Source: Nocardioides luteus (lineage in GTDB: Bacteria; Actinomycetota; Actinomycetes; Propionibacteriales; Nocardioidaceae). From it: a DNA stretch of 64,000 nt. The first letter of the stretch is position 1. Every line of letters starts with the position of its first letter. The notes under the pieces are model-generated. The model saw only the letters and a list, made by a program, of their open reading frames with translations, was not told the origin of the DNA and did not search any database. The stretch lies in NCBI RefSeq assembly GCF_015752315.1, contig NZ_JADOVJ010000001.1, positions 5,510,501-5,574,500 of the forward strand. The letters run 5' to 3'. Shown here piece by piece: positions 1 to 64,000 of this stretch. Both the position numbers and the translations under genes were made by a program.

Positions 1-684
1 CAGCCAGCCAACCGCGGCACCCGGGCGTACGACGCAGGCGCGGGTGCCGAGGGCGAGGGAGGAGTCGTCCTCGTCGAAGCGCTCGAACCACCGCGGTTGC
101 CGGCTGCGCGCGCGGCTGCGGACCAGCGGCGCGACCAGGGCGACGCGGCTGTCGGCGAAGTGGCGGGAGAGGTCCAGGAGCGTGCTCGCCTCGACCGTGA
201 CGTCGGAGTCGACGAAGGCGACGTAGGCGGTGCGCACCGCGCGCAGGCCGGCGTTGCGGGCACCCGCCGGGCCGAGGTTCACCGGCAGCCGCAGGAGGTG
301 GGCGCCGTGGCGGCGGGCCACCCGCTCGACGGCGTCGGGGTCGAGCGAGGCGTCGTCGACGACGATGCGGTGGAGGCCCTTCAGCGGCCCGAGCGCGCGG
401 TCGAGCTGCTCGGGCCGGTCGCGCACCGGGATCACGACGGTCAGCTCCGCCGGCTCCACGCCGGCCCCGTCGAGCACGGGATCGGCCAGGTTGCCGTCGA
501 CGAGCCTGGCGGCGAGCGCGTCGGTCGCCGCGTCGACCACGGTGACCTCGCCGTCGGCCAGCAGCGTCAGCGCCGCCTTGGTGAGCCGGACGGCACGCAG
601 CGGCGAGCCGCCGACGAGCAGGCGACCGTCGATGCGGCGTACGTCGTCGCGGATGCGGGCGCGGAAGCCGATCGGGTATCTCAC
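1..684 (-). CDS. mftF: Mycofactocin glycosyltransferase MftF (partial, C-terminus off window)
   Basis: Family 2 glycosyltransferase that in known mycofactocin pathways adds the oligosaccharide chain to the peptide-derived redox cofactor. The visible 228 codons run open to base 1, so the protein continues beyond the window. After about 70 residues a GT-A fold begins: TVVIPVRDRP, then the strand-plus-acid VDDASLD, RLPVNLGPAGARNAG, and VAFVDSDVTV, which supplies the DxD metal and nucleotide-sugar site. The start is taken as GTG at 684, 13 bases after the mftE stop; no strong ribosome binding site is visible and translational coupling is likely. It is the last visible gene of mftABCDEF. The family is certain from the context and the motifs; only the exact start is uncertain. 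Confidence 0.88.
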   Translation of the reverse strand, partial: MRYPIGFRARIRDDVRRIDGRLLVGGSPLRAVRLTKAALTLLADGEVTVVDAATDALAARLVDGNLADPVLDGAGVEPAELTVVIPVRDRPEQLDRALGPLKGLHRIVVDDASLDPDAVERVARRHGAHLLRLPVNLGPAGARNAGLRAVRTAYVAFVDSDVTVEASTLLDLSRHFADSRVALVAPLVRSRARSRQPRWFERFDEDDSSLALGTRACVVRPGAAVGWL

Positions 685-697
685 GGGCGGGAGCGGT

Positions 698-1393
698 TCA
701 TCCCACGGCCACGCCGCCGGGCGCCAGCACGTCCATGGTGGTCTGCTCGATCATCGTCGTGAGCGCCTCCGCTCCCTCCGCCGCCGTGGCGCCCGTCGGG
801 TCGCCGAGGACGCCGTTGGCGGAGACCGCCGCGACGCCGCCCGCCCGCATCGCCGGCAGGATCTCGGCGAGCGGACGGGTGTCGCCCGGCTCGGCCAGGT
901 CCAGGCGTACCGACTCCGGACGCAGATGCAGCATCAGCGACGTCTCGGTGCGGCCGGCGTGCAGGTCGTAGTCCTCCGTGCGGCACGGCAGCCAGCAGGC
1001 CGACTGCCGCTCGAACGCGAGCTGGTTGACCGCGCTGGTCAGCGCGGCGGCGTTGCCACCGTGGCCGTTGACGAGCACGACCCGCTCGGCCCAGGTGCGG
1101 GCCGAGCGGACCAGCTCGACCACGACCAGGTGGAGCGCGTCGCTCCCGATCGACACGGTGCCGGCGAAGGACTGGTGCTCGCCGCTGGAGCCGATCGCTA
1201 TCGGTGGCGCGACCCAGCTCTCGACACCCTGCTCCGCGAGCCGGTCGGCCACCCCCTGCGTGACCGCCGACGCGATGGTGGTGTCGGTGTCGAACGGCAG
1301 GTGCGGTCCGTGCTGCTCCAACGAGCCGACGGGCACCAGCAGGACCGTGCCCCGGCGCACCTGCGGCCAGGTGGCGTCACCCAGTGCGTACAT
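698..1393 (-). CDS. mftE: Mycofactocin peptidase MftE (creatininase family)
   Basis: Metal-dependent creatininase-fold peptidase of 231 aa, the normal size. Known MftE proteins cut the MftC-modified MftA peptide to release the C-terminal Val-Tyr-derived product (AHDP). Family features are visible: PVGSLEQHGPHLPFDTDT near residues 20–40 carries Glu, His and Asp metal ligands, GSSGEHQSFAGT follows, and LVNGHGGN near residue 110 gives the second His-containing motif. The ATG lies 17 bases inside the end of mftD, and the gene is followed 13 bases on by mftF, so it is translated as part of one operon. The assignment is strong because both neighbours are diagnostic mycofactocin genes. Confidence 0.93.
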   Translation of the reverse strand: MYALGDATWPQVRRGTVLLVPVGSLEQHGPHLPFDTDTTIASAVTQGVADRLAEQGVESWVAPPIAIGSSGEHQSFAGTVSIGSDALHLVVVELVRSARTWAERVVLVNGHGGNAAALTSAVNQLAFERQSACWLPCRTEDYDLHAGRTETSLMLHLRPESVRLDLAEPGDTRPLAEILPAMRAGGVAAVSANGVLGDPTGATAAEGAEALTTMIEQTTMDVLAPGGVAVG

Positions 1394-2579
1394 GGAAGCC
1401 GTCCGGGACGATCAGATGCTCCGGCCGCAGCTCGGCGACCGACCCGACCGCGAGCCCCCGCAGCGCCGAGTCGATGCCACCGCTGAGCACGTCGAGGACG
1501 TTCTCGACCCCGGCCTGGCCGTTGGCCGCCAGGCCCCACAGGTAGGCCCGTCCGATCAGCACCGCCTTCGCACCGAGCGCGAGCGCCTTGACGACGTCGG
1601 AGCCGCGGCGTACGCCTCCGTCCATCACCACGTCGACCTGCTCGCCGACGCGGTCGGCGATCGGCTTGACCATCCGGATCGCGGCCGGGGTGCCGTCGAG
1701 GTTGTTCCCGCCGTGGTTGGAGACCGAGATGCCCGCGACCCCGGCGTCCACGGCACGGAGCGCGTCGTCGACCCGGCACACGCCCTTGAGGACGAACGGC
1801 GTGCCGCTGATCTGGTGCCACTGCTCGCGCATCCAGGCGACGTCGTCCCAGGTCGGCGGCGGGGTGGTCATCCACTCGTAGTAGGCGCCGAAGAACGTCG
1901 GCGCGCTCCCGCCCGGCGGGGCGAGGTTGGGCGCGGTGAGATCGGGGAAGGAGCCCGTACGCCCGAACTGCCACGCCCACCGAGGCCGGGCCGCGACCTG
2001 CGGGGCCAGTCTCATCATCGTCCGCAGGTCGACCTTCTCCGGGATCTCCGGGCTGCCCCAGTCACGGCCGATCGAGAACGACCAGTCGAGGGTGGCGATC
2101 AGGCCCTGGGCACCGGCGGCGTGCGCCCGCTGCATGCGCTGGACCATGGTGTCGCGATCGCCGGTCCAGTACATCTGGAAGAACGTCGTCGCGCCGGTCG
2201 CCGCGACCTCCTCCACGGACCTGGAGGCGAAGTTGGACAGCCCCATGATGGTGCCGCGGGCCGCGGCGGCGCGGGCGACCGCGACCTCGCCGTCGGGGTG
2301 CACGGCCTGGACCCCGGTGGGGCTGATCAGGACCGGCAACGGGATCGCATGGCCGAACACGGTCGTGCCGAGGTCGCGCTTGGCGTGCTGTCCCACGACG
2401 TGAGGTGCCCAGCCGAGGTCGGCGAAGGCGTCCTGGTTGGCGGTCATGCTCTGGCCGCGCTCGGACCCGGCGACCAGCGCGCCGTAGACCGGCTTGGGCA
2501 GCCGGCGGCGGGCTCGCTCCTGGGCGACCGCGACCGACTCGAACCACGGGTTCTTCTTCCACGGGTTCTCGAGCTTCAC
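1377..2579 (-). CDS. mftD: Mycofactocin FMN-dependent dehydrogenase MftD
   Basis: Flavin-dependent alpha-hydroxyacid oxidase/dehydrogenase family protein (400 aa). In mycofactocin maturation MftD oxidatively deaminates AHDP to premycofactocin, the redox-active form. A TIM-barrel FMN site is visible: LPVLISPTG, LSNFASRSVEEVA, FFQMYWTGD, PFVLKGVCRVDDA (the Lys of the flavin-binding strand), GISVSNHGGNNLDGTPA with the catalytic-type His, and VVMDGGVRRGSDVVKALALGAKAVLIGR, where phosphate binding occurs. The ATG overlaps the mftC stop by four bases (ATGA). The 3′ end overlaps mftE by 17 bases. On sequence alone it would be called an L-lactate dehydrogenase homologue; the context fixes the role. 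Confidence 0.93.
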   Translation of the reverse strand: MKLENPWKKNPWFESVAVAQERARRRLPKPVYGALVAGSERGQSMTANQDAFADLGWAPHVVGQHAKRDLGTTVFGHAIPLPVLISPTGVQAVHPDGEVAVARAAAARGTIMGLSNFASRSVEEVAATGATTFFQMYWTGDRDTMVQRMQRAHAAGAQGLIATLDWSFSIGRDWGSPEIPEKVDLRTMMRLAPQVAARPRWAWQFGRTGSFPDLTAPNLAPPGGSAPTFFGAYYEWMTTPPPTWDDVAWMREQWHQISGTPFVLKGVCRVDDALRAVDAGVAGISVSNHGGNNLDGTPAAIRMVKPIADRVGEQVDVVMDGGVRRGSDVVKALALGAKAVLIGRAYLWGLAANGQAGVENVLDVLSGGIDSALRGLAVGSVAELRPEHLIVPDGFHVRTG

Positions 2580-3820
2580 GACAGGTCACCTCCGGCGAGC
2601 GGGTCCTCGTTGCAGGCGGAGACGGGGCGCCGCCTGGTGGCACCGAGATTGAGCAGCACCGGCGCGTTGCGGCTGGCCTGGCTGCGGGAGTGGTCCTTGC
2701 TCGCCGGCGGAACGAGCCGGTCGCCGGCCAGCGCGGTCTCGCCGTAGCCCTGGACGCACTCGGGGTCCGGCCCGTCCAGCGGCAGTCCGGTGAAGAACTT
2801 GGCGGCCATGCAGCCACCGCGGCAGGCGTCGAAGTGCTGGCACTTGGTGCAGGCGCCACCGGTCTGCGGCGAGCGCAGCTCGGTGAACAGCTCGGAGGAC
2901 TGCCACACCTCCTGGAAACCGCCCTCACCGAGCAGGTTGCCGGCCAGGAACTGGTCGTGGATCGCGAACGGGCAGGCGTAGACGTCGCCGACCGGGTCGA
3001 TCAGGCACACCACCCGCCCGGCGCCGCACAGGTTGAGGCCCGGAAGGGACTCGCCGTAGGCGGCCAGGTGGAAGAAGGAGTCGCCGGTGAGGACGTTGTC
3101 GCCGTGCGCCATCAGCCAGTCGTAGAGCTCACGCTGCTGCTCCGGCAGCGGGTGCAGCTCGTCCCAGACATCCGCGCCGCGCCCCGAGGGACGCAGCCGG
3201 GTGAGGCGCAGGGTGGCGCCGTACTCGTCGGCGATGGCCTTGAAGTCGTCGAGCTGGCCGATGTTCTCCCGGGTGCAGACCACGGAGATCTTGGCGTCGG
3301 TGAAGCCGGCGTCGCGAAGGTTCGCGAGCGCCTTGAGCGCGGTGTCGTACGACCCCGCGCCCCGGACCCGGTCGTTGACCTCCGCCGTCGCGCCGTCCAG
3401 GGAGATCTGTACGTCGACGTAGTCGGTCGAGGCCAGGAACGCGGCGCGCTCGAGGGTGATCCGGAAGCCGTTGGTGGAGAACTTCACGCCGACCTGGTGG
3501 TCGACGGCGTACTCCACCAGCTCCCAGAAGTCGGGGCGGATCGTCGGCTCCCCGCCGCCGATGTTCACGTAGAAGATCTGCATGCGCTGCAGCTCGTCGA
3601 TGACGGCCTTGCACTGCTCGGTGCTGAGCTCGCGCGGGTCGCGCCGGCCCGAGCTCGACAGGCAATGGGCGCACTCGAGGTTGCAGGCGTACGTCAGCTC
3701 CCAGGTCAGGCAGATCGGGGCGTCGAGCCCGAACTCGAACTGCTCGACGAGGGTGCCGCCTTCGGGACGGCCTGTGGGAGTGCCCGTGGGAGTGCTGGGG
3801 CGTTCAGGTGCGATGGTCAC
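2576..3820 (-). CDS. mftC: Mycofactocin radical SAM maturase MftC
   Basis: Radical S-adenosylmethionine enzyme (414 aa) that decarboxylates the C-terminal Tyr of MftA and then cross-links it to the penultimate Val. The CxxxCxxC cluster-binding motif is C46, C50, C53 (CNLECAHC), followed by the GGEPT motif (NIGGGEPTIRP). The C-terminal SPASM region has the expected Cys pattern: LCGAGRVVCLIDPVGDVYAC, then CTKCQHFDACRGGC and a final C in DPEC, which bind auxiliary iron-sulfur clusters. About 20 residues of Pro/Thr-rich sequence precede the core. It overlaps mftB by ATGA at its start and mftD by ATGA at its end, so production is coupled to the carrier protein. Confidence 0.95.
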   Translation of the reverse strand: MTIAPERPSTPTGTPTGRPEGGTLVEQFEFGLDAPICLTWELTYACNLECAHCLSSSGRRDPRELSTEQCKAVIDELQRMQIFYVNIGGGEPTIRPDFWELVEYAVDHQVGVKFSTNGFRITLERAAFLASTDYVDVQISLDGATAEVNDRVRGAGSYDTALKALANLRDAGFTDAKISVVCTRENIGQLDDFKAIADEYGATLRLTRLRPSGRGADVWDELHPLPEQQRELYDWLMAHGDNVLTGDSFFHLAAYGESLPGLNLCGAGRVVCLIDPVGDVYACPFAIHDQFLAGNLLGEGGFQEVWQSSELFTELRSPQTGGACTKCQHFDACRGGCMAAKFFTGLPLDGPDPECVQGYGETALAGDRLVPPASKDHSRSQASRNAPVLLNLGATRRRPVSACNEDPLAGGDLS

Positions 3821-4101
3821 ACTGCCTCCTGGTGACGGGGGCGGATCATGTCGGTCTCGGCGAGGGCGCGGAGCGCCGCTGCGTACGCGTCGTGCTGCTC
3901 CGGCGGGATGCCGGCGGCATCGAGCGCGCTGCCGAGACGGGGGTGATGCTCGAGGAGCCGCACCACCTCGACCAGCTCCGGCCGCTTGAGGAAGGTCAGC
4001 TTCCGGTTGCCGAAGTGGTAGGCGAGAGCCCCGAACGGTTCAGGACGCAGCGCCACCGAGGGCGAGAGTGTCCACGGCTCCTCGAGCATGCGATCGGGCA
4101 T
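3817..4101 (-). CDS. mftB: Mycofactocin peptide chaperone MftB
   Basis: Small RiPP-recognition-element protein (94 aa) that binds MftA and presents it to MftC. The chosen ATG at 4101 shares one base with the mftA stop (TGATG), the usual coupled arrangement; longer in-frame readings upstream would run through mftA. The sequence has the family pattern WTLSPSVALRPEPFGALAYH, then FGNRKLTFLKRPELVEVVRLL, a winged-helix fold of PqqD type. Its stop overlaps mftC by four bases. The length is typical of the family. Confidence 0.93.
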   Translation of the reverse strand: MPDRMLEEPWTLSPSVALRPEPFGALAYHFGNRKLTFLKRPELVEVVRLLEHHPRLGSALDAAGIPPEQHDAYAAALRALAETDMIRPRHQEAV

Positions 4102-4205
4102 CAGTAGACGCCGCACATTCCGTCGATCGAGACCTCCTCGATGAGGTCCTCGGTGGCGACGTCGCTGGCGATGTCGACCGGGTTCGACTCGTTCTGGGGT
4201 TCCAT
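4101..4205 (-). CDS. mftA: Mycofactocin precursor peptide MftA (34 aa)
   Basis: Ribosomal precursor of the redox cofactor mycofactocin. Translation of the minus strand from ATG 4205 gives 34 residues starting MEPQNESNP and ending in the invariant core IDGMCGVY, whose final Val-Tyr pair becomes the cofactor. The acidic leader (EDLIEEVS) is the part recognised by MftB. A good ribosome binding site (AGAGGAG) sits 7–8 bases before the ATG. The stop overlaps the mftB start by one base. The mftA promoter should lie in the 89-bp gap before 4294; no mftR-type TetR gene is seen next to it, which is less usual. Confidence 0.95.
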   Translation of the reverse strand: MEPQNESNPVDIASDVATEDLIEEVSIDGMCGVY

Positions 4206-4294
4206 CTGCTGCTCCTCTCACGTTGTGACCGTTCGCACATTAGTTACGGCGTGAGCGCAGCAACCTCCCCGATCGGAGAGTCTTGCGGGCAGGA

Positions 4295-5224
4295 TCAGGG
4301 AGGTGTGGCCACACCCTCCCGGGGCACCACGTTGAGCAGCGGGAGGCCCTCGGCGAAGCGCCGCAGCTGCTCGGCCACCAGGCGCTCGGCGCGCGGGTAG
4401 AAGGTCGCCGCACCGCCACCGACGTGCGGGGTCACGATCGCGCCGGGCGTCGACCACAGCGGGTGGCCGGCGGGGAGCGGCTCGGGGTCGACGACGTCGA
4501 GCGCGGCGCGGAGTCGACCCGTGGAGAGCTCAGCGAGGAGAGCGCCGGTGTCGAGCGTGCGGCCGCGGCCGATGTTCACCACGAGCGCGCCGTCGGGCAG
4601 CTGCGCCAGCTGCTCGGCGCCGATCAGACCGATCGTGCCGGGGTTCTCCGGGAGCGTCAGCACCACGATGTCGGCCGTGGGCAACAGGACAGACAGATCG
4701 TCGACGCCGTGCACCTCACGGTCGGCGTCCGCCCTGGAAGCGACCCTGACGACCTCGGCCTCGCACGCGAGCAGGCGCTGCTCGAGCGCGGCGCCGATCG
4801 AGCCGTACCCGACGATCACCACCCGCGAGTCGGCCAGCGACCGGGTGTGCTCGGGCCGCCACCGGCCGGCGTCCTGGTCGCGCACCCAGCGGGGCAGCTC
4901 CCGTTGGGCGGCGAGGATCAGGCCGAGGCCGTGCTCGGCGGCGCTGGCGTCGTGCAGGCCCCGCCCGTTGCAGAGCGTGACCTCCGGCCCGATGAGCGGG
5001 AGCACCTTCTCCACCCCCGCGCTCAGGCTCTGTACGGCACGGAGCGCGGGCATCCTCGGCAGCAGGTCACGCCCGGCGCCCACGCCGTACGGCAGCACGT
5101 AGAACGCCACGTCGGAGACGTCGGCCGGCGCGGCGGCAGTGCCGTCGAACACCTCCACCTGCAGGCCGTCGGGCCAGCCACCCATCTGGTCCTCCAGGTG
5201 GGCCCACGGCACGAGTACGCGCAT
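4295..5224 (-). CDS. D-isomer-specific 2-hydroxyacid dehydrogenase
   Basis: NAD(P)-dependent oxidoreductase of the formate/glycerate dehydrogenase family (309 aa), probably reducing glyoxylate, hydroxypyruvate or a related 2-keto acid. The Rossmann motif VVIVGYGSIGAAL is in mid-protein. Catalytic residues of the family follow: Arg in NIGRGRTLD, Asp/Glu in DVVDPEPLPAGHPLW, and His in TPHVGGG. The start at 5224 is preferred because AAAGGAAAC lies just before it; an in-frame ATG nine codons earlier lacks this. It is the last gene of the operon that begins with the MFS transporter, 30 bases after the sugar kinase, which suggests it handles a product of sugar-acid breakdown. The exact substrate is unknown. 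Confidence 0.85.
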   Translation of the reverse strand: MRVLVPWAHLEDQMGGWPDGLQVEVFDGTAAAPADVSDVAFYVLPYGVGAGRDLLPRMPALRAVQSLSAGVEKVLPLIGPEVTLCNGRGLHDASAAEHGLGLILAAQRELPRWVRDQDAGRWRPEHTRSLADSRVVIVGYGSIGAALEQRLLACEAEVVRVASRADADREVHGVDDLSVLLPTADIVVLTLPENPGTIGLIGAEQLAQLPDGALVVNIGRGRTLDTGALLAELSTGRLRAALDVVDPEPLPAGHPLWSTPGAIVTPHVGGGAATFYPRAERLVAEQLRRFAEGLPLLNVVPREGVATPP

Positions 5225-5254
5225 CGAGTTGTTTCCTTTCGCTGGTGTCATCGG

Positions 5255-6220
5255 TCAGGCGGCCACCGAGGTGGTCGCCAGGAAGCGGTCGAGCCGCTCC
5301 CGGTCGGGAAGGCCGTCCTTGTCGCCGGCCGAGGTGGTGGCCAGCGCACCGACCGCGGCGGCCCGCTCGAGCGCGGGCCCGAGCTCCAGACCGTCCAGGT
5401 GGGCGCTGATCAGCCCGGCGGCGAAGCCGTCGCCGGCGCCGACGGTGTCCACGGCCTCGACCTGGAACGCGGGCTGCCGGACGGTGCCCTCCGGGCCGAA
5501 GGCGACGGCTCCGTGACAGCCGTTCTTGACGACCACGCGCGCGACGCCCGCGGTCAGATAGTGCTCGGCGATGGACTCGGGGTCGCTGTGACCGGTCAGC
5601 ACCCGGCCCTCCTCGACCCCCGGGAGCACCCAGTCGGCCAGGGCGGCGACCTCGTTCACGACGGCGACCATCTCCTGCTCGCTCGCCCACAGCGACGGAC
5701 GCAGGTTCGGGTCGAAGGACACGCTCGCGCCGCCCGCCCGGGCCGCGGCCACCGCCCGGAACGCGAAGTCCCGCGCCGTCTCGGAGATCGCCAGCGGGAT
5801 GCCGGTCAGATGGAGGTGACGGGCCGAGGAGACGTACGTCCCCATCGGCTCGCTCCACGCCAGCCGGCTCCCCGCGGAGCCGCGCCGGAAGTAGACCACC
5901 TCCGGGTCGCCGCCGTCGGCCCGCGACTTCAGCTGAAAGCCGGTGGGCGCGGTGTCGTCGGTCTCGACCCGGGTCAGGTCGATCCCGCAGCTGCGGAGCT
6001 CCTCCTCGACGAACAGGCCGAGCGGGTCGTCTCCCAGCCGTCCGATCCAGCCGGACCGGTGACCCAGCCGGGCCAGGCCGGTCGCCACGTTGGTCTCGGC
6101 CCCGGCGGTCGCCCGGACGAAGGTCGCGGCCCGGTGCAGCGGTCCGCTCTCCTGGGCGACGAACATCGCCATCGCCTCACCGAAGGTGACCACGTCCAGG
6201 CCGGTGTCGGTGCCGGTCAT
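5255..6220 (-). CDS. kdgK: PfkB-family sugar kinase, probable 2-keto-3-deoxygluconate kinase
   Basis: Ribokinase/PfkB kinase (321 aa) that by family and neighbours should phosphorylate 2-keto-3-deoxygluconate or a similar sugar acid. The N-terminal signature is DVVTFGEAMAMF, then the glycine-rich TAGAETNVATGLARLG sugar site. The C-terminal PfkB signature is DTVGAGDGFAAGLISA, containing the catalytic-base Asp and the anion hole. The VYFRRGSAGSRL segment resembles KdgK proteins, which bind the substrate carboxylate with Arg. The ATG overlaps the upstream hydrolase stop by four bases. The substrate is inferred from similarity and operon content. Confidence 0.85.
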   Translation of the reverse strand: MTGTDTGLDVVTFGEAMAMFVAQESGPLHRAATFVRATAGAETNVATGLARLGHRSGWIGRLGDDPLGLFVEEELRSCGIDLTRVETDDTAPTGFQLKSRADGGDPEVVYFRRGSAGSRLAWSEPMGTYVSSARHLHLTGIPLAISETARDFAFRAVAAARAGGASVSFDPNLRPSLWASEQEMVAVVNEVAALADWVLPGVEEGRVLTGHSDPESIAEHYLTAGVARVVVKNGCHGAVAFGPEGTVRQPAFQVEAVDTVGAGDGFAAGLISAHLDGLELGPALERAAAVGALATTSAGDKDGLPDRERLDRFLATTSVAA

Positions 6221-6960
6221 GCCGCACCCCTCTCCGTACGCCGCCGATGCACGCCCTCGACCACCGGATTGACCAGCTCCCCGATGCCCGCGACGCTCGC
6301 CGTGACCTGCTGTCCGGGCCGGATCGGGAGGCTGGTCCCGGGAGCACCGGTCAGGATGACGTCGCCCGGCCCGAGCGGGAGGAAGCCGCTGACCCACGTC
6401 ACCACCTCGGTGACGGTCCGGGCCAGCTGGCCCGTGTCGGCCTCCGGCGCGACCTCGCCGTCGACCCGGAGACCCACAACGGCACCCGCCGGGTCGAGAT
6501 CCGTCTCGATCCACGGGCCCAGCGGGGTGAACCCCCGCTGGCCCTTGGCCTGCGTCCACAGCGAGTCCTGGGCCTGCAGGTCCCGCGCGGTGACGTCGTT
6601 GGCGACGGTGTAGCCCAGAACGGTCCCCGAGCTCCCGATCACGACCGCGAGCTCGGCCTCCGCGTGGACCAGCCCGAGGCCGGCCGGCACCGGCACCGGG
6701 TCGCCGGGGCCGATCACCGACCGAGCCGGTTTGAGGAACGCCTGCGGCGGCAGCAGCCTGTCGCTCGGCCCGGTGTTGTGCGCCATCCCGACCACGGTCC
6801 GCGGCTCGACCGGAGCCAGCAGGCGGGCGTCGGCGAGGGCGACCCACCGGTCCCGGCACCGGATCTCGTCGGCGAACACGTCCTCGACCAACCGGTAGCC
6901 GTCGGCCTCGACCACGGCGTGGTCGATCCCGTCGGGATGCTCGATCCGGGCGATCCTCAT
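6217..6960 (-). CDS. Fumarylacetoacetate hydrolase family protein
   Basis: FAH-fold hydrolase/isomerase (247 aa) that probably cleaves or hydrates a diketo-deoxy acid in the same pathway as the adjacent kinase. The C-terminal FAH core is recognisable: VVGMAHNTGPS, FLKPARSVIGPGD, HAEAELAVVIG with the Glu-x-Glu metal ligands, GYTVANDVTARDLQ, the KGQRGFTPLGPW segment, and the final LGPGDVILTGAPGTS. ATG 6960 overlaps the transporter stop (ATGA) and its own stop overlaps the kinase start, so three genes are coupled. Known relatives act in L-fucose, L-arabinose or L-rhamnose oxidative pathways; which one applies here cannot be told. Confidence 0.85.
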   Translation of the reverse strand: MRIARIEHPDGIDHAVVEADGYRLVEDVFADEIRCRDRWVALADARLLAPVEPRTVVGMAHNTGPSDRLLPPQAFLKPARSVIGPGDPVPVPAGLGLVHAEAELAVVIGSSGTVLGYTVANDVTARDLQAQDSLWTQAKGQRGFTPLGPWIETDLDPAGAVVGLRVDGEVAPEADTGQLARTVTEVVTWVSGFLPLGPGDVILTGAPGTSLPIRPGQQVTASVAGIGELVNPVVEGVHRRRTERGAA

Positions 6961-8255
6961 CGAGCAGTCTCCGAAGCACTCTCCATCGCCGGCGCCTTGA
7001 CCAGCAGCATCACCACGGCGGCCAGCGCCAGACAGCCGGCCATCAGCAGGAACGAGGCGTCGGTGCTCCCGGTCGTGCCGTTCAGCCAGCCGACCAGGTA
7101 GCTGCCCGCGAACCCGCCGAGCGCACCGAAGGAGTTGATCAGCGCGATCGCCGCTCCGGCCACGTTGCGCGGCAGGAACTCGGGGATCTGCGCGAAGTAG
7201 GGACCGTAGGGCGCGTACATCGCACCACCGGCGAGCGTGAGCAGGATGAACGAGAGCCAGAACTGGTCGGGCCCGAGCAGGTAGGAGCCGTAGAAGGCCA
7301 CCGCACCGACCAACAGCCACGGCCACACGAACCGCCCGCGCGTCCCGGCACGGTCGGAGGCACGACTGTTGACGATCATCAGCACGACGGCGAGGACGTA
7401 CGGGATCCCGGAGATGAGCCCGGACATCCCGATGCCCTCACCCGAGGCGGCCTTCACGATCGAGGGCAGCCAGAAGACGAAGCCGTAGACGCCGACGCTC
7501 CACAGGAAGTACTGCAGCGAGAGCAGGATGACGTTGCGCGACCGGAAGGCCTCGCCGTAGCCCTTGACCGGGGTCAGCGCACGCTGCTCCTGGTTGAGCT
7601 GCTCGACGACCGCGTCGCGCTCGGACGCGTTGAGCCACGTCGCCTGCTCGGGGTGGTCGCTGACCATCGCCCGGAAGACGAACGCCCAGATGACCGCGGG
7701 CAGGCCCTCGATGATGAACATCCACCGCCAGTCGGTCGCCTCGATGAGGAAGCCGGACACGACCGTCAGCCACAGCACGGTGACCGGGTTGCCGAGGATC
7801 AGGAAGGTGTTGGCGCGACCGCGCTCACGGCTGGTGAACCAGTGGCTGAGGAAGATCACCATCGCCGGCAGCACGGCGGCCTCGACGACACCGATCAGGA
7901 AGCGTACGACGATCAGCGCGGTCGCCGAGCTGAGCAGCCCCTGCACCGAGGCGAGCAGGCCCCAGGCGATCAGGCTCCAGAAGATCAGCGACCGTACGCT
8001 GCGCCGCTCGGCGTAGATCGCTCCCGGGATCTGGAAGGCGAAGTAGCCCAGGAAGAAGGCAGCGCCGATGAGCGCGGAGACGGCGGGCGTGATCGCGAGG
8101 TCCTCCGCCATGCCGCCGGCGATGCCGATGGAGAAGTTGGAGCGGTCGAGGTAGGCCAGGCTGTAGGTGATGAAGACGATCGGCAGCAGGCGCGCCCAGC
8201 GCTGCGTGCCGATCGTCGTCGCGCCGGAGTCGGCGCGCGTGTCGGAGGTGGTCAT
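6957..8255 (-). CDS. MFS transporter, anion:cation symporter type
   Basis: Major facilitator of 432 aa with about twelve hydrophobic helices, most like the glucarate/galactonate/hexuronate (GudP, ExuT) group that imports sugar acids with protons. The family-typical N-terminus is visible: FITYSLAYLDRSNFSIG, with the Asp-Arg pair in helix 1, then GYFAFQIPGA, and SRERGRANTFL in the loop after helix 4. It is the first gene of a four-gene operon and is divergent from the iclR gene; the promoter lies in the 138-bp gap that carries the proposed IclR operator. A GAAAGGAA ribosome binding site precedes the ATG. Uptake of the operon's sugar-acid substrate is the likely role. Confidence 0.88.
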   Translation of the reverse strand: MTTSDTRADSGATTIGTQRWARLLPIVFITYSLAYLDRSNFSIGIAGGMAEDLAITPAVSALIGAAFFLGYFAFQIPGAIYAERRSVRSLIFWSLIAWGLLASVQGLLSSATALIVVRFLIGVVEAAVLPAMVIFLSHWFTSRERGRANTFLILGNPVTVLWLTVVSGFLIEATDWRWMFIIEGLPAVIWAFVFRAMVSDHPEQATWLNASERDAVVEQLNQEQRALTPVKGYGEAFRSRNVILLSLQYFLWSVGVYGFVFWLPSIVKAASGEGIGMSGLISGIPYVLAVVLMIVNSRASDRAGTRGRFVWPWLLVGAVAFYGSYLLGPDQFWLSFILLTLAGGAMYAPYGPYFAQIPEFLPRNVAGAAIALINSFGALGGFAGSYLVGWLNGTTGSTDASFLLMAGCLALAAVVMLLVKAPAMESASETAR

Positions 8256-8347
8256 AGGGGGATTCCTTTCGCTCTACTCCCGCGTGGCGGAAGTCACTTT
8301 CACCATGCGAGTGTGGCGGCGACCACATCGGCCCGTCAACGCATTCC

Positions 8348-8382
8348 TTCCATGTTTCAGATATCGCTTCCACGATATGGAA
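8348..8382. promoter_or_regulatory. Probable IclR operator
   Basis: A perfect palindrome TTCCA-N5-TGGAA lies at 8368–8382, only 12 bases before the iclR start. A second half site TTCCAT is at 8348–8353, so TTCCAT…ATGGAA forms a wider inverted repeat. IclR proteins bind such sites. The position allows the regulator to control both itself and the divergent transporter operon. Confidence 0.65.
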
Positions 8383-8393
8383 GAATCTCGGTC

Positions 8394-9182
8394 ATGGACG
8401 ACACGACCGAGGCCGAGGCCAAGCGCGACATGGTCGGCAAGGCGCTGCTGCTGCTGGACCGGCTCAGCGCCTACCCCTCCGGCGTACCGCTCTCCACGCT
8501 CAGCCGGGAGACCGGCTTCCCGCTCAGCACCTGCCACCGGCTCGCGGCGGCGCTGATCCGCGACGGCTACGCGAGCTTCGACGAGGACAGCAAGCGCTAC
8601 TCCCTCGGGCTCAAGGTCTTCTCGCTGGCCCAGTCCGTCGCCCATCGCCGCGGCTTCGCGGGCTCAGCCCTGCCCGCGCTGGAGGAGCTCACCGAGCAGA
8701 CCCGCGAGACCTCGCTGATGTCGGTCCGCTCGGACCACAACCAGCTCTACGTCCACCACGTCCAGGGGCCGCAGCAGGTCAGCGTGATCGGCACCCCCGG
8801 CGGCCTCGGCCCGCTGCACTGCACGTCGATGGGCAAGGTGCTGGTGGCGTTCGCCCCTGAGCCCGAGCGGAAACGGCTGGTCGACGACCTCGATCTGGTC
8901 GTGAAGACGCCGCGCACGATCTCCGATCGCGCCGGCTTCGCGGCGATGATCGAGCAGGTGCGCGAGCAGGGGTACGCGGTCGCGGACGAGGAGCACGAGA
9001 TCGGCATCCGCGCCCTCGGTGTGCCCGTGCTCGACCCGGACAACCATGCCGTCGCCGCCGTCTCGATCGCGGCGCCGTCCTACCGGATGGAGATGGACCG
9101 GATGCTCGAGCTGCTCCCGCACCTGCGGGCCGCCGCCCAGCACCTCGCGGTCGTGCTCCCGATCACCTCGCGGCGTACGTGA
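8394..9182 (+). CDS. IclR-family transcriptional regulator
   Basis: Ligand-responsive regulator (262 aa) of the standard IclR architecture. An N-terminal winged helix (KALLLLDRLSAYPSGVPLSTL … FPLSTCHRLAAALIRDGY) is followed by the effector domain with GLGPLHCTSMGKVLVAF and the C-terminal IRALGVPVLDPDNHAVAAVS, both family signatures. The start ATG 8394 is the first that keeps the HTH intact and lies 12 bases after the operator palindrome. Divergence from the MFS–FAH–KDG kinase–dehydrogenase operon implies that it senses a sugar acid or a 2-keto-3-deoxy intermediate. Its 3′ end overlaps the convergent lipoprotein gene by 20 bases. Confidence 0.92.
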   Translation: MDDTTEAEAKRDMVGKALLLLDRLSAYPSGVPLSTLSRETGFPLSTCHRLAAALIRDGYASFDEDSKRYSLGLKVFSLAQSVAHRRGFAGSALPALEELTEQTRETSLMSVRSDHNQLYVHHVQGPQQVSVIGTPGGLGPLHCTSMGKVLVAFAPEPERKRLVDDLDLVVKTPRTISDRAGFAAMIEQVREQGYAVADEEHEIGIRALGVPVLDPDNHAVAAVSIAAPSYRMEMDRMLELLPHLRAAAQHLAVVLPITSRRT

Positions 9183-9975
9183 GGACCTGCTGACCGATCG
9201 TCGAGAGCCTGCCCTCCTCGACCACCAGCTCCCAGCCGTGTCCGGCGTCCGCGGCCACGAACTCCGACGACGTGGCCTCCGCCAGCTCTCGGGCGGCATC
9301 GGCCTCCTCGGCACCGTCGGCGTCCTCGGAGATGGCGATCAGGCCCGGGGTCCGGATCGTGTCGGCGACCGAGGCCAGGTCGACACCGGCCCAGGTCGAC
9401 GGCCCCGACAGGTCGACCCAGCCGTCGACGTCGACCCCGGCGGCGACGGCCCGCACGGTCTGGCTGCCGCCCATCGACGCTCCGACCAGCACGACCGGCG
9501 CGTCCGGCCACTGCTTCTCGACCTCGCTCAGCACGGCCCGCACCTGCGGCACCGGGTCGTCCGGGTCCTCGATCCTGCAGTCGGCGGTGCCGTAGCCGCA
9601 CTGGTCGTACGAGATGCCGGCGACTCCCTGGAGAGCGGCCAGGATCGCGAAGTCACCCCATCCGCAGCGGTTGCCGTCGGTCTGGTGGAGCATCACCAGC
9701 ACCGCCGACGGGGCCGTGCCCTCCGGCGGGGCGAACCGGATGCCCGGCAGCGTGAGGTCCTTGCCGACGACCTGGAGCGGCTCGACCCCGGCGTCGGTCT
9801 CCGGCAGGAAGCAACCACCGAGCTCGCCCTTGAGGTACGGCCCGTCCGTCGGCAGCACCGGACCGGACTCCTTCGCCGCCGCTGAGCCGTCGTCCCCGCC
9901 GCTCTCCCCACCGCACCCGGCCAGCAGCACAGCCGCGATCGCCACGCCTGCCGCCACTCCCTTCACGCTCGTCAT
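9163..9975 (-). CDS. Lipoprotein with alpha/beta-hydrolase fold
   Basis: Exported lipoprotein (270 aa). A signal peptide MTSVKGVAAGVAIAAVLLAGC ends in the lipobox LLAGC, with the lipidated Cys at 21. The mature part has an alpha/beta-hydrolase core: VLVMLHQTDGN, GISYDQCGYG, the nucleophile elbow VLVGASMGGSQ (Ser in GxSxG) and a C-terminal AGHGWELV that supplies the catalytic His. A dienelactone-hydrolase-like or serine-esterase activity at the cell surface is likely; the substrate is unknown. The start codon lies inside a 22-bp palindrome shared with the divergent padR gene, so it is almost certainly the PadR target. Start-codon choice is supported by the signal peptide. Confidence 0.82.
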   Translation of the reverse strand: MTSVKGVAAGVAIAAVLLAGCGGESGGDDGSAAAKESGPVLPTDGPYLKGELGGCFLPETDAGVEPLQVVGKDLTLPGIRFAPPEGTAPSAVLVMLHQTDGNRCGWGDFAILAALQGVAGISYDQCGYGTADCRIEDPDDPVPQVRAVLSEVEKQWPDAPVVLVGASMGGSQTVRAVAAGVDVDGWVDLSGPSTWAGVDLASVADTIRTPGLIAISEDADGAEEADAARELAEATSSEFVAADAGHGWELVVEEGRLSTIGQQVLTYAAR

Positions 9976-9994
9976 ATGTCAATATTGACATATG
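9973..9994. promoter_or_regulatory. 22-bp palindrome covering both start codons, PadR operator
   Basis: A perfect 22-bp inverted repeat, each arm CATATGTCAAT, spans the whole 16-bp gap and both ATG codons of the divergent lipoprotein and padR genes. PadR proteins bind palindromes of the ATGTC/GACAT type. There is no room for a ribosome binding site on either side, so both mRNAs must be leaderless or nearly so, and bound regulator would block both starts. Confidence 0.78.
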
Positions 9995-10570
9995 CCAGAT
10001 CCCGGTGCAGCCACTTCCAACCTCGGCTTCGCGATCCTCGGCCTGCTGGCGCGACGTGCGTGCACCGGCTACGAGGTCGCCCAGCGGATGCGCCAGCCGA
10101 TCGGCTACTTCTGGACCGCCCGCCACTCGCAGATCTACCCGGAGCTGAATCGCCTCGACGCCGCCGGGCTGGTCGAGCACGAGGTCATCGAGGGAGCCGG
10201 TCCCCGACCGACGAAGCGCTACCGGATCACCGGTGCCGGCCAGGACGCGCTGGCCGCCTGGGTCGTCGGCGACCTCGAGCCCCAGCCCGTCCGCGACCTG
10301 GAGGTTCTCCGGCTGTGGTCGATCTGGACCGTCGAGCCCGCCGCGGCCGACGAGCTGGTCGCCCGGCTCGAGGCAACCCACCAGGACGTCCTCGACCGCT
10401 ACCTCGCCGAGCTGGCCGAGATCTCCGACGACCCCGGCGCTCGCGACCCCGCGAACCCGCTGTTCGCCAGCCGGATCACGCTCGAAGGAGGCATCCGGTC
10501 GCGGCGTACGACGTTGGAGTGGTGTGCCTGGATGCGCGCGGAGCTCGCCGCCGCCGAGCGACGGCGGTAG
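9992..10570 (+). CDS. PadR-family transcriptional regulator
   Basis: PadR-type repressor (192 aa): an N-terminal winged helix (LGFAILGLLARRACTGYEVAQRM, then the HSQIYPELNRLDAAGLVEHE recognition region and the wing RPTKRYRITGAG) and a C-terminal helical dimerisation domain (Vir_C type) with the LEWCAWMRAEL end. ATG 9992 is the only start that keeps the first helix, and it sits in the operator palindrome. The gene is divergent from the hydrolase lipoprotein, which it probably represses together with itself. The inducer is unknown. Confidence 0.9.
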   Translation: MPDPGAATSNLGFAILGLLARRACTGYEVAQRMRQPIGYFWTARHSQIYPELNRLDAAGLVEHEVIEGAGPRPTKRYRITGAGQDALAAWVVGDLEPQPVRDLEVLRLWSIWTVEPAAADELVARLEATHQDVLDRYLAELAEISDDPGARDPANPLFASRITLEGGIRSRRTTLEWCAWMRAELAAAERRR

Positions 10571-10592
10571 CCCGCGCGCATCCCGGCGCCGC

Positions 10593-10937
10593 TCAGGCCG
10601 AGACCGTACGCAGCGCGATGATCGCGACCGAGACGACCGCGAAGACCGCGGCCGGGGCGATCGCCGTGTCCCGCACCCGGACGTGCGCGATGACCGCGCC
10701 GATGAAGTACAGCAGCGTGCCGATCGCGGCCGCGACCCCGAGCGGCCACCAGAACAGGCCGATGATCAGACCGGCCGCGCCGGCGATCTCGAGCAGCGCC
10801 AGGATCGGCACGATCCGGGTGACGCCGACCTTCTCCAGGGTCTCGGCCTGGGCCGGGTTGTGGGTCAGCTTCCCGTACGCCGAGAACAGCAGCAGCAGGG
10901 CGAACAGGATGCTCAGGACGAGCGTGGCGATGAACAT
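10593..10937 (-). CDS. DoxX-family membrane protein
   Basis: Small integral membrane protein (114 aa) with four predicted helices beginning FIATLVLSILFALLLLFSAYGKL. The first helix ends with the family pattern SAYGKLTHNP; LALLEIAGAAGLIIGLFWWPLG and AVIAHVRVRD are typical of DoxX/DoxX-like proteins, whose role is not settled. The start at 10937 has AGGAG eight bases upstream; a longer frame upstream is a Pro/Gly-rich shadow of the divergent tetR gene. The gene faces away from a TetR regulator 92 bp off, which is its likely controller. Confidence 0.85.
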   Translation of the reverse strand: MFIATLVLSILFALLLLFSAYGKLTHNPAQAETLEKVGVTRIVPILALLEIAGAAGLIIGLFWWPLGVAAAIGTLLYFIGAVIAHVRVRDTAIAPAAVFAVVSVAIIALRTVSA

Positions 10938-11029
10938 GCGATGGTCTCCTAGATGATCCGGACTGATGTCTCCGGTATAGAAGCGGAGAGTGGTCCCCGG
11001 TATTCCCGGAGCCGTCGTAGGCTGGTGCC

Positions 11030-11785
11030 ATGGGGTGCCCGAAGGATCGCGACGAACGCCCGGAACGCCCCCCGGAACGCCCCCCGGAACGACCCCCGGA
11101 ACGGGCCCAGGCACGGCCCCGGCGGCCGGCACGTGCGGAGCGGCGCGACAGCATCCGCAACCGCGAGCGGATCGTCGCGGCGGCGCAGGCCGTCTTCCAG
11201 CGCGACGGGATCCACGCGCCTCTCGACCACATCGCGGCGGAGGCCGGCGTCGGCTCCGGCACCCTCTACCGGCACTTCCCCGACCGCGTCGAGCTCTGGA
11301 AGTCGGTCCTCGCCGAGCCGCTGCAGGCTCACCTCGCCACCGCGCAGGCGGCGCTGTCGGCCGACGACCCGTGGGACGGACTCGTCGCCTACCTCACCGC
11401 GAGCTGCGAGCTCGAGGCCGCCGCCTCCGGCTACGTGAATCTGATGTCCACGCACTTCGAAGGCGGCTCCGAGCTCGCCGTCCTCCGTGCGGAGATCCAG
11501 CAGACGATCGAGGCCGTGGTGCACCGCGCGGTCGACACGGGCGCGGTCCGCCCGGACCTGGCCCCCGAGGACCTGCTCTTCGTGGTCCTCTCCCACAGCA
11601 AGGTCATCGAGGTGACCGGAACCATCGCGCCGGAGGCTTGGCGGCGCAACCTGGCCTTCTACCTCGACGCGTTCCGCCCCGGGGCCGCGCATCCCATCGA
11701 CGTCCCGCCGCTCACGCCACGCCAGATCCTGCTGAGCCTGCTGGTGCCGAGCGCCCGGTCACGGCGACGCGGCCGGACGACCTGA
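11030..11785 (+). CDS. TetR-family regulator with ERPP-repeat N-terminus
   Basis: TetR repressor (251 aa). The HTH is at about residues 43–90: RERIVAAAQAVFQRDGIHAPLDHIAAEAGVGSGTLYRHFPDR. A ligand-binding C-terminal domain follows (TetR_C_33-like, ending in LTPRQILLSLL). Before the HTH is an unusual Arg/Pro/Glu-rich tail built from four tandem 12-bp units at 11061–11108, encoding repeated PERPPER. Such a basic tail may add DNA contacts or may be slippage-generated. The start could lie further downstream, since no strong ribosome binding site is visible. The likely target is the divergent DoxX gene. Confidence 0.86.
   Translation: MGCPKDRDERPERPPERPPERPPERAQARPRRPARAERRDSIRNRERIVAAAQAVFQRDGIHAPLDHIAAEAGVGSGTLYRHFPDRVELWKSVLAEPLQAHLATAQAALSADDPWDGLVAYLTASCELEAAASGYVNLMSTHFEGGSELAVLRAEIQQTIEAVVHRAVDTGAVRPDLAPEDLLFVVLSHSKVIEVTGTIAPEAWRRNLAFYLDAFRPGAAHPIDVPPLTPRQILLSLLVPSARSRRRGRTT
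11061..11108 (+). repeat. Four tandem 12-bp units in tetR
   Basis: Units beginning CGGAACG repeat at 11061, 11073, 11085 and 11097. The first two are identical, and the third and fourth differ by one to three bases. The 12-bp period keeps the frame and encodes ERPP-type repeats. Confidence 0.85.
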
Positions 11786-11812
11786 GACGACACCCGCGGG
11801 GCGGGGCGCAGA

Positions 11813-12670
11813 TCAACCAGCGGCCGGGTGGTGCCTCTGCACGAAGGCGAGCGCGGTCTCGGCGACCTCGCGCCAGCCGCTGTCGATGGTCAGGGAGTGG
11901 CCGCGGCCCGGGATCTCGACGAACTCGGTGACGGCGTGCGTGTTGTGGGCGTGCTTCTTGTACGCAGCGTGCGTGATGGCGTGCGGGACGGTGTGGTCCT
12001 TCTCGCCGGAGATGAGCAGGATCGGCCCGCGGTTCTCGGCCTTGTAGTCGACCCTGGTCTCGCTGAACGGGTTCAGGTTGGCGACCGCGGCCTGGAAGAT
12101 CGGGACTCCCGAGGCGGCGACGTGGTACTCGTCGTAGAGCTTCTTCGACTCCTCCTCGGTGAGGTTGTTCGTCCAGCCGTACCGGAACTCGTCATAGGTC
12201 AGGGTGACCGACCGGCGGGCGTTGGCCGGGTTCCCGAGGACCGGAGATCCGGCCTTGAGCGCCGACGGCGGCAGCGGGAGCACGCCGCGACCCGGCGCCG
12301 GGTCGATCGACACCGTGGCTGCCGACGCGCCCTCGCCGGCGATCTTCTGGGCGATGAGCCCGCCGAAGGAGTGACCGACGACGGCCGGGGTGGCGCTCAG
12401 CCCGCCGATCGCCTCCAGGTAGTGGTCGGTGACGGCCTGGACCATCTTGCGGGCGAACACCTCGGGGTGCTGGCGTGCTTCCTCGATGGTCTCGGGGTCG
12501 TCGGGCCACCCGGGGGCGATGGTCGCGTAGCCGTTCTCCTCGAAGAGGGAGCGCCAGCGGTCCCAGCTGCTGGAGAGCAGCCAGAGGCCGTGCACGAACG
12601 CGACGACGGGCCGACCGTCCGCGTTGGCTCGTTCGATCTCGTCGAGTTCCCGTGAGGTGAGGGCGGACAT
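11813..12670 (-). CDS. Alpha/beta hydrolase (serine nucleophile)
   Basis: Cytoplasmic alpha/beta hydrolase (285 aa) without a signal peptide. It shows VVAFVHGLWLLSSSWDRW (oxyanion strand HG), the nucleophile elbow VVGHSFGGLIAQ with Ser, an acid in LLISGEKDHTVP, and the catalytic His in PGRGHSLTID. These are the motifs of haloperoxidase/esterase-like hydrolases. AAGGGAG lies nine bases before ATG 12670. A close paralogue is divergently encoded at 12867; they share layout and segments such as the start of the core, APGWP and TLTFDQFRY/TLTYDEFRY, so the pair arose by duplication and inversion. The substrate is unknown. Confidence 0.85.
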   Translation of the reverse strand: MSALTSRELDEIERANADGRPVVAFVHGLWLLSSSWDRWRSLFEENGYATIAPGWPDDPETIEEARQHPEVFARKMVQAVTDHYLEAIGGLSATPAVVGHSFGGLIAQKIAGEGASAATVSIDPAPGRGVLPLPPSALKAGSPVLGNPANARRSVTLTYDEFRYGWTNNLTEEESKKLYDEYHVAASGVPIFQAAVANLNPFSETRVDYKAENRGPILLISGEKDHTVPHAITHAAYKKHAHNTHAVTEFVEIPGRGHSLTIDSGWREVAETALAFVQRHHPAAG

Positions 12671-12866
12671 GGTGGAGCTCCCTTCGCGAATGGCCAGGTG
12701 GTTGGCCGTGTCCTCACGCTAGTCAGCGTCCCGCGCACGGATCTCGTCTTTCCGTGACCGATTTCCGGCCTGGAGTGACAACCTCGCGGGGACGAGGACG
12801 CGGGCGCGTCGGCGTACTAGCGTCGGGCGGGACGACTCACCGATCCCGGCAGCCAGAGGAGGAGCC

Positions 12867-13751
12867 TTGACGTCGACGGTGACCTCCGCGGAGCTGCAAC
12901 AGGTCGAGTCCGCCAACCGCTCAGGACGTCCGGTCGTGGTGTTGGTGCACGGCATGTTCGTCCACGCGAGCAGCTGGCGGCAGTGGCGGACCCTCTTCGA
13001 GGGCGCCGGCTACGCGACCGTGGCGCCCGGGTGGCCCGGTGAGGCCGATGCGGTGGACGGGGCTCGCGCCGACGGTGGCCCCACCGACCGGCAGGACCTG
13101 CGCTCGGTGCTCGCGCACCACCGGCACCTCCTCGACCGGTTGGACCGGCAGCCGGCGCTGATCGGTCACTGCGCGGGCGGCTGGGTCGTCCAGCGGCTCG
13201 CCTCGGAGGGACTCGCCTCGGTCACGGTGGCGATGGAGCCCACCCCGTTCCGCGGGGTGCTGCCGGTCCCGCTCAGCACCGTGCGCTCGACCCTGCCCGT
13301 GCTGGCCAGGCCTCGGCGCTACCGGCACGCCACCACCCTGACGTTCGACCAGTTCCGCTACTCGTGGGGCAACGCGCTCGGCGTGGACGAGGCGCGTGAG
13401 CTCTACGAGCAGCACCACGTGCCTGCTCCCGGCGCAGCGCTGTTCCAGTCGGCGGCGGCGAACCTGAGCCCGTGGTCACCGACCCGGATCGACACCCGCG
13501 CGGCCGACCGCGGGCCGCTCCTTCTCGTCGCGGGCGCCGAGGACCGGCAGGCGACCTGGTCGATGACGCATGCCGCCTATCGGCGCCACCGCCGCAACCC
13601 GCACCCCACCGAGATCGTCGAGATGCCTCACCGGGGACACACGATGCCCTTCGACCACGGCTGGTCGGAGGTGGCTCTGCTCGCGCTGTCGTTCATCGAA
13701 CGGCACATCCCGTCGCCGCCCCTCCCGGCCGCTCGTCCACAAAAAGCATGA
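12867..13751 (+). CDS. Alpha/beta hydrolase paralogue with Cys nucleophile
   Basis: Paralogue (294 aa) of the hydrolase at 11813–12670. It has VVVLVHGMFVHASSWRQW, APGWP, LLLVAGAEDRQ and MPHRGHTMPFDHGW with the catalytic His, but the nucleophile elbow reads LIGHCAGGWVVQ: Cys replaces the usual Ser. Cys nucleophiles occur in dienelactone hydrolases, so this may be active with altered chemistry or may be a non-hydrolytic derivative. The start is TTG 12867, four bases after AGGAGG; GTG 12879 is the alternative. Its promoter and that of the paralogue lie in the 196-bp gap between them. An AraC regulator follows on the same strand. Confidence 0.83.
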   Translation: MTSTVTSAELQQVESANRSGRPVVVLVHGMFVHASSWRQWRTLFEGAGYATVAPGWPGEADAVDGARADGGPTDRQDLRSVLAHHRHLLDRLDRQPALIGHCAGGWVVQRLASEGLASVTVAMEPTPFRGVLPVPLSTVRSTLPVLARPRRYRHATTLTFDQFRYSWGNALGVDEARELYEQHHVPAPGAALFQSAAANLSPWSPTRIDTRAADRGPLLLVAGAEDRQATWSMTHAAYRRHRRNPHPTEIVEMPHRGHTMPFDHGWSEVALLALSFIERHIPSPPLPAARPQKA

Positions 13752-13835
13752 ACCCGACACCGACTCGGAGCCTCGAGACGCCTCCGCGCCCTAGGCTCGG
13801 CGGCGTACGACCAGCGGGGCCGAAGGGAGACCCGG

Positions 13836-14804
13836 ATGGACACTGTTCGGCTCGACGCTGAACTCTTCGCGCCCCGGGACCGCGAAGAGGCCATCCGGGC
13901 GATCATCTGGGACAGCGTCGTCAGGGTCGAGATCCAGCAGCAGCCCGATCCCGAGCAGATCCGCGTCCATGCACGCATCGCCGACCTGGGGGCGCTCAAC
14001 ATCTGCTCGGTCCGGGCCAACGCGACGACCATCGAGCGTACGTCCGCACTCGCCGCGGATCCCACCGATGCGTACCTCTTCGTCGGCCTGCAGCTCTCCG
14101 GCACCAGCATCGTGGTGCAGGGCGACCACGAAGCCGTCCTCCGGCCGGGAGACCTCGCGGTCTACGACACCCGCCGGCCCTACACGCTCCTGAACGACCA
14201 CGGCATCCACCAGCACTACTTCCGGGTGCCGATCGGCGCGCTCGCACTTCCCGGCCGGGCGCTGGAGGCGGTGACCGCCGTACGTCTGGACGGCCGCCGC
14301 CCGCTGGCGCGGGCGACCGCGGGATATCTGGGGCATCTGGCCGACAGCGTCGGCGATCTCTCGGCCGCCGAGGCGGCGCAGGCCACCGCCCCGACCATCG
14401 GTCTCATCAGAACCCTTCTCACCGCTCAGCTCCTGGAGTCGCCGCTCCGCCGTGAGCACCTCGAGGACAGCCTCGAGACACGGATCCTCGAATACATCCG
14501 CGTGCACCTGGGCGACCGCGACCTGTCCCCACGTCGGATCGCCGCCGCTCACCACATCTCGGTGCGCCATCTCTACCGGCTGATGGGCAGGTCCGGCATC
14601 GTCCTCGGCGACTGGATCCGCGAGCGGCGTCTCGAGCGGTGCCGGGACGAGCTGGCAGACCCGATGGGCCGTACGACGATCGCCGAGGTTGCCCACACGT
14701 GGGGTTTCTCGGACCCGTCGCAGTTCGGCCGGGCCTTCAAGCGTGTCTACGCCATGACCCCGCGCGAGTGGATGCACATCAGCCGGGCGCAGTCACCGGA
14801 CTGA
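13836..14804 (+). CDS. AraC-family transcriptional regulator
   Basis: Transcriptional activator (322 aa) with an N-terminal cupin-like ligand domain of the AraC_binding_2 type (the LQLSGTSIVVQGDHEAVLRPGDLAVYDT segment) and a C-terminal double HTH: ILEYIRVHLGDRDLSPRRIAAAHHISVRHLYRLM, then TTIAEVAHTWGFSDPSQFGRAFKRVYAMTPREW, the AraC signature. GAAGGGAG precedes ATG 13836. A TAGGCT hexamer near 13793 is a possible −10. The divergent hydrolase pair upstream and the convergent TetR–P450 block downstream are possible targets; neither is proven. Confidence 0.9.
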   Translation: MDTVRLDAELFAPRDREEAIRAIIWDSVVRVEIQQQPDPEQIRVHARIADLGALNICSVRANATTIERTSALAADPTDAYLFVGLQLSGTSIVVQGDHEAVLRPGDLAVYDTRRPYTLLNDHGIHQHYFRVPIGALALPGRALEAVTAVRLDGRRPLARATAGYLGHLADSVGDLSAAEAAQATAPTIGLIRTLLTAQLLESPLRREHLEDSLETRILEYIRVHLGDRDLSPRRIAAAHHISVRHLYRLMGRSGIVLGDWIRERRLERCRDELADPMGRTTIAEVAHTWGFSDPSQFGRAFKRVYAMTPREWMHISRAQSPD

Positions 14805-14806
14805 CC

Positions 14807-15340
14807 TCATCGAGGGACGGGCAGGAACCGCTCCAGCAGACGCCGCTCGGTGGCTGCGTCCTCGCCGGGCTCGGTGAGGAACGACAGGATGATGCGCAGC
14901 ACCCAGTCGGCGAGGTCGGGGTCCTCGTCGCCGGAGGCGAGGTAGCTCTGCGCGACACCGCGGATGATCGGGGAGTCGCGGAGCACCTCGCGCAGGAGGG
15001 TGCTGTCGCCGGAGTACCAGGCGGCGAGGTGGGGGCGCTCGCGTACGGCGGCGAGGCAGGCGAGGACGGCATCGACCACGCGACGCCGCGGGTCGGAGAT
15101 GTCGGCCACGGCCTGCCCGACCTGCGTGGTGATCAGCCGCGCCTCGCGGTGCGCGAAGGCGTGGATCAGGGCCTGCCGGTTCTCGAAGTAGCGATACAGG
15201 GTCGCCCGCGAGCAGCCGGCCGCGCGGGCCACCTCGTCCATGCCCGGCCTGTCGACGCCGCGCTCCACGAACAGCGCGCCCGCGGCGTCGAGGATCCGCT
15301 CGGCGGCGAGCTCGCTCCGCTCCGCCTCCAGCCAGCTCAT
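14807..15340 (-). CDS. TetR-family regulator downstream of P450
   Basis: TetR repressor (177 aa). The N-terminal HTH is AAERILDAAGALFVERGVDRPGMDEVARAAGCSRATLYRYFENR. ATG 15340 overlaps the P450 stop by four bases (ATGA), which favours it over the longer reading that runs back into the P450 gene. The C-terminal half is helical with a WYSGDSTLLREVL segment resembling regulators of oxidative pathways. Co-transcription with the P450 and the inverted repeat at the P450 start argue for autoregulation of the P450–tetR unit. It ends three bases before the convergent AraC gene stop. Confidence 0.88.
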   Translation of the reverse strand: MSWLEAERSELAAERILDAAGALFVERGVDRPGMDEVARAAGCSRATLYRYFENRQALIHAFAHREARLITTQVGQAVADISDPRRRVVDAVLACLAAVRERPHLAAWYSGDSTLLREVLRDSPIIRGVAQSYLASGDEDPDLADWVLRIILSFLTEPGEDAATERRLLERFLPVPR

Positions 15341-16530
15341 GCGGTCACCTCGACGCGGAGGCTGACCGGCCTGCGTACGTAGCTCCCCGGCGCCCACGCC
15401 ACGGAGTCGTGGTCGACGGTGAAGGACGGGATCCGGGTGAGGATCTCGGTGAGAGTCACGCGACCCATCATCCGGGCCGCGGCGGCGCCCAGGCAGTGGT
15501 GCGCGCCGTGGGCGAAGGTCAGGATCTGTCGGGGGTTGCGCGTGACGTCGAGCTCCTCGGCGTCGGCGCCGAAGGCGCGCGGGTCCCGGTTGGCGGCCGC
15601 GTAGCAGAGCAGGACCTTCTTCCCCGCGGGGATCGTGACGCCGTGGAGCCTGACGTCGCGGGTCGTGGTCCGGGCGAGCCCCTGGACCGGCGAGGTGAGC
15701 CGCAGCAGCTCCTCGACCGCAGCAGGGACGTCCTGCAGCGCGAGCTCGCGCTGGTCGGGTCGCACCGCCAGCAGCGGCAGCCCGCCGCCGAGCAGCCCGG
15801 TCGTCGTGTCGTTGCCACCGGCCACCATCGTGAACGCGAACGCGAGCACCCGCAGCAGACCGGCGTCGTCGTCGGCCTCGCCGGCGGCGACGAGATGGGA
15901 GACGGTGTCGTCGCCGGGATCACGGCGGCGTCGCTCGATGAGCTCGGCGAAGTAGCCCATCAGCTCGGCGGCGGCCCCGGCCCCGATGGCCTCGTCCTGT
16001 GCCGCGTTGGCCGTGACGATCGCGTCGGTCCAGACGTCGAACCGGCCCCAGTCCTCCTCGGGAACGCCGAGGTAGTGGGCCACGACCATGCTCGGCAGCG
16101 GCTTGAACAGCTCCGCGACGATGTCGCCGCCACCGGCCGCCCTGATCGCGTCGATGCGCTCGCTGACGAACCGGGTGACCCGAGGCGTCACGTCCTCGAC
16201 CTGCTTGGGCGTGAAGCCGCGGTTCACCAGCTTGCGGAACGCCGTGTGGGCCGGCGGATCGGTCATCACCATCGGCGGGTTCTCGGCCAGACCGATCCGC
16301 TCGAGCTCGTCGTGCGCCGTCGTCAGGCCCCCGGTCGAGCTGAACGTCTCGTGGTCGCGCACCGCCGAGAAGACGTCGTCGTGCCTGGTCAGGACCCAGT
16401 AGTCACTCCGAACGACATGGTGGACCGGGTCGTGCTCGCGCAGCGCGGCGTACATCGGCCAGGGGTCGGCCCACGAGGGCCTGGTCGGCGGGACGTACGC
16501 GGCGATCCCGTGAGACACATCGCTAGTCAT
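15337..16530 (-). CDS. Cytochrome P450
   Basis: Soluble bacterial P450 monooxygenase (397 aa), class I type needing separate ferredoxin partners; none are encoded here. Diagnostic motifs are the I-helix MVAGGNDTTTGLL (acid-Thr pair), EELLR of the K-helix ExxR, TRTTTRDVRLHG, and the heme loop FAHGAHHCLGAAAAR with the thiolate Cys at about residue 346. The substrate is not predictable; the DPPAHTAFRKLVNRGFTPKQV segment resembles CYP families that hydroxylate terpenoids, steroids or fatty acids. It has its own promoter (TTGACA at 16561–16566, 17-bp spacer, GATTCT at 16538–16543) inside the end of the cupin gene, making the mRNA nearly leaderless. TetR overlaps its 3′ end. Confidence 0.93.
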   Translation of the reverse strand: MTSDVSHGIAAYVPPTRPSWADPWPMYAALREHDPVHHVVRSDYWVLTRHDDVFSAVRDHETFSSTGGLTTAHDELERIGLAENPPMVMTDPPAHTAFRKLVNRGFTPKQVEDVTPRVTRFVSERIDAIRAAGGGDIVAELFKPLPSMVVAHYLGVPEEDWGRFDVWTDAIVTANAAQDEAIGAGAAAELMGYFAELIERRRRDPGDDTVSHLVAAGEADDDAGLLRVLAFAFTMVAGGNDTTTGLLGGGLPLLAVRPDQRELALQDVPAAVEELLRLTSPVQGLARTTTRDVRLHGVTIPAGKKVLLCYAAANRDPRAFGADAEELDVTRNPRQILTFAHGAHHCLGAAAARMMGRVTLTEILTRIPSFTVDHDSVAWAPGSYVRRPVSLRVEVTA

Positions 16531-16566
16531 GTCTCACAGAATCAACATCCTTCGTCAGTTTGTCAA
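16511..16566 (-). promoter_or_regulatory. P450 promoter with TetR-type operator over the start codon
   Basis: Read on the minus strand, TTGACA (16566–16561), a 17-bp spacer and GATTCT (16543–16538) form a sigma-70-like promoter that would start at about 16531, one base before the P450 ATG. A 7-bp inverted repeat TGAGACA (16511–16517)/TGTCTCA (16530–16536), 12-bp spacer, spans that start point and the ATG. This is an ideal place for repression by the co-transcribed TetR. Confidence 0.62.
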
Positions 16567-17016
16567 CGGCTGGGTTCCGGCGAGCGCGACGCCGTGGCGC
16601 TCGGTGACCGACAGGATCGCCGCCATCGAGTCCGTCGGCGGAAGGTCGGCGCGGACGGAGCTGGAGAAGTCGTCGAAGAAGCGGCCGGCGCGGTCGCCGG
16701 TGACGATCGCGAGGAAGCGGGCCGACTCGCCGACGACCTCGAAGGTGAGCGGAGTGCCGGTGGGACAGACGATCAGCCCGCCCGGCTCCACGTCGTAGGG
16801 CTTGCCGTCGACGTACACCGTGAGCCGGCCCTCGAGCAGGTACAGCACCCCGCTCCACGGGGAGACGTGCGGGGGCGCCATCGGCGCGGCCGGGGCGGTC
16901 ACCTCGAAGACCTCGAAAGCCCCGAGGTCGTCCTTGACGGCAGCCTTCGCCACGTGGTCGCCATCGATCATCGGGTAGCGCCGACCCTCCTCGGGCCGTA
17001 CGTAGGTGGTGCTCAT
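16555..17016 (-). CDS. Cupin-domain protein
   Basis: Small single-domain cupin (153 aa). The beta-barrel signature is APPHVSPWSGVLYLLEGRLTVYVDGKPYDVEPGGLIVCPTGTPLTFEVVG: a first motif with H and a G-x-LTVYVDG turn, and a second motif with PxGTPLTF. The usual His/Glu metal ligands are only partly present (HVSP, YLLEG), so it may bind metal weakly or act as a ligand-binding or isomerase-type protein. GGAGGAG lies just before ATG 17016. It is 24 bp upstream of the P450 gene on the same strand, so it may act in the same pathway, though the P450 also has its own promoter. Confidence 0.8.
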   Translation of the reverse strand: MSTTYVRPEEGRRYPMIDGDHVAKAAVKDDLGAFEVFEVTAPAAPMAPPHVSPWSGVLYLLEGRLTVYVDGKPYDVEPGGLIVCPTGTPLTFEVVGESARFLAIVTGDRAGRFFDDFSSSVRADLPPTDSMAAILSVTERHGVALAGTQPLTN

Positions 17017-17081
17017 GACTCCTCCTTCGGTTGGGTGCGTTCAGCATCCGCCGCAGGAGCGGGCGTGGACCGAGTAGTGCG

Positions 17082-19634
17082 CTACTCGACTCCGAGGAGA
17101 CCGGAGAGCGCCGCCCGCTCGGAGACGCCGAGCTTGTGACCGGCCCGGTAGAGGTGCCCCTCGACGGTCCGCACCGACAGCGTCAGCCGGGCCGCGATGT
17201 CCTTGTTGGACAGCCCCCTGGCGGCCAGTGCGGCGATCTCGCGCTCGCGCGCGGTCAGTGGCAGCGGCCGGGCCGCGACCACGAGCGCCGGCGTGCAGGC
17301 ACCCGACCTCTCGGCCAGCTTCTCGGCGGTGGCCGCCGCGGTCAGGGCCGACCCCTGCCTGCCCGCACGGCGCTGCACGTCGGCGGCCTGCGCCGCCGCG
17401 TCGCCCGCGGCGACGAGATCACCGAGCCGGGCCCACGCGTGCGCCACCTCGAGCAGCGCGTCGCCGTCCTCGTCGGACCACGCTTTGGCATGGGTCAGCG
17501 CGGTCTCGGCCCGTGGGCCGAGCCCGGCCAGCGACGTCAGACGTCGCGTCGCGGCCGCGGTCGCGCCCCCGAGCTGGACCGCGGTCTGCCAGGCCAGGAC
17601 CTCGTACGCAGGAGACCCCGCATCGCGGGCGAGGTCCGCCGCCTCGGCCGCACGCGCGATCGCCTCCGTCGTCGCCCCCTCCGCCGCCGCGCCCCACGCC
17701 AGCGCGAGGAGGTCGTCCGGCAGGTAGAGCCGGTACGCCGGATGGTGCCCGGCAGCCACGCCGGTCAGGAGCGGGGCGGCCTCCGCGGGCCGGCCGGCCT
17801 GCGCCAGGGCGGTGGCGAGCAACGTACGACAGCGGAAGCCGAACTCATGCCCTGATCCGTCGAACCCCGCCCATGCCTCCCGTAGGGAGACCAGCGCATC
17901 GTCGACCCGGCCGCAGGCGAGGGCGGCGTGACCTGCGACGACGAGTCCCATGAGCCGGGCCGGTCCCGGGAGGTCGGCCGAGGCTGCCCGCATCCGCCGG
18001 GCCAGGTCGGCGCCCCGGTCCGGGGTGCCGGCGAGCCGGTGCCCGAGCACCTGGAAGTCAGCGAGCCCGAAGCCGGGGATGACGGTGGGCGCCCGGTCGG
18101 CGGTGAGCCCGCCGACGACCGCGGCCTCGTCGAGGAGCTCTTCCTCGCCGGTGACGGCGGCCGCCGCGGAGGCGGCGCTGGCGACCAGGATGCCGGCCAG
18201 ATCGTCGGGAAGGCTGCCCCGCAGCAGCTGCGGGGCGCGATCGAGGACGCCCGCGAAGTCGCCTTCGGCCACGTCGAGGACGAGCGACATCGCGGCGGCG
18301 TGGGCCGGAGCCGCACCGGTGGCCTCGGCGGCGGCCAGCGCCAGACGCGCCCTGTCCGGCCGCGCCATCGTGAAGAGCAGGTTGCCGGCCCGATGAAGCT
18401 GCACCATCGCGAGCGTCCCGGGATCGGGTGCACCCTCGACGAGGTCGAGGTGGATCGCCTCTGCCTCCTCACCGCGGCTGAGCCAGGAGAGCGCCGCGGC
18501 ATGCACCACCCGGGCGGCGAAGTCCCCGGTGTCGGCTGCGGCGTGGGCCAGCCGCTCGGCCAGCGGCAGGTCGTACATCCGGGTCGCCGCCTCCGCTGCC
18601 CGCACGAAGAGCGCCGGCTCGGGCGGCAGGTCGGAGTCGAGGGTGAGCACGGCCCGGGGGATCGGGTCCGGCTCGGGGTCGAGGGTCTGCGCCACCCGGC
18701 CGCGGAGCCGGCGGGCGCGCAGCGTGCCCATCGCGGCGCGGCGTACCTCTCCGTACAGGGGATGTGCCAGTCGCGCGACCACCCCGTCGGTACGCACCAG
18801 CCCGCGGCTCTCCGCCTCCTCGACGTCCTCCGCGGAGGCCAGCGCGGACAGCGTCGGGACCGCCACCGGCTCGGCCAGCGCGACCATGTCGACGACGTCA
18901 CGCACCCCCGCCGCGAGGTCTCCGATCTCCCGCTCCAGGAGACCCGCGAGCTCGGGGGAGATCGTCGGCTCACTTGTCCAGCGCCAGATCCCGGACGCCG
19001 GGGTGAACCGCCCCGCCGACACCTCCCCGGCCAGCAGGTGGCGCAGGAACAGCGGACTGCCCTCGGTCATCGTCCACAGCCGGTGCGCGGAGGCCGTGTC
19101 GACCGGACCGCCGAGCACCCGGGCGATCAGCTGCGTGCTCCCCTCGGCATCCAGCGGCGCCAGCTCCAGACGCGGCAGATGGTCGTCCTTCCACAGCGAC
19201 GTCACGATGTCGGGCGCGGTCTCCCCGGTACGCAGCGTGATCAGGACCGGGGCCAGCCGACGTGCCACCACCCGGTGCACCACGATCGCCGAGTGCTCGT
19301 CGAGCAGGTGGGCGTCGTCGACCGCCAGCACCAGCGGCAGCTGCCGACCGAGCTGGTCCAGCGCCCGCCCGATCGTCTCGGCCGCCTCCCCGGGCGGCAC
19401 GTCGAGCAGCCCGGCGAACGCACCCAACGGGAACGGCCGGGCGGCCGTGCTGCCCTGGGCGAAGACGACGGTCTCCCCGCGGCGTACGCAGCCCGCCAGG
19501 GCCTCACGGGCGAGCCGGGTCTTCCCCACCCCCGCCGGACCCGCAACGATGACGCCCGCCGCACCGGGCCGGATCGCCGCCGCCACCCTGCGCAGCTCTT
19601 CGTCCCGGCCGGTCAGCGGCCACGGCCGCTCCAT
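17082..19634 (-). CDS. LuxR-family regulator, LAL type with AAA ATPase domain
   Basis: Large ATP-binding regulator (850 aa). The N-terminal ATPase domain has Walker A GPAGVGKT (residues 32–39) and Walker B LVLAVDDAHLLDE; the middle is a long helical TPR-like region; the C-terminal HTH from about residue 793 reads LTAREREIAALAARGLSNKDIAARL…SVRTVEGHL, the LuxR signature. LAL proteins are signal-responsive activators, often of catabolic or secondary-metabolism genes. It lies upstream of the cupin–P450–TetR block on the same strand and could regulate it, but the 65-bp gap and lack of other evidence make that a guess. Confidence 0.9.
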   Translation of the reverse strand: MERPWPLTGRDEELRRVAAAIRPGAAGVIVAGPAGVGKTRLAREALAGCVRRGETVVFAQGSTAARPFPLGAFAGLLDVPPGEAAETIGRALDQLGRQLPLVLAVDDAHLLDEHSAIVVHRVVARRLAPVLITLRTGETAPDIVTSLWKDDHLPRLELAPLDAEGSTQLIARVLGGPVDTASAHRLWTMTEGSPLFLRHLLAGEVSAGRFTPASGIWRWTSEPTISPELAGLLEREIGDLAAGVRDVVDMVALAEPVAVPTLSALASAEDVEEAESRGLVRTDGVVARLAHPLYGEVRRAAMGTLRARRLRGRVAQTLDPEPDPIPRAVLTLDSDLPPEPALFVRAAEAATRMYDLPLAERLAHAAADTGDFAARVVHAAALSWLSRGEEAEAIHLDLVEGAPDPGTLAMVQLHRAGNLLFTMARPDRARLALAAAEATGAAPAHAAAMSLVLDVAEGDFAGVLDRAPQLLRGSLPDDLAGILVASAASAAAAVTGEEELLDEAAVVGGLTADRAPTVIPGFGLADFQVLGHRLAGTPDRGADLARRMRAASADLPGPARLMGLVVAGHAALACGRVDDALVSLREAWAGFDGSGHEFGFRCRTLLATALAQAGRPAEAAPLLTGVAAGHHPAYRLYLPDDLLALAWGAAAEGATTEAIARAAEAADLARDAGSPAYEVLAWQTAVQLGGATAAATRRLTSLAGLGPRAETALTHAKAWSDEDGDALLEVAHAWARLGDLVAAGDAAAQAADVQRRAGRQGSALTAAATAEKLAERSGACTPALVVAARPLPLTAREREIAALAARGLSNKDIAARLTLSVRTVEGHLYRAGHKLGVSERAALSGLLGVE

Positions 19635-19696
19635 GCCGTCAGGCTAGCGAGCCGGTTCCGCGGGCGCATCACTCAAAATGCGGCATCGGCGGCACC

Positions 19697-19731
19697 GGGC
19701 GCTCCGCCACCCCCTGCGCAGCGGAGCGCCC
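19697..19731 (-). terminator. Hairpin terminator after the MpaB-family gene
   Basis: GGGCGCTCCGC (19697–19707) pairs perfectly with GCGGAGCGCCC (19721–19731) across a 13-nt loop. It lies between the stop of the oxygenase gene and the LAL regulator. No clear U-tract follows, which is common in high-GC actinobacteria. Confidence 0.6.
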
Positions 19732-19755
19732 GTGCCGGCCCTTCCACAACGCGCC

Positions 19756-20859
19756 TCAGGCGCGGGCCGCGCGGTGCACGTCCATCGTGCCGATGTGCTG
19801 CTCGGACTCGACCAGGCCCTCGTCGCTGGGGCTCTCGCCCTTGTCGAAGACCCGCTCGCGCTGCTTGGCCCGCAGGTCGGGGTGCGCGGCGCTCGGGACG
19901 TCGAAGCCGAAGTGGGCCTGCGCCTCGCGCACCTCCCACACCTTGTCGCTCAGCGGCGGGACACGGAGGATGGCCGGCGCCGCGACCGGGGTGGCCTGCG
20001 GCGCGAGAAGGCCGAAGAGGGCGAGCCGGGCGTTGAGGGAGCGGAAGAGAACGGCGTGGAGGAGGCGGTTCGGGATCCGTACGAGGGCATCGAGCAGGGG
20101 CCCCTGGCGGAGGTTGGCCATCTCGCGCATGTAGCGGGGGTAGGTCGAGATGACCCCCTTGCTCATCAGCCACATCGTCGGCGCCAGGAGTGCCTTCTGC
20201 CAGGCCGGCATCGCCGGCGGCAGCGCGACCTTCAGCGGGATGATGAAGTGGATCATGTCCTGGGCCGCTTCCGACGCGGCGAGGTGGGGGCGCCAGTCCT
20301 CGAAGTACTGGTGCACCTCGTCGCGGCTGGTCGGCACCGTGGCGGGATCGATCGTCTGCAGCTTGGCGATCTCGCGGCACTCCGCCCAGAACTGCTTCTC
20401 CTCGTCCTCGGAGAGACGGCCCGGGCCGAACATCTCGTAGCACTTGAGGATGGAGTGCCACGCCGTCATGTGGATCCAGAGCTGCGAGGACGGCTTGTTG
20501 GCGTCGTACTCACCACCCGTCACCGGGTCGTGGCCGATCGCCTTCGAGTGCACCTTGACCAGCACGTCGGCCGCCCGGCAGGTCTGCTCGGCACCGGCGA
20601 AGAGCTGCATCGCGAAGTAGCGCAGGGTGCGGCCGTAGCGGGTCGAGGGCCGGTACTTCACACCGCCGGACTGGACGACGGCGGCGGCGAGGTTCGGGTC
20701 GAAGTGCTCGATCGTCACCGAGCGCGCGAAGCCGAGGACGTACGACGTCGGGTGGCCCCACACCTTCCAGGCGACCGAGTCGGGCCCGAGGAACCCGTAG
20801 TCGGCCATGGGCTCGTACTGCTTCATCAGCTGCTTCCGAGTCTTGACGCCGAACACCAT
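19756..20859 (-). CDS. Oxygenase MpaB family protein (DUF2236)
   Basis: Protein of 367 aa in the MpaB/latex-clearing (Lcp) superfamily, which contains heme-b oxygenases. Features include DYGFLGPDSVAWKVWGHPTSYVLGFARS at the N-terminus, an RYGRTLRYFAMQLFAG segment followed by VHSKAIGHDP and LWIHMTAWHSILKCYE; the His-containing helices are candidate heme ligands. No signal peptide is present. The substrate is unknown; mycotoxin or hydrocarbon oxidation are known functions in the family. It is divergent from a TetR gene, and the shared gap has two identical-pattern operators, so tight repression is likely. GGAGAG precedes the ATG. Confidence 0.83.
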   Translation of the reverse strand: MVFGVKTRKQLMKQYEPMADYGFLGPDSVAWKVWGHPTSYVLGFARSVTIEHFDPNLAAAVVQSGGVKYRPSTRYGRTLRYFAMQLFAGAEQTCRAADVLVKVHSKAIGHDPVTGGEYDANKPSSQLWIHMTAWHSILKCYEMFGPGRLSEDEEKQFWAECREIAKLQTIDPATVPTSRDEVHQYFEDWRPHLAASEAAQDMIHFIIPLKVALPPAMPAWQKALLAPTMWLMSKGVISTYPRYMREMANLRQGPLLDALVRIPNRLLHAVLFRSLNARLALFGLLAPQATPVAAPAILRVPPLSDKVWEVREAQAHFGFDVPSAAHPDLRAKQRERVFDKGESPSDEGLVESEQHIGTMDVHRAARA

Positions 20860-20874
20860 CGTTCTCTCCTTTGC

Positions 20875-20912
20875 TACACCACTGTAGGTTCAGCGTAATC
20901 TACACCTCTGTA
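20875..20912. promoter_or_regulatory. Two TACA-N4-TGTA operators in the MpaB/TetR gap
   Basis: Two palindromes of the same pattern, TACACCACTGTA (20875–20886) and TACACCTCTGTA (20901–20912), are 26 bp apart centre to centre in a 60-bp divergent gap. The second is followed at once by TAATAT (20911–20916), a likely −10 for tetR. Both are good candidates for the binding site of the adjacent TetR. Confidence 0.72.
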
Positions 20913-20919
20913 ATATTGT

Positions 20920-21573
20920 GTGCACGTGACGCCCGACACACCTCCACGGCCGAAGCGCCGCTACGCACGCCGGCTTCCGGTCGAGCAGCGGCGCGAGCAT
21001 CTCCTCGACGCGGCTCTGCGGGTGATCGCGCGCGACGGCTACGAGTCGGTCTCCATCGAGGCGATCGCGCAGGAGGCCGAGGTCACCCGCCCCGTCGTCT
21101 ACAGCGCGTACGACGGCCTCGAGCCGCTCCTCCACGCGCTCCTCGACCGCACGCAGCGCCGTGCCCTCGCCTCTGCCCTCCGCCTGATGCCGCAGCCCGG
21201 GGGCGACCAGGACGTCGCCGAGTGGGCACTCGATGCGTTCGCCGCCCTGCTGGACATCGTGCGCAAGGAGCCCGACGTGTGGCGCCCGGTGCTCGGCCTG
21301 ACCCGCAACGCGCCCGCCGTCGTACGCGACCGCATCGACGCCACCCGGGACCTGATCCGCGGCTACCTCGTCGACGCCTTCCAGGAGGGCCTCGAACGAC
21401 ACGGTGACACCAAGAATGAGAGCAAGGAGGTCGATGTCGACCTCCTTGCCCACCTGACGCTGGTCACCGCCGAGGAGTTCGCCCGGCTGACCCTCGAGGA
21501 CCCGGATCGCTACGACAAGGACCGCCTGATGGCGACCATCGAGACCCTGCTGTCCTCGTTCACCGATCGCTAG
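20920..21573 (+). CDS. TetR-family regulator of the MpaB-family gene
   Basis: TetR repressor (217 aa). The HTH is RREHLLDAALRVIARDGYESVSIEAIAQEAEVTRPVVYSAYDG, followed by a helical ligand domain. GTG 20920 is used here; GTG 20926, two codons on, fits better with a −10 at 20911–20916 and an almost leaderless mRNA. It sits opposite the MpaB-family oxygenase with two shared operators, so it most likely represses both. It ends five bases before the convergent DoxX-like gene. Confidence 0.87.
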   Translation: MHVTPDTPPRPKRRYARRLPVEQRREHLLDAALRVIARDGYESVSIEAIAQEAEVTRPVVYSAYDGLEPLLHALLDRTQRRALASALRLMPQPGGDQDVAEWALDAFAALLDIVRKEPDVWRPVLGLTRNAPAVVRDRIDATRDLIRGYLVDAFQEGLERHGDTKNESKEVDVDLLAHLTLVTAEEFARLTLEDPDRYDKDRLMATIETLLSSFTDR

Positions 21574-21578
21574 AACGG

Positions 21579-21950
21579 CTAGAACGGCTCGACCGCGAAG
21601 CGCCCCCACGCGATGAAGACCATCGCCGCCAGGAACACCAGGTCGCCGACGAGCTCCTTGTACTCCCCGCGCCGGATCCGCTCGGTCACCGCCCCCGCCA
21701 TGTAGAGCGCCATGCACGAAGCCGCGACCGGCACCAGGATCGGCGCCACACTCACCAGCCCGGGGAGGACGAGCCCGACCCCACCGAGGACCTCCACCAC
21801 GCCCATGAATCTCACGGTGCCGGGGGTGAAGTCCTCGGCCCAGCCCGTCTTCGCGGCGTACTTCTCATAGGGCATCGTCTGCTTGACGATGCCGCCGACG
21901 ATGTAGCCGAAGGCGAAGACGCCGGCGACGATCCAGAGCGCGATGTTCAT
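21579..21950 (-). CDS. DoxX-like membrane protein
   Basis: Membrane protein of 123 aa with four hydrophobic helices starting IALWIVAGVFAFGYIVGGIVK. FMGVVEVLGGVGLVLPGLV and MALYMAGAVTERIRRGEY match the DoxX/DoxX-like family. AGGGAG lies seven bases before ATG 21950. It is the third gene of the SRPBCC–MBL–DoxX minus-strand group opposite a MarR regulator, 85 bp after the MBL gene. The function is unknown; the setting suggests a response to a hydrophobic or reactive small molecule. Confidence 0.82.
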   Translation of the reverse strand: MNIALWIVAGVFAFGYIVGGIVKQTMPYEKYAAKTGWAEDFTPGTVRFMGVVEVLGGVGLVLPGLVSVAPILVPVAASCMALYMAGAVTERIRRGEYKELVGDLVFLAAMVFIAWGRFAVEPF

Positions 21951-22035
21951 GATGTCTCCCTGTGTTCAAATGATCTCGATTTCAACCCCTCCGACGGGGG
22001 ACCGGATCGATCTGTGACATCGACAGACCGGCGCA

Positions 22036-22893
22036 TCACCCTGCGGCGGCGAGACGGGCGGCGGCGCCCGGGTCGTGGGCCGGAAGGATGACCAGGCCGG
22101 GTAGGTGCTCGCGAAGCCGGTTCACCATGTCGGCCGCGGTCCTCATCTCGCGCTTGTTCCCTACGCCTGGCAGGTGTCCCTCCTTCAGGAGATCGTCGTC
22201 GTACGTCAGGTCGCCGACCATGAGCAACGGCGCCCGCTGCGGTCGGCGAACCAGAAGGGACAACGACCCTTCGGTGTGACCGGGGGTCGGAAGCAGCACC
22301 AGGGAACCGTCGCCGTACAGATCGTGCCCGTGATCGAACGGGCCGACGGTGTCCGAGCCGAGTCCCTCGAACGACACCTGATTCCAGCTGAGCCCGGGCA
22401 GGTCGATGTGCCTGGGCATCAACCCGCGAGCCTCCGGCAACGGCCGGCGCAGCGAGTCCCACTCGCTTCGGCTGACGACGATCTCGGACCGACCGAGGTG
22501 CGGGAGTCCGCCGATGTGGTCCTGGTGGAGATGGGAGATGACGGCGGTTCGTACGTCGTCAGTACCGTGGCCGAGGCGTTGCAGGCCTGCCGTGAGGGTG
22601 TCCTCGGCTGCGATCTCGAACTTCGCCAGACGTGAGTAGACCTTGCCGTTGAGACCGCCCGGGAAGTAGTCGGGGTCGGTGACCGAGGCGCGATCCTGAC
22701 CGGTGTCGAAGAGCACCAGGCCGCGACGGTGCTCGATGACATAGACGTTGATCGGAAGGGGCGGGGTCCACTGCCGCGAGGTGAACAGCCAGACGTAGGT
22801 GTTCTTGCGCGTCGGGCCGACGTGCTCCGGGCGGATCGCCACGGACCCGGTGCTGATGACCGATACGGAGGAGATCGGATCAGAGGATGCCAT
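22036..22893 (-). CDS. Metallo-beta-lactamase-fold hydrolase, lactonase-like
   Basis: MBL-fold enzyme (285 aa) resembling N-acyl-homoserine lactonases and related quorum-quenching or lactone hydrolases. The zinc motif is ISHLHQDHIGGL (HxHxDH), with a further His in LLPTPGHTEGSLSLL, Asp in LLMVGDLTYDD and the final His in VILPAHDPG. The loop INVYVIEHRRGLVLFDTGQD is typical of the lactonase group. No signal peptide is evident. It overlaps the SRPBCC gene by 14 bases and precedes the DoxX-like gene. Substrate identity cannot be read from sequence. Confidence 0.86.
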   Translation of the reverse strand: MASSDPISSVSVISTGSVAIRPEHVGPTRKNTYVWLFTSRQWTPPLPINVYVIEHRRGLVLFDTGQDRASVTDPDYFPGGLNGKVYSRLAKFEIAAEDTLTAGLQRLGHGTDDVRTAVISHLHQDHIGGLPHLGRSEIVVSRSEWDSLRRPLPEARGLMPRHIDLPGLSWNQVSFEGLGSDTVGPFDHGHDLYGDGSLVLLPTPGHTEGSLSLLVRRPQRAPLLMVGDLTYDDDLLKEGHLPGVGNKREMRTAADMVNRLREHLPGLVILPAHDPGAAARLAAAG

Positions 22894-23371
22894 CGTGAGT
22901 CTCCTGCTTCTGGTGCGCTGCCGGGCTGACCGGTGATGTTCGCTCGAGGATCGAGGTGAGCTTCTGGAGGTTCTCCTGCATCCCGCGCTTGAAGAGCTGC
23001 TCGACGAGCGGGCCCAGGAGACGTGCGGGAACGGGCAGGCCGGCGCCGCTGATCGAGCCGATGAGCCCGAGCTCGGCGCCCGTCGATCTCGGCGTCACCA
23101 GGTAGCGGTAGGAGAACGGCGTCGGGCCCGAGATCGAGGTGAAGGCGACCTCGGTGCCTGGAACGTACGCCGAGGTTCGAACCTCGTTCTCCACGTCCCC
23201 GGTCGGCAGGTGGCGGCGGACCCGGTAGCGGGCGGCGGGTGGCGTCGCTCCGTCGAGGAGGTCCACCGACTCCACCGCCGAGTACCACTGGGGCATCGTG
23301 CGCAGGTCGGCGACGTAGTCGAAGACGGTGTCTGGTGGGGCGGCGATCAGAGAGGTGAGCTGAAAGGTCAT
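22880..23371 (-). CDS. SRPBCC-family lipid/aromatic-binding protein
   Basis: START/Bet v1-like (SRPBCC) protein of 163 aa with a hydrophobic pocket expected to bind a small apolar ligand. The start MTFQLTSLIAAPPDTVFDYVADLRTMPQWYSAVESV is typical of polyketide cyclase/dehydrase-like members. ATG 23371 is chosen because GCAGGAG precedes it closely; a longer frame lacks this and would run into the operator. It is the first gene of the SRPBCC–MBL–DoxX group, facing the divergent MarR gene. Confidence 0.84.
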   Translation of the reverse strand: MTFQLTSLIAAPPDTVFDYVADLRTMPQWYSAVESVDLLDGATPPAARYRVRRHLPTGDVENEVRTSAYVPGTEVAFTSISGPTPFSYRYLVTPRSTGAELGLIGSISGAGLPVPARLLGPLVEQLFKRGMQENLQKLTSILERTSPVSPAAHQKQETHDGIL

Positions 23372-23392
23372 GGCTCCTGCAACTAATGTCGT

Positions 23393-23427
23393 GTCATGTA
23401 ATGACTCGCTATTAGATGTTGTATAAT
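23393..23427. promoter_or_regulatory. MarR operator and TATAAT promoter
   Basis: GTCAT-GTA-ATGAC (23393–23405) is a perfect inverted repeat between the divergent SRPBCC and marR genes. A consensus TATAAT lies at 23422–23427 reading toward marR; it would start the mRNA near 23434, after the ATG at 23416, which argues that GTG 23464 is the true marR start. Confidence 0.55.
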
Positions 23428-23916
23428 CTGTTTCGTCAACCACCGATCGAAACGGATGATGCTGTGGACCCGATAGAGGAGTTCAGATACTTGGTGCTGG
23501 CGATCCAGCGCGAGGGCAACAAGCTCTTCGCGGATCACCTGCGCCCGCTGGGACTCACGCCATCGCAAGCGGAGGTCCTTCGGGTCATGTCGGCACACGA
23601 CTCGCTGACGCTGTCGGAGCTGGGCGGCCTGCTGGTGTGCGAGACCACGGCGAGCCCCAGCCGGCTGGTCGACCGACTTGTCGCCGCCGGATTCGTGAAT
23701 CGCGAGATCGGCCCCAGCCGCCGATCGGTCAGCCTGTCCTTGACCGACTCCGGCAAGGAGCTCGAGCTGAAAGTCAGGGACGCCGAGGAGCAGCTCTACG
23801 CCTCGCTCACCCCACTGCTCGACGAGGGCGGGCTCGACTCGACCCTACGTTCTCTGCGCCGGGTCGCCGAAGCCTTCCCGGCCGGGCGCGCGCTGGCCCG
23901 CAGGAAGGCCATCTGA
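23416..23916 (+). CDS. MarR-family transcriptional regulator
   Basis: MarR repressor, 166 aa from ATG 23416 or 150 aa from GTG 23464. The winged helix is visible: LTPSQAEVLRVMSAHDSLTLSELGGLLVCETTASPSRLVDRLVAAGFVNREIGPSRRSVSLSLTDSGKELE, flanked by dimerisation helices. The consensus TATAAT at 23422–23427 lies inside the longer reading and favours the GTG start. It is divergent from the SRPBCC–MBL–DoxX genes, with a palindrome between them, so it is their probable repressor. The inducer is unknown. Confidence 0.87.
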   Translation: MLYNLFRQPPIETDDAVDPIEEFRYLVLAIQREGNKLFADHLRPLGLTPSQAEVLRVMSAHDSLTLSELGGLLVCETTASPSRLVDRLVAAGFVNREIGPSRRSVSLSLTDSGKELELKVRDAEEQLYASLTPLLDEGGLDSTLRSLRRVAEAFPAGRALARRKAI

Positions 23917-23971
23917 CGCCCGACGAAGATCGGAAATGAGTAAGCCCCGGGCGACTCCGAGAGATCCCTGA

Positions 23972-24007
23972 ACCGCCCGCCCCCCGCCGTTGGAGGGGCC
24001 GGGCGGT
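23972..24007. terminator. GC-rich bidirectional hairpin between marR and the GH3 gene
   Basis: ACCGCCCG (23972–23979) pairs with CGGGCGGT (24000–24007); after one C·C mismatch, CCCC and GGGG extend the stem. The stem sits in the 113-bp gap between the converging marR and GH3 genes and can end both transcripts. Confidence 0.62.
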
Positions 24008-24029
24008 CGCCCGAGCGTCGGCAGCCGGC

Positions 24030-27000
24030 TCAGGAGAGGGAGAACGTGGCGATCCGGACACCCGGGCTGAGCACTAGGTAGACGTCGCGCACACCCGAGA
24101 CATCGGCGAGCAGCGTGTCGACGCCCACCTCGGTGTAGTCGTACTCTCCACCGGTTGCGGCTACCGGCGCACTCGCCAGCAGCTGCCCGGTCGGCGAGCC
24201 GAGTCGCACCTCGACCGTGCCGGCACCCTGGGTCGCTTTCGCCACTGAGGCCGTGAACTTCGTCGGCCGGCCGAGCCCGGAGGCTGCGAACTTCACCCAC
24301 GCCTGCTGGTCTCCAGCCGAGACTGAGGTGCCCCGCTCTTTGGTGGTAGGGACGAGCAGCGCGTCGTCGTAGTCGTCGAAGTTCTCGGCCTTCGTTGCGA
24401 CCGTCAGGTCCCGGGGCGGGATCACCTCACCGGCCACCCGCACGGCGGTGGTCTGCCGGATGTCCTCCGCGGAGGATCCCACCATCAGATCGTAGGTCGA
24501 CCGCTCGACCGCCCACCGTTCGCGAGTGACGTCCCAGTGCGCCAGCTGGTCGGCGTCGATCCGGAAGCGGACTGTGCGTGTCTGGCCCGGAGCCAGCGTC
24601 ACGCGGCTGAAGTCCTCGAGCTCCTGCAGCGGGCGAGCCGTCCGGGAGGTCCGCTGGTGGCTGTAGAGCTGGACGACCTCCGCACCTACTCGGGACCCGG
24701 TGTTCTTGACGTCCACGGTCACCGTGATCTTTCCGTTCTTGCCGACCCGCCTCGAGTCGACCCGGAGGTCGGAGTAGCGGAAGTCGGTGTAGGACAGGCC
24801 GTGCCCGAACGGATATCCCGGCTCGCCGTCGAAGTAGAGGTAGGTCTGGCCGGTCTTGACGATGTCGTAGTCGAAGATGTCCTGTGGGAGGTCGGCGTCG
24901 GAGCCATACCACGTCTGGGTCAGGCGGCCCGAAGGGTTGCTGTCACCGAAGAGGGTGGCAGCGACCGCGTTGCCCGTTTCCGAGCCGGCGTGCGTGGTCC
25001 ACAGGAATGCGCCCGGGTCTTCGTCCATCGTCACGGGATAGCTGGACTCCAGGACCACGGCGGTCCGGGGGTTTGCCTCCTGCACCGCGTCGATGAGGTC
25101 CTGCTGGCTACCACCCAGCGCCATACTGGCCCGGTCGTGGACCTCCCGTCCGTAGACGAACGGGTTGCTGCCCACCACGGCCACGACGGCGTCCGCCTCG
25201 GCGGCTGCCTCGGCGGCCTGCGCGGCGCCGTCGCGAAGGACCTCCCGCTCGAACCGGGCAGCCTGATCCTTCGTGCCGGTGCCGACGGTGCCGTCCGCGG
25301 CGACGGTGACGTAGTTGCCGAGTGACCACCAGCTCTCGTTGGTCTCGTAGCCGGCGTACCGGAGCAGGACGGTTCCGTCAGGCTGCTCCTCGAACTCGAA
25401 CTGCTGCTGGACGTACCAGCCGGTCGGGGTGGTGGCGCTCGTGTTGAACGGCCCGAAGTTGCCGGTGAGGTAGTGGCCGTTGCCAGCGTTGCGCAGGGTG
25501 GCCACGTCAGCCATCCACTCGTTCACGTCCCACTGGGCGGTTTCACCGGGCTCACCCCGGGTCCCGACCACCTGGTCCGTGCTGCCGGTCCCGGTGGCGC
25601 TGAGGTAGCGCCCGCTGGTCGCGTCACGCAGGGCGATCCGGTCGAGGCCCTCCACGCCGGTGACGACAGCGCGATCGCCGAGACGCTCCCGGATCCCGTC
25701 GAGCGGGGTCACTTCGTAGGGCATCGTGCCGCCGTACCAGTCGGCGTACAGCGTGTCTGCGAGCGGGCCGACGACCGCCACCTTCTTCGCCCTCTTCGCG
25801 TTGAGCGGGAGCAGGTCGTCGTCGTTGCGGAGGAGCACGACCGCCTCCTCGGCAGCCTGCCTGTTGAGTCGTCGGTGAGCCGGGCTGTTGAGGACGTCCG
25901 GCGAGGTTCCGGCGTACGGGCCACCGTCGGGGTCGAAGTGGCCGAGCCGGCAGCGGATCGTCAGCACGCGAGTGACCGCCTGGTCGACATCGGCCTCGGT
26001 GATCAGGTCCCGGGCGAGAGCGTCCTTGAGCGTCGCGATCATCGGCTTGTTGTCGCTGTTGTCGACGACGAAGGAGTCGAGGCCCGCTTTGAGCACGTGG
26101 GCGTAGGCCACCGTCTCATCGTCGTAGAAGTGCTGGGCCTGGGTCACTGCGTGAGGTCCCCACGCGTCACTCACGTTGTAGAGCGTCTCGTCGGTCCAGG
26201 AGCGCACGTCCTCGTTGAGGGCGCGGTCCACGTGTGTGGGACGGCCGTTGACCTCGTTGTACGACGCCATCACGCCGGTAGCCGCGTCTGCTTCGATGGC
26301 TGGCTTGAAGGCGGCGTACTCGTACTCGTGACGAAGCTGCGCACGGACGTTGGACGAGCTGGCGCTGCGGTTGGTCTCGTTGTTGTAGGCGTAGAAGTGC
26401 TTGAGCACCGGCGCGGACTTGAGGTAGGTCGGGTCATCTCCGGAGAGACCCTTGCCGTAGGCCGTCGCCATCTCGCTGGTGAGGGTCGGGTCCTCGGAGT
26501 AGCCCTCCTCGTTACGGCCCCAGCGAGGATCGCGGAGCAGGTTGACCACCGGCGCCCAGAGCTGGAGTCCCCACACCTCGGGGTTCATCGTGTTGTAGGC
26601 GCGGGCCTCGTCGCCGACGGCCGAGCCGACGCGGCGCATGAGGCCGGGGTTCCACGTGCTGGCCAAGCCAACGGCCTGGGGGAAGACGGTCGCGCGATCC
26701 GCGAGCACCTGGTTCCAGCCGTTGTCGATGTCGTTGGACCAGGCGACCCCGTGCAGCGCCTCGGTGCCGGCCTTGAAGTAGGGGATGTCCAGACGTGGGA
26801 CGGCGACCTGGGACTGGTGGAGCAGTGACAGCTTCTCGTCCAGGGTCAGTCTGCCCAGCAGGTCGTCGACCCGCTGCTCGACCGGCAGCTCCGGGTTGCG
26901 GAAGGGCATGTCGTCGAGGTCCTGGCTCGCCACCGCGGGGGCAGCGGCGGTGGGCGCAGGCGTGGCCATCACAGGAAGCAGGACCAGGGAGGCCGCGAGG

Positions 27001-27041
27001 ACGGCTACCAGACACCGGCGACGGGGCGTCAGTCGACTCAT
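24030..27041 (-). CDS. Secreted GH3 glycosidase with internal beta-rich insertion and C-terminal CBM6
   Basis: Exported glycoside hydrolase family 3 enzyme (1003 aa), a beta-glucosidase or beta-xylosidase type. Signal peptide: MSRLTPRRRCLVAVLAASLV…ATPAPTAAAPA. The N-terminal catalytic barrel has LTLDEKLSLLHQ, GTEALHGVAW, LLRDPRWGRNEEGYSEDP, VLKHFYAYNNE and ASYNEVNGRPT; the nucleophile Asp is expected in YNVSDAWGP near residue 290. The GH3 C-terminal domain is interrupted at about 475–595 by a beta-rich block (GRYLSATGTG…), then resumes, followed by an FnIII-like domain and, from about 880, a CBM6-like jelly roll (EYDYTEVGV…GVRDVYLVL). AAGGAGAG before ATG 27041 fixes the start. The divergent LacI and two operators indicate sugar induction. 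Confidence 0.9.
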   Translation of the reverse strand: MSRLTPRRRCLVAVLAASLVLLPVMATPAPTAAAPAVASQDLDDMPFRNPELPVEQRVDDLLGRLTLDEKLSLLHQSQVAVPRLDIPYFKAGTEALHGVAWSNDIDNGWNQVLADRATVFPQAVGLASTWNPGLMRRVGSAVGDEARAYNTMNPEVWGLQLWAPVVNLLRDPRWGRNEEGYSEDPTLTSEMATAYGKGLSGDDPTYLKSAPVLKHFYAYNNETNRSASSSNVRAQLRHEYEYAAFKPAIEADAATGVMASYNEVNGRPTHVDRALNEDVRSWTDETLYNVSDAWGPHAVTQAQHFYDDETVAYAHVLKAGLDSFVVDNSDNKPMIATLKDALARDLITEADVDQAVTRVLTIRCRLGHFDPDGGPYAGTSPDVLNSPAHRRLNRQAAEEAVVLLRNDDDLLPLNAKRAKKVAVVGPLADTLYADWYGGTMPYEVTPLDGIRERLGDRAVVTGVEGLDRIALRDATSGRYLSATGTGSTDQVVGTRGEPGETAQWDVNEWMADVATLRNAGNGHYLTGNFGPFNTSATTPTGWYVQQQFEFEEQPDGTVLLRYAGYETNESWWSLGNYVTVAADGTVGTGTKDQAARFEREVLRDGAAQAAEAAAEADAVVAVVGSNPFVYGREVHDRASMALGGSQQDLIDAVQEANPRTAVVLESSYPVTMDEDPGAFLWTTHAGSETGNAVAATLFGDSNPSGRLTQTWYGSDADLPQDIFDYDIVKTGQTYLYFDGEPGYPFGHGLSYTDFRYSDLRVDSRRVGKNGKITVTVDVKNTGSRVGAEVVQLYSHQRTSRTARPLQELEDFSRVTLAPGQTRTVRFRIDADQLAHWDVTRERWAVERSTYDLMVGSSAEDIRQTTAVRVAGEVIPPRDLTVATKAENFDDYDDALLVPTTKERGTSVSAGDQQAWVKFAASGLGRPTKFTASVAKATQGAGTVEVRLGSPTGQLLASAPVAATGGEYDYTEVGVDTLLADVSGVRDVYLVLSPGVRIATFSLS

Positions 27042-27098
27042 TTTCTCTCCTTGTGAGGAATGCGCCGACGCCTGGTGCGACGACACTTCGGTCGGTCA

Positions 27099-27112
27099 TC
27101 GAAGCGCTTCGA
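27099..27112. promoter_or_regulatory. LacI operator 1 (GH3 side)
   Basis: Perfect 14-bp palindrome TCGAAGCGCTTCGA, 58 bp upstream of the GH3 start. It has the central CG and symmetric arms typical of LacI-family sites, and its 12-bp core CGAAGCGCTTCG is repeated at operator 2. Confidence 0.8.
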
Positions 27113-27221
27113 CGATTCAAAGGTAGAGATCGGCGTCATATGTGTCAACGGTCACACTTTCCTTTCACCCCCGCCTCCCCAGGCGGTCGAACGCATCTGG
27201 CACGATGACAGAGCATTTCGA

Positions 27222-27233
27222 CGAAGCGCTTCG
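27222..27233. promoter_or_regulatory. LacI operator 2 (regulator side)
   Basis: Palindrome CGAAGCGCTTCG, the same core as operator 1 and about 122 bp from it, 51 bp before the lacI start. Two matched sites in one divergent region suggest repression of both genes, possibly with DNA looping. Confidence 0.8.
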
Positions 27234-27283
27234 ACAATCGATTCGACGGCCCGGCGGAATGAGGCAATCCAGGAGGAGGCGCC

Positions 27284-28288
27284 ATGACCACGATCGTCGA
27301 CGTCGCGAAGGCGGCCGGCGTCTCGGTCAGCACCGTGTCGTACGCGCTGAGCGGTAGGCGGCCCATCTCCGCCGCGACCCGTGAGCGGATCCAGGCCGCG
27401 ATCGACGAGCTCGGATACCGCCCGCACGCGGGGGCGCGCTCGCTCGCCAGCAGGCAGACACGGGTCATGGCGCTGGCTGCGCCGTTGCGCACTGATCTCT
27501 ACGTGCCCGTGATCATGCAGTTCGTTGCGGCCGTGGCCACAGCCGCGCGCGCCCATGACCACGACGTACTGCTGCTGATGAACGACGAGGGCCCGGCTGG
27601 GCTCGAGCGGGTCGCGGGCGGGTCGATGGTCGACGCCTTCGTCGTGATGGACGTCGCCACGAACGACCCCCGGTTGTCCGTCCTGCGTCGGCTCCGCGAG
27701 CCCACCGTGCTCATCGGGTTGCCGGCCCGGGCCGACAGCCTCAGCTGTGTCGACCTCGACTGGGAGGCCGCCGGCCGACTGGCGGTGCAGCACCTGGTGG
27801 ACCACGGCCACACCGCCGTCGCGCTCGTCGGACCGCCGCCGGCCGCCTACCAGCGGGGAACGACCTACGCGCACCGGTTCCGCACTGGCTTCGAGGTTGC
27901 GGTATCCGAGGCGGGGATCCGTGGTCTTGCCGTTCCCTGCGAGTCAAGCCATGACGGGCTCGCGGCCAGCCTGGCCCGGGTCGACACAGAACAGCCGGAC
28001 ACCACGGGCTTCGTGGTACACAACGAACCTGTCGTGGGGACCCTTCTCCACGCTCTCAGGGCCTCAGGACGCGAGGTGCCGCACGACGTGTCGGTCCTCG
28101 CGGTCGGCCCGCCCGAGTTGGCCGAGGGTCCGGCGCTCAGGCTCACCTCGATCGACATCCCGGCCGACGAGATCGGCACACTGGCAGTGGAGATGGCGGC
28201 CGACCTCCTCGCCGGCCGGAGCCCACAGACCAGGCTCGTGGCGCCGATCCTGGTCGAGCGCGACAGCTGCGGACCCCCACGGGCGTGA
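27284..28288 (+). CDS. LacI-family transcriptional regulator
   Basis: LacI/GalR repressor (334 aa). The N-terminal HTH and hinge read TTIVDVAKAAGVSVSTVSYALSGRRPISAATRERIQAAIDELGYRPHAGARSLAS. A periplasmic-binding-protein-like sugar-sensing domain follows (VDLDWEAAGRLAVQHLVDHGH; VPHDVSVLAVG; LTSIDIPADEIG). GGAGGAG precedes ATG 27284. It faces the secreted GH3/CBM6 glycosidase and shares two palindromic operators with it, so it is the sugar-responsive repressor of that gene and of itself. The inducer is probably the product of the glycosidase, such as a di- or oligosaccharide. Confidence 0.93.
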   Translation: MTTIVDVAKAAGVSVSTVSYALSGRRPISAATRERIQAAIDELGYRPHAGARSLASRQTRVMALAAPLRTDLYVPVIMQFVAAVATAARAHDHDVLLLMNDEGPAGLERVAGGSMVDAFVVMDVATNDPRLSVLRRLREPTVLIGLPARADSLSCVDLDWEAAGRLAVQHLVDHGHTAVALVGPPPAAYQRGTTYAHRFRTGFEVAVSEAGIRGLAVPCESSHDGLAASLARVDTEQPDTTGFVVHNEPVVGTLLHALRASGREVPHDVSVLAVGPPELAEGPALRLTSIDIPADEIGTLAVEMAADLLAGRSPQTRLVAPILVERDSCGPPRA

Positions 28289-28312
28289 CACGTAGACCTT
28301 CCCCGGAATGAA

Positions 28313-28344
28313 CGAAGTCCCGGATCCGAGGATCCGGGACTTCG
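28313..28344. terminator. 15-bp perfect hairpin between lacI and tRNA-Leu
   Basis: CGAAGTCCCGGATCC (28313–28327) is followed after 2 nt by its exact complement (28330–28344). The genes on the two sides converge here (lacI plus, tRNA-Leu minus), so it is a bidirectional terminator. Neither side has a strong T-run. Confidence 0.72.
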
Positions 28345-28351
28345 ACTGTGG

Positions 28352-28438
28352 TGGTGCGCGAGGGGGGAGTTGAACCCCCACGTCCTTTCGGACACACGGA
28401 CCTGAACCGTGCGCGTCTGCCTATTCCGCCACTCGCGC
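28352..28438 (-). tRNA. tRNA-Leu (CAG)
   Basis: On the minus strand the cloverleaf begins GCGCGAGTGGCGG at 28438. The anticodon stem CACGG/CCGTG encloses loop TTCAGGT, giving anticodon CAG. A long variable arm GTCCGAAAGGAC marks it as a class II (Leu) tRNA. The T arm is GGGGGTTCAACTCCCCC, and the acceptor closes with CTCGCGC A. CCA is encoded (28354–28352). Confidence 0.96.
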
Positions 28439-28678
28439 GTGCAACAGAGGAAACGTTAGCCCACACGCGTCCGCCCGCCCAAAACGACGGCACCCCGCCC
28501 GCCTTGACGCTGGCGGTCACCCGATCGTGGGAGGATCGAAACCACGCAGAATGCGGGAAGTGGCAGATCCCCTGGGGTGCACCGATACGATCGGGCCGAA
28601 TCCGGGGACGACTATGCCCGTACGCGACTGACACCCAACCCGACCGGCCTACCCGGCACCTGAGAGGAGCGCAACAAC
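28439..28678. promoter_or_regulatory. Leader region of the fhaA–pknB operon
   Basis: The 240-bp gap between tRNA-Leu and fhaA has no convincing coding capacity. It must hold the promoters of tRNA-Leu (minus) and of the seven-gene envelope operon (plus). AGAGGAG ends the region as the fhaA ribosome binding site. I could not fix a −35/−10 pair with confidence. Confidence 0.5.
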
Positions 28679-29386
28679 GTGAGCGGCCTGCAGAAGTTCG
28701 AGCAGAAGCTGGAGCAGCTCATCTCAGGCGCTTTCGCCAAGGCGTTCCGGTCCGAGGTGAAGTCGGTGGAGATCGTCGCCGCGCTCCAGCGCGAGATCGA
28801 CAACAACGCCCAGGTGCTCAGCCGCCAGCGTCGCCTGGTCCCCAACGACTTCTTCGTGGAGCTGTCCTCCAGCGACCTCGGCAAGCTGGAGTCCTACGGA
28901 CCCCACCTCAAGGAAGAGCTGAAGCGCCAGCTGATGGACCACGCCGAGGCGCAGGGATTCGTCTTCCCGGGCCGCGTGAACATCGAGTTCGGCGAGGCGA
29001 AGGACCTGACCATCGGCCGGTTCCGGGTGCGCAGCCGCGCCCAGGCCGCGGTCTCCGGCGCCGACATGAGCGACACCCAGGTCAGCCGCGCGCAGGCCTA
29101 CCTGGAGATCAACGGCACCCGGCACCCGCTCCACGGCAACCTCGTCGTGGGCCGAGGCACCGACGCCGATCTGCGCATCAACGACCCGGGCATCAGCCGC
29201 CGCCACATCGAGTTCCGCTCGAAGCAGGCCGGCGACCGTGTGCGGGTCGAGGTCTACGACCTCGGCTCGACCAACGGAATGCTGGTCAACGGGCAGAAGA
29301 TGGCGAGTGCAACCTTGGACGACGGCTCTCAGGTGCGCATCGGCACCACCGTCATCACCGCGCACATCGTGGAGGAGCGCCGTTGA
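28679..29386 (+). CDS. fhaA: FhaA: DUF3662 plus FHA domain protein
   Basis: Phospho-threonine reader of 235 aa. The N-terminal DUF3662 domain (LQKFEQKLEQLISGAFAKAF … EIVAALQREIDNN) is joined by a short linker to an FHA domain from about residue 150: LVVGRGTDADLRINDPGISRRHIEF…DLGSTNGMLVNG, with the Arg, Ser, His and Asn of phospho-Thr binding. In mycobacteria FhaA binds PknB-phosphorylated partners, including the flippase-related MviN, to limit peptidoglycan synthesis. This form lacks the long low-complexity linker of the mycobacterial protein. Start GTG 28679 follows AGAGGAG. It is the first gene of the operon. Confidence 0.93.
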   Translation: MSGLQKFEQKLEQLISGAFAKAFRSEVKSVEIVAALQREIDNNAQVLSRQRRLVPNDFFVELSSSDLGKLESYGPHLKEELKRQLMDHAEAQGFVFPGRVNIEFGEAKDLTIGRFRVRSRAQAAVSGADMSDTQVSRAQAYLEINGTRHPLHGNLVVGRGTDADLRINDPGISRRHIEFRSKQAGDRVRVEVYDLGSTNGMLVNGQKMASATLDDGSQVRIGTTVITAHIVEERR

Positions 29387-29862
29387 GCGAGCTGACCCTT
29401 TTCCTCATCCGGGTCGCCTACCTGGCGATCCTGTGGATCTTCGTGCTGGCGGCGTTGTCGGTGATCCGCTCCGACATGTTCGGTGCACGGGTCACCAACG
29501 CCTCCGCCGGCCAGCCCGCCGCCGCACCGGGCCGCGGCAAGTCCCCCGCGGCGAGGGCACCGCGGCGCGGCGTACCCACGCATGTGGCCGTCACCACCGG
29601 CTCCAACGCCGGTGTGACGGTGCCCCTCTCGCAGGCCCCCATCGTCATCGGCCGCGGCAGCGATGCCGCGATCATCCTCGATGACGACTACGCCTCCACC
29701 CGCCACGCCCGGATCGCCGTCTCCGGCGACCAGTGGTTCGTGGAGGACCTCGGATCGACCAATGGCACCTACATCGGGTCCGTCCGGATCAATCAGCCGA
29801 CCGCCATCTCTCTCGGAACCCAGGTGCGGATCGGTAAAACAATCCTGGAGCTGCGCAAGTGA
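29383..29862 (+). CDS. fhaB: FhaB/FipA: membrane-anchored FHA protein
   Basis: FHA protein of 159 aa with an N-terminal membrane helix (LFLIRVAYLAILWIFVLAALSVIRSDMFG), a basic Ala/Pro linker, and one FHA domain: PIVIGRGSDAAIILDDDYASTRHARI…VEDLGSTNGTYIG. In mycobacteria FhaB (FipA) links PknA/PknB phosphorylation to FtsZ–FtsQ and FtsW-dependent division. The start is TTG 29383, which overlaps the fhaA stop as TTGA and is preceded by GGAGGAG. Its own stop overlaps the phosphatase start (GTGA). Confidence 0.92.
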   Translation: MSELTLFLIRVAYLAILWIFVLAALSVIRSDMFGARVTNASAGQPAAAPGRGKSPAARAPRRGVPTHVAVTTGSNAGVTVPLSQAPIVIGRGSDAAIILDDDYASTRHARIAVSGDQWFVEDLGSTNGTYIGSVRINQPTAISLGTQVRIGKTILELRK

Positions 29863-31193
29863 CCGCTGCGACCGACCCCACCCCCGACCCCGCTCCTGTC
29901 CGTGGCTCTGCCGACGGACGCCCGTTTCGCCTCGAGTTCGCGGCGATCTCGGACGTCGGCCGGGTCCGCAAGGACAACCAGGACAGCGGGTACGCCGGCC
30001 CGTGGCTGCTGACCGTCTGCGACGGTGTCGGTGGCGCTGCCCGCGGTGACATCGCCTCCAGCACGGCCGTCCAGCAGCTGCGCAAGCTCGACGAGGAGCC
30101 TGCTCCCGGCCTGGTCGACGACGACCTGATCGGCCTGGTCTCCCACGCGCTCCACATGGCCCACGACGAGATCGGCCACCTGGTCGACCACGACCCCACG
30201 CTCAACGGCACGAGCACGACCTCGACCGTCGGCCTCTTCGACGGCTCCAAGCTGACCGTCGGCCACGTCGGTGACAGCCGCGCCTACCTCCTCCGCAACG
30301 GCGCGATCCACCAGGTCACCCACGACCACACCTTCGTGCAGACGCTGCTCGACGAGGGGAGGATCACGGAGGAGGAGGCCAAGACCCACCCCCACCGCAA
30401 CCTGATCCTCAAGGCCCTCGACGGCACCCGCGAGCTCGAGCCCGACCTGTTCATCGTCGACCTCGCCGCCGGCGACCGGCTGATGTTCTGCAGCGACGGC
30501 GTCTGCGGCTACGTCGACGACCCCCGGATCGCTGACATCCTGGCCACCGGCACGCCCGAGTACGCAGCCGTCGAGCTGGTCCGGGTCTCCCTCGACTCCG
30601 GCAGCACCGACAACGTGACCTGCGTGGTCGCCGACGTGGTGCCCAGCGACACCGTCCCGTCCGCGGGCCTCGAGGCCCAGATGGTCGGTGCGGCGGCCGA
30701 GCTCAAGCGGAGGACCACCAAGACCGGCCAGATGACCGCTCTGTTCCGCGGTCACCGGATGGGCGACACCGGCGAGCTCGACCCGATCGACGAGGAGATC
30801 CCCGACGGCGCGATCGCCGCCGACCCGGAGGAGATGCGCTACGCCCTCCAGGCGCCGGCGAAGTATCTGAAGCTGCGCTGGGCGTTCGGGCTGCTGACCC
30901 TCCTCGGTGTCGTCTGGGTCGCCGTCGCGACCGCCTTCGTCTGGTCGCAGAACCAGTGGTACATCGGCGAGCAGGAGGGCAACGTCACGATCTTCCGCGG
31001 CGTACCCACCACGATGGTCGGCTTCGACCTCTCCGAGCCCTACCAGACCTCTGACCTGAAGGTCTCCGACCTGGCCGAGACCTACCAGAACCAGCTCGAG
31101 GACGGCATCCACAGCAAGGACCTGGCCGGCGCCCAGGAGAAGGTGCAGTCGCTGGCCGACCAGAGCGCCGCGGACGCGGGAAGCGGGTCATGA
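29859..31193 (+). CDS. pstP: PstP: PP2C-type Ser/Thr phosphatase
   Basis: Membrane-anchored PP2C phosphatase (444 aa) that reverses PknA/PknB phosphorylation. The metal motifs are in order: SDVGRVRKDNQDS, TVCDGVGGAARGD (the two-metal Asp), STTSTVGLF, VGHVGDSRAYLLRNG, FCSDGVCGYVDD and GSTDNVTCVVADV. A single transmembrane helix is near residue 345 (WAFGLLTLLGVVWVAVATAFVW), followed by a small extracytoplasmic part of about 75 residues. GTG 29859 overlaps the fhaB stop. The gene ends on the rodA start (ATGA). Confidence 0.94.
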   Translation: MTAATDPTPDPAPVRGSADGRPFRLEFAAISDVGRVRKDNQDSGYAGPWLLTVCDGVGGAARGDIASSTAVQQLRKLDEEPAPGLVDDDLIGLVSHALHMAHDEIGHLVDHDPTLNGTSTTSTVGLFDGSKLTVGHVGDSRAYLLRNGAIHQVTHDHTFVQTLLDEGRITEEEAKTHPHRNLILKALDGTRELEPDLFIVDLAAGDRLMFCSDGVCGYVDDPRIADILATGTPEYAAVELVRVSLDSGSTDNVTCVVADVVPSDTVPSAGLEAQMVGAAAELKRRTTKTGQMTALFRGHRMGDTGELDPIDEEIPDGAIAADPEEMRYALQAPAKYLKLRWAFGLLTLLGVVWVAVATAFVWSQNQWYIGEQEGNVTIFRGVPTTMVGFDLSEPYQTSDLKVSDLAETYQNQLEDGIHSKDLAGAQEKVQSLADQSAADAGSGS

Positions 31194-32620
31194 GCGGTTT
31201 CACCCCGGCGAGCTCGATGCCCGTCTTCGTCCACCGGTCACGCCGAGGGGCGGAGCTGGTCCTGCTGATCCTGGCCCTCGCGGTCGGGATCGGGGCCTAC
31301 GCCGCGGTCGGCCTCGGGGTGCAGGAGAAGATCCCGGTCGACATCGTCGGCTACGGCACGTGGCTGGTCGCGCTCCTGGTGGCGGCCCACATCGGCGTAC
31401 GTCTGCTGGCTCCGTACGCCGACCCGGTGCTGCTTCCGCTGGTGGCGATGCTCAACGGGTTCGGTCTGGCGGTCATCCACCGGCTCGACCTGGCCGCCGG
31501 GGCGAGCGAGTCCGACGCGTTCGCCCGTCAGCAGCTGATCTGGATGACGATCGGCGTGGTGCTGTTCCTGATCACGCTCTTCGTGGTCCCCGACCACCGG
31601 ATGCTGCAGCGGTTCACCTACACCGCCGGCCTCGGCGCGGTCGTCATGCTGATCCTCCCGATGCTCCCGCTCATCGGCAAGCAGATCAACGGTGCGCGGA
31701 TCTGGATCAACCTCGGTCCGGTCAGCTTCCAGCCCGGTGAGGTCGCCAAGGTCCTCCTGGTGATCTGCTTCGCCGGCTACCTGGCGGTCCACCGCGACGC
31801 TCTCGCCCTGGCCGGCCGCCGCTTCATCGGCATCGACCTGCCCCGCGGCCGCGACCTCGGCCCGCTGCTGATGATGTGGGTGATCAGCCTCGCGATCCTG
31901 GTCCTGCAGCGTGACCTCGGCTCCAGCCTGCTCTTCTACGGCCTCTTCGTGGTGACGTTGTACGTCGCGACCGAACGCAAGGGCTGGATCGTCGTCGGCG
32001 GTCTGCTGTTCGCAGGCGGGGTCTTCGCCGCGATCAGTCTCTTCAGCCATGTCCGCGTCCGCGTGCTGACCTGGCTGAACCCGTTCGACTACTACCCGGA
32101 GCCCCTCAACGGCACCTCCTCGGAGCAGCTGGTCCAAGGGCTCTTCGGGATGGCCTGGGGCGGCATGATCGGCCGTGGCTTCGGCTCCGGCCAGCCCTGG
32201 CGGATCCCCTACGCCAACTCCGACTTCATCGTCCCGGCGATCGGCGAGGAGCTGGGTCTGACCGCGCTCCTCGCGCTGCTGCTCTGCTACGGCCTGATCG
32301 TCGAGCGCGGCCTGCGTACGGCGATCGTGGCCCGCGACGACTTCGGCAAGCTGCTCTCCGTCGGTCTGGCCACCTCGGTCGCGCTGCAGACCTTCGTGGT
32401 CGTCGGTGGCGTCACGGGGCTCATCCCGCTGACCGGTCTGACCACACCGTTCCTCTCGTATGGTGGGTCATCGCTGGTCGCCAACTGGGTGATCGTGGCC
32501 CTGCTGTTGCGCGTCTCGGACCAGTCGCGCCGTCCGCTGCCGACTGCGCCGTCCGATGAAGACCTCGCCGCTGAGGAGACCCAGATCGTCAAGCTCGACA
32601 AAGGGGCGATGAGCAAGTGA
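31190..32620 (+). CDS. rodA: RodA/FtsW-family peptidoglycan glycosyltransferase
   Basis: SEDS polymerase (476 aa) with about twelve hydrophobic helices. The family segments are visible: GKQINGARIWINLGPVSFQPGE (the catalytic-Asp loop region), LLMMWVISLAILVLQRDLGSSLLF, the large loop AWGGMIGRGFGSGQPWRIPYANSDFIVPAIGEELGL, and GLTTPFLSYGGSSLVANW near the end. Such proteins polymerise glycan strands together with a class B penicillin-binding protein; the partner pbpA overlaps its 3′ end by four bases (GTGA). It is regulated through the kinases at the end of the operon. Confidence 0.94.
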   Translation: MSGFTPASSMPVFVHRSRRGAELVLLILALAVGIGAYAAVGLGVQEKIPVDIVGYGTWLVALLVAAHIGVRLLAPYADPVLLPLVAMLNGFGLAVIHRLDLAAGASESDAFARQQLIWMTIGVVLFLITLFVVPDHRMLQRFTYTAGLGAVVMLILPMLPLIGKQINGARIWINLGPVSFQPGEVAKVLLVICFAGYLAVHRDALALAGRRFIGIDLPRGRDLGPLLMMWVISLAILVLQRDLGSSLLFYGLFVVTLYVATERKGWIVVGGLLFAGGVFAAISLFSHVRVRVLTWLNPFDYYPEPLNGTSSEQLVQGLFGMAWGGMIGRGFGSGQPWRIPYANSDFIVPAIGEELGLTALLALLLCYGLIVERGLRTAIVARDDFGKLLSVGLATSVALQTFVVVGGVTGLIPLTGLTTPFLSYGGSSLVANWVIVALLLRVSDQSRRPLPTAPSDEDLAAEETQIVKLDKGAMSK

Positions 32621-34083
32621 ACCGCCCCATCCGCACGCTCAGCGTCGGCTGCCTGATCCTGTTCGTGGCGCTGATGCTGAACCTGACGTACGTGCAGTTC
32701 TTCAAGGCCAGCTGGTACAACAACCGCGCCGACAACCGCCGGGTCACCGAAGAGGCCTACTCGCAGCAGCGCGGCGACATCCTGGTCGGCAAGAAGGCGA
32801 TCGCCACCAGCAAGCCGAGCGACGACACCTTCAAGTGGCAGCGCACCTACCCGGGCGGCAAGAAGTACGCCCCGATCACCGGCTTCATGTCCTACTCCTA
32901 CGGCCAGACCGGGATCGAGAGGTCCCAGGACTCGGTGCTGTCGGGCAAGGACAACAAGCTGTTCACCAACCGCCTGGTCGACCTGGTCACCAACTCCGAG
33001 CCGGCCGGCGGCAACGTCGAGCTGACCATCGACCCCAAGGTCCAGGACGCTGCGTACGAGGGCCTGACCGCACTGGGCGAGGACGTCCAGGCGGCTGCGG
33101 TGGCGCTCGACCCGAAGACCGGCCGGATCCTGGCCATGGCCTCGACACCGACCTACAACCCCGACCGGCTGGCGACCCACGACTTCTCCGCCGCGGGGAA
33201 GTCCTACAACCAGCTCTCGAAGGACGACGACGAGCCGCTGCTCAACCGCTCCATCCAGACCGCGCTGCCGCCGGGCTCGACCTTCAAGCTGGTCACCGCT
33301 GCGGCCGCGATCGAGAACCTCGACATGGACGGCGACAGCAAGGTCTACGGCGGTGCGTCCCTCGACCTGCCCGGCACCACCACCGACCTGCCCAACCTCA
33401 ACGGCACCAGCTGCGGCGGCGAGCAGATCACCCTCACCCGCGCGCTCGAGGTCTCCTGCAACACCGCCTTCGGGCAGCTCGGCATGGAGCTCTCCGACGA
33501 GGAGATGCAGGAGCAGGCCGAGGCCTTCGGGTTCGGCCAGGACTATCTCGACGACCTGCGCCCGCTGGCCAAGAGCCAGTACCCCGCCAACGACGGCAAG
33601 GCCGAGCAGGCCCGGGCCGCGATCGGCCAGCAGAGCGTGATCGCGACGCCGCTGCAGATGGCGATGGTCTCCGCCGGCATCGCCAACGGTGGCGAGGTCA
33701 TGAAGCCCTACCTCGTCGACCGCGTCACCTCCTCCTCGCTCGACGTCATCGACCAGGGCAACCCGACGCCCATCGACAACCAGCCCGCCGTCTCGCAGGA
33801 CACCGCCGAGATCCTGACCCAGATGATGGTCAGCACCGTCGAGAACGGCACCGCCGAGGCGGCCGCGATCGACGGCGTGAGCGTCGCCGGCAAGACCGGC
33901 ACCGCCCAGACCACGCCGGACAAGCCGCCGTACGCCTGGTTCACCTCCTTCGCCCCGGCGGAGAACCCGTCCATCGCAGTCGCCGTGATGGTCCAGAAGA
34001 GCGGCACCGAACGCAGCGAAATCGCCGGCGGACGGCTGGGCGGCCCAATCGCGAAGGCCATGATGGAGGCAGCGATCTCATGA
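32617..34083 (+). CDS. pbpA: PbpA: class B penicillin-binding protein (D,D-transpeptidase)
   Basis: Monofunctional transpeptidase (488 aa) that cross-links peptidoglycan with the adjacent RodA. An N-terminal signal anchor (IRTLSVGCLILFVALMLNLTYVQFF) is followed by a pedestal domain and the transpeptidase domain. The active-site motifs are SxxK in LPPGSTFKLVTAAA, SxN in LEVSCNTAFG, and KTGT in SVAGKTGTAQTT. GTG 32617 overlaps the rodA stop and the gene ends on the pknA ATG. The length matches the mycobacterial PbpA. Confidence 0.95.
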   Translation: MNRPIRTLSVGCLILFVALMLNLTYVQFFKASWYNNRADNRRVTEEAYSQQRGDILVGKKAIATSKPSDDTFKWQRTYPGGKKYAPITGFMSYSYGQTGIERSQDSVLSGKDNKLFTNRLVDLVTNSEPAGGNVELTIDPKVQDAAYEGLTALGEDVQAAAVALDPKTGRILAMASTPTYNPDRLATHDFSAAGKSYNQLSKDDDEPLLNRSIQTALPPGSTFKLVTAAAAIENLDMDGDSKVYGGASLDLPGTTTDLPNLNGTSCGGEQITLTRALEVSCNTAFGQLGMELSDEEMQEQAEAFGFGQDYLDDLRPLAKSQYPANDGKAEQARAAIGQQSVIATPLQMAMVSAGIANGGEVMKPYLVDRVTSSSLDVIDQGNPTPIDNQPAVSQDTAEILTQMMVSTVENGTAEAAAIDGVSVAGKTGTAQTTPDKPPYAWFTSFAPAENPSIAVAVMVQKSGTERSEIAGGRLGGPIAKAMMEAAIS

Positions 34084-35636
34084 GTCGTTACGTATTCCAC
34101 GAGCTCATCGGCACCGGCGGGATGGGCGAGGTGTGGCGGGCGACCGACACGACGCTCAACCGCGAGGTCGCGATCAAGCTCCTCAAGCCGGAGCATGCCG
34201 AGGACCCGATCGGCCGCTCCCGCTTCGAGTCCGAGGCGAAGCATGCCGCCGCGCTCCACCATCCCAACGTGGTGGCCGTCTACGACGTCGGCGAGATGCC
34301 GACCGCCTCCGGCCTGATGCGCCCGTTCCTGGTGATGGAGCTGGTCGACCACAAGCCGCTCTCCGAGCTGCTCCGTGACGGCCGTCCGCTGGCCCCCGAG
34401 GTCGTACGCGACCTGCTCGGTCAGGCCGGCGACGCGCTGGCCGCCGCCCACCGGGCCGGCATCGTGCACCGCGACGTGAAGCCCGCCAACCTGCTGATCA
34501 CCCCGCAGCGCAAGGTGAAGGTCACCGACTTCGGCATCGCCCGCGCCCAGGCGTCGACCGGCATCACCGGCACCGGCCAGGTGATGGGCACGCCTCAGTA
34601 CCTCAGCCCCGAGCAGGCCCGTGGCGAGAAGGCCACACCGGCCTCCGACGTCTACTCCCTGGGCGTGGTCGCCTTCGAGTGCCTGGCCGGCTACCGGCCG
34701 TTCCAGAAGGAGACCCCGGTCGCCACCGCGATCGCCCACCTGCACGACCCGGTGCCGCCACTGCCCGACCACGTCCCCGCCGACCTGGCCGCGATCGTGA
34801 TGCGCAGCCTGCAGAAGGACCCGACGCTCCGCTACGCCGACGCGGCCGCGTTCACAGCCGCGATGGTCGGTCACGGTGCCGCCGCTGACCCCGACGCCGA
34901 CGCCACCACCGTCGTCGCGGCTGCGCCCGCCGACGCGACCGCGGTCATGGACCCGGTCCCCTCGCCAGCAGGCGCCCAGAACTTCGTCGGCATGCAGGGC
35001 GGTGCGGGTGGCCCCGAGGGTCCGCCGCCGCCTCGCTACCAGGACCCCTACGACCGTTACGACGAGGACGACGACCAGCGGCCCTGGTACAAGAAGCCGT
35101 TCAACATCGTCGTGCTCGTGATGCTCGTGGCCGTGATCGTCGCGATCATCTGGATCATCTCGACCCTCGCCGCCGACCCGGAGACGCCTCCGGCCAACGA
35201 CACCTCCTCCACGCCCTCGGCCTCCGCGACGCCCACCCCGTCGGAGGAGCCCGAGGAGGAGCCGAAGGCCGTCGAGATCGACGAGGACGACTACATCGGC
35301 CGCAACGTCGACGAGGTGCGTCGCGAGCTCCAGGACAAGGGCCTCGAGGTCGACCCGACGGTTCAGGACAACGACGGCAGCAACGAGCCCGACACGGTCG
35401 CCGGCCTCGACCCGACGCGCAACCTCTACGAGGGCGACACGATCACCATCCGCTACTACGGCGAGCGCCCGCAGGTCGAGCCCACTCCCACCGAGGAAGA
35501 GCCCGACGAGGAGGAGACCGACGAGGAGGAGCCGACCGACGGCGAGTCCTCCGACGGCTGGGTCTTCCCCGACATCCCCGGCGAAGAGAACACCGACGGT
35601 GGCAACGGCAACGGCAACGGGGGCGGCAATGGCTGA
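34080..35636 (+). CDS. pknA: PknA-type Ser/Thr kinase with one PASTA domain
   Basis: Receptor-like Ser/Thr kinase (518 aa). Kinase features are GTGGMGEVWRA (P-loop), AIKLLKPE (catalytic Lys), IVHRDVKPANLLI, DFGIARA, and GTPQYLSPEQARG. After a Pro/acidic linker there is one transmembrane helix (NIVVLVMLVAVIVAIIWIIS) and an external part with one PASTA-like unit (YIGRNVDEVRRELQDKGLEV … YEGDTITIRYYG) and a very acidic, Gly/Asn-rich tail. Mycobacterial PknA lacks PASTA units, so this version may sense muropeptides itself. ATG 34080 overlaps the pbpA stop and the 3′ end overlaps pknB by eight bases. Confidence 0.93.
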   Translation: MSRYVFHELIGTGGMGEVWRATDTTLNREVAIKLLKPEHAEDPIGRSRFESEAKHAAALHHPNVVAVYDVGEMPTASGLMRPFLVMELVDHKPLSELLRDGRPLAPEVVRDLLGQAGDALAAAHRAGIVHRDVKPANLLITPQRKVKVTDFGIARAQASTGITGTGQVMGTPQYLSPEQARGEKATPASDVYSLGVVAFECLAGYRPFQKETPVATAIAHLHDPVPPLPDHVPADLAAIVMRSLQKDPTLRYADAAAFTAAMVGHGAAADPDADATTVVAAAPADATAVMDPVPSPAGAQNFVGMQGGAGGPEGPPPPRYQDPYDRYDEDDDQRPWYKKPFNIVVLVMLVAVIVAIIWIISTLAADPETPPANDTSSTPSASATPTPSEEPEEEPKAVEIDEDDYIGRNVDEVRRELQDKGLEVDPTVQDNDGSNEPDTVAGLDPTRNLYEGDTITIRYYGERPQVEPTPTEEEPDEEETDEEEPTDGESSDGWVFPDIPGEENTDGGNGNGNGGGNG

Positions 35637-37434
35637 GGGAGCGATCCTCGCCGGTCGCTACGAGGTCGGCGAGCTGCTCGGCCGGGGCGGGATGGCGGAG
35701 GTCCGCAAGGGCACCGACCACCGGCTCGGTCGCGTGGTCGCGATCAAGCGGCTGCGGATGGACCTCGCCAGCGATGCGACCTTCCAGGCGCGTTTCCGGC
35801 GCGAGGCGCAGTCCTCGGCCAAGCTCAACCACCCCTCGATCGTGTCGGTCTACGACACCGGCGAGGAGAAGACCGACGACGGCGTCGCCCAGCCCTACAT
35901 CGTGATGGAGTACGTCGCCGGCCGCACGCTGCGCGACGTACTCCGTGAGGGTCGCAAGATCCTGCCCGAGCGGGCGCTGGAGATCAGCTCCGACGTACTC
36001 AACGCGCTCGACTACAGCCACCGCAACGGGATCATCCACCGCGACATCAAGCCGGGCAACGTCATGCTGACGCCGGCCGGTGACGTGAAGGTGATGGACT
36101 TCGGCATCGCCCGGGCGCTCAACGACGTCCAGTCCACGATGACGCAGACCGCGGCCGTCGTGGGCACCGCGCAGTACCTGAGCCCCGAGCAGGCCCGTGG
36201 CGAGCAGGTCGACGCCCGCTCCGACGTCTACTCCGCCGGCTGCCTGCTCTACGAGCTGCTCACCGGCCGTCCGCCGTTCGTGGGCGACTCGCCGGTCTCG
36301 GTGGCCTACCAGCACGTCCGCGAGCACGCCCAGCCTCCGTCGGCCCACGACCCGTCGCTGCCCCGTGAGCTCGACGCGATCGTGATGAAGTCGCTGGCCA
36401 AGCGGGTCGAGGACCGCTACCAGTCGGCGCAGGCGATGCGCACCGACATCGAGCGCTACCTCGCCGGACGTCCGGTCCAGGCGACCGTGCCGCCGAGCAT
36501 CGACCAGACCCAGGTCGCGCAGAACCGCGTTCCCGGCCCCTACGGCGACCCCACCAACGGTGGCTACTACCCGCCTCAGGACGAGAGACCCGACGGACCT
36601 CGGCCCTGGGTGCTCGTGCTGCTCGGGCTCGTCATCATCGGCCTGATCGCGGTCGGCGCCTACTTCCTTCCGACGGCTCTCGGTCCGCAGACCACGCCCG
36701 CCCCCGACGTCACCGGTCTGACCCAGGAGAAGGCGATGGCCGAGCTGAGCACGGCCAAGCTGAAGGGCGCGGTCAAGCAGGAGTCGAGCGACACCGTCGC
36801 GGTCGGCGTCGTGATCTCTCAGGATCCGCCCGCCGGCCAGGACGTCGAAGAGGGCAGCACCGTCACGATCACGGTCTCCACCGGGCCACCCAACCGGGAG
36901 ATGCCCAACGTGATCGGGATGCCGCAGAAGACGGCCAAGGAGCTGCTCGAGGGCGATCCCTACAACTTCACGGTGAAGATCGAGACGGCCGAGTCCGACA
37001 AGGACAAGGGCACGGTGATCGAGTCCGACCCGGTCGCGGACCAGAGCGTGACCACCGGCAAGACCACCGAGGTCCTCCTCACCGTCTCCAAGGGCCCGGA
37101 GAAGGTTCCGAACGTCGTCGGAAAGACGGAGGAACAGGCGAAGGAGATCCTCCGCAGCGCCGGCTTCACGCCGGTGGTCAAGGCCGAGCCGAACACCGAC
37201 AAACCCAAGGGCACCGTCGTCGAGCAGACACCGGCCAAGGGCACACCGCTCGCCCAGGACGGCGAGGTGATCATCTTCGTCTCGACGAAGGAGGAGGCCC
37301 TGCCGAGCTGTCAGACCCTCGTGCCTGGCACCGACCCGGCCAACCCGTCGGCGTCGGCCACCCAGACCGCCGAGCCGGGCGATCCGCCCACGTGTGACCC
37401 GGCGCTGCCGCCGAGCACCCCGGCGTCGCCGTAG
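35629..37434 (+). CDS. pknB: PknB-type Ser/Thr kinase with three PASTA domains
   Basis: Transmembrane Ser/Thr kinase (601 aa) that controls cell-wall growth and division. The kinase domain occupies about residues 12–275: LGRGGMAEVRKG, AIKRLRMD, IIHRDIKPGNVML, DFGIARA, and an activation loop with Thr residues (STMTQTAAVVGTAQYLSPEQ). A membrane helix (WVLVLLGLVIIGLIAVGAYF) follows near 325, then three PASTA units (PDVTGLTQEKA…, MPNVIGMPQKTA…, VPNVVGKTEEQA…) that bind peptidoglycan fragments or lipid II, and a Cys-containing Pro/Ser/Ala tail. Three units rather than the four in mycobacteria. ATG 35629 lies inside the end of pknA. It is the last gene of the operon. Confidence 0.95.
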   Translation: MAEGAILAGRYEVGELLGRGGMAEVRKGTDHRLGRVVAIKRLRMDLASDATFQARFRREAQSSAKLNHPSIVSVYDTGEEKTDDGVAQPYIVMEYVAGRTLRDVLREGRKILPERALEISSDVLNALDYSHRNGIIHRDIKPGNVMLTPAGDVKVMDFGIARALNDVQSTMTQTAAVVGTAQYLSPEQARGEQVDARSDVYSAGCLLYELLTGRPPFVGDSPVSVAYQHVREHAQPPSAHDPSLPRELDAIVMKSLAKRVEDRYQSAQAMRTDIERYLAGRPVQATVPPSIDQTQVAQNRVPGPYGDPTNGGYYPPQDERPDGPRPWVLVLLGLVIIGLIAVGAYFLPTALGPQTTPAPDVTGLTQEKAMAELSTAKLKGAVKQESSDTVAVGVVISQDPPAGQDVEEGSTVTITVSTGPPNREMPNVIGMPQKTAKELLEGDPYNFTVKIETAESDKDKGTVIESDPVADQSVTTGKTTEVLLTVSKGPEKVPNVVGKTEEQAKEILRSAGFTPVVKAEPNTDKPKGTVVEQTPAKGTPLAQDGEVIIFVSTKEEALPSCQTLVPGTDPANPSASATQTAEPGDPPTCDPALPPSTPASP

Positions 37435-37462
37435 GCACCCGGACCTCGCCGAAGCCCCTGCC

Positions 37463-38251
37463 TCACTTGTCCTGAGGCAGGGGCTTCGCGTATTTCACGT
37501 CGAGCAGGCCGTCGTAGGCCGGCGCGGTGAGGTAGGTCAGCGGCTTGAGGAACCAGCCGATCTGGACGTTGGGGTCGCGAGCGTCGGCACGGTAGTTCTG
37601 CACGTGGTCGTCACGGTCGATCGCCGCCTGGAGCCGGTCGGGGTCGCCGACCGCCTCGATGACGTACGGCTGGGGGTAGGGCACGCCGTCGAGCTGCACG
37701 GTGCTGCCGGAGCACTTGATGCCGGTGGTGGTGATGATCCGCTTGCCGGCGATCGTGATCGCCTCGGCCCCACCGGCCCAGAGCGCGTTGACGACGGCCT
37801 GGATGTCCTGCTGGTGCACGACCAGCGAGTTGGGGTCGTCGCCGGTGTAGCTCTCCTGGACCTCCGAGGGGGCGTCGCCCAGCACGATCTGCATGCCGGG
37901 GCCACTGTGGTCGGAGGTGCCCGCCGGGTCGGCGAGCCTTGCGGACTGGTGCTGGAGCTTCTTGACGTCCTTGTCGGTGACCCCGCTGGTGAGATGGTCG
38001 ACCTCGCTCTGCAGGTCGGCCAGCTGGGCCTCGAGGCGGTTGTAGCGGATCCGCTCGCCGTCGACCAGCGTCGCCAGGTCCTCGTAGCGCCCCGGACGCA
38101 GATCGGTGCCGTCCGCGTTCACGAAGCTCACCGCCAGCAGGCCGCCGCAGAGCAGCACCACGACGGGCGTACCGACCCGCCAGGAGGTCGCGCGGGACCA
38201 GCGCTTTGGCTTAGAGGTGGGGTTAGCCTGGGTTCCGGAGCTCACGACCAT
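37463..38251 (-). CDS. DUF881 family membrane protein
   Basis: Membrane-anchored protein (262 aa from ATG 38251) of the DUF881 family, found next to crgA and pknB in many actinobacteria; the function is unknown, possibly in division. One N-terminal transmembrane helix (VGTPVVVLLCGGLLAVSFVNADG), a coiled-coil stretch (YNRLEAQLADLQSEVDHL), and the conserved C-terminal domain (GPGMQIVLGDAP…LVVHQQDIQAVVNALWAGGAEAITIAGKRI…GWFLKPLTYLT). A TACCCT hexamer at 38258–38253 (minus) predicts transcription from about 38246, so the true start may be GTG 38245, two codons later, on a leaderless mRNA. It is divergent from crgA. Confidence 0.87.
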   Translation of the reverse strand: MVVSSGTQANPTSKPKRWSRATSWRVGTPVVVLLCGGLLAVSFVNADGTDLRPGRYEDLATLVDGERIRYNRLEAQLADLQSEVDHLTSGVTDKDVKKLQHQSARLADPAGTSDHSGPGMQIVLGDAPSEVQESYTGDDPNSLVVHQQDIQAVVNALWAGGAEAITIAGKRIITTTGIKCSGSTVQLDGVPYPQPYVIEAVGDPDRLQAAIDRDDHVQNYRADARDPNVQIGWFLKPLTYLTAPAYDGLLDVKYAKPLPQDK

Positions 38252-38294
38252 TAGGGTATGCGCAGCAATCACATTTGTCTGAGGAGCATCACCC

Positions 38295-38756
38295 GTGGCC
38301 AAGCTCAAGCTCTCGAAGAAGAGTGATCTCGACCTGCCCAAGGACCCGATCTTCACTCCGCGCTTCGGGATCGCACTGTTGCTGATCGCCCTCGGCATCG
38401 GCTGGATCGTCTACTACTACGTCGGGGTCCGCCCCAACGAGGTCGGTGGTGACTTCACCGGGCCGAAGCCGGTGCAGAAGCTCGAGGGGTGGAACTACCT
38501 GATCGGGTTCGTCCTGCTCTTCCTGGGCCTGGCCGTCTCCGCCCACCCGAAGACCCCGCTGGGCCGCGGCCGCGGCGTCGTGGTCGGCATGCTCGGCTGC
38601 TTCGTGATCGGCCTGATCTGGATTTGCGTCTTCTACATCTTCGCCAACGACCACCTGGACAAGATCTGGGTCTTCAACGACCTCGGTCAGAAGAACCTCC
38701 TGGTCGGCATCGGCTTCATGGCGGTGGGCTTCACCTTCGCCACGAAGTGGGAGTGA
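38295..38756 (+). CDS. crgA: CrgA-type cell-division protein, tandem duplicated (four TM helices)
   Basis: Septation regulator of the CrgA family. It is 153 aa rather than the usual 84–95 aa and contains two consecutive CrgA units. Unit 1 (about 20–86) has helices FGIALLLIALGIGWIVYYYV and GWNYLIGFVLLFLGLAVSA; unit 2 (about 90–153) has GVVVGMLGCFVIGLIWICVF and NLLVGIGFMAVGFTFATKWE, the latter ending in the family's typical Trp-Lys/Glu terminus. CrgA inhibits or organises FtsZ and PBPs. Start GTG 38295 follows GAGGAG. It is opposite the DUF881 gene, in the position crgA normally occupies beside the pknB operon. Confidence 0.9.
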   Translation: MAKLKLSKKSDLDLPKDPIFTPRFGIALLLIALGIGWIVYYYVGVRPNEVGGDFTGPKPVQKLEGWNYLIGFVLLFLGLAVSAHPKTPLGRGRGVVVGMLGCFVIGLIWICVFYIFANDHLDKIWVFNDLGQKNLLVGIGFMAVGFTFATKWE

Positions 38757-38774
38757 TCACCCAGTTAGACCCCG

Positions 38775-38807
38775 AAAGAGGCGCAACCCTTGCGGTTGCG
38801 CCTCTTT
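38775..38807 (+). terminator. Terminator after crgA
   Basis: AAAGAGGCGCAACC (38775–38788) pairs with GGTTGCGCCTCTTT (38794–38807) over a 5-nt loop, giving a 14-bp stem with T-rich 3′ side and A-rich 5′ side. It serves crgA and, by symmetry, the convergent rhomboid gene. Confidence 0.88.
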
Positions 38808-38824
38808 GCGTTACACGGGTGTAG

Positions 38825-38863
38825 TTCTCCACAGGGTCTTCCACACCTGTGGATTTGTCCACG
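38825..38863. promoter_or_regulatory. Cluster of DnaA-box-like sites
   Basis: Three sites lie within 39 bp: TTCTCCACA (38825–38833), TGTGGATTT (38848–38856, reverse AAATCCACA) and TTGTCCACG (38855–38863). The first and third each differ by one base from the high-GC DnaA box TTGTCCACA; the second is weaker. The cluster lies in the gap between the converging crgA and rhomboid genes, about 23 kb from oriC. Confidence 0.5.
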
Positions 38864-38900
38864 CCGGGAAAACGCCCCGAAAACACCTAGTCCGAAGGCG

Positions 38901-39812
38901 TCAGAACATCAACATCCGTACGCCGACGAGCGCAAGCAGCAGCACCGTGAACCCACCCAGAGCAGCCCATTGCAGCGGCGCCTTCCGGTCGGCCCGGAAC
39001 TGGGTGAAGATCCACGCGACGACGAGACCGCCGAGGAACCCACCGACGTGGCCCTGCCAGGAGATGCCGTTGCCGAAGAAGGTGATGCCTGCGTTGATCA
39101 GCAGCACCGGCAGCAGCGGGGAGAGCGACTGCCCGGCCCGGACGAAGAGCACCACGAGAACGCCCAGGAGCCCGAAGATCGCGCCGGAGGCGCCGACCGT
39201 CGAGCCGGCCGGTGTCGCGGCCCAGACCACCAGGGCAGAGCCCGCCAGCCCGGAGATCAGATAGAAGACCAGGAACCGCAGCCTGCCCACGATCGGCTCG
39301 AGGAACGAGCCGAGCATGTAGAGGGACAGCATGTTCACGGCCAGGTGGATGATCGAGACGTGCGTGAACGTCGAGGTCAGCAGCTGCCAGACCGCGCCGT
39401 CGTCGACGCCTGGCATCCAGGTGTAGCCGCTCGACCGGCAGACGCCTTCCGGCACCGCGAAGCCACCGTCCGGCGTGCGGCAGTAGCCCTGCAGACGGAT
39501 CGCGATGAAGTCGGCGATCCTCGAGCCGGCGCCGCCGGTGAGGGTGATGCTCAGCCAGACCAGGACGTTGACGCCGATGAGCGACAAGGTCACCGGGAGT
39601 GCCCGGAAGCCGATCCGCGCGCTGGTGAAGCGCTTGGGCTGACGTACGGACCTGTGGCCTTCCTTCACGCACTCGGGGCACTGGAAGCCGACGGAGGCGC
39701 TGGCCATGCAGTCAGGGCAGATGGGACGCCCACAGCGCTGACAGCTGATGTGAGTCTCACGGCCGGGGTGGCGGTAGCAGACCGGCACCCCGACCGGGGT
39801 CGTCTCGGACAA
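38901..39812 (-). CDS. Rhomboid intramembrane serine protease with zinc-ribbon N-terminus
   Basis: Rhomboid protease (303 aa) cleaving membrane proteins within the bilayer. The N-terminal 60 residues form a B-box-like zinc finger (CYRHPGRETHISCQRCGRPIC…QCPECVKEGH). Six or more helices follow, with HLAVNMLSLYMLG (the His/Asn oxyanion region), the nucleophile VGASGAIFGLLG, and GHVGGFLGGLVVAW with the catalytic His. It starts at TTG 39812, directly after the cyclophilin stop, so translation is coupled. It is a common neighbour of cyclophilin near actinobacterial origins; the substrates are unknown. Confidence 0.92.
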   Translation of the reverse strand: MSETTPVGVPVCYRHPGRETHISCQRCGRPICPDCMASASVGFQCPECVKEGHRSVRQPKRFTSARIGFRALPVTLSLIGVNVLVWLSITLTGGAGSRIADFIAIRLQGYCRTPDGGFAVPEGVCRSSGYTWMPGVDDGAVWQLLTSTFTHVSIIHLAVNMLSLYMLGSFLEPIVGRLRFLVFYLISGLAGSALVVWAATPAGSTVGASGAIFGLLGVLVVLFVRAGQSLSPLLPVLLINAGITFFGNGISWQGHVGGFLGGLVVAWIFTQFRADRKAPLQWAALGGFTVLLLALVGVRMLMF

Positions 39813-40328
39813 TCAGCCCTCGACGATCTCGACCGTCTCGATGACGACCGGCTCGACCGGGCGATCCATCGCGCCGGTCTTGGTGCCGGAGATCGAGTCG
39901 ACGGCCTTCTTCGACGCCTCGTCGGCGACCTCACCGAAGATGGTGTGCTTGAAGTTCAGCCACGGCGCCTGGCCGGTGGTGATGAAGAACTGCGAGCCGT
40001 TGGTGCCGGGGCCGGCGTTGGCCATCGCGAGCAGGTAGGGCTTGTCGAAGGTGAGCTCGGGGTGCGGCTCGTCCTTGAAGGTGTAGCCCGGGCCGCCCGT
40101 ACCGGTGCCCAGGGGGCAACCGCCCTGGATCATGAACCCGTCGATGACGCGGTGGAAGCCGAGACCGTCGTAATAGGGGACACCGGAGCGGCCGGCGTCG
40201 TCCGTGTACTCCTTGGTCCCCGTCGCGAGGCCGACGAAGTTGGCGACCGTCTCCGGAGCATGGTTGGGGAACAAGGTGATCGTGATGTCACCGTGATTGG
40301 TGTGGAGGATGGCCTTCTGGTCAGCCAT
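39813..40328 (-). CDS. Peptidyl-prolyl cis-trans isomerase, cyclophilin type
   Basis: Cytoplasmic cyclophilin (171 aa) that speeds proline isomerisation during folding. The typical core is present: [25 protein letters not shown], the active-site segment [30 protein letters not shown] with Arg and Phe, and [33 protein letters not shown]. Start ATG 40328 is preferred over one six codons earlier because AAGGGCAGG lies at the right distance. No signal peptide is visible. The rhomboid gene follows without a gap. Confidence 0.94.
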
Positions 40329-40406
40329 GACCTGCCCTTCCGACATTGGGATTGGTACGGGATGTAACTCCTCGATCCTCCCACAGTGTCGGTCGTGGGC
40401 CCGAGG

Positions 40407-40739
40407 TCAGGAGGCCGCGTCAGCGAGCTTCGGAGCGATCCGGTCGGCGACGCGGCGCTCGACCCAGAAGATCAGCCCCGGGATCAGACCGGCGATCATC
40501 ATCAGCAGGAACTCGGGGATCGTCCAGCGGGCCTTCTGGGTGAGCAGGAACGCGACGATCACGTAGATGATGAAGATCCAGCCGTGCGCGACCCACAGCG
40601 GCGTCATCGTCTCGCCGAAGGACTGCAGGGCGGTGCCCTCGGGGAGCAGATACTTGAACAGCGAGGAGATGGTGCCGACGAGCAGCAGCACCCCGACGAC
40701 GTACGCGAGCACCTTGTAGGTGCCGAACAGCTTGTTCAC
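40407..40739 (-). CDS. DUF3817 membrane protein
   Basis: Small integral membrane protein (110 aa) of the DUF3817 family, with three or four helices: YKVLAYVVGVLLLVGTIS, the family motif GETMTPLWVAHGWIFIIYVIVAFLL and EFLLMMIAGLIPGLIFWVERRVA. The family is widespread in actinobacteria without known function; members often accompany SURF1 or cytochrome oxidase genes. GTG 40739 overlaps the SURF1 stop as GTGA, so the two are co-expressed. Confidence 0.87.
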   Translation of the reverse strand: MNKLFGTYKVLAYVVGVLLLVGTISSLFKYLLPEGTALQSFGETMTPLWVAHGWIFIIYVIVAFLLTQKARWTIPEFLLMMIAGLIPGLIFWVERRVADRIAPKLADAAS

Positions 40740-41596
40740 GCGTCCGAGGGTACGCCCCCGGTGGTCGAGCTTGTCGAGACCATCTGTCCCGACGCATCGA
40801 CCCCGTGATCTGCATCATCGTCATCAGTCCGCGGACGGAGCGTGTCGCGCACGTAGCGCCACCACACATAGATCCCGAAGATGCCGAACAGCCACCACTC
40901 GATCGCGTAGAGGAGGTTGCGCAACCCCGTCGTGGCCTCCGGCTCGGGCAGCTGCGGAGCGGGTACGTCGGCCACGTCCGTGGCGCCGTCGTTCACCGGC
41001 ATCGAGCTGGCCGGCCAGTTGTCCTCGACCGGCGAGCGCACCATGTAGGCGCTGTAGAGGTCGTAGCTGGTGCGCGAGATCAGGTCGGAGATGTCGAGCT
41101 GCGGGAAGACGTTGTCGGACTTGCGGTCGTCGGCGACGTCGGTCCAGTCGCTGGGCTGCAGCCAGCCGGTGACGGTGACGTGGCCGCGCGGCGCCGGCGG
41201 CGCGGTGCCGACCTCCGGGGTCCAGCCGCGCACGACGTAGACGGCCGATTCAGTGTCCTCGACGAGCACCGGCGTGACGGCCCAGAAGCCGACCTGGGAG
41301 CCCCGCTCCATCCCGTCGATGAAGATGGTCTCCTCGGGCATCCAGATCCCGGAGACGGTCACCGGACGGCCGATCTGCTCCCACGGGAAGGCGTCGTTGG
41401 GCCCGATCAGATCCGTGAACGCCTTCGGCTTCGCGTGCACGAGCTCGGCGACCTGGTCCTGCTTGTCCTGCTGGCTCGACTGGTACTGCCACACCCCGAG
41501 CAGCACCGCGCCGGTCACGAAGATCACCACCAGCGCGTGCGCACCCCACATCCTGGGGGAGAAGATGCTTCGCGGGGGACTGGTCTGGGCGGCCAT
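40736..41596 (-). CDS. SURF1-family cytochrome oxidase assembly protein
   Basis: Membrane protein of 286 aa in the SURF1 family, which helps insert heme a into the aa3-type cytochrome c oxidase. An N-terminal helix (WGAHALVVIFVTGAVLLGVWQYQSS), the conserved GRPVTVSGIWMPEETIFIDG, GFWAVTPVLVE…AVYVVRGW, and a C-terminal helix (LLYAIEWWLFGIFGIYVWWRYVRD) are all present. The final 16 or so codons (GQMVSTSSTTGG…) are encoded by a GGTGGTC…GACCA(TC) repeat at 40760–40784 that has entered the end of the reading frame. It is followed by an overlapping DUF3817 gene. Confidence 0.89.
   Translation of the reverse strand: MAAQTSPPRSIFSPRMWGAHALVVIFVTGAVLLGVWQYQSSQQDKQDQVAELVHAKPKAFTDLIGPNDAFPWEQIGRPVTVSGIWMPEETIFIDGMERGSQVGFWAVTPVLVEDTESAVYVVRGWTPEVGTAPPAPRGHVTVTGWLQPSDWTDVADDRKSDNVFPQLDISDLISRTSYDLYSAYMVRSPVEDNWPASSMPVNDGATDVADVPAPQLPEPEATTGLRNLLYAIEWWLFGIFGIYVWWRYVRDTLRPRTDDDDADHGVDASGQMVSTSSTTGGVPSDA
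40760..40784. repeat. GGTGGTC…GACCATC palindromic repeat, copy in SURF1 gene
   Basis: Twenty-five-base element with arms GGTGGTC and GACCATC around GAGCTTGTCGA. It lies in frame in the end of the SURF1 gene, just before the DUF3817 start. It is related to the copies at 57239, 57708, 59306 and 60272. Confidence 0.8.
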
Positions 41597-41618
41597 AGCA
41601 CTCTCAGAGTACGGGGGC

Positions 41619-42521
41619 CTAGTCGCAGACCGCGAATGGGACGGGTTCGCTGGTGACCAGGGTGGCCGCCGTCACCGGGCTCGTCACCCGGAAACCGATC
41701 CGCCCCGTGGACGGGTCCGCGACACCGTGGGTGAAGACCTTCTTGTACGCAGCGTCCTGATCACCCAGCTTCAGCCGGTAGAACAGGTCGTCGCGGTCCT
41801 CGCCGAGTCGCAGCGTGGCCAGCCCGCCGCCGAACTCGACCGAGAAGGCCTCGACCGGCGCCAGCCGGGTCTTCTCCTTCGGTCCGCCCTCGGCGCAGCC
41901 GTTGACGACGTACGTCGAGGTGGCCGGGCCTCCGGCAACCGCGACCAATGGCTCCTGGGCTGCCCAGTTCTCGGCGCCCGGGGCCGCGGTGTGCTTGGTG
42001 ATCAGGTGGGTCTTCGGGTCGAACGTCGCGCCCTTCAGCGGTCCGACGCCGGCCTTGATCGCCCGGCCCGGCTTCACCCGGTCGGCGACCCTGATGACGA
42101 ATCCCTCCGTGCCGCCGCCGGTGAACCTGGCCTCCCAGACGACGTCGGCCGCGCCCCACTTGTAGGTGTCACGCAGCCGCTGGTCGACGCCGCGCAGCAG
42201 CCCGCCGCTGACCTGGGCCGCGCCTTTGTCGGCCCGGCTCCACAGGTTGCTCTGCTCCGCCGGGCTCGTCCTGCTGGTGACGTCGTCGAGGCCGAAGAGC
42301 GACTTCACCTCGTCGTAGTCGGTCACCGCCAGCGTCTTCGCACTCACGGGCACGAACGTCATGGCGGCCTCGACGGGGCTCATGGTCGCGGCGTACGCGG
42401 GGTAGGTCTCCTCCGTGGGCGCCGCTTCCGGCTTCTTCGGCTCGCTGTCGTCCCCACAGCCCACCAGCGCAACTGCCAGCCCCACGGCCAGCACGCCGAC
42501 ACCCCATCGCCTCACGTCCAC
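41619..42521 (-). CDS. Lipoprotein of unknown function
   Basis: Exported lipoprotein (300 aa): a signal peptide VRRWGVGVLAVGLAVALVGC with lipobox and Cys at 22, then an acidic linker and a globular domain with no family I recognise. It is not obviously enzymatic; FTGGGTEGFVIRVADRVKP and TSTYVVNGCAEGGPKEKTR are its distinctive segments, and two Cys (NGC, FAVCD) may pair. Start GTG 42521 has an AATACT-like −10 at about 42534–42529, which suggests a leaderless mRNA. It sits 22 bases after the SURF1 start side on the same strand but has its own leader, so co-transcription is uncertain. Confidence 0.78.
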   Translation of the reverse strand: MDVRRWGVGVLAVGLAVALVGCGDDSEPKKPEAAPTEETYPAYAATMSPVEAAMTFVPVSAKTLAVTDYDEVKSLFGLDDVTSRTSPAEQSNLWSRADKGAAQVSGGLLRGVDQRLRDTYKWGAADVVWEARFTGGGTEGFVIRVADRVKPGRAIKAGVGPLKGATFDPKTHLITKHTAAPGAENWAAQEPLVAVAGGPATSTYVVNGCAEGGPKEKTRLAPVEAFSVEFGGGLATLRLGEDRDDLFYRLKLGDQDAAYKKVFTHGVADPSTGRIGFRVTSPVTAATLVTSEPVPFAVCD

Positions 42522-42594
42522 CCCAACGAGTATTCCCGATCCCCGTCACGGTATGTGGCACATCGGTCCCAGCGAGATGGGGCACGACATAGAT

Positions 42595-42625
42595 GGAGGC
42601 CGCAGGCAGATCGCCTGCGGCCTCC
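42595..42625 (-). terminator. Terminator after the 2OG oxygenase gene
   Basis: GGAGGCCGCAGGC (42595–42607) and GCCTGCGGCCTCC (42613–42625) form a perfect 13-bp stem with a 5-nt loop. It lies 14 bases past the stop of the minus-strand oxygenase gene. Confidence 0.83.
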
Positions 42626-42638
42626 TTGATCCCGAGCG

Positions 42639-43676
42639 TCAGCGACCAGCGGCTGTGAGCTCAAGGGATGCGGGGAGAGGCTCGAGCACCGGGTCGATGA
42701 TCCGCGACGATGCCTCCGACCGAGCGACCCGACTGCGGCGCAGGTCCTTGACGGTCGTGAGGCGGCGGAGCCAACGGTCGGTGCCGTCGTAGCGAGCCTT
42801 GAACGGCTTACGGCCGTGCAGTGCACGGTGGTTGTCGACGATGAGGATCTCACCCGGGGCGAGAGCGACGTCCTCGACGTTCGCGGAGAGCTCCATGATG
42901 AGCAGCTGGAGCGCCTGGTCGGCCTCGACGTCACCCGGCAGCGCCTCCATGTAGGGCGGGTCGAGCCGGACGTCGGGAGCCTGCGGAGACCCGGAGAGCA
43001 CGGCGGTCGGCGTGGCGAGCAGCTCGCCCTCGTTGACGCCGGCCTCGCGCAGGTTGCGGAGGTGCTCGTCGTCGGGGCGGATCACGTAGCGCGGCTCGAA
43101 CAGCGGCGCGTACTCCGGGCCGGTCACGTCGATCGAGCTGATCCCCACCGCGGTGGTCGGGATCATGTCGTCGTTGCGCAGCGAGATCAGGCCGAGGTGG
43201 TCGCAGCGCAGGTCGCTGAACGCGTCCTCGATGTGCAGGTCGAGCACGACGTCGCTGCTGTGGCCGGTCTGCAGGCTCTCCTGCTTCTGGATGGGCAGGA
43301 TGTTGTTGACCAGCTGGCCACCCTGCAGCGAGGACCAGGAGACGGCGTCGCCGAGCTGGGCCATGATCAGGGCGAGCCAGAAGTCGGCGGCGTGCGGCGC
43401 CTGGGCGTCGGGGTGGTTCCAGTGCGGCGGGGTCGGGCCGGCGGTCACCGGAAGGCCGCTGATCACCAGAGCATCGGTCGCATCGCCGTAGCGGAACGCA
43501 CGGATCGCCCGGGCGACGCTCTCGGGGAGCTCACCACCGAGGAACGGCGCGGTCTCGAGGAACTCCGAGGAGACCGGATCCCCGAATCGAGCGAGCAACG
43601 ACTCCGCCAGCGTGGCTGCGGCCTGGGACTCGGCTGGGGTCATCTCGACCCGGGTGACTACGGACTCTGCGCCCAC
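42639..43676 (-). CDS. Fe(II)/2-oxoglutarate oxygenase, clavaminate synthase-like
   Basis: Iron/2-oxoglutarate oxygenase (345 aa) in the clavaminate synthase / VioC / AsnO group, which hydroxylate free or carrier-bound amino acids such as Arg or Asn. The facial triad is HxE in VLDLHIEDAFSDLRCDHL (instead of the usual HxD) and a distal His in LIVDNHRALHGRKPF, with the 2-oxoglutarate-binding Arg in the same block (RWLRRL). LVNNILPIQKQESLQTGHSS is a typical substrate-lid segment. No NRPS or other biosynthetic gene is near, so it is an orphan. A CAGAAA-CGT-TTTCTG palindrome lies 40 bp upstream. It is in a 269-bp gap that is richer in A+T than its surroundings. Confidence 0.85.
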   Translation of the reverse strand: MGAESVVTRVEMTPAESQAAATLAESLLARFGDPVSSEFLETAPFLGGELPESVARAIRAFRYGDATDALVISGLPVTAGPTPPHWNHPDAQAPHAADFWLALIMAQLGDAVSWSSLQGGQLVNNILPIQKQESLQTGHSSDVVLDLHIEDAFSDLRCDHLGLISLRNDDMIPTTAVGISSIDVTGPEYAPLFEPRYVIRPDDEHLRNLREAGVNEGELLATPTAVLSGSPQAPDVRLDPPYMEALPGDVEADQALQLLIMELSANVEDVALAPGEILIVDNHRALHGRKPFKARYDGTDRWLRRLTTVKDLRRSRVARSEASSRIIDPVLEPLPASLELTAAGR

Positions 43677-43715
43677 AACATTGACCTTTCGGACTTTGTG
43701 GTGGAGGGGTTTCGT

Positions 43716-43730
43716 CAGAAACGTTTTCTG
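43716..43730. promoter_or_regulatory. Palindrome upstream of the oxygenase gene
   Basis: CAGAAA-CGT-TTTCTG, a perfect 6-bp inverted repeat with a 3-bp centre, starts 40 bp upstream of the oxygenase start. The surrounding 43677–43945 gap is AT-richer than the neighbourhood and otherwise empty. The regulator is unknown. Confidence 0.45.
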
Positions 43731-43945
43731 GCACCCGCACCAAAGGGTTTCCTAAGTTCGGGACCACTTTGTTCCGCCGTACGGAATTCAAACGAGTGAT
43801 AGGTCCAAATGACGAGACGATAGGTATTAGGCCCCTTGCGCAAACGGCGTGAACCTGTTTAGGGAATGTATCTCCCTTGCGGTATCCCAGTTACCAGAGA
43901 TTTGCCCGTTCAGCCTGGCTTTTCGGAAATCGTCGGCAGGAACCT

Positions 43946-44365
43946 TCACCGGTACGGATCGACGAGCTCGCGCAGCGAGGTGAGCGCCTCCCGCAGCGCC
44001 GTCGCCAGCCGGGGCCCGAGGTAGTCGTTCCACTCCTGCTCGACGCTCATCGCCACCTCCCGCGCACGGTCGGCTGCGGCCTGCCCCTCCACCGTGAACC
44101 TGATCAGGCGCGCGCGACCGTCGGTCGGGTCCGGGACCCGCTCGACGAGCCCCTCCCGCTCCAGCGCCGCGACCAGCACGCTCGCGGTCTGCTTGGTCAC
44201 CTGTGCCTGCTCGGCCAGGTCCACCAGGCGCGAGCCGTCCTCGGCGATCCGCTGGGCGAGCCGAGCCTGCGCGACGGTGATGTTGTAGCCGGCGTCCCGC
44301 ATCGCCGAGATGACGCGCTCGTCCATCGCCCGGTAGGCGATGAGCATGAGCGTTGCGATGTCCAT
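43946..44365 (-). CDS. MarR-family transcriptional regulator
   Basis: MarR-type repressor (139 aa). The winged helix is visible: ITVAQARLAQRIAEDGSRLVDLAEQAQVTKQTASVLVAALEREGLVERVPDPTDGRARLIRFTVEGQAAADRAREV. AAGGGGG precedes ATG 44365. It is divergent from a DUF1304 membrane protein, a commonly seen pair, and a GTCAG-N5-CTGAC palindrome lies between the two. Probably a repressor of the DUF1304 gene in response to an unknown small molecule. Confidence 0.88.
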   Translation of the reverse strand: MDIATLMLIAYRAMDERVISAMRDAGYNITVAQARLAQRIAEDGSRLVDLAEQAQVTKQTASVLVAALEREGLVERVPDPTDGRARLIRFTVEGQAAADRAREVAMSVEQEWNDYLGPRLATALREALTSLRELVDPYR

Positions 44366-44404
44366 CGAACCCCCTTGACACCCTGCGGCACCCTGGTCAA
44401 TATG

Positions 44405-44425
44405 GTCAGCAAGACTGACTATCAT
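44405..44425 (+). promoter_or_regulatory. MarR operator and −10 element of the DUF1304 gene
   Basis: GTCAG-N5-CTGAC (44405–44419) is an inverted repeat followed directly by TATCAT (44420–44425), a good −10 hexamer on the plus strand. A repressor bound here would block the DUF1304 promoter. The adjacent sequence also contains a repeated GGTCA. Confidence 0.5.
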
Positions 44426-44539
44426 ACCGCTCTCCGGTGTCCAGACAGCCGTCTGTTCACGGGGCTCCGCCGGACGCGTGTTGCCTTCACGATCTCCACC
44501 GCCGCCTCGCTCGTCGAGGCCCGTCCCGAGCAGGTCACC

Positions 44540-44938
44540 ATGAACGCAGTCGCACAGCTCAGCGCCGGCATCTCCGCCGTGATCCTCATCGCCGTCTTCC
44601 CCCTCGAGGCCTTCTTCATCGAGCGTCCGGCGGTCCAGCGCTTCCTCGGCATCGAGGCGCACGGCATCCGCAACGTCCACCTGTGGTCGTTCTGCATCGG
44701 CGCTCGTAACGCCCTCGCCGGGGTCGGCACGCTCATCGGGCTCTGGATGGTCAACTTCGGCGACGAGACCGCCGGGGTCACCGTCGTGGTCGTCACCTGC
44801 ATCTACATGCTGCTCGCCTCGCTGTTCATGGGTGTCGCCGACGCCCTCGGCTTCTGGCTCCCGCGCGGCGGCAGCATCAAGGGCACGGTCGCCTCGTCCG
44901 TACTCCCGGCGATCGCACTGATCGCGATCGCAGTCTGA
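44540..44938 (+). CDS. DUF1304 family membrane protein
   Basis: Small membrane protein (132 aa) of the DUF1304 family (four helices). The family pattern reads LIAVFPLEAFFIERPAVQRFLGI, HIRNVHLW-like NVHLWSFCIGARNALAGVGTLIGLWMV, and a final helix ending IALIAIAV. The function is unknown; members are often controlled by MarR or TetR regulators. ATG 44540 is chosen because the domain begins there; the in-frame codons upstream overlap the promoter and operator. The divergent MarR gene is the likely repressor. Confidence 0.82.
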   Translation: MNAVAQLSAGISAVILIAVFPLEAFFIERPAVQRFLGIEAHGIRNVHLWSFCIGARNALAGVGTLIGLWMVNFGDETAGVTVVVVTCIYMLLASLFMGVADALGFWLPRGGSIKGTVASSVLPAIALIAIAV

Positions 44939-44974
44939 TAGCGGGAACCACCCCGGAGCACTACGCTCCGAAGC

Positions 44975-45472
44975 ATGGGCACCGCGATCATCTCGGGACT
45001 CTTCGCCGTGGTGCTCGCCTGCGTCGCCTGGGGCCTGCAGAACGGCAGCCGACGGGCCCGTGTCCTCTCCCGGATCGAGCGCTACACCCAGATCCTCAAG
45101 GACATTCCGTACGGCCATCCGGCGCGGGCCCATCTCGACGCCGCCCTGGCCGCCGAGGCCAAGAAGTTGAGCGCCCTGACCGGCGCGACGCCGTCGTTCG
45201 CCCCCGCGCCGCTCCCCGACGGTCCACTCGAGCCCGCCGACGGCGGACCCGCGACCATGGACGACATCTTCGGGACGGGCGACCATCGACCGATCACGCC
45301 CGGCGCACGGCCCCCGGTTCAGCCGCCGATCCTCTCACCACCATGGACTGCGCCACCACGGGTTCGCTCGTCCACGCCGCTTCGGGCGTACGCATCCGTG
45401 GGGCTGGGGGTCCTGGCCGGCGGGTTCGCGATCTTCGCGCTCTGGCTCGCCATCGACCAGCTCGTGCACTGA
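44975..45472 (+). CDS. Hypothetical membrane protein
   Basis: Protein of 165 aa with a helix at each end: MGTAIISGLFAVVLACVAWGL and YASVGLGVLAGGFAIFALWLAIDQL. Between them is a hydrophilic part with a basic helix (SRRARVLSRIERYTQILKDIP) and a long Pro-rich, probably unstructured stretch. I do not recognise a family. A TACGCT hexamer (44962–44967) ends seven bases before the ATG, so the mRNA is probably leaderless. It follows the DUF1304 gene by 36 bp on the same strand. Confidence 0.72.
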   Translation: MGTAIISGLFAVVLACVAWGLQNGSRRARVLSRIERYTQILKDIPYGHPARAHLDAALAAEAKKLSALTGATPSFAPAPLPDGPLEPADGGPATMDDIFGTGDHRPITPGARPPVQPPILSPPWTAPPRVRSSTPLRAYASVGLGVLAGGFAIFALWLAIDQLVH

Positions 45473-45478
45473 GATCAC

Positions 45479-45513
45479 ATGCCTTGACAGGCATATTCCG
45501 TTTGAGGCATGTT
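45479..45513 (+). promoter_or_regulatory. ArsR promoter with repeated AGGCAT operator
   Basis: TTGACA at 45484–45489 and a CATGTT-like −10 at 45508–45513 would start transcription at about 45520, exactly at the GTG of arsR. ATGCCT-TGAC-AGGCAT (45479–45494) and a further AGGCAT (45505–45510) overlap both promoter elements and are candidate ArsR binding half sites. Confidence 0.55.
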
Positions 45514-45519
45514 TAAGGG

Positions 45520-45852
45520 GTGCCCACCCGAGACGTCTTCAGCGTGATCGCCGACCCGACCCGCCGGCAGATCCTCGACCTGCTCTGCCAGCGCGAGATG
45601 GCGGTGGGGGAGCTGGTGGAGACCCTCGGGCTCGCCCAGCCGAACGTGTCCAAGCACCTGCGGACCCTGGGCGAGGCAGATCTGGTCCACGTACGCATCG
45701 ACGGACCGCGCCGCCACTACCGGCTGCGTCCCGAGCGGCTCCGCGAGCTGGAGGAGTGGCTGGCGCCCTACCGCCGGATGTGGGCCGACCGGCTGGATGC
45801 GCTCGAGCGTCACCTGGACCAGCTCGACGACCCCGACCACGAGGAGGACTGA
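45520..45852 (+). CDS. ArsR-family transcriptional regulator
   Basis: Winged-helix repressor (110 aa) of the ArsR/SmtB group without obvious metal-binding Cys clusters: DVFSVIADPTRRQILDLLCQREMAVGELVETLGLAQPNVSKHLRTLGEADLVHVRIDGPRRHYRLRPERL. This type often sits next to an AHSA1/SRPBCC protein, as here, and represses both genes. GTG 45520 coincides with the predicted transcription start (leaderless). The stop is two bases before the ATG of the next gene, so the two are one operon. Confidence 0.9.
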   Translation: MPTRDVFSVIADPTRRQILDLLCQREMAVGELVETLGLAQPNVSKHLRTLGEADLVHVRIDGPRRHYRLRPERLRELEEWLAPYRRMWADRLDALERHLDQLDDPDHEED

Positions 45853-45853
45853 G

Positions 45854-46447
45854 ATGACCACGACGACCGGACCCATGGGCGAGGTGATCCGCGACGGCGA
45901 GAGGACGGGCCTTCGCTACGTACGCCAGCTGCGCCACTCCCCCGAGAAGGTGTGGCGGGCGCTGACCGAGCCGGACGGCCTGCGGCACTGGTTCCCGACC
46001 GACATCGTCGGCGAGCGTGTCGCCGGCGCGCGCCTGAGCCTCCCGTTCTGGCCCGAGGGCCTGGAGCTGGCGAGCACCACCGAGGCGATCGAGGAGATGG
46101 GTGTCGACCCGGACAGCTACGTCTCGGAAGGGGAGCTGCGGGTGTGGGACCCGCCCCGGACCTTCGAGTTCACCTGGGGGATGGACGGTCGTACGGACCT
46201 GACCGACCTGCTCCGCTTCGACCTCGAACCCACCGACGACGGCACCCGCCTCACCTTCACGACCTGGCTGGGCGGACCCACCGGCAACACGGACACCGCC
46301 GTCGGCTGGCACGTCTGCCTCGACCAGCTCGCCGGTCTCCTCGACGCCCCGGGCTCACCGACCGACGATGCCGCCGTCGTCGTCCAGCGCGTCATGGCCC
46401 AAGCCGACGAGCTGCGCCCTGCGTACGCCGCCCTGATCTCGTCGTAA
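45854..46447 (+). CDS. AHSA1/SRPBCC-domain protein
   Basis: Activator-of-Hsp90 (AHSA1)-like SRPBCC protein (197 aa), a small-molecule-binding fold. The core is LRYVRQLRHSPEKVWRALTEPDGLRHWFPTDIVGERVAGARLSLPFWPEGLEL and RVWDPPRTFEFTWGMDGRTDLTDLLRFDLEPTDDGTRLTFTTWLGG, a typical AHSA1 layout, then a GWHVCLDQLAGLL segment. GAGGAGG in the end of arsR serves as its ribosome binding site. It is paired with arsR in one operon; the ligand is unknown. Confidence 0.88.
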   Translation: MTTTTGPMGEVIRDGERTGLRYVRQLRHSPEKVWRALTEPDGLRHWFPTDIVGERVAGARLSLPFWPEGLELASTTEAIEEMGVDPDSYVSEGELRVWDPPRTFEFTWGMDGRTDLTDLLRFDLEPTDDGTRLTFTTWLGGPTGNTDTAVGWHVCLDQLAGLLDAPGSPTDDAAVVVQRVMAQADELRPAYAALISS

Positions 46448-46454
46448 AGCGAAC

Positions 46455-46480
46455 GAAACCGCAGGTCACCCTGCGGTTTC
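46455..46480. terminator. Hairpin between AHSA1 gene and tRNA-Ala
   Basis: GAAACCGCAGG (46455–46465) pairs with CCTGCGGTTTC (46470–46480) across TCAC. It lies between converging transcripts (AHSA1 gene plus, tRNA-Ala minus) and is three bases from the end of the tRNA, so it serves both. Confidence 0.84.
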
Positions 46481-46482
46481 TG

Positions 46483-46558
46483 TGGTGGAGCGTAGGGGAC
46501 TCGAACCCCTAACCCCCTGCTTGCAAAGCAGGTGCGCTACCAATTGCGCCAACGCCCC
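46483..46558 (-). tRNA. tRNA-Ala (TGC)
   Basis: Minus-strand cloverleaf from 46558: acceptor GGGGCGT, D arm GCGCAATTGGTAGCGC, anticodon stem CCTGC/GCAGG with loop TTTGCAA (anticodon TGC), T arm AGGGGTTCGAGTCCCCT, closing ACGCTCC A. CCA is encoded (46485–46483). Confidence 0.96.
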
Positions 46559-46575
46559 GGACGGGTGTCCGTCGG

Positions 46576-46695
46576 TCAGTTCACCTTGTCGGTCGCCGCG
46601 GCCCAGTGACCCTTCTCGGGGTTGGACTGGTCGAGCTTCTTCTTGGCGAGGACGATGCCAGCCGCGGCCAGCAGTACGAGGACGATCTTCTTCAT
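46576..46695 (-). CDS. DLW-39 family protein (39 aa)
   Basis: Very short gene. Reading the minus strand from ATG 46695 gives 39 residues beginning [20 protein letters not shown] and ending [10 protein letters not shown]. The hydrophobic N-terminal helix, Lys-rich break and the W-A-x-A-T-D ending match the DLW-39 family, found in actinobacteria beside tRNA-Ala and gyrA. The ribosome binding site GGAGA is six bases before the ATG. The function is unknown; it is likely an inner-membrane micropeptide. It lies 17 bases upstream of tRNA-Ala on the same strand. Confidence 0.9.
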
Positions 46696-46776
46696 GTCTT
46701 CTCCTGCAGGTCGTGGGGGAGCATCACTGCCCGTTAGACCAGGAAAGCGTACCGGCCCGCCATGAGGCGTACGAAA

Positions 46777-47724
46777 TCAACCGGCCTCGGGATCGGGCGC
46801 CAGGCCGAGGGAGGCGATGGGGGTGAGGGTCATGTGGGTGCTCGCCCACATCCGGCCGGTCAGGAGCCCGAACCCGTACGCCGAGGGCCGGCTGTAGGGG
46901 GAGGCGCCGGACTCGTAGGTGGTGATGAGCTCGCCCGAGACCTCGACGATGGCTTCGGCCATGTTCGGGAACTTGAACTTGCGCCGGACCGCGCCGACGC
47001 GGCCGTCGGGCTTCCGTTCGCAGATGAAGATGGTGCTCGGCCGGTGGCGGCCGAACGACGAGGAGAAGACGTACTCGTCACGGCGTACGACGACGCCCTG
47101 GACCTTCGGCGGGGTGGTGGTCGAGATGACCGGCTCGGAGAAGTCCCACTCGCCGTTCTCGCCCTTCTCGTAGGCGTACAGCGTCTGGTTGCCGAAGCCA
47201 CCCACGTAGAGCTGGTTGCCACGGATCCGGCAGTAGGAGCCGGCCGCCACCTTCACCGGCGCCTCGATCGGCTCGACCTCGGCGGCCTTCTCCGAGTTGC
47301 GGATCTTCGACAGCGAGTAGCGGTAGAGCTTGCCGGTGCCGCCGCCGGCGCCCTTGGACAACCAGACGTCGTCGCCGTCGACCGCGACGCCGCCGGCATG
47401 GCCGGGGCCGGCCTTGCCGTTGAAGCCCACCAACAGCACCTCGGCGACGGTCTTGCCGCTCTTCAGGTCGACCAGGACGAGCGCCGAGCCCTTGTCGTGG
47501 GAGTAGTAGCTCTGGGCCAGCAGGTTGGTGTCGGGGCCGTAGCCCAGCCCCTGCGGAGTCCAGTCGTCGGTGCCGCCGGTGGCCAGCGTGTTGGGGATGA
47601 GCGGGCCGACGCGCCCACCCAGCCGCTGCCCCCACCTCTCGGTGCGCCGCATGCCTCCCCTGACCCATCGCCGCGTACGTCCCGGGATGGAGTCGAGGTC
47701 GAACGGAAGGTCGATCTTCGTCAT
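46777..47724 (-). CDS. Hypothetical beta-propeller-like protein
   Basis: Protein of 315 aa, soluble, no signal peptide. It shows repeated beta-strand units (DDWTPQGLGYGPDTNLLAQSYYSHD, GPGHAGGVAVDGDDVWLSKG, GSYCRIRGNQLYVGGFGNQTLYAYE, VQGVVVRRDEYVFSSSFGRHRPSTIFI), reminiscent of a YncE- or SMP30-like six-bladed propeller. No catalytic residues are recognisable and no function can be given. The N-terminal 45 residues are basic. Its start lies 72 bp from the divergent MBL gene. Confidence 0.78.
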   Translation of the reverse strand: MTKIDLPFDLDSIPGRTRRWVRGGMRRTERWGQRLGGRVGPLIPNTLATGGTDDWTPQGLGYGPDTNLLAQSYYSHDKGSALVLVDLKSGKTVAEVLLVGFNGKAGPGHAGGVAVDGDDVWLSKGAGGGTGKLYRYSLSKIRNSEKAAEVEPIEAPVKVAAGSYCRIRGNQLYVGGFGNQTLYAYEKGENGEWDFSEPVISTTTPPKVQGVVVRRDEYVFSSSFGRHRPSTIFICERKPDGRVGAVRRKFKFPNMAEAIVEVSGELITTYESGASPYSRPSAYGFGLLTGRMWASTHMTLTPIASLGLAPDPEAG

Positions 47725-47796
47725 GATGGTGATGTTCGCATGCGGTTCCTACCGTGGTCGGATGGCGTACCGGCTCACGGCCGATACGTTCCCTCT

Positions 47797-48726
47797 GTGA
47801 CGAGCGATCCCACTGCCTCTCCAGCCACGCCGACCCCGCGAGAGCTGGTCGGCGCCCTGACCGGGTTCGGCCGCGGTCTGCTGCGCCCGCGCCGCCCCGA
47901 CCAGCGCCTTCTCGCCTCGATCACCGACGCCGGCCTGCCTCGGGGCGACCGGACGGTGACCGTACTCACGATGCCCCAGGTCCCGCGTACGCTGCCCGCC
48001 GGCGGCCTCATCGAGGGCGCCGGGCTCCGCCGGTCCGTGCGCAACGCGATGACCTGCTTCATCGTCAGCCATCCGGAGGCGACGTTCGTCGTCGACCCCT
48101 CCTACTGCCGCGATGCGCCCGAGCGCGCCCTGAGCGAGCTCCCCGGGATGCTGCGCCGGCTCGTGACACCGCCGGCCGACACCGTTCCGACGGTCGACTC
48201 GCTGCGAACCGCGCACGTCGAGCCCGACTTCGCCCTCCCGACCCATGCCCACTGGGACCACATCTGCGGCCTCCTCGACCTGCCCGGCCTCCCGGTCCAC
48301 ATGCGGACCACCGAGCGCGACTGGGTCCTCGGCCCCGGCCGGCCGCCCGTCGGGGGAGTGCGCCCGGCTCTGACCGATGGCCGGCCGGTGGAGACGTACG
48401 ACCTCGACGGCCCGCCCGTCGCCACCTTCACCGCCTCCCACGACCTGTTCGGGGACGGCTCCGTCCTGCTGGTCGAGCTCGCCGGCCATACGCCCGGCAG
48501 CATCGGCGTCCTCGCCCGCACCGCCTCCGGCTGGGTCCTGATCGCCGGCGACGCCGCCTGGCACTACGACCAGGTCGACCTGATCAGGCAGAAGCCTGCC
48601 TTCCCCGGCGACCTCGTCGACGAGGACCGCGACGCCGCCTTCGCCACCCTCCACCGCCTGCACCTGGCTCGCCATCTGATGCGGGTCGTCCCGACTCACG
48701 ACCACGACGCGTCCAGTCGGCTCTAA
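47797..48726 (+). CDS. Metallo-beta-lactamase-fold hydrolase
   Basis: MBL-fold protein (309 aa). The zinc-binding motif reads ALPTHAHWDHICGLLDLPG (HxHxDH with an inserted Trp), VELAGHTPGSIGVL provides the next His, LIAGDAAWHYDQ the Asp, and VVPTHDHDA the last His. It resembles glyoxalase-II/lactonase-like enzymes; the substrate is unknown. A TACGTT hexamer at 47785–47790 ends six bases before GTG 47797, so the mRNA is predicted leaderless. It is a distant relative of the lactonase-like gene at 22036. It ends in a hairpin at 48736. Confidence 0.84.
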   Translation: MTSDPTASPATPTPRELVGALTGFGRGLLRPRRPDQRLLASITDAGLPRGDRTVTVLTMPQVPRTLPAGGLIEGAGLRRSVRNAMTCFIVSHPEATFVVDPSYCRDAPERALSELPGMLRRLVTPPADTVPTVDSLRTAHVEPDFALPTHAHWDHICGLLDLPGLPVHMRTTERDWVLGPGRPPVGGVRPALTDGRPVETYDLDGPPVATFTASHDLFGDGSVLLVELAGHTPGSIGVLARTASGWVLIAGDAAWHYDQVDLIRQKPAFPGDLVDEDRDAAFATLHRLHLARHLMRVVPTHDHDASSRL

Positions 48727-48735
48727 AACGAGGAA

Positions 48736-48763
48736 GAGGCCCCCGACGGGAGCCTCTGACCTG
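48736..48763 (+). terminator. Terminator, first copy of a duplicated 28-bp sequence
   Basis: GAGGC and GCCTC arms enclose CCCCGACGGGA, where CCCG pairs with CGGG. It lies nine bases after the MBL gene stop. The entire 28-bp sequence recurs unchanged at 49769–49796. Confidence 0.75.
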
Positions 48764-48802
48764 CGGCTCTCGCTCGCCGCGCTCGAGCCTTCTCAGACAT
48801 CA

Positions 48803-48827
48803 TGGCCCCGCCGGATCGACGGGGCCA
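48803..48827 (-). terminator. Terminator after the secreted protein gene
   Basis: TGGCCCCG (48803–48810) pairs with CGGGGCCA (48820–48827) over a 9-nt loop, 17 bases past the stop of the minus-strand gene that ends at 48844. Confidence 0.68.
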
Positions 48828-48843
48828 CGAGCAGTATTGAAAG

Positions 48844-49551
48844 TCAGAACGTACGTCGCACCGTGACCGTGGTGGTCTTGCCACTTCGGATGTTCTTTGC
48901 GATCAGTACGGCCTTGGTGAACTTGTTGGTCCGCTGGAAGCCGGTGAAGCGGTGCCTGAACTCACCGATGTTCGTGTCAACGCCCACGTTGACGACCCTC
49001 GACTTCTCCTGGAAGCCGGCCGGAGTCCACAGACGTACGGTGAGGCGGTACTTGCCGAGCCGGTTCGCCACGCCCTCGACCCGGACAACGCCGGAGTCGC
49101 GGCGCACCGTGATCTGGGAGGACGGGCCCATGCCGATGACTCGGTAGGGGTTCTGGTCGACACGTCCGACGCAGACGACCGAGTAGTCGCCCGAGAAGTA
49201 CACGCCCATGACCGGCTTCGGCCAGGCGAGGGTGGACTTCGTGGTGTCGCGTACGACGCCGTCGACCGGGTGGAGCGTCGCCGGCTCAGTCGACGGATCG
49301 GACGGCTCGCTGTTGCCGACCATCGTGAATCCGGACCAGTTGGGCCTCTTCACGTCACGAATCACCGTCGTTCCGATGGTGCCGCCACTGGGCGAGCGCC
49401 GGGCGCCGACGGTGATGACACCAGCGCCACCCTCGCAAGCGCTTGTGACGTTGACAGACGGGGTGGTCGCAGCCTGCGCGGAACCACCGAGTGACAGGGT
49501 CGCTGCACCGAGCGCGAGGGCAGCGGCAGCAAGCGTGAACTTGCGGAGCAT
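48844..49551 (-). CDS. Secreted protein of unknown function
   Basis: Exported protein (235 aa) with a cleavable signal peptide (MLRKFTLAAAALALGAATLSLGGSAQA, cut after AQA). The mature chain is beta-rich: two Cys (SACEGG and VVCVG) may pair. Segments such as SSQITVRRDSGVVRVEGVANRLG and FTGFQRTNKFTKAVLIAKNIRSG suggest Ig-like or jelly-roll folds; I recognise no family. GAAGGAAG precedes ATG 49551, and the 257-bp upstream gap to tRNA-Ile holds its promoter. It ends at a strong hairpin. Confidence 0.76.
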   Translation of the reverse strand: MLRKFTLAAAALALGAATLSLGGSAQAATTPSVNVTSACEGGAGVITVGARRSPSGGTIGTTVIRDVKRPNWSGFTMVGNSEPSDPSTEPATLHPVDGVVRDTTKSTLAWPKPVMGVYFSGDYSVVCVGRVDQNPYRVIGMGPSSQITVRRDSGVVRVEGVANRLGKYRLTVRLWTPAGFQEKSRVVNVGVDTNIGEFRHRFTGFQRTNKFTKAVLIAKNIRSGKTTTVTVRRTF

Positions 49552-49768
49552 GGGTCTTCCTTCGAAGTCTAGGCGCGCTGCAACATGCGGCGCGCTTGCA
49601 TTGAAACACCCGTGCGGGTATCCGTCAGTCGATTCGACACACAGAACCCCAACAGCGCTCGTAGAGCAGGCTATGCAGCAGTGAACAGCTCGACCCCTGG
49701 GCCTCCGCCCAGCGGTTCCGGGCATCCTCGGGGCATCTGACGAAGGAGACGGCCCCGAAAACGAAGTC

Positions 49769-49796
49769 GAGGCCCCCGACGGGAGCCTCTGACCTG
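49769..49796 (-). terminator. Terminator of tRNA-Ile, second copy of the duplicated sequence
   Basis: The same 28 bp as 48736–48763, forming GAGGC/GCCTC stem with CCCG/CGGG extension. It lies 12 bases beyond the 3′ end of tRNA-Ile on the minus strand. Confidence 0.72.
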
Positions 49797-49808
49797 GTGA
49801 AACTGCTG

Positions 49809-49882
49809 TGCGCTTAGGAGGACTTGAACCTCCGACCCCCACATTATCAGTGTGGTGCTCTAACCGTCTGAGCTATAAGCGC
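49809..49882 (-). tRNA. tRNA-Ile (GAT)
   Basis: Minus-strand cloverleaf from 49882: acceptor GCGCTTA, TA, D arm GCTCAGACGGTTAGAGC, anticodon stem CCACA/TGTGG with loop CTGATAA (anticodon GAT), T arm GGAGGTTCAAGTCCTCC, closing TAAGCGC A. CCA is not encoded (CAG follows), unlike the tRNA-Ala and tRNA-Leu of this window. Confidence 0.95.
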
Positions 49883-49974
49883 AGGCGCCAACTGGGGGTG
49901 GAAGCCCCACCAGCAGGCGAGAGGAAACATTACCCGCCCGCCGCCCGCGGAACCAAAACGGTGACACCCTGCCC

Positions 49975-50023
49975 ACCCTGGGAAGGTCAGTCCGAACCTG
50001 GTTCGGATGAGCCTCCCCAGGGT
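49975..50023. repeat. 49-bp palindrome, left end of the DUF559 cassette
   Basis: Near-perfect inverted repeat centred at 49999: outer arms ACCCTGGG/CCCAGGGT (49975–49982 and 50016–50023) and inner arms TCCGAACC/GGTTCGGA (49991–49998 and 50000–50007). It ends 12 bases before the ATG at 50036. It shares 37 of 49 bases, by my hand alignment, with the palindrome at 50916. Confidence 0.88.
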
Positions 50024-50035
50024 TAGGGTTCCAGC

Positions 50036-51040
50036 ATGTCCGACTCGGAGGACCTGGCGGCGATCTTCGCGCGTGAGGATGCGGCTCGCTTGCTCGATGC
50101 TCAGCGGCGGATGCAGCACGGGGTCGCGAGCTACGCCCAGCTGACCGCTGGGGGGCTCAGTTGGGTCGACGTCGAGCGGGCGGTACGCCGCAACGAGCTG
50201 CGCCGGGTGCACCCTCGCGTCTACATCGACCACACCGGCCCGCTCACCTGGGAGCAGCGGGCCTGGGCAGCGGTGCTCTACGCCGACCCGGCCGTGCTCT
50301 GCCGGGACAGCCTCGAGGCGCCCAGGGGCCGTGACGACGGCCGGCCGATCCACGTCGCGATCGACCACTCCCGCAAGGTGATGCCTCAGCCAGGCATCGT
50401 GGTCCACCGGATGCGCGGGCTGAAGCTCAAGGCGTACGGTGGCATGCCGCCACGTCTCAAGGTCGAGGACAACGCTCTGGCGATGGCGAACGAGGCGGCG
50501 TCCGAGATCGACGCGATCGGGCGGGTTGCCGAGGTGGCGAGCAGGTCGTACGTCACCGCCGCCAGTCTCCAGGCGGCGCTGGACCGCGCGCACTCCCTAC
50601 GCCGGCGCAAACTCATCCAGGGATTGGTGGACGATCTGGCGTCGGGCACGCACTCTGTGCTCGAGCACGGCTACCTCACCAAGGTCGAGCGGCCCCACGA
50701 CCTGCCAGCGGGCAGGCGCCAATCTCCCCGGGTCGGTTCCACGGGAAACCAGCACCGCGACGTCGAGTATGAGGCGTACCGGCTGGTGGTCGAGCTCGGC
50801 GGTGCGCTCGGCCACGACTCCTGGCGAGACCAGGCTCGCGACGCGGACCACCAAGAACGGATGGCCCGGAAACCTGCGCCCATGCGGCGACACCTGCGAA
50901 GCATCATGCAAATGAAACCTGGGGAGGGCCATCCGAACCATGTTCGGACTGCCCTCCCCAGGTTGAGAGAAGCGGGTGCGGCTCAGTTCTCGGTGAGCTC
51001 GACCTCGACGCCACCGAGCAGGGCGGCGGCCATGTTGTAG
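50036..51040 (+). pseudogene. Truncated DUF559 / AbiEi-like protein gene
   Basis: The reading frame from ATG 50036 gives an N-terminal winged-helix, AbiEi-like domain (YAQLTAGGLSWVDVERAVRRNELRRVHPRVYIDHTGPL), a linker, and the beginning of a Vsr/DUF559 nuclease-like domain (VEYEAYRLVVELGGALGHDSW). After about 50850 the match is lost. In another frame the same stretch reads KNGWPGNLRPCGDTCEASC and stops at 50915, which looks like the original C-terminus, so a deletion with frameshift is inferred. The family motif VVELDG appears as VVELGG, a lost catalytic Asp. The read-through reaches 51040 and overlaps the DUF3566 gene by 58 bases. The restored stop directly precedes a 49-bp palindrome. Confidence 0.72.
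50916..50964. repeat. 49-bp palindrome, right end of the DUF559 cassette
   Basis: Inverted repeat centred at 50940: outer arms AACCTGGGGAGGG/CCCTCCCCAGGTT (50916–50928 and 50952–50964), inner arms TCCGAAC/GTTCGGA (50932–50938 and 50942–50948). It begins one base after the restored stop codon at 50913–50915. It may also terminate the minus-strand DUF3566 transcript. Confidence 0.88.
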
Positions 51041-51539
51041 AGGAACGCGGCGAGGGTGGCGACGGCGGTCATCAGGACGATGTTGACCACCGAGACGACC
51101 ATGGTGAAGCCCATGACGCGGGCGAGGCCGAGGTAGTCCTGCACGTTCCAGCCGGCGCTGGAGTCACCGACGACGTCCTGGACCGCCTGGTTGATCGAGT
51201 CCCAGACACCGGCGGCGCCGAGCACCGACCAGATGACGAAGACGGCGACGATCACGACGACGCTGAGCGCGATCGAGAGCAGGAAGGCCATCTTCATGAC
51301 CGACCACGGGTCGATCCGGCTCAGGCTCAGCCGGGCACGGCGGGCCGAGCCGCTGACCGCGGCCCGCTCCGCGCCGGCTGGGCCGGAGGTGCGGGCGGTC
51401 GAGGCGACCGCCGAGGTCGTACGCCTGGCAGCGTTGGCCACGGTGTCAGTGATCCGCTGGGTCACCGGCTGTGCTGCGGTCTCGTTCCGCTCGGTCATCG
51501 CGACTCCCCCAGTCGTGCTGTCGGCGGTGCGGTCCGTCA

Positions 51540-51540
<1 letters not shown>
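50983..51540 (-). CDS. DUF3566 membrane protein
   Basis: Membrane protein (185 aa) of the DUF3566 family, always found downstream of gyrA in actinobacteria. A 75-residue Thr/Ala-rich, probably unstructured N-terminus is followed by the conserved part: RARLSLSRIDPWSVMKMAFLLSIALSVVVIVAVFVIWSVL, then GLARVMGFTMVVSVVNIVLMTAVATLAAFLYNMAAALLGGVEVELTE. Two membrane helices. The function is unknown. The ATG shares its A with the gyrA stop (TGATG). The 3′ end overlaps the broken DUF559 reading frame, more evidence that that frame is not native. Confidence 0.92.
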
Positions 51541-54239
<2,699 letters not shown>

Positions 54240-54288
54240 GATTTCACTTTCTGCGTGCGTCTATCGGTATCTAGGGCCTCGGCGAGAC

Positions 54289-56379
54289 TCAGATATCGAG
54301 GAATCGGACGTCCTTGGCGTTGCGCTGGATGAAGGAGCGCCGTTCGGCGACGTCCTCACCCATGAGGATGGAGAAGATCTCGTCGGCGTGCGCGGCGTCC
54401 TCGAGGGTGACCTGCAGCAGCAGTCGCTGCGAGGGGTCCATCGTGGTCTCCCACAGCTCGTCGGCGTTCATCTCGCCCAGACCCTTGTAGCGCTGGACCG
54501 GGTTCTCCTTGGGGAGCTTCTTGCCCTGCTCGAGGCCGTCGCGCATGAGCGCGTCGCGCTCGGCGTCGGAGTAGACGAACTCGTGCTCGGCGGGCTTGTT
54601 CCAGCGCAGGCGGTAGAGCGGCGGCTGGGCGAGGTAGACGTAGCCCTGCTCGATCAGCGGCTTCATGAACCGGAACAGCAGCGTCAGCAGCAGCGTGTTG
54701 ATGTGGTGACCGTCGACGTCGGCGTCGGCCATCATCACGATCTTGTGGTAGCGCAGCCGGTTGATGTCGAAGTCGTCGTGCACGCCGGTGCCCAGCGCGG
54801 AGATGATCGACTGCACCTCCTGGTTGGCGAGCACCTTGTCGATCCGGGCCTTCTCGACGTTGAGGATCTTGCCTCGGATCGGGAGGATCGCCTGGATGCG
54901 CGGGTCGCGGCCGGACTTGGCCGAGCCGCCCGCGGAGTCACCCTCGACGATGAAGATCTCGCACTCTTCGGGGTTGGTCGACTGGCAGTCGGCGAGCTTG
55001 CCGGGCAGACCGCCACCGCCACCGATGCCCTTGCGGTTGCGGGCCAGGTCGCGGGCCTTGCGGGCCGCGATCCGGGCCGAGGCCGCGGCCATCGACTTGC
55101 GGATGACCTCCTTGCCCTCGGCCGGGTTCTGCTCCAGCCAGGCACCGAGTTGGTCGTTGACCGCGCCCTGCACGAAGCCCTTGACCTCGGTGTTGCCGAG
55201 CTTGTCCTTGGTCTGACCCTCGAACTGCGGCTCGCTGATCTTCACCGAGATGATCGCGGTGAGACCCTCACGGATGTCGTCACCGGTGAGCCGGTCCTCC
55301 TTCTTCTTGATCAGACCCCACTCCTCGCCCCAGCGGTTGATCAGGGTGGTGAGCGCGGCGCGGAAACCCTCTTCGTGGGTGCCGCCGCCGGGGGTGTTGA
55401 CCGTGTTGGCGAAGGTGTGGACCGACTCGTTGTAGGAGGACGCCTGCCACTGCATCGCGATCTCGACGCTCATCGGGTTGGGCGCCTTGTCGTCGGTCTC
55501 GGCCTCGAAGGCGATGATGCTGGAGACCGGGGTCTTGCGCTTGTTGAGGTGGTCGACGTAGTCGGCCAGGCCGCGCTCGTAGTAGAAGGACTGCTCCAGC
55601 ACCCGCTCGCCGTTACCGGTGCCGTGCAGCTCGTCGGCGCTGTCGGTGTCGGACTCGATGGTGCCGTCCTCGACGGCCTCGGCGATCGCGGAGGCCTGCG
55701 GACGCTCGTCGCGCAGCTCGATCCGCAGCCCCTTGTTGAGGAACGCCGTCTCGCGGAAGTGGCTCGAGATGGTCTCGAGGTTGTAGTCGGTCGACTCGAA
55801 GATCTCCGCGGAGGCGTTCCACGAGATCGTGGTGCCGGTGCGCTCACCCTCCTCGAGCTCGCGGACCTCGCGCAGGTCGTAGTCGGGTACGCCGCGGGTG
55901 AACTCCTGCTCCCACAGGCGGCCCCGGTTCTTGATCTCCATGTGGAGGTTGGTCGAGAGCGCGTTCACCACAGAGGAGCCGACACCGTGCAGACCACCGG
56001 AGACCTTGTAGCCGCCACCGCCGAACTTGCCGCCGGCGTGCAGGACGGTCAGCGCCAGGGTCGCGGCGGGGATCTCCTGGCCGGCCGCGGTGTCGGTCGG
56101 GATGCCCCGGCCGTTGTCGGCGACGCTCACCCAGCCGTCCTCGCGCAGCGTCACCTTGATGGTGTCGCAGTAGCCGGCGAGCGCCTCGTCGACCGCGTTG
56201 TCCACGATCTCCCAGATGAGGTGGTGGAGGCCGCGGGCTCCGGTCGACCCGATGTACATACCCGGTCGTTTGCGGACCGCTTCGAGTCCTTCGAGGACCT
56301 GGATGGCAGACGCGTCGTATGCGACTCCGTCGGCGGTCTGGTCGTCCGGCATGGGAGTCGTCTGGTCGGCAGCGGTCAC
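54289..56379 (-). CDS. gyrB: DNA gyrase subunit B
   Basis: ATPase subunit of gyrase (696 aa). The GHKL ATPase segment shows [60 protein letters not shown]. The Toprim part has [37 protein letters not shown] and [21 protein letters not shown], and the coumarin-type residues are unchanged as far as seen. GTG 56379 is preferred because ACAGGTGG lies 9–10 bases upstream and no such site is near ATG 56352; a still longer reading runs into the promoter region. It is followed by gyrA. Confidence 0.95.
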
Positions 56380-56707
56380 CGGTGCGATCCACCTGTCATT
56401 TCGGTCCGGATACGGACGTGGTGTCGGTCGGGCATGCAACGGGCCGACCAGCGCCGGGGAAGTAAAACCTAGGACGATCGACCCAACCTCTATGTTACCC
56501 CGTAGAACCCCGGATTCCACGCACGCGGCCTGTCCTGAGGGGCAACTGTGACCGAAATGGCCGTCTGTACGTCTCCTGACGGTGTCTCTGCGCCCTCAGC
56601 AGGGGGCTCGGTGAGTCCCTATACGTCCACGGGGCGCTCAGAGCGGCAGATCGCGGCTCATGCGATGAGGCTCGAACACCTGTTCATGGCACGTTCTGGA
56701 GCCGCCC
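56380..56707 (-). promoter_or_regulatory. gyrB leader and promoter region (328 bp, no gene)
   Basis: No coding capacity is convincing here. A TAACAT hexamer (56497–56492, minus) with TGGAAT 16 bases upstream is the best promoter candidate and would give a 5′ leader of about 105 nt before GTG 56379. The leader includes TCCGGATAC and other small inverted repeats that could be involved in supercoiling-dependent control; this is unproven. Confidence 0.45.
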
Positions 56708-57292
56708 TCAGCCGTAGGTGTCGCGGGGTCCGCGGCCGTCGCGTACGCCTCGCGGACCCTTCTTCCACGAGGGGAGGTGCGGGCCGAGCACCTCGATGAC
56801 GAGGACGGTTCCGTGCCCGAGCTCCTCGTTGAGCCGCTTGACGAGGTTGGGCGCCAGCAGCTTCAGCTGGGTGGCCCATGCGGTCGAGTCGGTGCGGACG
56901 GACAGCTTGCCGTCGGCGTACGACTCCGGGGTGGTGTGGTCGGCGATCTCCTCGCCGACGATGTCGGGCCAGCGGGCCATCACGCCGTGGACCCGGAGCG
57001 AGGTGTCCCAGCCGTGGTCGTCGACCATCCGGCTGACCACCGAGTCGATGAGCTGGGGGTCGCGGTCGTCGGGGCGGGCGCCGGAGACCATGCCGCGTCG
57101 CGTCGCGCCGTCGGGCGGACGCCGCTTCTTCCGCATCCCGGCCTTGGGCGCGGGCATCTTCGCGGTCGCCCGGGTCAGGGACCGGGCGAGGTCGAGCCCG
57201 TCGGGGCGCTTCTCGGGTTCTTCCTCACCGCCTTCGGCGGTGGTCTCGACAGGCTCGAGGCCACTGCGTTCAGACCTCGGCTCGTCACTCAC
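56708..57292 (-). CDS. DUF721 (DciA-like) replication protein
   Basis: DUF721 family protein (194 aa), related to DciA, the bacterial DnaB-helicase loader, and typically found between recF and gyrB in actinobacteria. The C-terminal KH-like domain is visible: [75 protein letters not shown], followed by a short basic tail. The N-terminal 75 residues are charged and probably unstructured. Its segment [11 protein letters not shown] is encoded by a GGTGGTC-type repeat (57239–57263). GTG 57292 lies eight bases inside the end of recF. Confidence 0.92.
57239..57263. repeat. GGTGGTC-type repeat inside the DUF721 gene
   Basis: A diverged copy (GGTGGTCTCGACAGGCTCGA followed by GGCCA) in frame in the N-terminal region of DUF721, encoding residues about 10–18. 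The right arm is degraded to GGCCAC. Confidence 0.72.
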
Positions 57293-58433
57293 CGCGGGTC
57301 ACCTCGCCGGCCTTGACGTGGTAGCGGGCACCCGCGAGAGCGGCGGGTACGTCCTCGGGGACCGCGGCGGTGACCAGGACCTGCTCGGCGTCGGCGACCA
57401 GCTCGGCCAGCTGGACCCGCCGCTGGCTGTCGAGCTCGGCGAAGACGTCGTCGAGGATCAGGATCGGGTCGTCCCCGTCGGCCCGCAGCAGGTCGTACGC
57501 CGCCAACCGGAGCGCCAGCGCGAAGGACCAGGACTCGCCGTGGCTGGCATAGCCCTTCACCGGGAGCCGCTCGGCGCCGGCGCTGATGTGGAGGAGCAGG
57601 TCGTCGCGGTGGGGACCGACGAGACTGATGCCGCGGTCCAGCTCGTCCTTCTGACGCCTTGCCAGCTCCTCGAGGATGGCCTGGCGGAGGGTCTCGACGC
57701 TCGGGGCGGTGGTCTCGACAGGCTCGACCACCGGTTTGTAGGTGATCTCGGCGTCGTCGCGGCTGGCGCCGCGGGCGACCGTCTCATAGGCCTTGCCGAC
57801 GTACGGCTTGAGCGCCTCGACCAGGGAGAGCCGCTGGGAGAGGATCTCGGCACCGATGGTGGCGAGGTGGTCGTCCCAGACGGCCAGGGTGGCGAGCGCA
57901 CCCTCGCGCGCGGACCCGCGCGCGAGCCCGGCGGTCTTGAGCAGGGAGTTGCGCTGCTTGAGGACGCGGTCGTAGTCGCTGCGTACGCCGGCCAGTCGCG
58001 GGGCGCGCAGGATCATCAGGTCGTCGAGGAACCGCCGCCGGTCGGAGGGGTCGCCCTTGACGAGGGTGAGGTCCTCGGGGGAGAAGACGACGGTGCGGAC
58101 CAGGCCGACCAGGTCGCGGGTGCGGGGGAGCGGGCTCTTGTTGATGCGGGCCTTGTTGGCACGGCCGGCGTTGATCTCGACCTCGAGCGTCGCGGTGCGA
58201 CCGTCCCGCACGACGGCGGCGCGCACGACGGCCTGCTCGGCGCCGGCCCGGACGAGCGGGGCATCGGTGGCGACCCGGTGGGACTGCAGGCGGGAGAGGT
58301 AGTCGATCGCCTCGACCAGGTTGGTCTTGCCCTGGCCGTTGCGCCCGACGAAGGCGGTCACGCCCGCTTCGAGCGGGACCTCGACGTTCGGGTACGAGCG
58401 GAAGTCGTGCAGAGAGAGGTGTGAGACGTACAT
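57285..58433 (-). CDS. recF: DNA repair protein RecF
   Basis: SMC-like ATPase (382 aa) that loads RecA at gapped DNA. The Walker A motif is [18 protein letters not shown], the family segments [38 protein letters not shown] and [10 protein letters not shown] are present, and the ABC-type signature is [22 protein letters not shown], with Walker [13 protein letters not shown]. An 8-residue insertion VVEPVETT near 234–242, in the middle of the arm, is encoded by a perfect GGTGGTC-type repeat at 57708–57732. It is 29 bases from the divergent TM2 gene and overlaps DUF721 at its end. Confidence 0.94.
57708..57732. repeat. GGTGGTC…GACCACC repeat inside recF
   Basis: Perfect 25-bp copy, arms GGTGGTC/GACCACC, in frame in recF and encoding the residues VVEPVETT. 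It is inside a region predicted to be a surface loop between helices of the arm. Confidence 0.9.
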
Positions 58434-58462
58434 CGGGTTTCCTCTCTCGTTAAGGTGCCTGC

Positions 58463-58885
58463 ATGACCCAGTCTCCCAACCCTTACGGCCCGCCTCCAGG
58501 GCAACCCGCCCTTGGCGAGCCGGCCGGGCCTTTCTACCTGTCGGTGATGGGCCAGGTCCATGGGCCCTACCCGGTCCAGCAGCTCGCCCAGATGGCTGCG
58601 GCGGGCCAGATCAAGTCGGACACCCCGGCGAGCCTCGGCACCGACCAGCAATGGTTTCCCGTGAAACAGATCCCCGGCGTCTTCTCGAGCCGGGAGTGGC
58701 TGATCACCCTGCTGTTCTCGATCTTCCTGGGTGGGTTCGGTGTCGACCGGTTCTACGTCGGTCAGATCGGGCTCGGTGTCCTCAAGCTGGTCACCTGTGG
58801 CGGCTTCGGGATCTGGTCGCTCATCGACATCGTGCTCGTCGCCATCAGAAAGTTCCCGGATGTCGACGGCAAACCCCTCGCCTGA
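58463..58885 (+). CDS. GYF-like plus TM2 domain protein
   Basis: Membrane protein (140 aa): a Pro-rich start, a GYF_2-like domain ([51 protein letters not shown]) and a C-terminal TM2 domain with two helices joined by the typical DRFYVG motif ([45 protein letters not shown]). The GYF part should bind Pro-rich peptides. ATG 58463; the gene is divergent from recF and overlapped at its 3′ end by a DUF2752 gene, a pair often seen in Nocardioides-like genomes. Function unknown. Confidence 0.87.
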
Positions 58886-59306
58886 CCTGCGTCAACGCGT
58901 TGCGGCGGTGAGCTCCACGGAGGTCACCGCCGCCATCGGCGTCGGCGGGGTGGTGATCGCTGCGCTCCTGCCGGCCGGCGGCATCGAGGACGGCCCGGTG
59001 CTCTGCCCGTTCCGTGCACTCACCGGTCTGCCCTGCCCCGGCTGTGGCCTGACCCGGTCGTGGGTCTACCTCATGCACGGCGACATCGGCTCCTCGCTGG
59101 CGAGCAACTGGTTCGGTCCGGTGCTCGTCCTGGCCGTCGTCGTCCTGGCCGTGGTCTCGGTCCGCTCCCGGGTGGCCGGGAAGCGCCCTGCCGATCTCGA
59201 CAAGCTCGTGAAGAGCCCCGTCGTCCTCGGACTCTTCGCGCTCTTCATCACCTACGGCGCCGTGCGCCTGATCCTCACCCTGACCGGAGTCATCGACCCC
59301 ATCTAG
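58860..59306 (+). CDS. DUF2752 membrane protein
   Basis: Small membrane protein (148 aa) with the DUF2752 signature [27 protein letters not shown], a Cys-rich loop, between three helices. The function is unknown. ATG 58860 lies 26 bases inside the TM2 gene; GTG 58908, just after that gene ends, is the alternative, and neither has a strong ribosome binding site. The stop at 59306 abuts a GGTGGTC-type repeat that starts on its final base. Confidence 0.82.
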
Positions 59307-59330
59307 GTGGTCGAGCCTGTCGAGACCACC
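59306..59330. repeat. GGTGGTC…GACCACC repeat between DUF2752 and gnd
   Basis: Perfect 25-bp copy with arms GGTGGTC/GACCACC, starting with the last base of the DUF2752 stop codon and ending 15 bases before the gnd stop. Lying between converging genes, it may also terminate transcription. Confidence 0.88.
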
Positions 59331-59345
59331 CCGCGCGGCGGGTGC

Positions 59346-60236
59346 TCAGGCCTCCGACTCAGAGATCACCGCGTGCCCGCCGAAGCCGTTGCGCATCGCA
59401 GCGATCGCCTTCATCGCGTGGTCGTCCTCCTGGCGCGAGACGAACCGCGCGAACAGCGAGGCCGAGATCGCCGGCATCGGGACGGCGTTCTCGATCGCGG
59501 CCTCGACGGTCCAGCGGCCCTCGCCCGAGTCGTCGGCGTAGCCCTTGATCTTGTCGAGGTGCTCGTCGGCGCGCAACTGGTCGACAAGAAGGTCGAGCAG
59601 CCAGGAACGTACGACCGTGCCGGTGCGCCACGAGGCGAAGATCTCCGGGACGTTGTCGACGATGTCGACCTTGTCGAGGAGCTCCCAGCCCTCGGCGTAG
59701 GCCTGCATCATCGCGTACTCGATGCCGTTGTGGACCATCTTGGAGAAGTGGCCGGCGCCGGGGGTCGAGCCGCAGTGGACCAGACCGTCCTCGGTTCCGG
59801 ACGGCTTGAGCGCCTCGAACGCGGGCATCACCTTGGCGGCGTTCTCGGCGGAGCCGCCGTACATCAGCGCGTAGCCGTTCTGGAGACCCCAGACCCCGCC
59901 GGAGACGCCGCAGTCGACGAAGCCGATGCCCTTCTCGGCGAGGCTCTCGGCGTTCTTGGCGTCGTCGGTGTACTTCGAGTTGCCGCCGTCGACCACCAGG
60001 TCGCCCTCACCGAGGAGCTCCTTGAGCTCGGCGATCGTCGAATGCGTCGGGTCGCCCGCCGGCACCATCACCCAGACCACCTTGGGGCTGGGCAGCGCCT
60101 CGACCAGCTCCGCCAGGCTCGCCACGTCGGCGAGGTCCGGGTTGCGGTCGTATCCGACGACGGTGTGACCGGCCTCCCGCAGCCGGGTGCGCATGTTGCC
60201 ACCCATCTTGCCGAGACCCACGAGTCCGATGTCCAT
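59346..60236 (-). CDS. gnd: 6-phosphogluconate dehydrogenase, decarboxylating (short form)
   Basis: NAD(P)-dependent enzyme (296 aa) of the pentose phosphate pathway, short GntZ/YqeC-like form: 6-phosphogluconate to ribulose-5-phosphate and CO2. The Rossmann motif is GLVGLGKMGGNM, the substrate segment VDGGNSKYTDD, GVSGGVWGLQNGYALMYGG, and the catalytic Lys/Asn block GAGHFSKMVHNGIEYAMMQAYAEGWELL. It commonly lies between recF and dnaN in actinobacteria. The ATG is at 60236; GGTTCC-type upstream region has no strong ribosome binding site. GGTGGTC repeats lie just upstream (60253 and 60272). Confidence 0.93.
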   Translation of the reverse strand: MDIGLVGLGKMGGNMRTRLREAGHTVVGYDRNPDLADVASLAELVEALPSPKVVWVMVPAGDPTHSTIAELKELLGEGDLVVDGGNSKYTDDAKNAESLAEKGIGFVDCGVSGGVWGLQNGYALMYGGSAENAAKVMPAFEALKPSGTEDGLVHCGSTPGAGHFSKMVHNGIEYAMMQAYAEGWELLDKVDIVDNVPEIFASWRTGTVVRSWLLDLLVDQLRADEHLDKIKGYADDSGEGRWTVEAAIENAVPMPAISASLFARFVSRQEDDHAMKAIAAMRNGFGGHAVISESEA

Positions 60237-60252
60237 GCAAGGTTCCTTATCC

Positions 60253-60296
60253 GGTGGTCGAGCTTGTGCCCGGTGGTCGAGCTTGTCGAGACCACC
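60253..60296. repeat. One truncated and one full GGTGGTC repeat in the gnd/dnaN gap
   Basis: A partial copy at 60253–60267 (GGTGGTCGAGCTTGT) is followed after four bases by a complete 25-bp copy at 60272–60296 with arms GGTGGTC/GACCACC. The pair lies in the 76-bp gap upstream of gnd and after dnaN. Confidence 0.9.
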
Positions 60297-60312
60297 CTAC
60301 GAGCGACAGAAA

Positions 60313-61452
60313 TCAGGAGAGCAGGCGGCGCGGCATCAGCAGGTAGCGGAAGCCCGGCTCCTCGCCACCTTCGGCCGGCTTGCCGCTGATCACCACGGGC
60401 TTCGGAGCCTGCGTGAAGGCGAGCTCGACGACCTGCTCGTCGATGGCCTGCAGCCCGTCGAGGAGGAACTGCGGGTTGAACCCGGTGGTCAGTCCCTCGC
60501 CCTCCATGGTCGCCTCGATCGACTCGGACGCCTGGGCCTCGTCGCCCGAACCGGCGTCGAGGGTGAGCACGCCGTCCTCGAAGACCATCTGGACCGCGGT
60601 GTTGCGCTCGGCGACCAGGGCGACGCGCTTGACCGACTCCACCAGGGAGGCCTTGTCGACCAGCGCGGTGGTGAGGTGCTCGGCCGGGAACAGGCTGCGC
60701 ACCTTCGGGAACTCGCCGTCGAGCAGGCGCGTCGTCGTGCGTCGTACGCCACCCGCGGCCGCGCCCTCGAAGCCGATGATCCCCTCACCGGTGCCGGTGG
60801 TGGACAGAGCCAGGGTGACCTCGCTGCCGCTGGTCAGCGACTTGGCGGTGTCGCCGAGCACCTTCGCGGGGACCAGCGCGGCCAGGCTCTCGTCAGGGGT
60901 CGCCGGGTTCCACTCGAGCTCGCGGTGGGAGAGCCGGAAACGGTCGGTGGCGAGCAGCGAGATCGTGGAGCCCTCGATCTCGAGCCGCACGCCGGTCAGC
61001 ACCGGGAGCATGTCGTCGCGGCCGGCGGCGGTCACGGCCTGGGCGACGGCGTGGGCGAACAGCTCCGACTTCACGGTGCCGGCCGCGGTCGGCATCTCCG
61101 GCAGGGTCGGGTAGTCCTCGACCGGCATGGTCTGGAGACTGAACCGGGCGCTCCCACAGGTGAGCGAGACGCGGGCACCGTCGGTGACCATCTCGACCGG
61201 CTTGGCCGGGAGGCTGCGGCAGATGTCGGCGAGCAGCTTGCCCGAGACCAGTGCCTTGCCCTCGTCGGCGACCTCGGCCGACAGCGTCGCCCGTGCGGAG
61301 GTCTCGTAGTCGAACGTCGAGAGCACCAGGCCCTCGTGGCCCGCCTCGATCAGGAGGCCGGAGAGCACCGGGGTGCTGGGGCGTACCGGAAGGCTGCGGG
61401 CAGCCCAGGCGACGGCATCCGCGAACACGTCGCGGTCGACGCGGAACTTCAC
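60313..61452 (-). CDS. dnaN: DNA polymerase III beta subunit (sliding clamp)
   Basis: Ring-forming processivity clamp (379 aa). It starts VKFRVDRDVFADAVAWAARSLPVRPSTPVLSGLLIEA, continues with three repeated domains (for example GSARFSLQTMPVEDYPTLPEMP and AVTAAGRDDMLPVLTGVRLEIEGSTISLLATDRFRLSHRE) and ends FRYLLMPRRLLS, typical of DnaN. GTG 61452 is chosen: AAGGACAGG lies just upstream, and the longer frame runs into oriC. It is transcribed away from dnaA in the order dnaA–oriC–dnaN–gnd–recF. Confidence 0.95.
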   Translation of the reverse strand: MKFRVDRDVFADAVAWAARSLPVRPSTPVLSGLLIEAGHEGLVLSTFDYETSARATLSAEVADEGKALVSGKLLADICRSLPAKPVEMVTDGARVSLTCGSARFSLQTMPVEDYPTLPEMPTAAGTVKSELFAHAVAQAVTAAGRDDMLPVLTGVRLEIEGSTISLLATDRFRLSHRELEWNPATPDESLAALVPAKVLGDTAKSLTSGSEVTLALSTTGTGEGIIGFEGAAAGGVRRTTTRLLDGEFPKVRSLFPAEHLTTALVDKASLVESVKRVALVAERNTAVQMVFEDGVLTLDAGSGDEAQASESIEATMEGEGLTTGFNPQFLLDGLQAIDEQVVELAFTQAPKPVVISGKPAEGGEEPGFRYLLMPRRLLS

Positions 61453-62058
61453 GATGACCTGTCCTTCTTCTAACTCGACATCGGGGCGTGTGAGGACATG
61501 TGGCCCGGGCTGTGCTTGAACCTGGGGGAAGACGCCACCGGTTCCGGAACGCCCCCGCGTTGACATGACCTGGAGTACGCATCCTGCCACGGACCGCCGA
61601 CAACCGGTAAGCGCTCAGCCCTGTCGTCTCTGCACAAGCGTCCAGGGCGCTCGAAGCGCGGAGCGGGTTGTCCCCAGGGAAGGGCGTTCGTGGAATTTCA
61701 CCGAGGATCCATGGACATAAATAGTTTCTTACGTCGTAAGAGCATCTGTGGGAAATGTGGATGATCGCCGTTTTACCTGGTCAAGCCAGGAAATGTGATT
61801 CCACAGGGGGTGTGGACGCCTTGCTGAAATGACGCACGTCACTGTGGGCTGTGGAGAGTTGTCGGCCCGTTCCGGTGTTTTGTGCACAGGCCATCCCCTT
61901 TTCCATCCCATTTGAACGGCCGGTTCTCCACAGGTTCCACCCAACCTGTGGGCTGTGGACAACCTGGCAAATCTCGTCCTGTGGGTTTTCCAAATCCCAA
62001 AACGCGAAACGGCCGCCGACCCGGAAGGGGCGGCGGCCGCGTACGACTGCTGGTTCGG
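61453..62058. other. Chromosome replication origin region (oriC)
   Basis: The 606-bp gap between dnaA and dnaN has no gene and is richer in A+T than its surroundings, with an AT-rich stretch near 61715–61745 (CATAAATAGTTTCTTACG). Many DnaA-box-like sites are visible: a perfect TGTGGACAA at 61954–61962, TTCTCCACA 61924–61932, TGTGGACGC 61811–61819, TGTGGAGAG 61850–61858, TGTGGATGA 61756–61764, and GATTCCACA 61797–61805. The order and position match actinobacterial oriC. Confidence 0.92.
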
Positions 62059-63786
62059 CTAGGCCTGGCGCGCCTGCATCTTGACGCGGTTGGTGAGCTC
62101 GGAGACCTGGTTGAAGACGGCTCGGCGCTCGGCGAGGAGCTGGTTGATCTTCCGCTCGGCGTACATCACGGTCGTGTGGTCGCGGCCGCCGAAGTGCTTG
62201 CCGATCTTGGGCAGGGAGTCCTCGGTGAGCTCACGGCACAGGTACATGGCGATCTGACGGGCCATGACGAGGTGGCGCCCACGCGAGGGGCCGGTGAGCT
62301 CGTCGATCGACAGCCCGAAGTAGGCCGCGGTCTGGGCGATGATCAGGCCGGCGGTGATCTCGGGCTCGCCGCCCTCCGGGATCAGGTCCTTGAGGACGAT
62401 CTCGGCCAGGGTCAGGTCGACGTCCTGCCGGTTGAGGTTGGCGAACGCCGTCACCCGGATCAGCGCGCCCTCGAGCTCACGGATGTTGGTCTGGATCTTG
62501 CTCGCGATGAACTCGAGCACGTCGGGCGGCGCGGTGAGCCGCTCCATCGCCGCCTTCTTACGAAGGATCGCGATGCGGGTCTCGATGTCCGGCGGCTGCA
62601 CGTCGGTGATCAGGCCCCACTCAAACCGGTTGCGCAGCCGGTCCTCGAGCGCCTCGAGCCGCTTGGGCGGGCGGTCGGAGGTGAGCACGATCTGCTTGTT
62701 GGCGTTGTGGAGCGTGTTGAAGGTGTGGAAGAACTCCTCCTGCGTCTGGGTCTTCCCCTCCAAGAACTGGATGTCGTCGATCAGCAGGACGTCGACATCG
62801 CGGTAGCGCCGCTTGAACCGGTCCTGCCGGTCGTCGCGGATCGCGTTGATGAACTCGTTGGTGAACTCCTCCGAGCTGACGTAGCGCACCTTCGCCCCGG
62901 AGTAGAGACTCCGGACGTAGTGACCGATCGCGTGCAGCAGGTGGGTCTTGCCCAGACCGGACTCGCCGTAGACGAGCAGCGGGTTGTAGGCCTTGCCCGG
63001 CGCCTCGCTGACCGCGACCGCGGCCGCGTGCGGGAACCGGTTGGACGACCCGATGACGAAGGTCTCGAAGGTGTACTTCGGGTTCAGCCGGGTCTCGAGG
63101 ACGTTGTGGCTCGGCTCGCTCGCCCGTGTCGGCGGACCGGGCACGAGCGGCCGCGGCGGGACCGGCTCCTCGATGGGAGCCACCGGAGGGGCCGGGGGAT
63201 TTGTCGACATATCGGCATAGTCGGGACGTACGTCGTCATGACCTGCCGGCTGGGACGGCTGCTGAGTGGGCGGCGGCACGGTCGGAGCCTGCGGTGCCGC
63301 GTAGGCGACAGGGGCCCCGGGCTCCTCGCGCGGCATCTCGGTGGCCGGCGGGACGCCGGGGATCAGGCCCGGCGCGTTGGTCGGGTAGACCGACTGGTGC
63401 GGGAAGGCCGACGGGTTCGGGAAGGCGTTCTGCTGGAGCGCGGCCGCGGCCGCGTCGGCAGCAGCGATCTCGCGCTCGGAGATCATGATCGCCTGGGTGT
63501 CGGGGTCGGGCGTGACCTCGATGTCGGGGTTGACGGTGACCGCGATCCGGATCTCGCGGTTGAAGATCTCACCGAGCGACTTCTCCAGGGTGCCGCGCAG
63601 GCGGCCCTCGATCTGGTTACGGATGAAGTCGTTGGGGACCTCGACGATCGCGGTCGACCCGTGCAGGGTGAGCGGCTCACTGTCCCGGAGCCAGGCTCGC
63701 TGGTTCGGCGGAAGCTCGGCGACCACCCGCGTCCATGCGGACTGGAGATCTGGCTGTGGTTCTGGCGCGAGGCCGGAGTGCTCCAC
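62059..63786 (-). CDS. dnaA: Chromosomal replication initiator protein DnaA
   Basis: Replication initiator (575 aa). Domain I ([38 protein letters not shown]) and a long Pro-rich domain II of about 130 residues lead to the AAA+ domain from about 235: [19 protein letters not shown], Walker [13 protein letters not shown], Walker [22 protein letters not shown]. Domain IV gives the DNA-binding [51 protein letters not shown] 63786 with GGAAGG upstream. Three DnaA boxes in its leader suggest autoregulation. Confidence 0.97.
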
Positions 63787-64000
63787 AGATTCCTGCCTTC
63801 CCTGAGGGCTCGGGTGGGTGGTCTTGTCTTGATGCAGCCTGGATTGACGCAGCGGTCAGGTCTACATCCTCCACAGACTTTTCCACAAGCTGTGGAGCAT
63901 CCCCGAATGTAGGCATCGGAGACCAACCGAGACACGTCGCCGTTCTCGAGAATCCGACCGTTTCGGCAGGTCAGGCGGGAAAAATAGATCCCGGCTTGGC
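63787..64000 (-). promoter_or_regulatory. dnaA promoter region with DnaA boxes
   Basis: Upstream of dnaA on the minus strand are TCCTCCACA (63867–63875), TTTTCCACA (63879–63887) and TGTGGAGCA (63891–63899); the last two form an inverted pair with a 3-bp centre. No gene is seen before the window edge; rpmH normally follows beyond this point. The boxes imply DnaA control of its own gene. Confidence 0.7.

Follow-up and report, generated by a model that had tools for sequence, protein, structure and literature searches.

A palindrome-bounded, inactivated AbiEi-type nuclease gene in Nocardioides luteus as a possible copy of a small selfish element

A broken gene between two matching palindromes in the 64,000-nucleotide stretch of Nocardioides luteus DNA analysed here (the window) is read, at a probability of roughly 0.47, as an ancient and now inactive copy of a small selfish element with the layout palindrome-nuclease gene-palindrome. 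Such an element would spread by palindrome homing or in a REPtron-like manner, and the binding site of its nuclease would serve as operator, element boundary and target. More tentatively, elements of this kind may form a new selfish class in Actinomycetes, in which one palindrome would be the operator of a repressor, the end of the element and the target of the nuclease, and which would home in either orientation, exchange its cargo and seed palindromes. Comparison between genomes showed an insertion bounded by palindromes, cognate pairing of the left and right copies, solo palindromes at orthologous empty sites and, at one site, an exchange of cargo. The features of the unit and its neighbours are listed in Table 1.

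Table 1 The palindrome-bounded unit and its neighbours (positions within the window)
Feature	Position	Strand	Remarks
tRNA-Ile (GAT), left neighbour	49808..49882	-	
Left palindrome	49975..50023	.	23-N3-23; 12 bp upstream of the ATG; putative AbiEi box (operator) and end of the element
Broken AbiEi-DUF559-like gene	50036..50915	+	N-terminal wHTH/AbiEi part kept; nuclease part truncated, Asp of VVELDG lost
Right palindrome	50916..50964	.	23-N3-23; follows the C-terminal frame's stop codon without a gap; on the opposite strand, lies just 3′ of the DUF3566 stop
DUF3566 gene, right neighbour	50983..51540	-	Adjoins gyrA-like ORF 51540-54239

A recount bore out the layout given in an earlier note made from the letters of the window: two 49-bp palindromes alike at 37 of 49 bases, the left one separated from the ATG by 12 bases and the right one (from 50916) abutting the stop codon of the C-terminal frame (TGA, 50913-50915). 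The arms pair at 18 of 23 positions in the left palindrome and 21 of 23 in the right, around a 3-base centre in each, and RNA folding gave -34.0 and -40.9 kcal/mol, respectively, with none of 200 shuffles equally stable. When one mismatch at most is allowed, the whole 5.82-Mb genome has the inner core TCCGAACNNNGTTCGGA at exactly two sites, these being the two palindromes, and no third copy was found at that threshold. The exact core is present in two of the 198 genomes of the window's family (Nocardioidaceae); the other genome (G176) has a single core site, with no palindrome above threshold at the locus. The note's view that the gene had lost a segment and its frame also held, as alignment with intact orthologues showed 107 bp missing near the 3′ end. 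The window gene has Gly in place of the orthologues' Asp in the VVELDG motif and, judged from its sequence, this copy of the nuclease gene is dead.

Both palindromes form very stable RNA hairpins, and near relatives show, by eye, unrelated hairpins at the same places, as would be seen if ordinary Rho-independent terminators stood by chance on both sides of the gene. This explanation is highly improbable: three terminator-like sites with a T tail were found in 49700-51600, all with stems other than the palindromes, and the upstream copy, 12 bp before the ATG, cannot terminate its own gene. One of the three, at 49960-49977 on the minus strand, overlaps the left palindrome at its first three bases. 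The use of other stems by the T-tailed sites, together with the matching of partners and the odd-length, AbiEi-like geometry described below, which would be left unexplained, disfavours plain terminators.

The gene at this site (site A) was aligned as eight orthologues (the window, L007, L008, L009, L010, L011, L012 and L018), five of which (L007, L008, L009, L010 and L018) are intact at 327-328 residues, and three of which are broken (the window; L011, by an internal deletion; L012, by a frameshift). L009 is the Nocardioides albus copy, encoded at L009:3001-3981. All eight have flanking palindromes upstream and downstream, the one upstream being degenerate in L008, and compensatory base changes across the orthologues are few, affecting three pairs of the right palindrome and none of the left. 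Among nine near genomes chosen by their matches (G000, the window's own genome, and G198, G200, G241, G249, G284, G325, G326 and G335), seven have site A filled. In G198 (L151/L318) the element is reduced to the first half of the left palindrome, a handful of the final codons and a right palindrome that is perfect; here the palindrome outlives the gene, perhaps as the terminator of DUF3566. DUF3566 loci were read in 30 of 203 matching genomes (the nine near genomes and 21 more distant Nocardioides). The proposal that the unit is an inserted cassette is supported by the 21 more distant Nocardioides loci, none of which has a gene in the gap between tRNA-Ile and DUF3566 (78-153 bp between matches), and by near relative G249, in which the gap holds, by eye, an unrelated hairpin.

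Palindromes also bracket the gene elsewhere in the genus. In a set of 70 Nocardioides loci (with eight loci, L003, L011, L014-L017, L021 and L052, excluded as duplicates or site-A copies, and L022 as cut short), a palindrome of score ≥11 was found upstream in 36 and near the stop codon or downstream in 46, and none was found in the shuffled or in-gene controls (one of each per locus). Both palindromes reached a score of ≥9 at 31 of the 70 loci; many loci show one or no clear palindrome. At these 31 loci the mean local alignment score of the left palindrome was 30.6 with its own right palindrome and 10.3 with those of others, a match that none of 10,000 permutations reached. The own partner ranked first at 23 of the 31, and four of the eight exceptions are mutual site-A orthologues. 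A single-probe test, in which 43 of 61 loci reached threshold, had poor controls (24 of 61 in the best, partly through close relatives), and the conclusion therefore rests on the permutation test: as far as their sequences tell, left and right palindromes match each other and not the palindromes of other elements. A chance origin of the palindromes was rejected on the fold shuffles (0/200) and this left/right matching (0/10,000). Across the class, matching copies on both sides were present at 28 of 54 loci picked from the class-wide match list (26 of the 50 outside the window's family), against 3 of 54 in the best controls. In 800 kb of the window's own genome, three of 177 pairs of neighbouring palindromes within 6 kb match, one of which adjoins a paralogous nuclease gene. 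The likeness of left and right copies (a local score of 45 over 45 bases in L029; 37 of 49 bases in the window) may serve as a rough measure of age.

The palindromes have a distinctive geometry. Odd lengths were found in 80 of 82 strong Nocardioides palindromes (36/36 upstream and 44/46 downstream, in a set that takes in some orthologues), as against 79 of the 157 equally high-scoring palindromes in an 800-kb sample of the window's own genome. The median length is 47; 49 is commonest downstream (13), and 49 and 47 tie upstream (8 each). Even lengths prevail in the class-wide set outside Nocardioides (33 to 7), and the palindrome centre thus differs by lineage. According to a study of Streptococcus agalactiae AbiEi (PMC3985639), this protein represses its own promoter by binding a pair of inverted repeats there; the upstream inverted repeat is given as 23 bp-N3-23 bp, and each half-site is predicted to take one monomer. 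The window palindromes follow the same 23-N3-23 plan. That they are binding sites of the encoded protein, as had been suggested, is indirectly supported by the left/right pairing, the odd-length geometry and this published operator.

In intact relatives, fold matches showed an AbiEi-antitoxin fold and, attached to it, what looks like a Vsr/EDxHD-type nuclease fold of the sort seen in the homing endonuclease I-Bth0305I. Pfam PF04480 (DUF559) scored 14.3 and 13.6 in L044 and L083, below its gathering cut-off of 20.6, and had no match in L009, L007, L177 or L079; PADLOC AbiEi models match, with best E values of 2.1e-15 (L079) and 1.5e-4 (L009). Family members are mostly annotated at source as antitoxin-domain or hypothetical proteins. 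The family is present in 186 of 215 Nocardioides genomes and, with five candidates scored per genome so that the counts are lower bounds, in at least 128 of 393 genomes and at least 51 of 122 genera of the class Actinomycetes. The earlier idea of a non-autonomous cassette lacking a transposase is at odds with these intact relatives, whose cargo is itself a nuclease. Carriage as plasmid or phage cargo was rejected after tblastn searches, in which 72,556 plasmid records had no match and 50,697 phage records had two, both partial, at 42% and 35% identity.

The operator plan and the PADLOC matches would also suit a host-type or defence nuclease gene that is autoregulated through AbiEi boxes, with the palindromes as operator and as terminator or second operator, and with presence and absence due to ordinary gain, loss and recombination between repeats instead of nuclease-driven mobility. 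AbiEi is known to repress itself through two inverted repeats in its own promoter, and the upstream palindrome lies where a promoter and 5′ UTR are expected. We consider this account unlikely, if far from negligible. It leaves unexplained the matching palindrome at the stop codon, and no AbiEii nucleotidyltransferase toxin adjoins the window gene, the neighbours of which are tRNA-Ile and DUF3566/gyrA; the sites described next bear on it further.

Site B, which lies between convergent genes, holds the gene in two of the nine near genomes, a single bare palindrome in five and neither in the other two. In G200 the gene stands between two palindromes. In G241 it is oriented oppositely relative to the shared right flank, as read from a contig that ends inside the gene and so offers one palindrome and one junction, the left flank starting another contig. 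A lone palindrome of this type is present in G000, G325, G326, G335 and G198 (in shortened form in G326), and G284 and G249 have an unrelated hairpin. Since a single junction was seen and the G200 and G241 proteins are sisters (support 98/97), the opposite orientation may be an inversion or an assembly fault, and entry of the gene in either orientation is suggested by this one draft junction.

At site E, the nuclease gene is present in G326 and one palindrome in G000 (the one solo among the nine genomes). In G284 a methyltransferase gene (Pfam Methyltransf_11, E 5.5e-15) lies between the same pair of palindromes, of which the right copy is the weaker, and G241 has a shortened copy of that arrangement; because these palindromes hold a methyltransferase instead of the nuclease, cargo can apparently be exchanged. 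G335 and G249 have no such palindrome at the site and, by eye, an unrelated hairpin, and G325, G200 and G198 have about 650 bp of other DNA. Methyltransferase relatives occur in 13 of 209 genomes, and only the site-E copies (G284 and G241) were seen between such palindromes: a scan at score 9 within 300 bp, which also misses the weak right copy of G284 and could thus let weak pairs escape, found no matching pair around the relatives in the other 11 genomes. A methyltransferase as regular passenger was rejected at this threshold, and the case therefore looks like an isolated capture event.

A 20-protein tree places copies of one site together for sites A and B, and for sites C and D (where flanks match on at least one side); a further group (L004, L050 and L051) has nothing but its right-hand neighbourhood in common. 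Lineages therefore tend to be site-faithful, as for homing endonucleases. Recombination between repeats could yield the solos and the inversion if the gene were merely autoregulated, but the conserved solos at sites B and E and the methyltransferase between the same palindromes would be left without an explanation.

Dispersed copies were found in another family of the class (f19), in which many flanking palindromes begin ATGATCATC. The half-site ATGATCATCRNNGATC has 7 to 88 copies in each of ten f19 genomes searched, 3 copies in G675 (family f2) and none in the other five genomes searched; its backward control has none in all 16. Identity within the half-sites is given by construction because exact half-sites were searched; the f19 copies also agree in their outer bases and much of the central stretch, and this agreement is not by construction. 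G440 has 36 half-sites and 11 complete palindromes, all of the variant GGC like those of its nuclease gene L213, and ten of the 11 lie away from any listed nuclease gene. G497 has the AAT variant around nuclease gene L387 and, as far as read, at eight further positions; two other paralogues have AAG and GGC half-sites next to them, and the commonest variant, AAC, adjoins no nuclease gene among those listed. G449 has 15 half-sites and no complete palindrome with exact arms. Palindromes that are mostly single and lie at unrelated genes, a pattern the earlier note had set against its reading, do occur in f19, but they are copies of the nuclease-flanking palindrome and not unrelated terminators. 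Autoregulation gives no account of these dispersed cognate copies.

In G449 (C1), half-sites face each other 230 bp apart twice (5908619/5908849 and 5978840/5979070), perhaps as doublets like REPINs.

The dispersed copies bring to mind REPtron-like transposition, in which the palindromes would be REP-like units moved as hairpins or single strands and the nuclease would replace the RAYT transposase. The shared architecture, a gene between two palindromes that changes with them and has dispersed cognate copies (PMC2817692), and the variant-specific sets of a single genome (the AAT, AAG and GGC half-sites of G497, each beside a different paralogue) agree with such a process. We nevertheless regard it as quite improbable, as the Nocardioides copies group by site across species and leave few solos, unlike a transposon, and no HUH/Y1 tyrosine transposase family was found among the Pfam matches of six homologues at E≤1. 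Left and right copies are also more often direct than inverted (26 vs 11 with 6 ties in the Nocardioides single-probe test; 19 vs 8 with 1 tie class-wide).

Other palindromes were seen alongside. The window's own genome (G000:C1) has dispersed palindrome families starting GTGTCGAGACCAACACAGTC, GTTGTGGGCGACGAAAC and GCCGAGTCGGCGCGTC (at 4455334, 4558812, 4695226, 4741090 and elsewhere), the third of which is also present at site B in G284 and G249; the sole strong member of the nuclease family found in the sampled 800 kb is a paralogue at 4794795-4796105. Matching palindrome pairs surround ordinary genes at G000:C1 4747665-4749494 and 4471884-4474115 and at L316:16742-18459; by ORF reading these are a sigma-factor-like pair, a MarR-like gene with an MFS transporter-like gene, and a MerR-like gene with a flavin oxidoreductase-like gene. 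Next to the paralogous nuclease gene (L004), one copy of the palindrome sits at the stop codon and a second 0.9 kb further along, around what reads as a HIT-like ORF (G000:C1 4796089-4796983), and a solo copy of the L004-type palindrome lies in G326:C11 (L321:10211-10255). A palindrome of 63-66 bp (CGCTATGACAGAGGGTCNGACCT) is common to G326 and G284 (L310:9052-9114 and L315:15383-15448).

For the selfish palindrome-nuclease element that we favour, we infer binding by two monomers, repression, cutting by the nuclease and copying of the gene. The protein, an AbiEi-type winged-helix part with a Vsr/EDxHD-type nuclease, most likely binds with one monomer on each 23-bp half-site, two to a palindrome. 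The copy on the left would be the operator, with repression exerted from this upstream position; both copies would mark the element ends, and single palindromes elsewhere would be targets. The nuclease would cut a single palindrome near its centre, and the break would be repaired by copying from a palindrome-gene-palindrome donor. Because the target is symmetric, either broken end could invade either donor palindrome, so that a full palindrome would be rebuilt on each side and the gene could lie in either orientation. Recombination between the two copies would delete the gene and leave one palindrome. As no insertion was seen within one strain, the solo palindromes could be deletion scars, not targets; deletion between copies explains them equally well, and the comparison does not tell gains from losses. 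It also counts against this reading that the nuclease, unless repressed, should cut its own element wherever both palindromes are intact. So do the many loci with one or no clear palindrome (31 of 70 have both, and 28 of 54 class-wide have matching copies), the absence of a third copy of the window palindrome from its genome, the scarcity of compensatory changes, the single junction behind the opposite orientation at site B, and the AAC variant of G497, the commonest there, which adjoins none of the listed nuclease genes.

If the reading is true, the proteins of a very common gene family, present in at least 128 of 393 genomes of the class, would turn out to be palindrome-bound and probably selfish nucleases. 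REP-like palindromes in Actinomycetes would gain an enzyme, and the DNA binding of type IV antitoxins would be tied to homing; were the elements indeed a new class, many of these palindromes would be traces of homing by AbiEi nucleases and not of HUH transposases. Dozens of natural pairs of a protein and a long palindromic site would become available for decoding specificity. The name AbiEi would then not imply a toxin-antitoxin system.

Listings of the open-access literature gave no description of palindrome-flanked AbiEi/DUF559 genes, and this general palindrome-gene system is apparently undescribed. From AbiE type IV toxin-antitoxin systems, with which the unit shares the AbiEi fold and the 23-N3-23 plan of the upstream inverted-repeat operator, it differs in having no AbiEii adjacent to the window gene, a fused nuclease and a second matching palindrome at the stop codon. 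DUF559 or Vsr-like nucleases (3hrl, NGO0050) differ in that here Pfam DUF559 falls below its cut-off, an AbiEi part is fused and palindromes bracket the gene. I-Bth0305I is described among group I intron enzymes (PMC3943268), whereas the gene here lies in an intergenic position and has two palindromes in place of a single split target. Homing endonucleases have an uninterrupted target in alleles without the element and an interrupted one in filled alleles; here orthologous empty sites carry a solo palindrome, the presumed target, in 5/9 genomes at site B and 1/9 at site E, but filled alleles keep two whole palindromes. In REPtrons, a RAYT gene is flanked by two REPs, always in inverted orientation (PMC2817692), and REPs are 20-40 bp long (PMC3733652). 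The likeness lies in a single gene between two palindromes that co-diverge and in dispersed cognate palindromes (PMC2817692, PMC3733652), which were seen in ten f19 genomes, whereas the window palindrome has only two sites in its own genome. The differences are that RAYTs are HUH tyrosine transposases, as against an AbiEi-type DNA-binding part with a Vsr/EDxHD-type nuclease, that the palindromes here measure about 35-65 bp and that their relative orientation is mixed. The element would thus work like a REPtron, without the REPtron's defining enzyme, and, with cleavage presumed, like a free-standing homing endonuclease.
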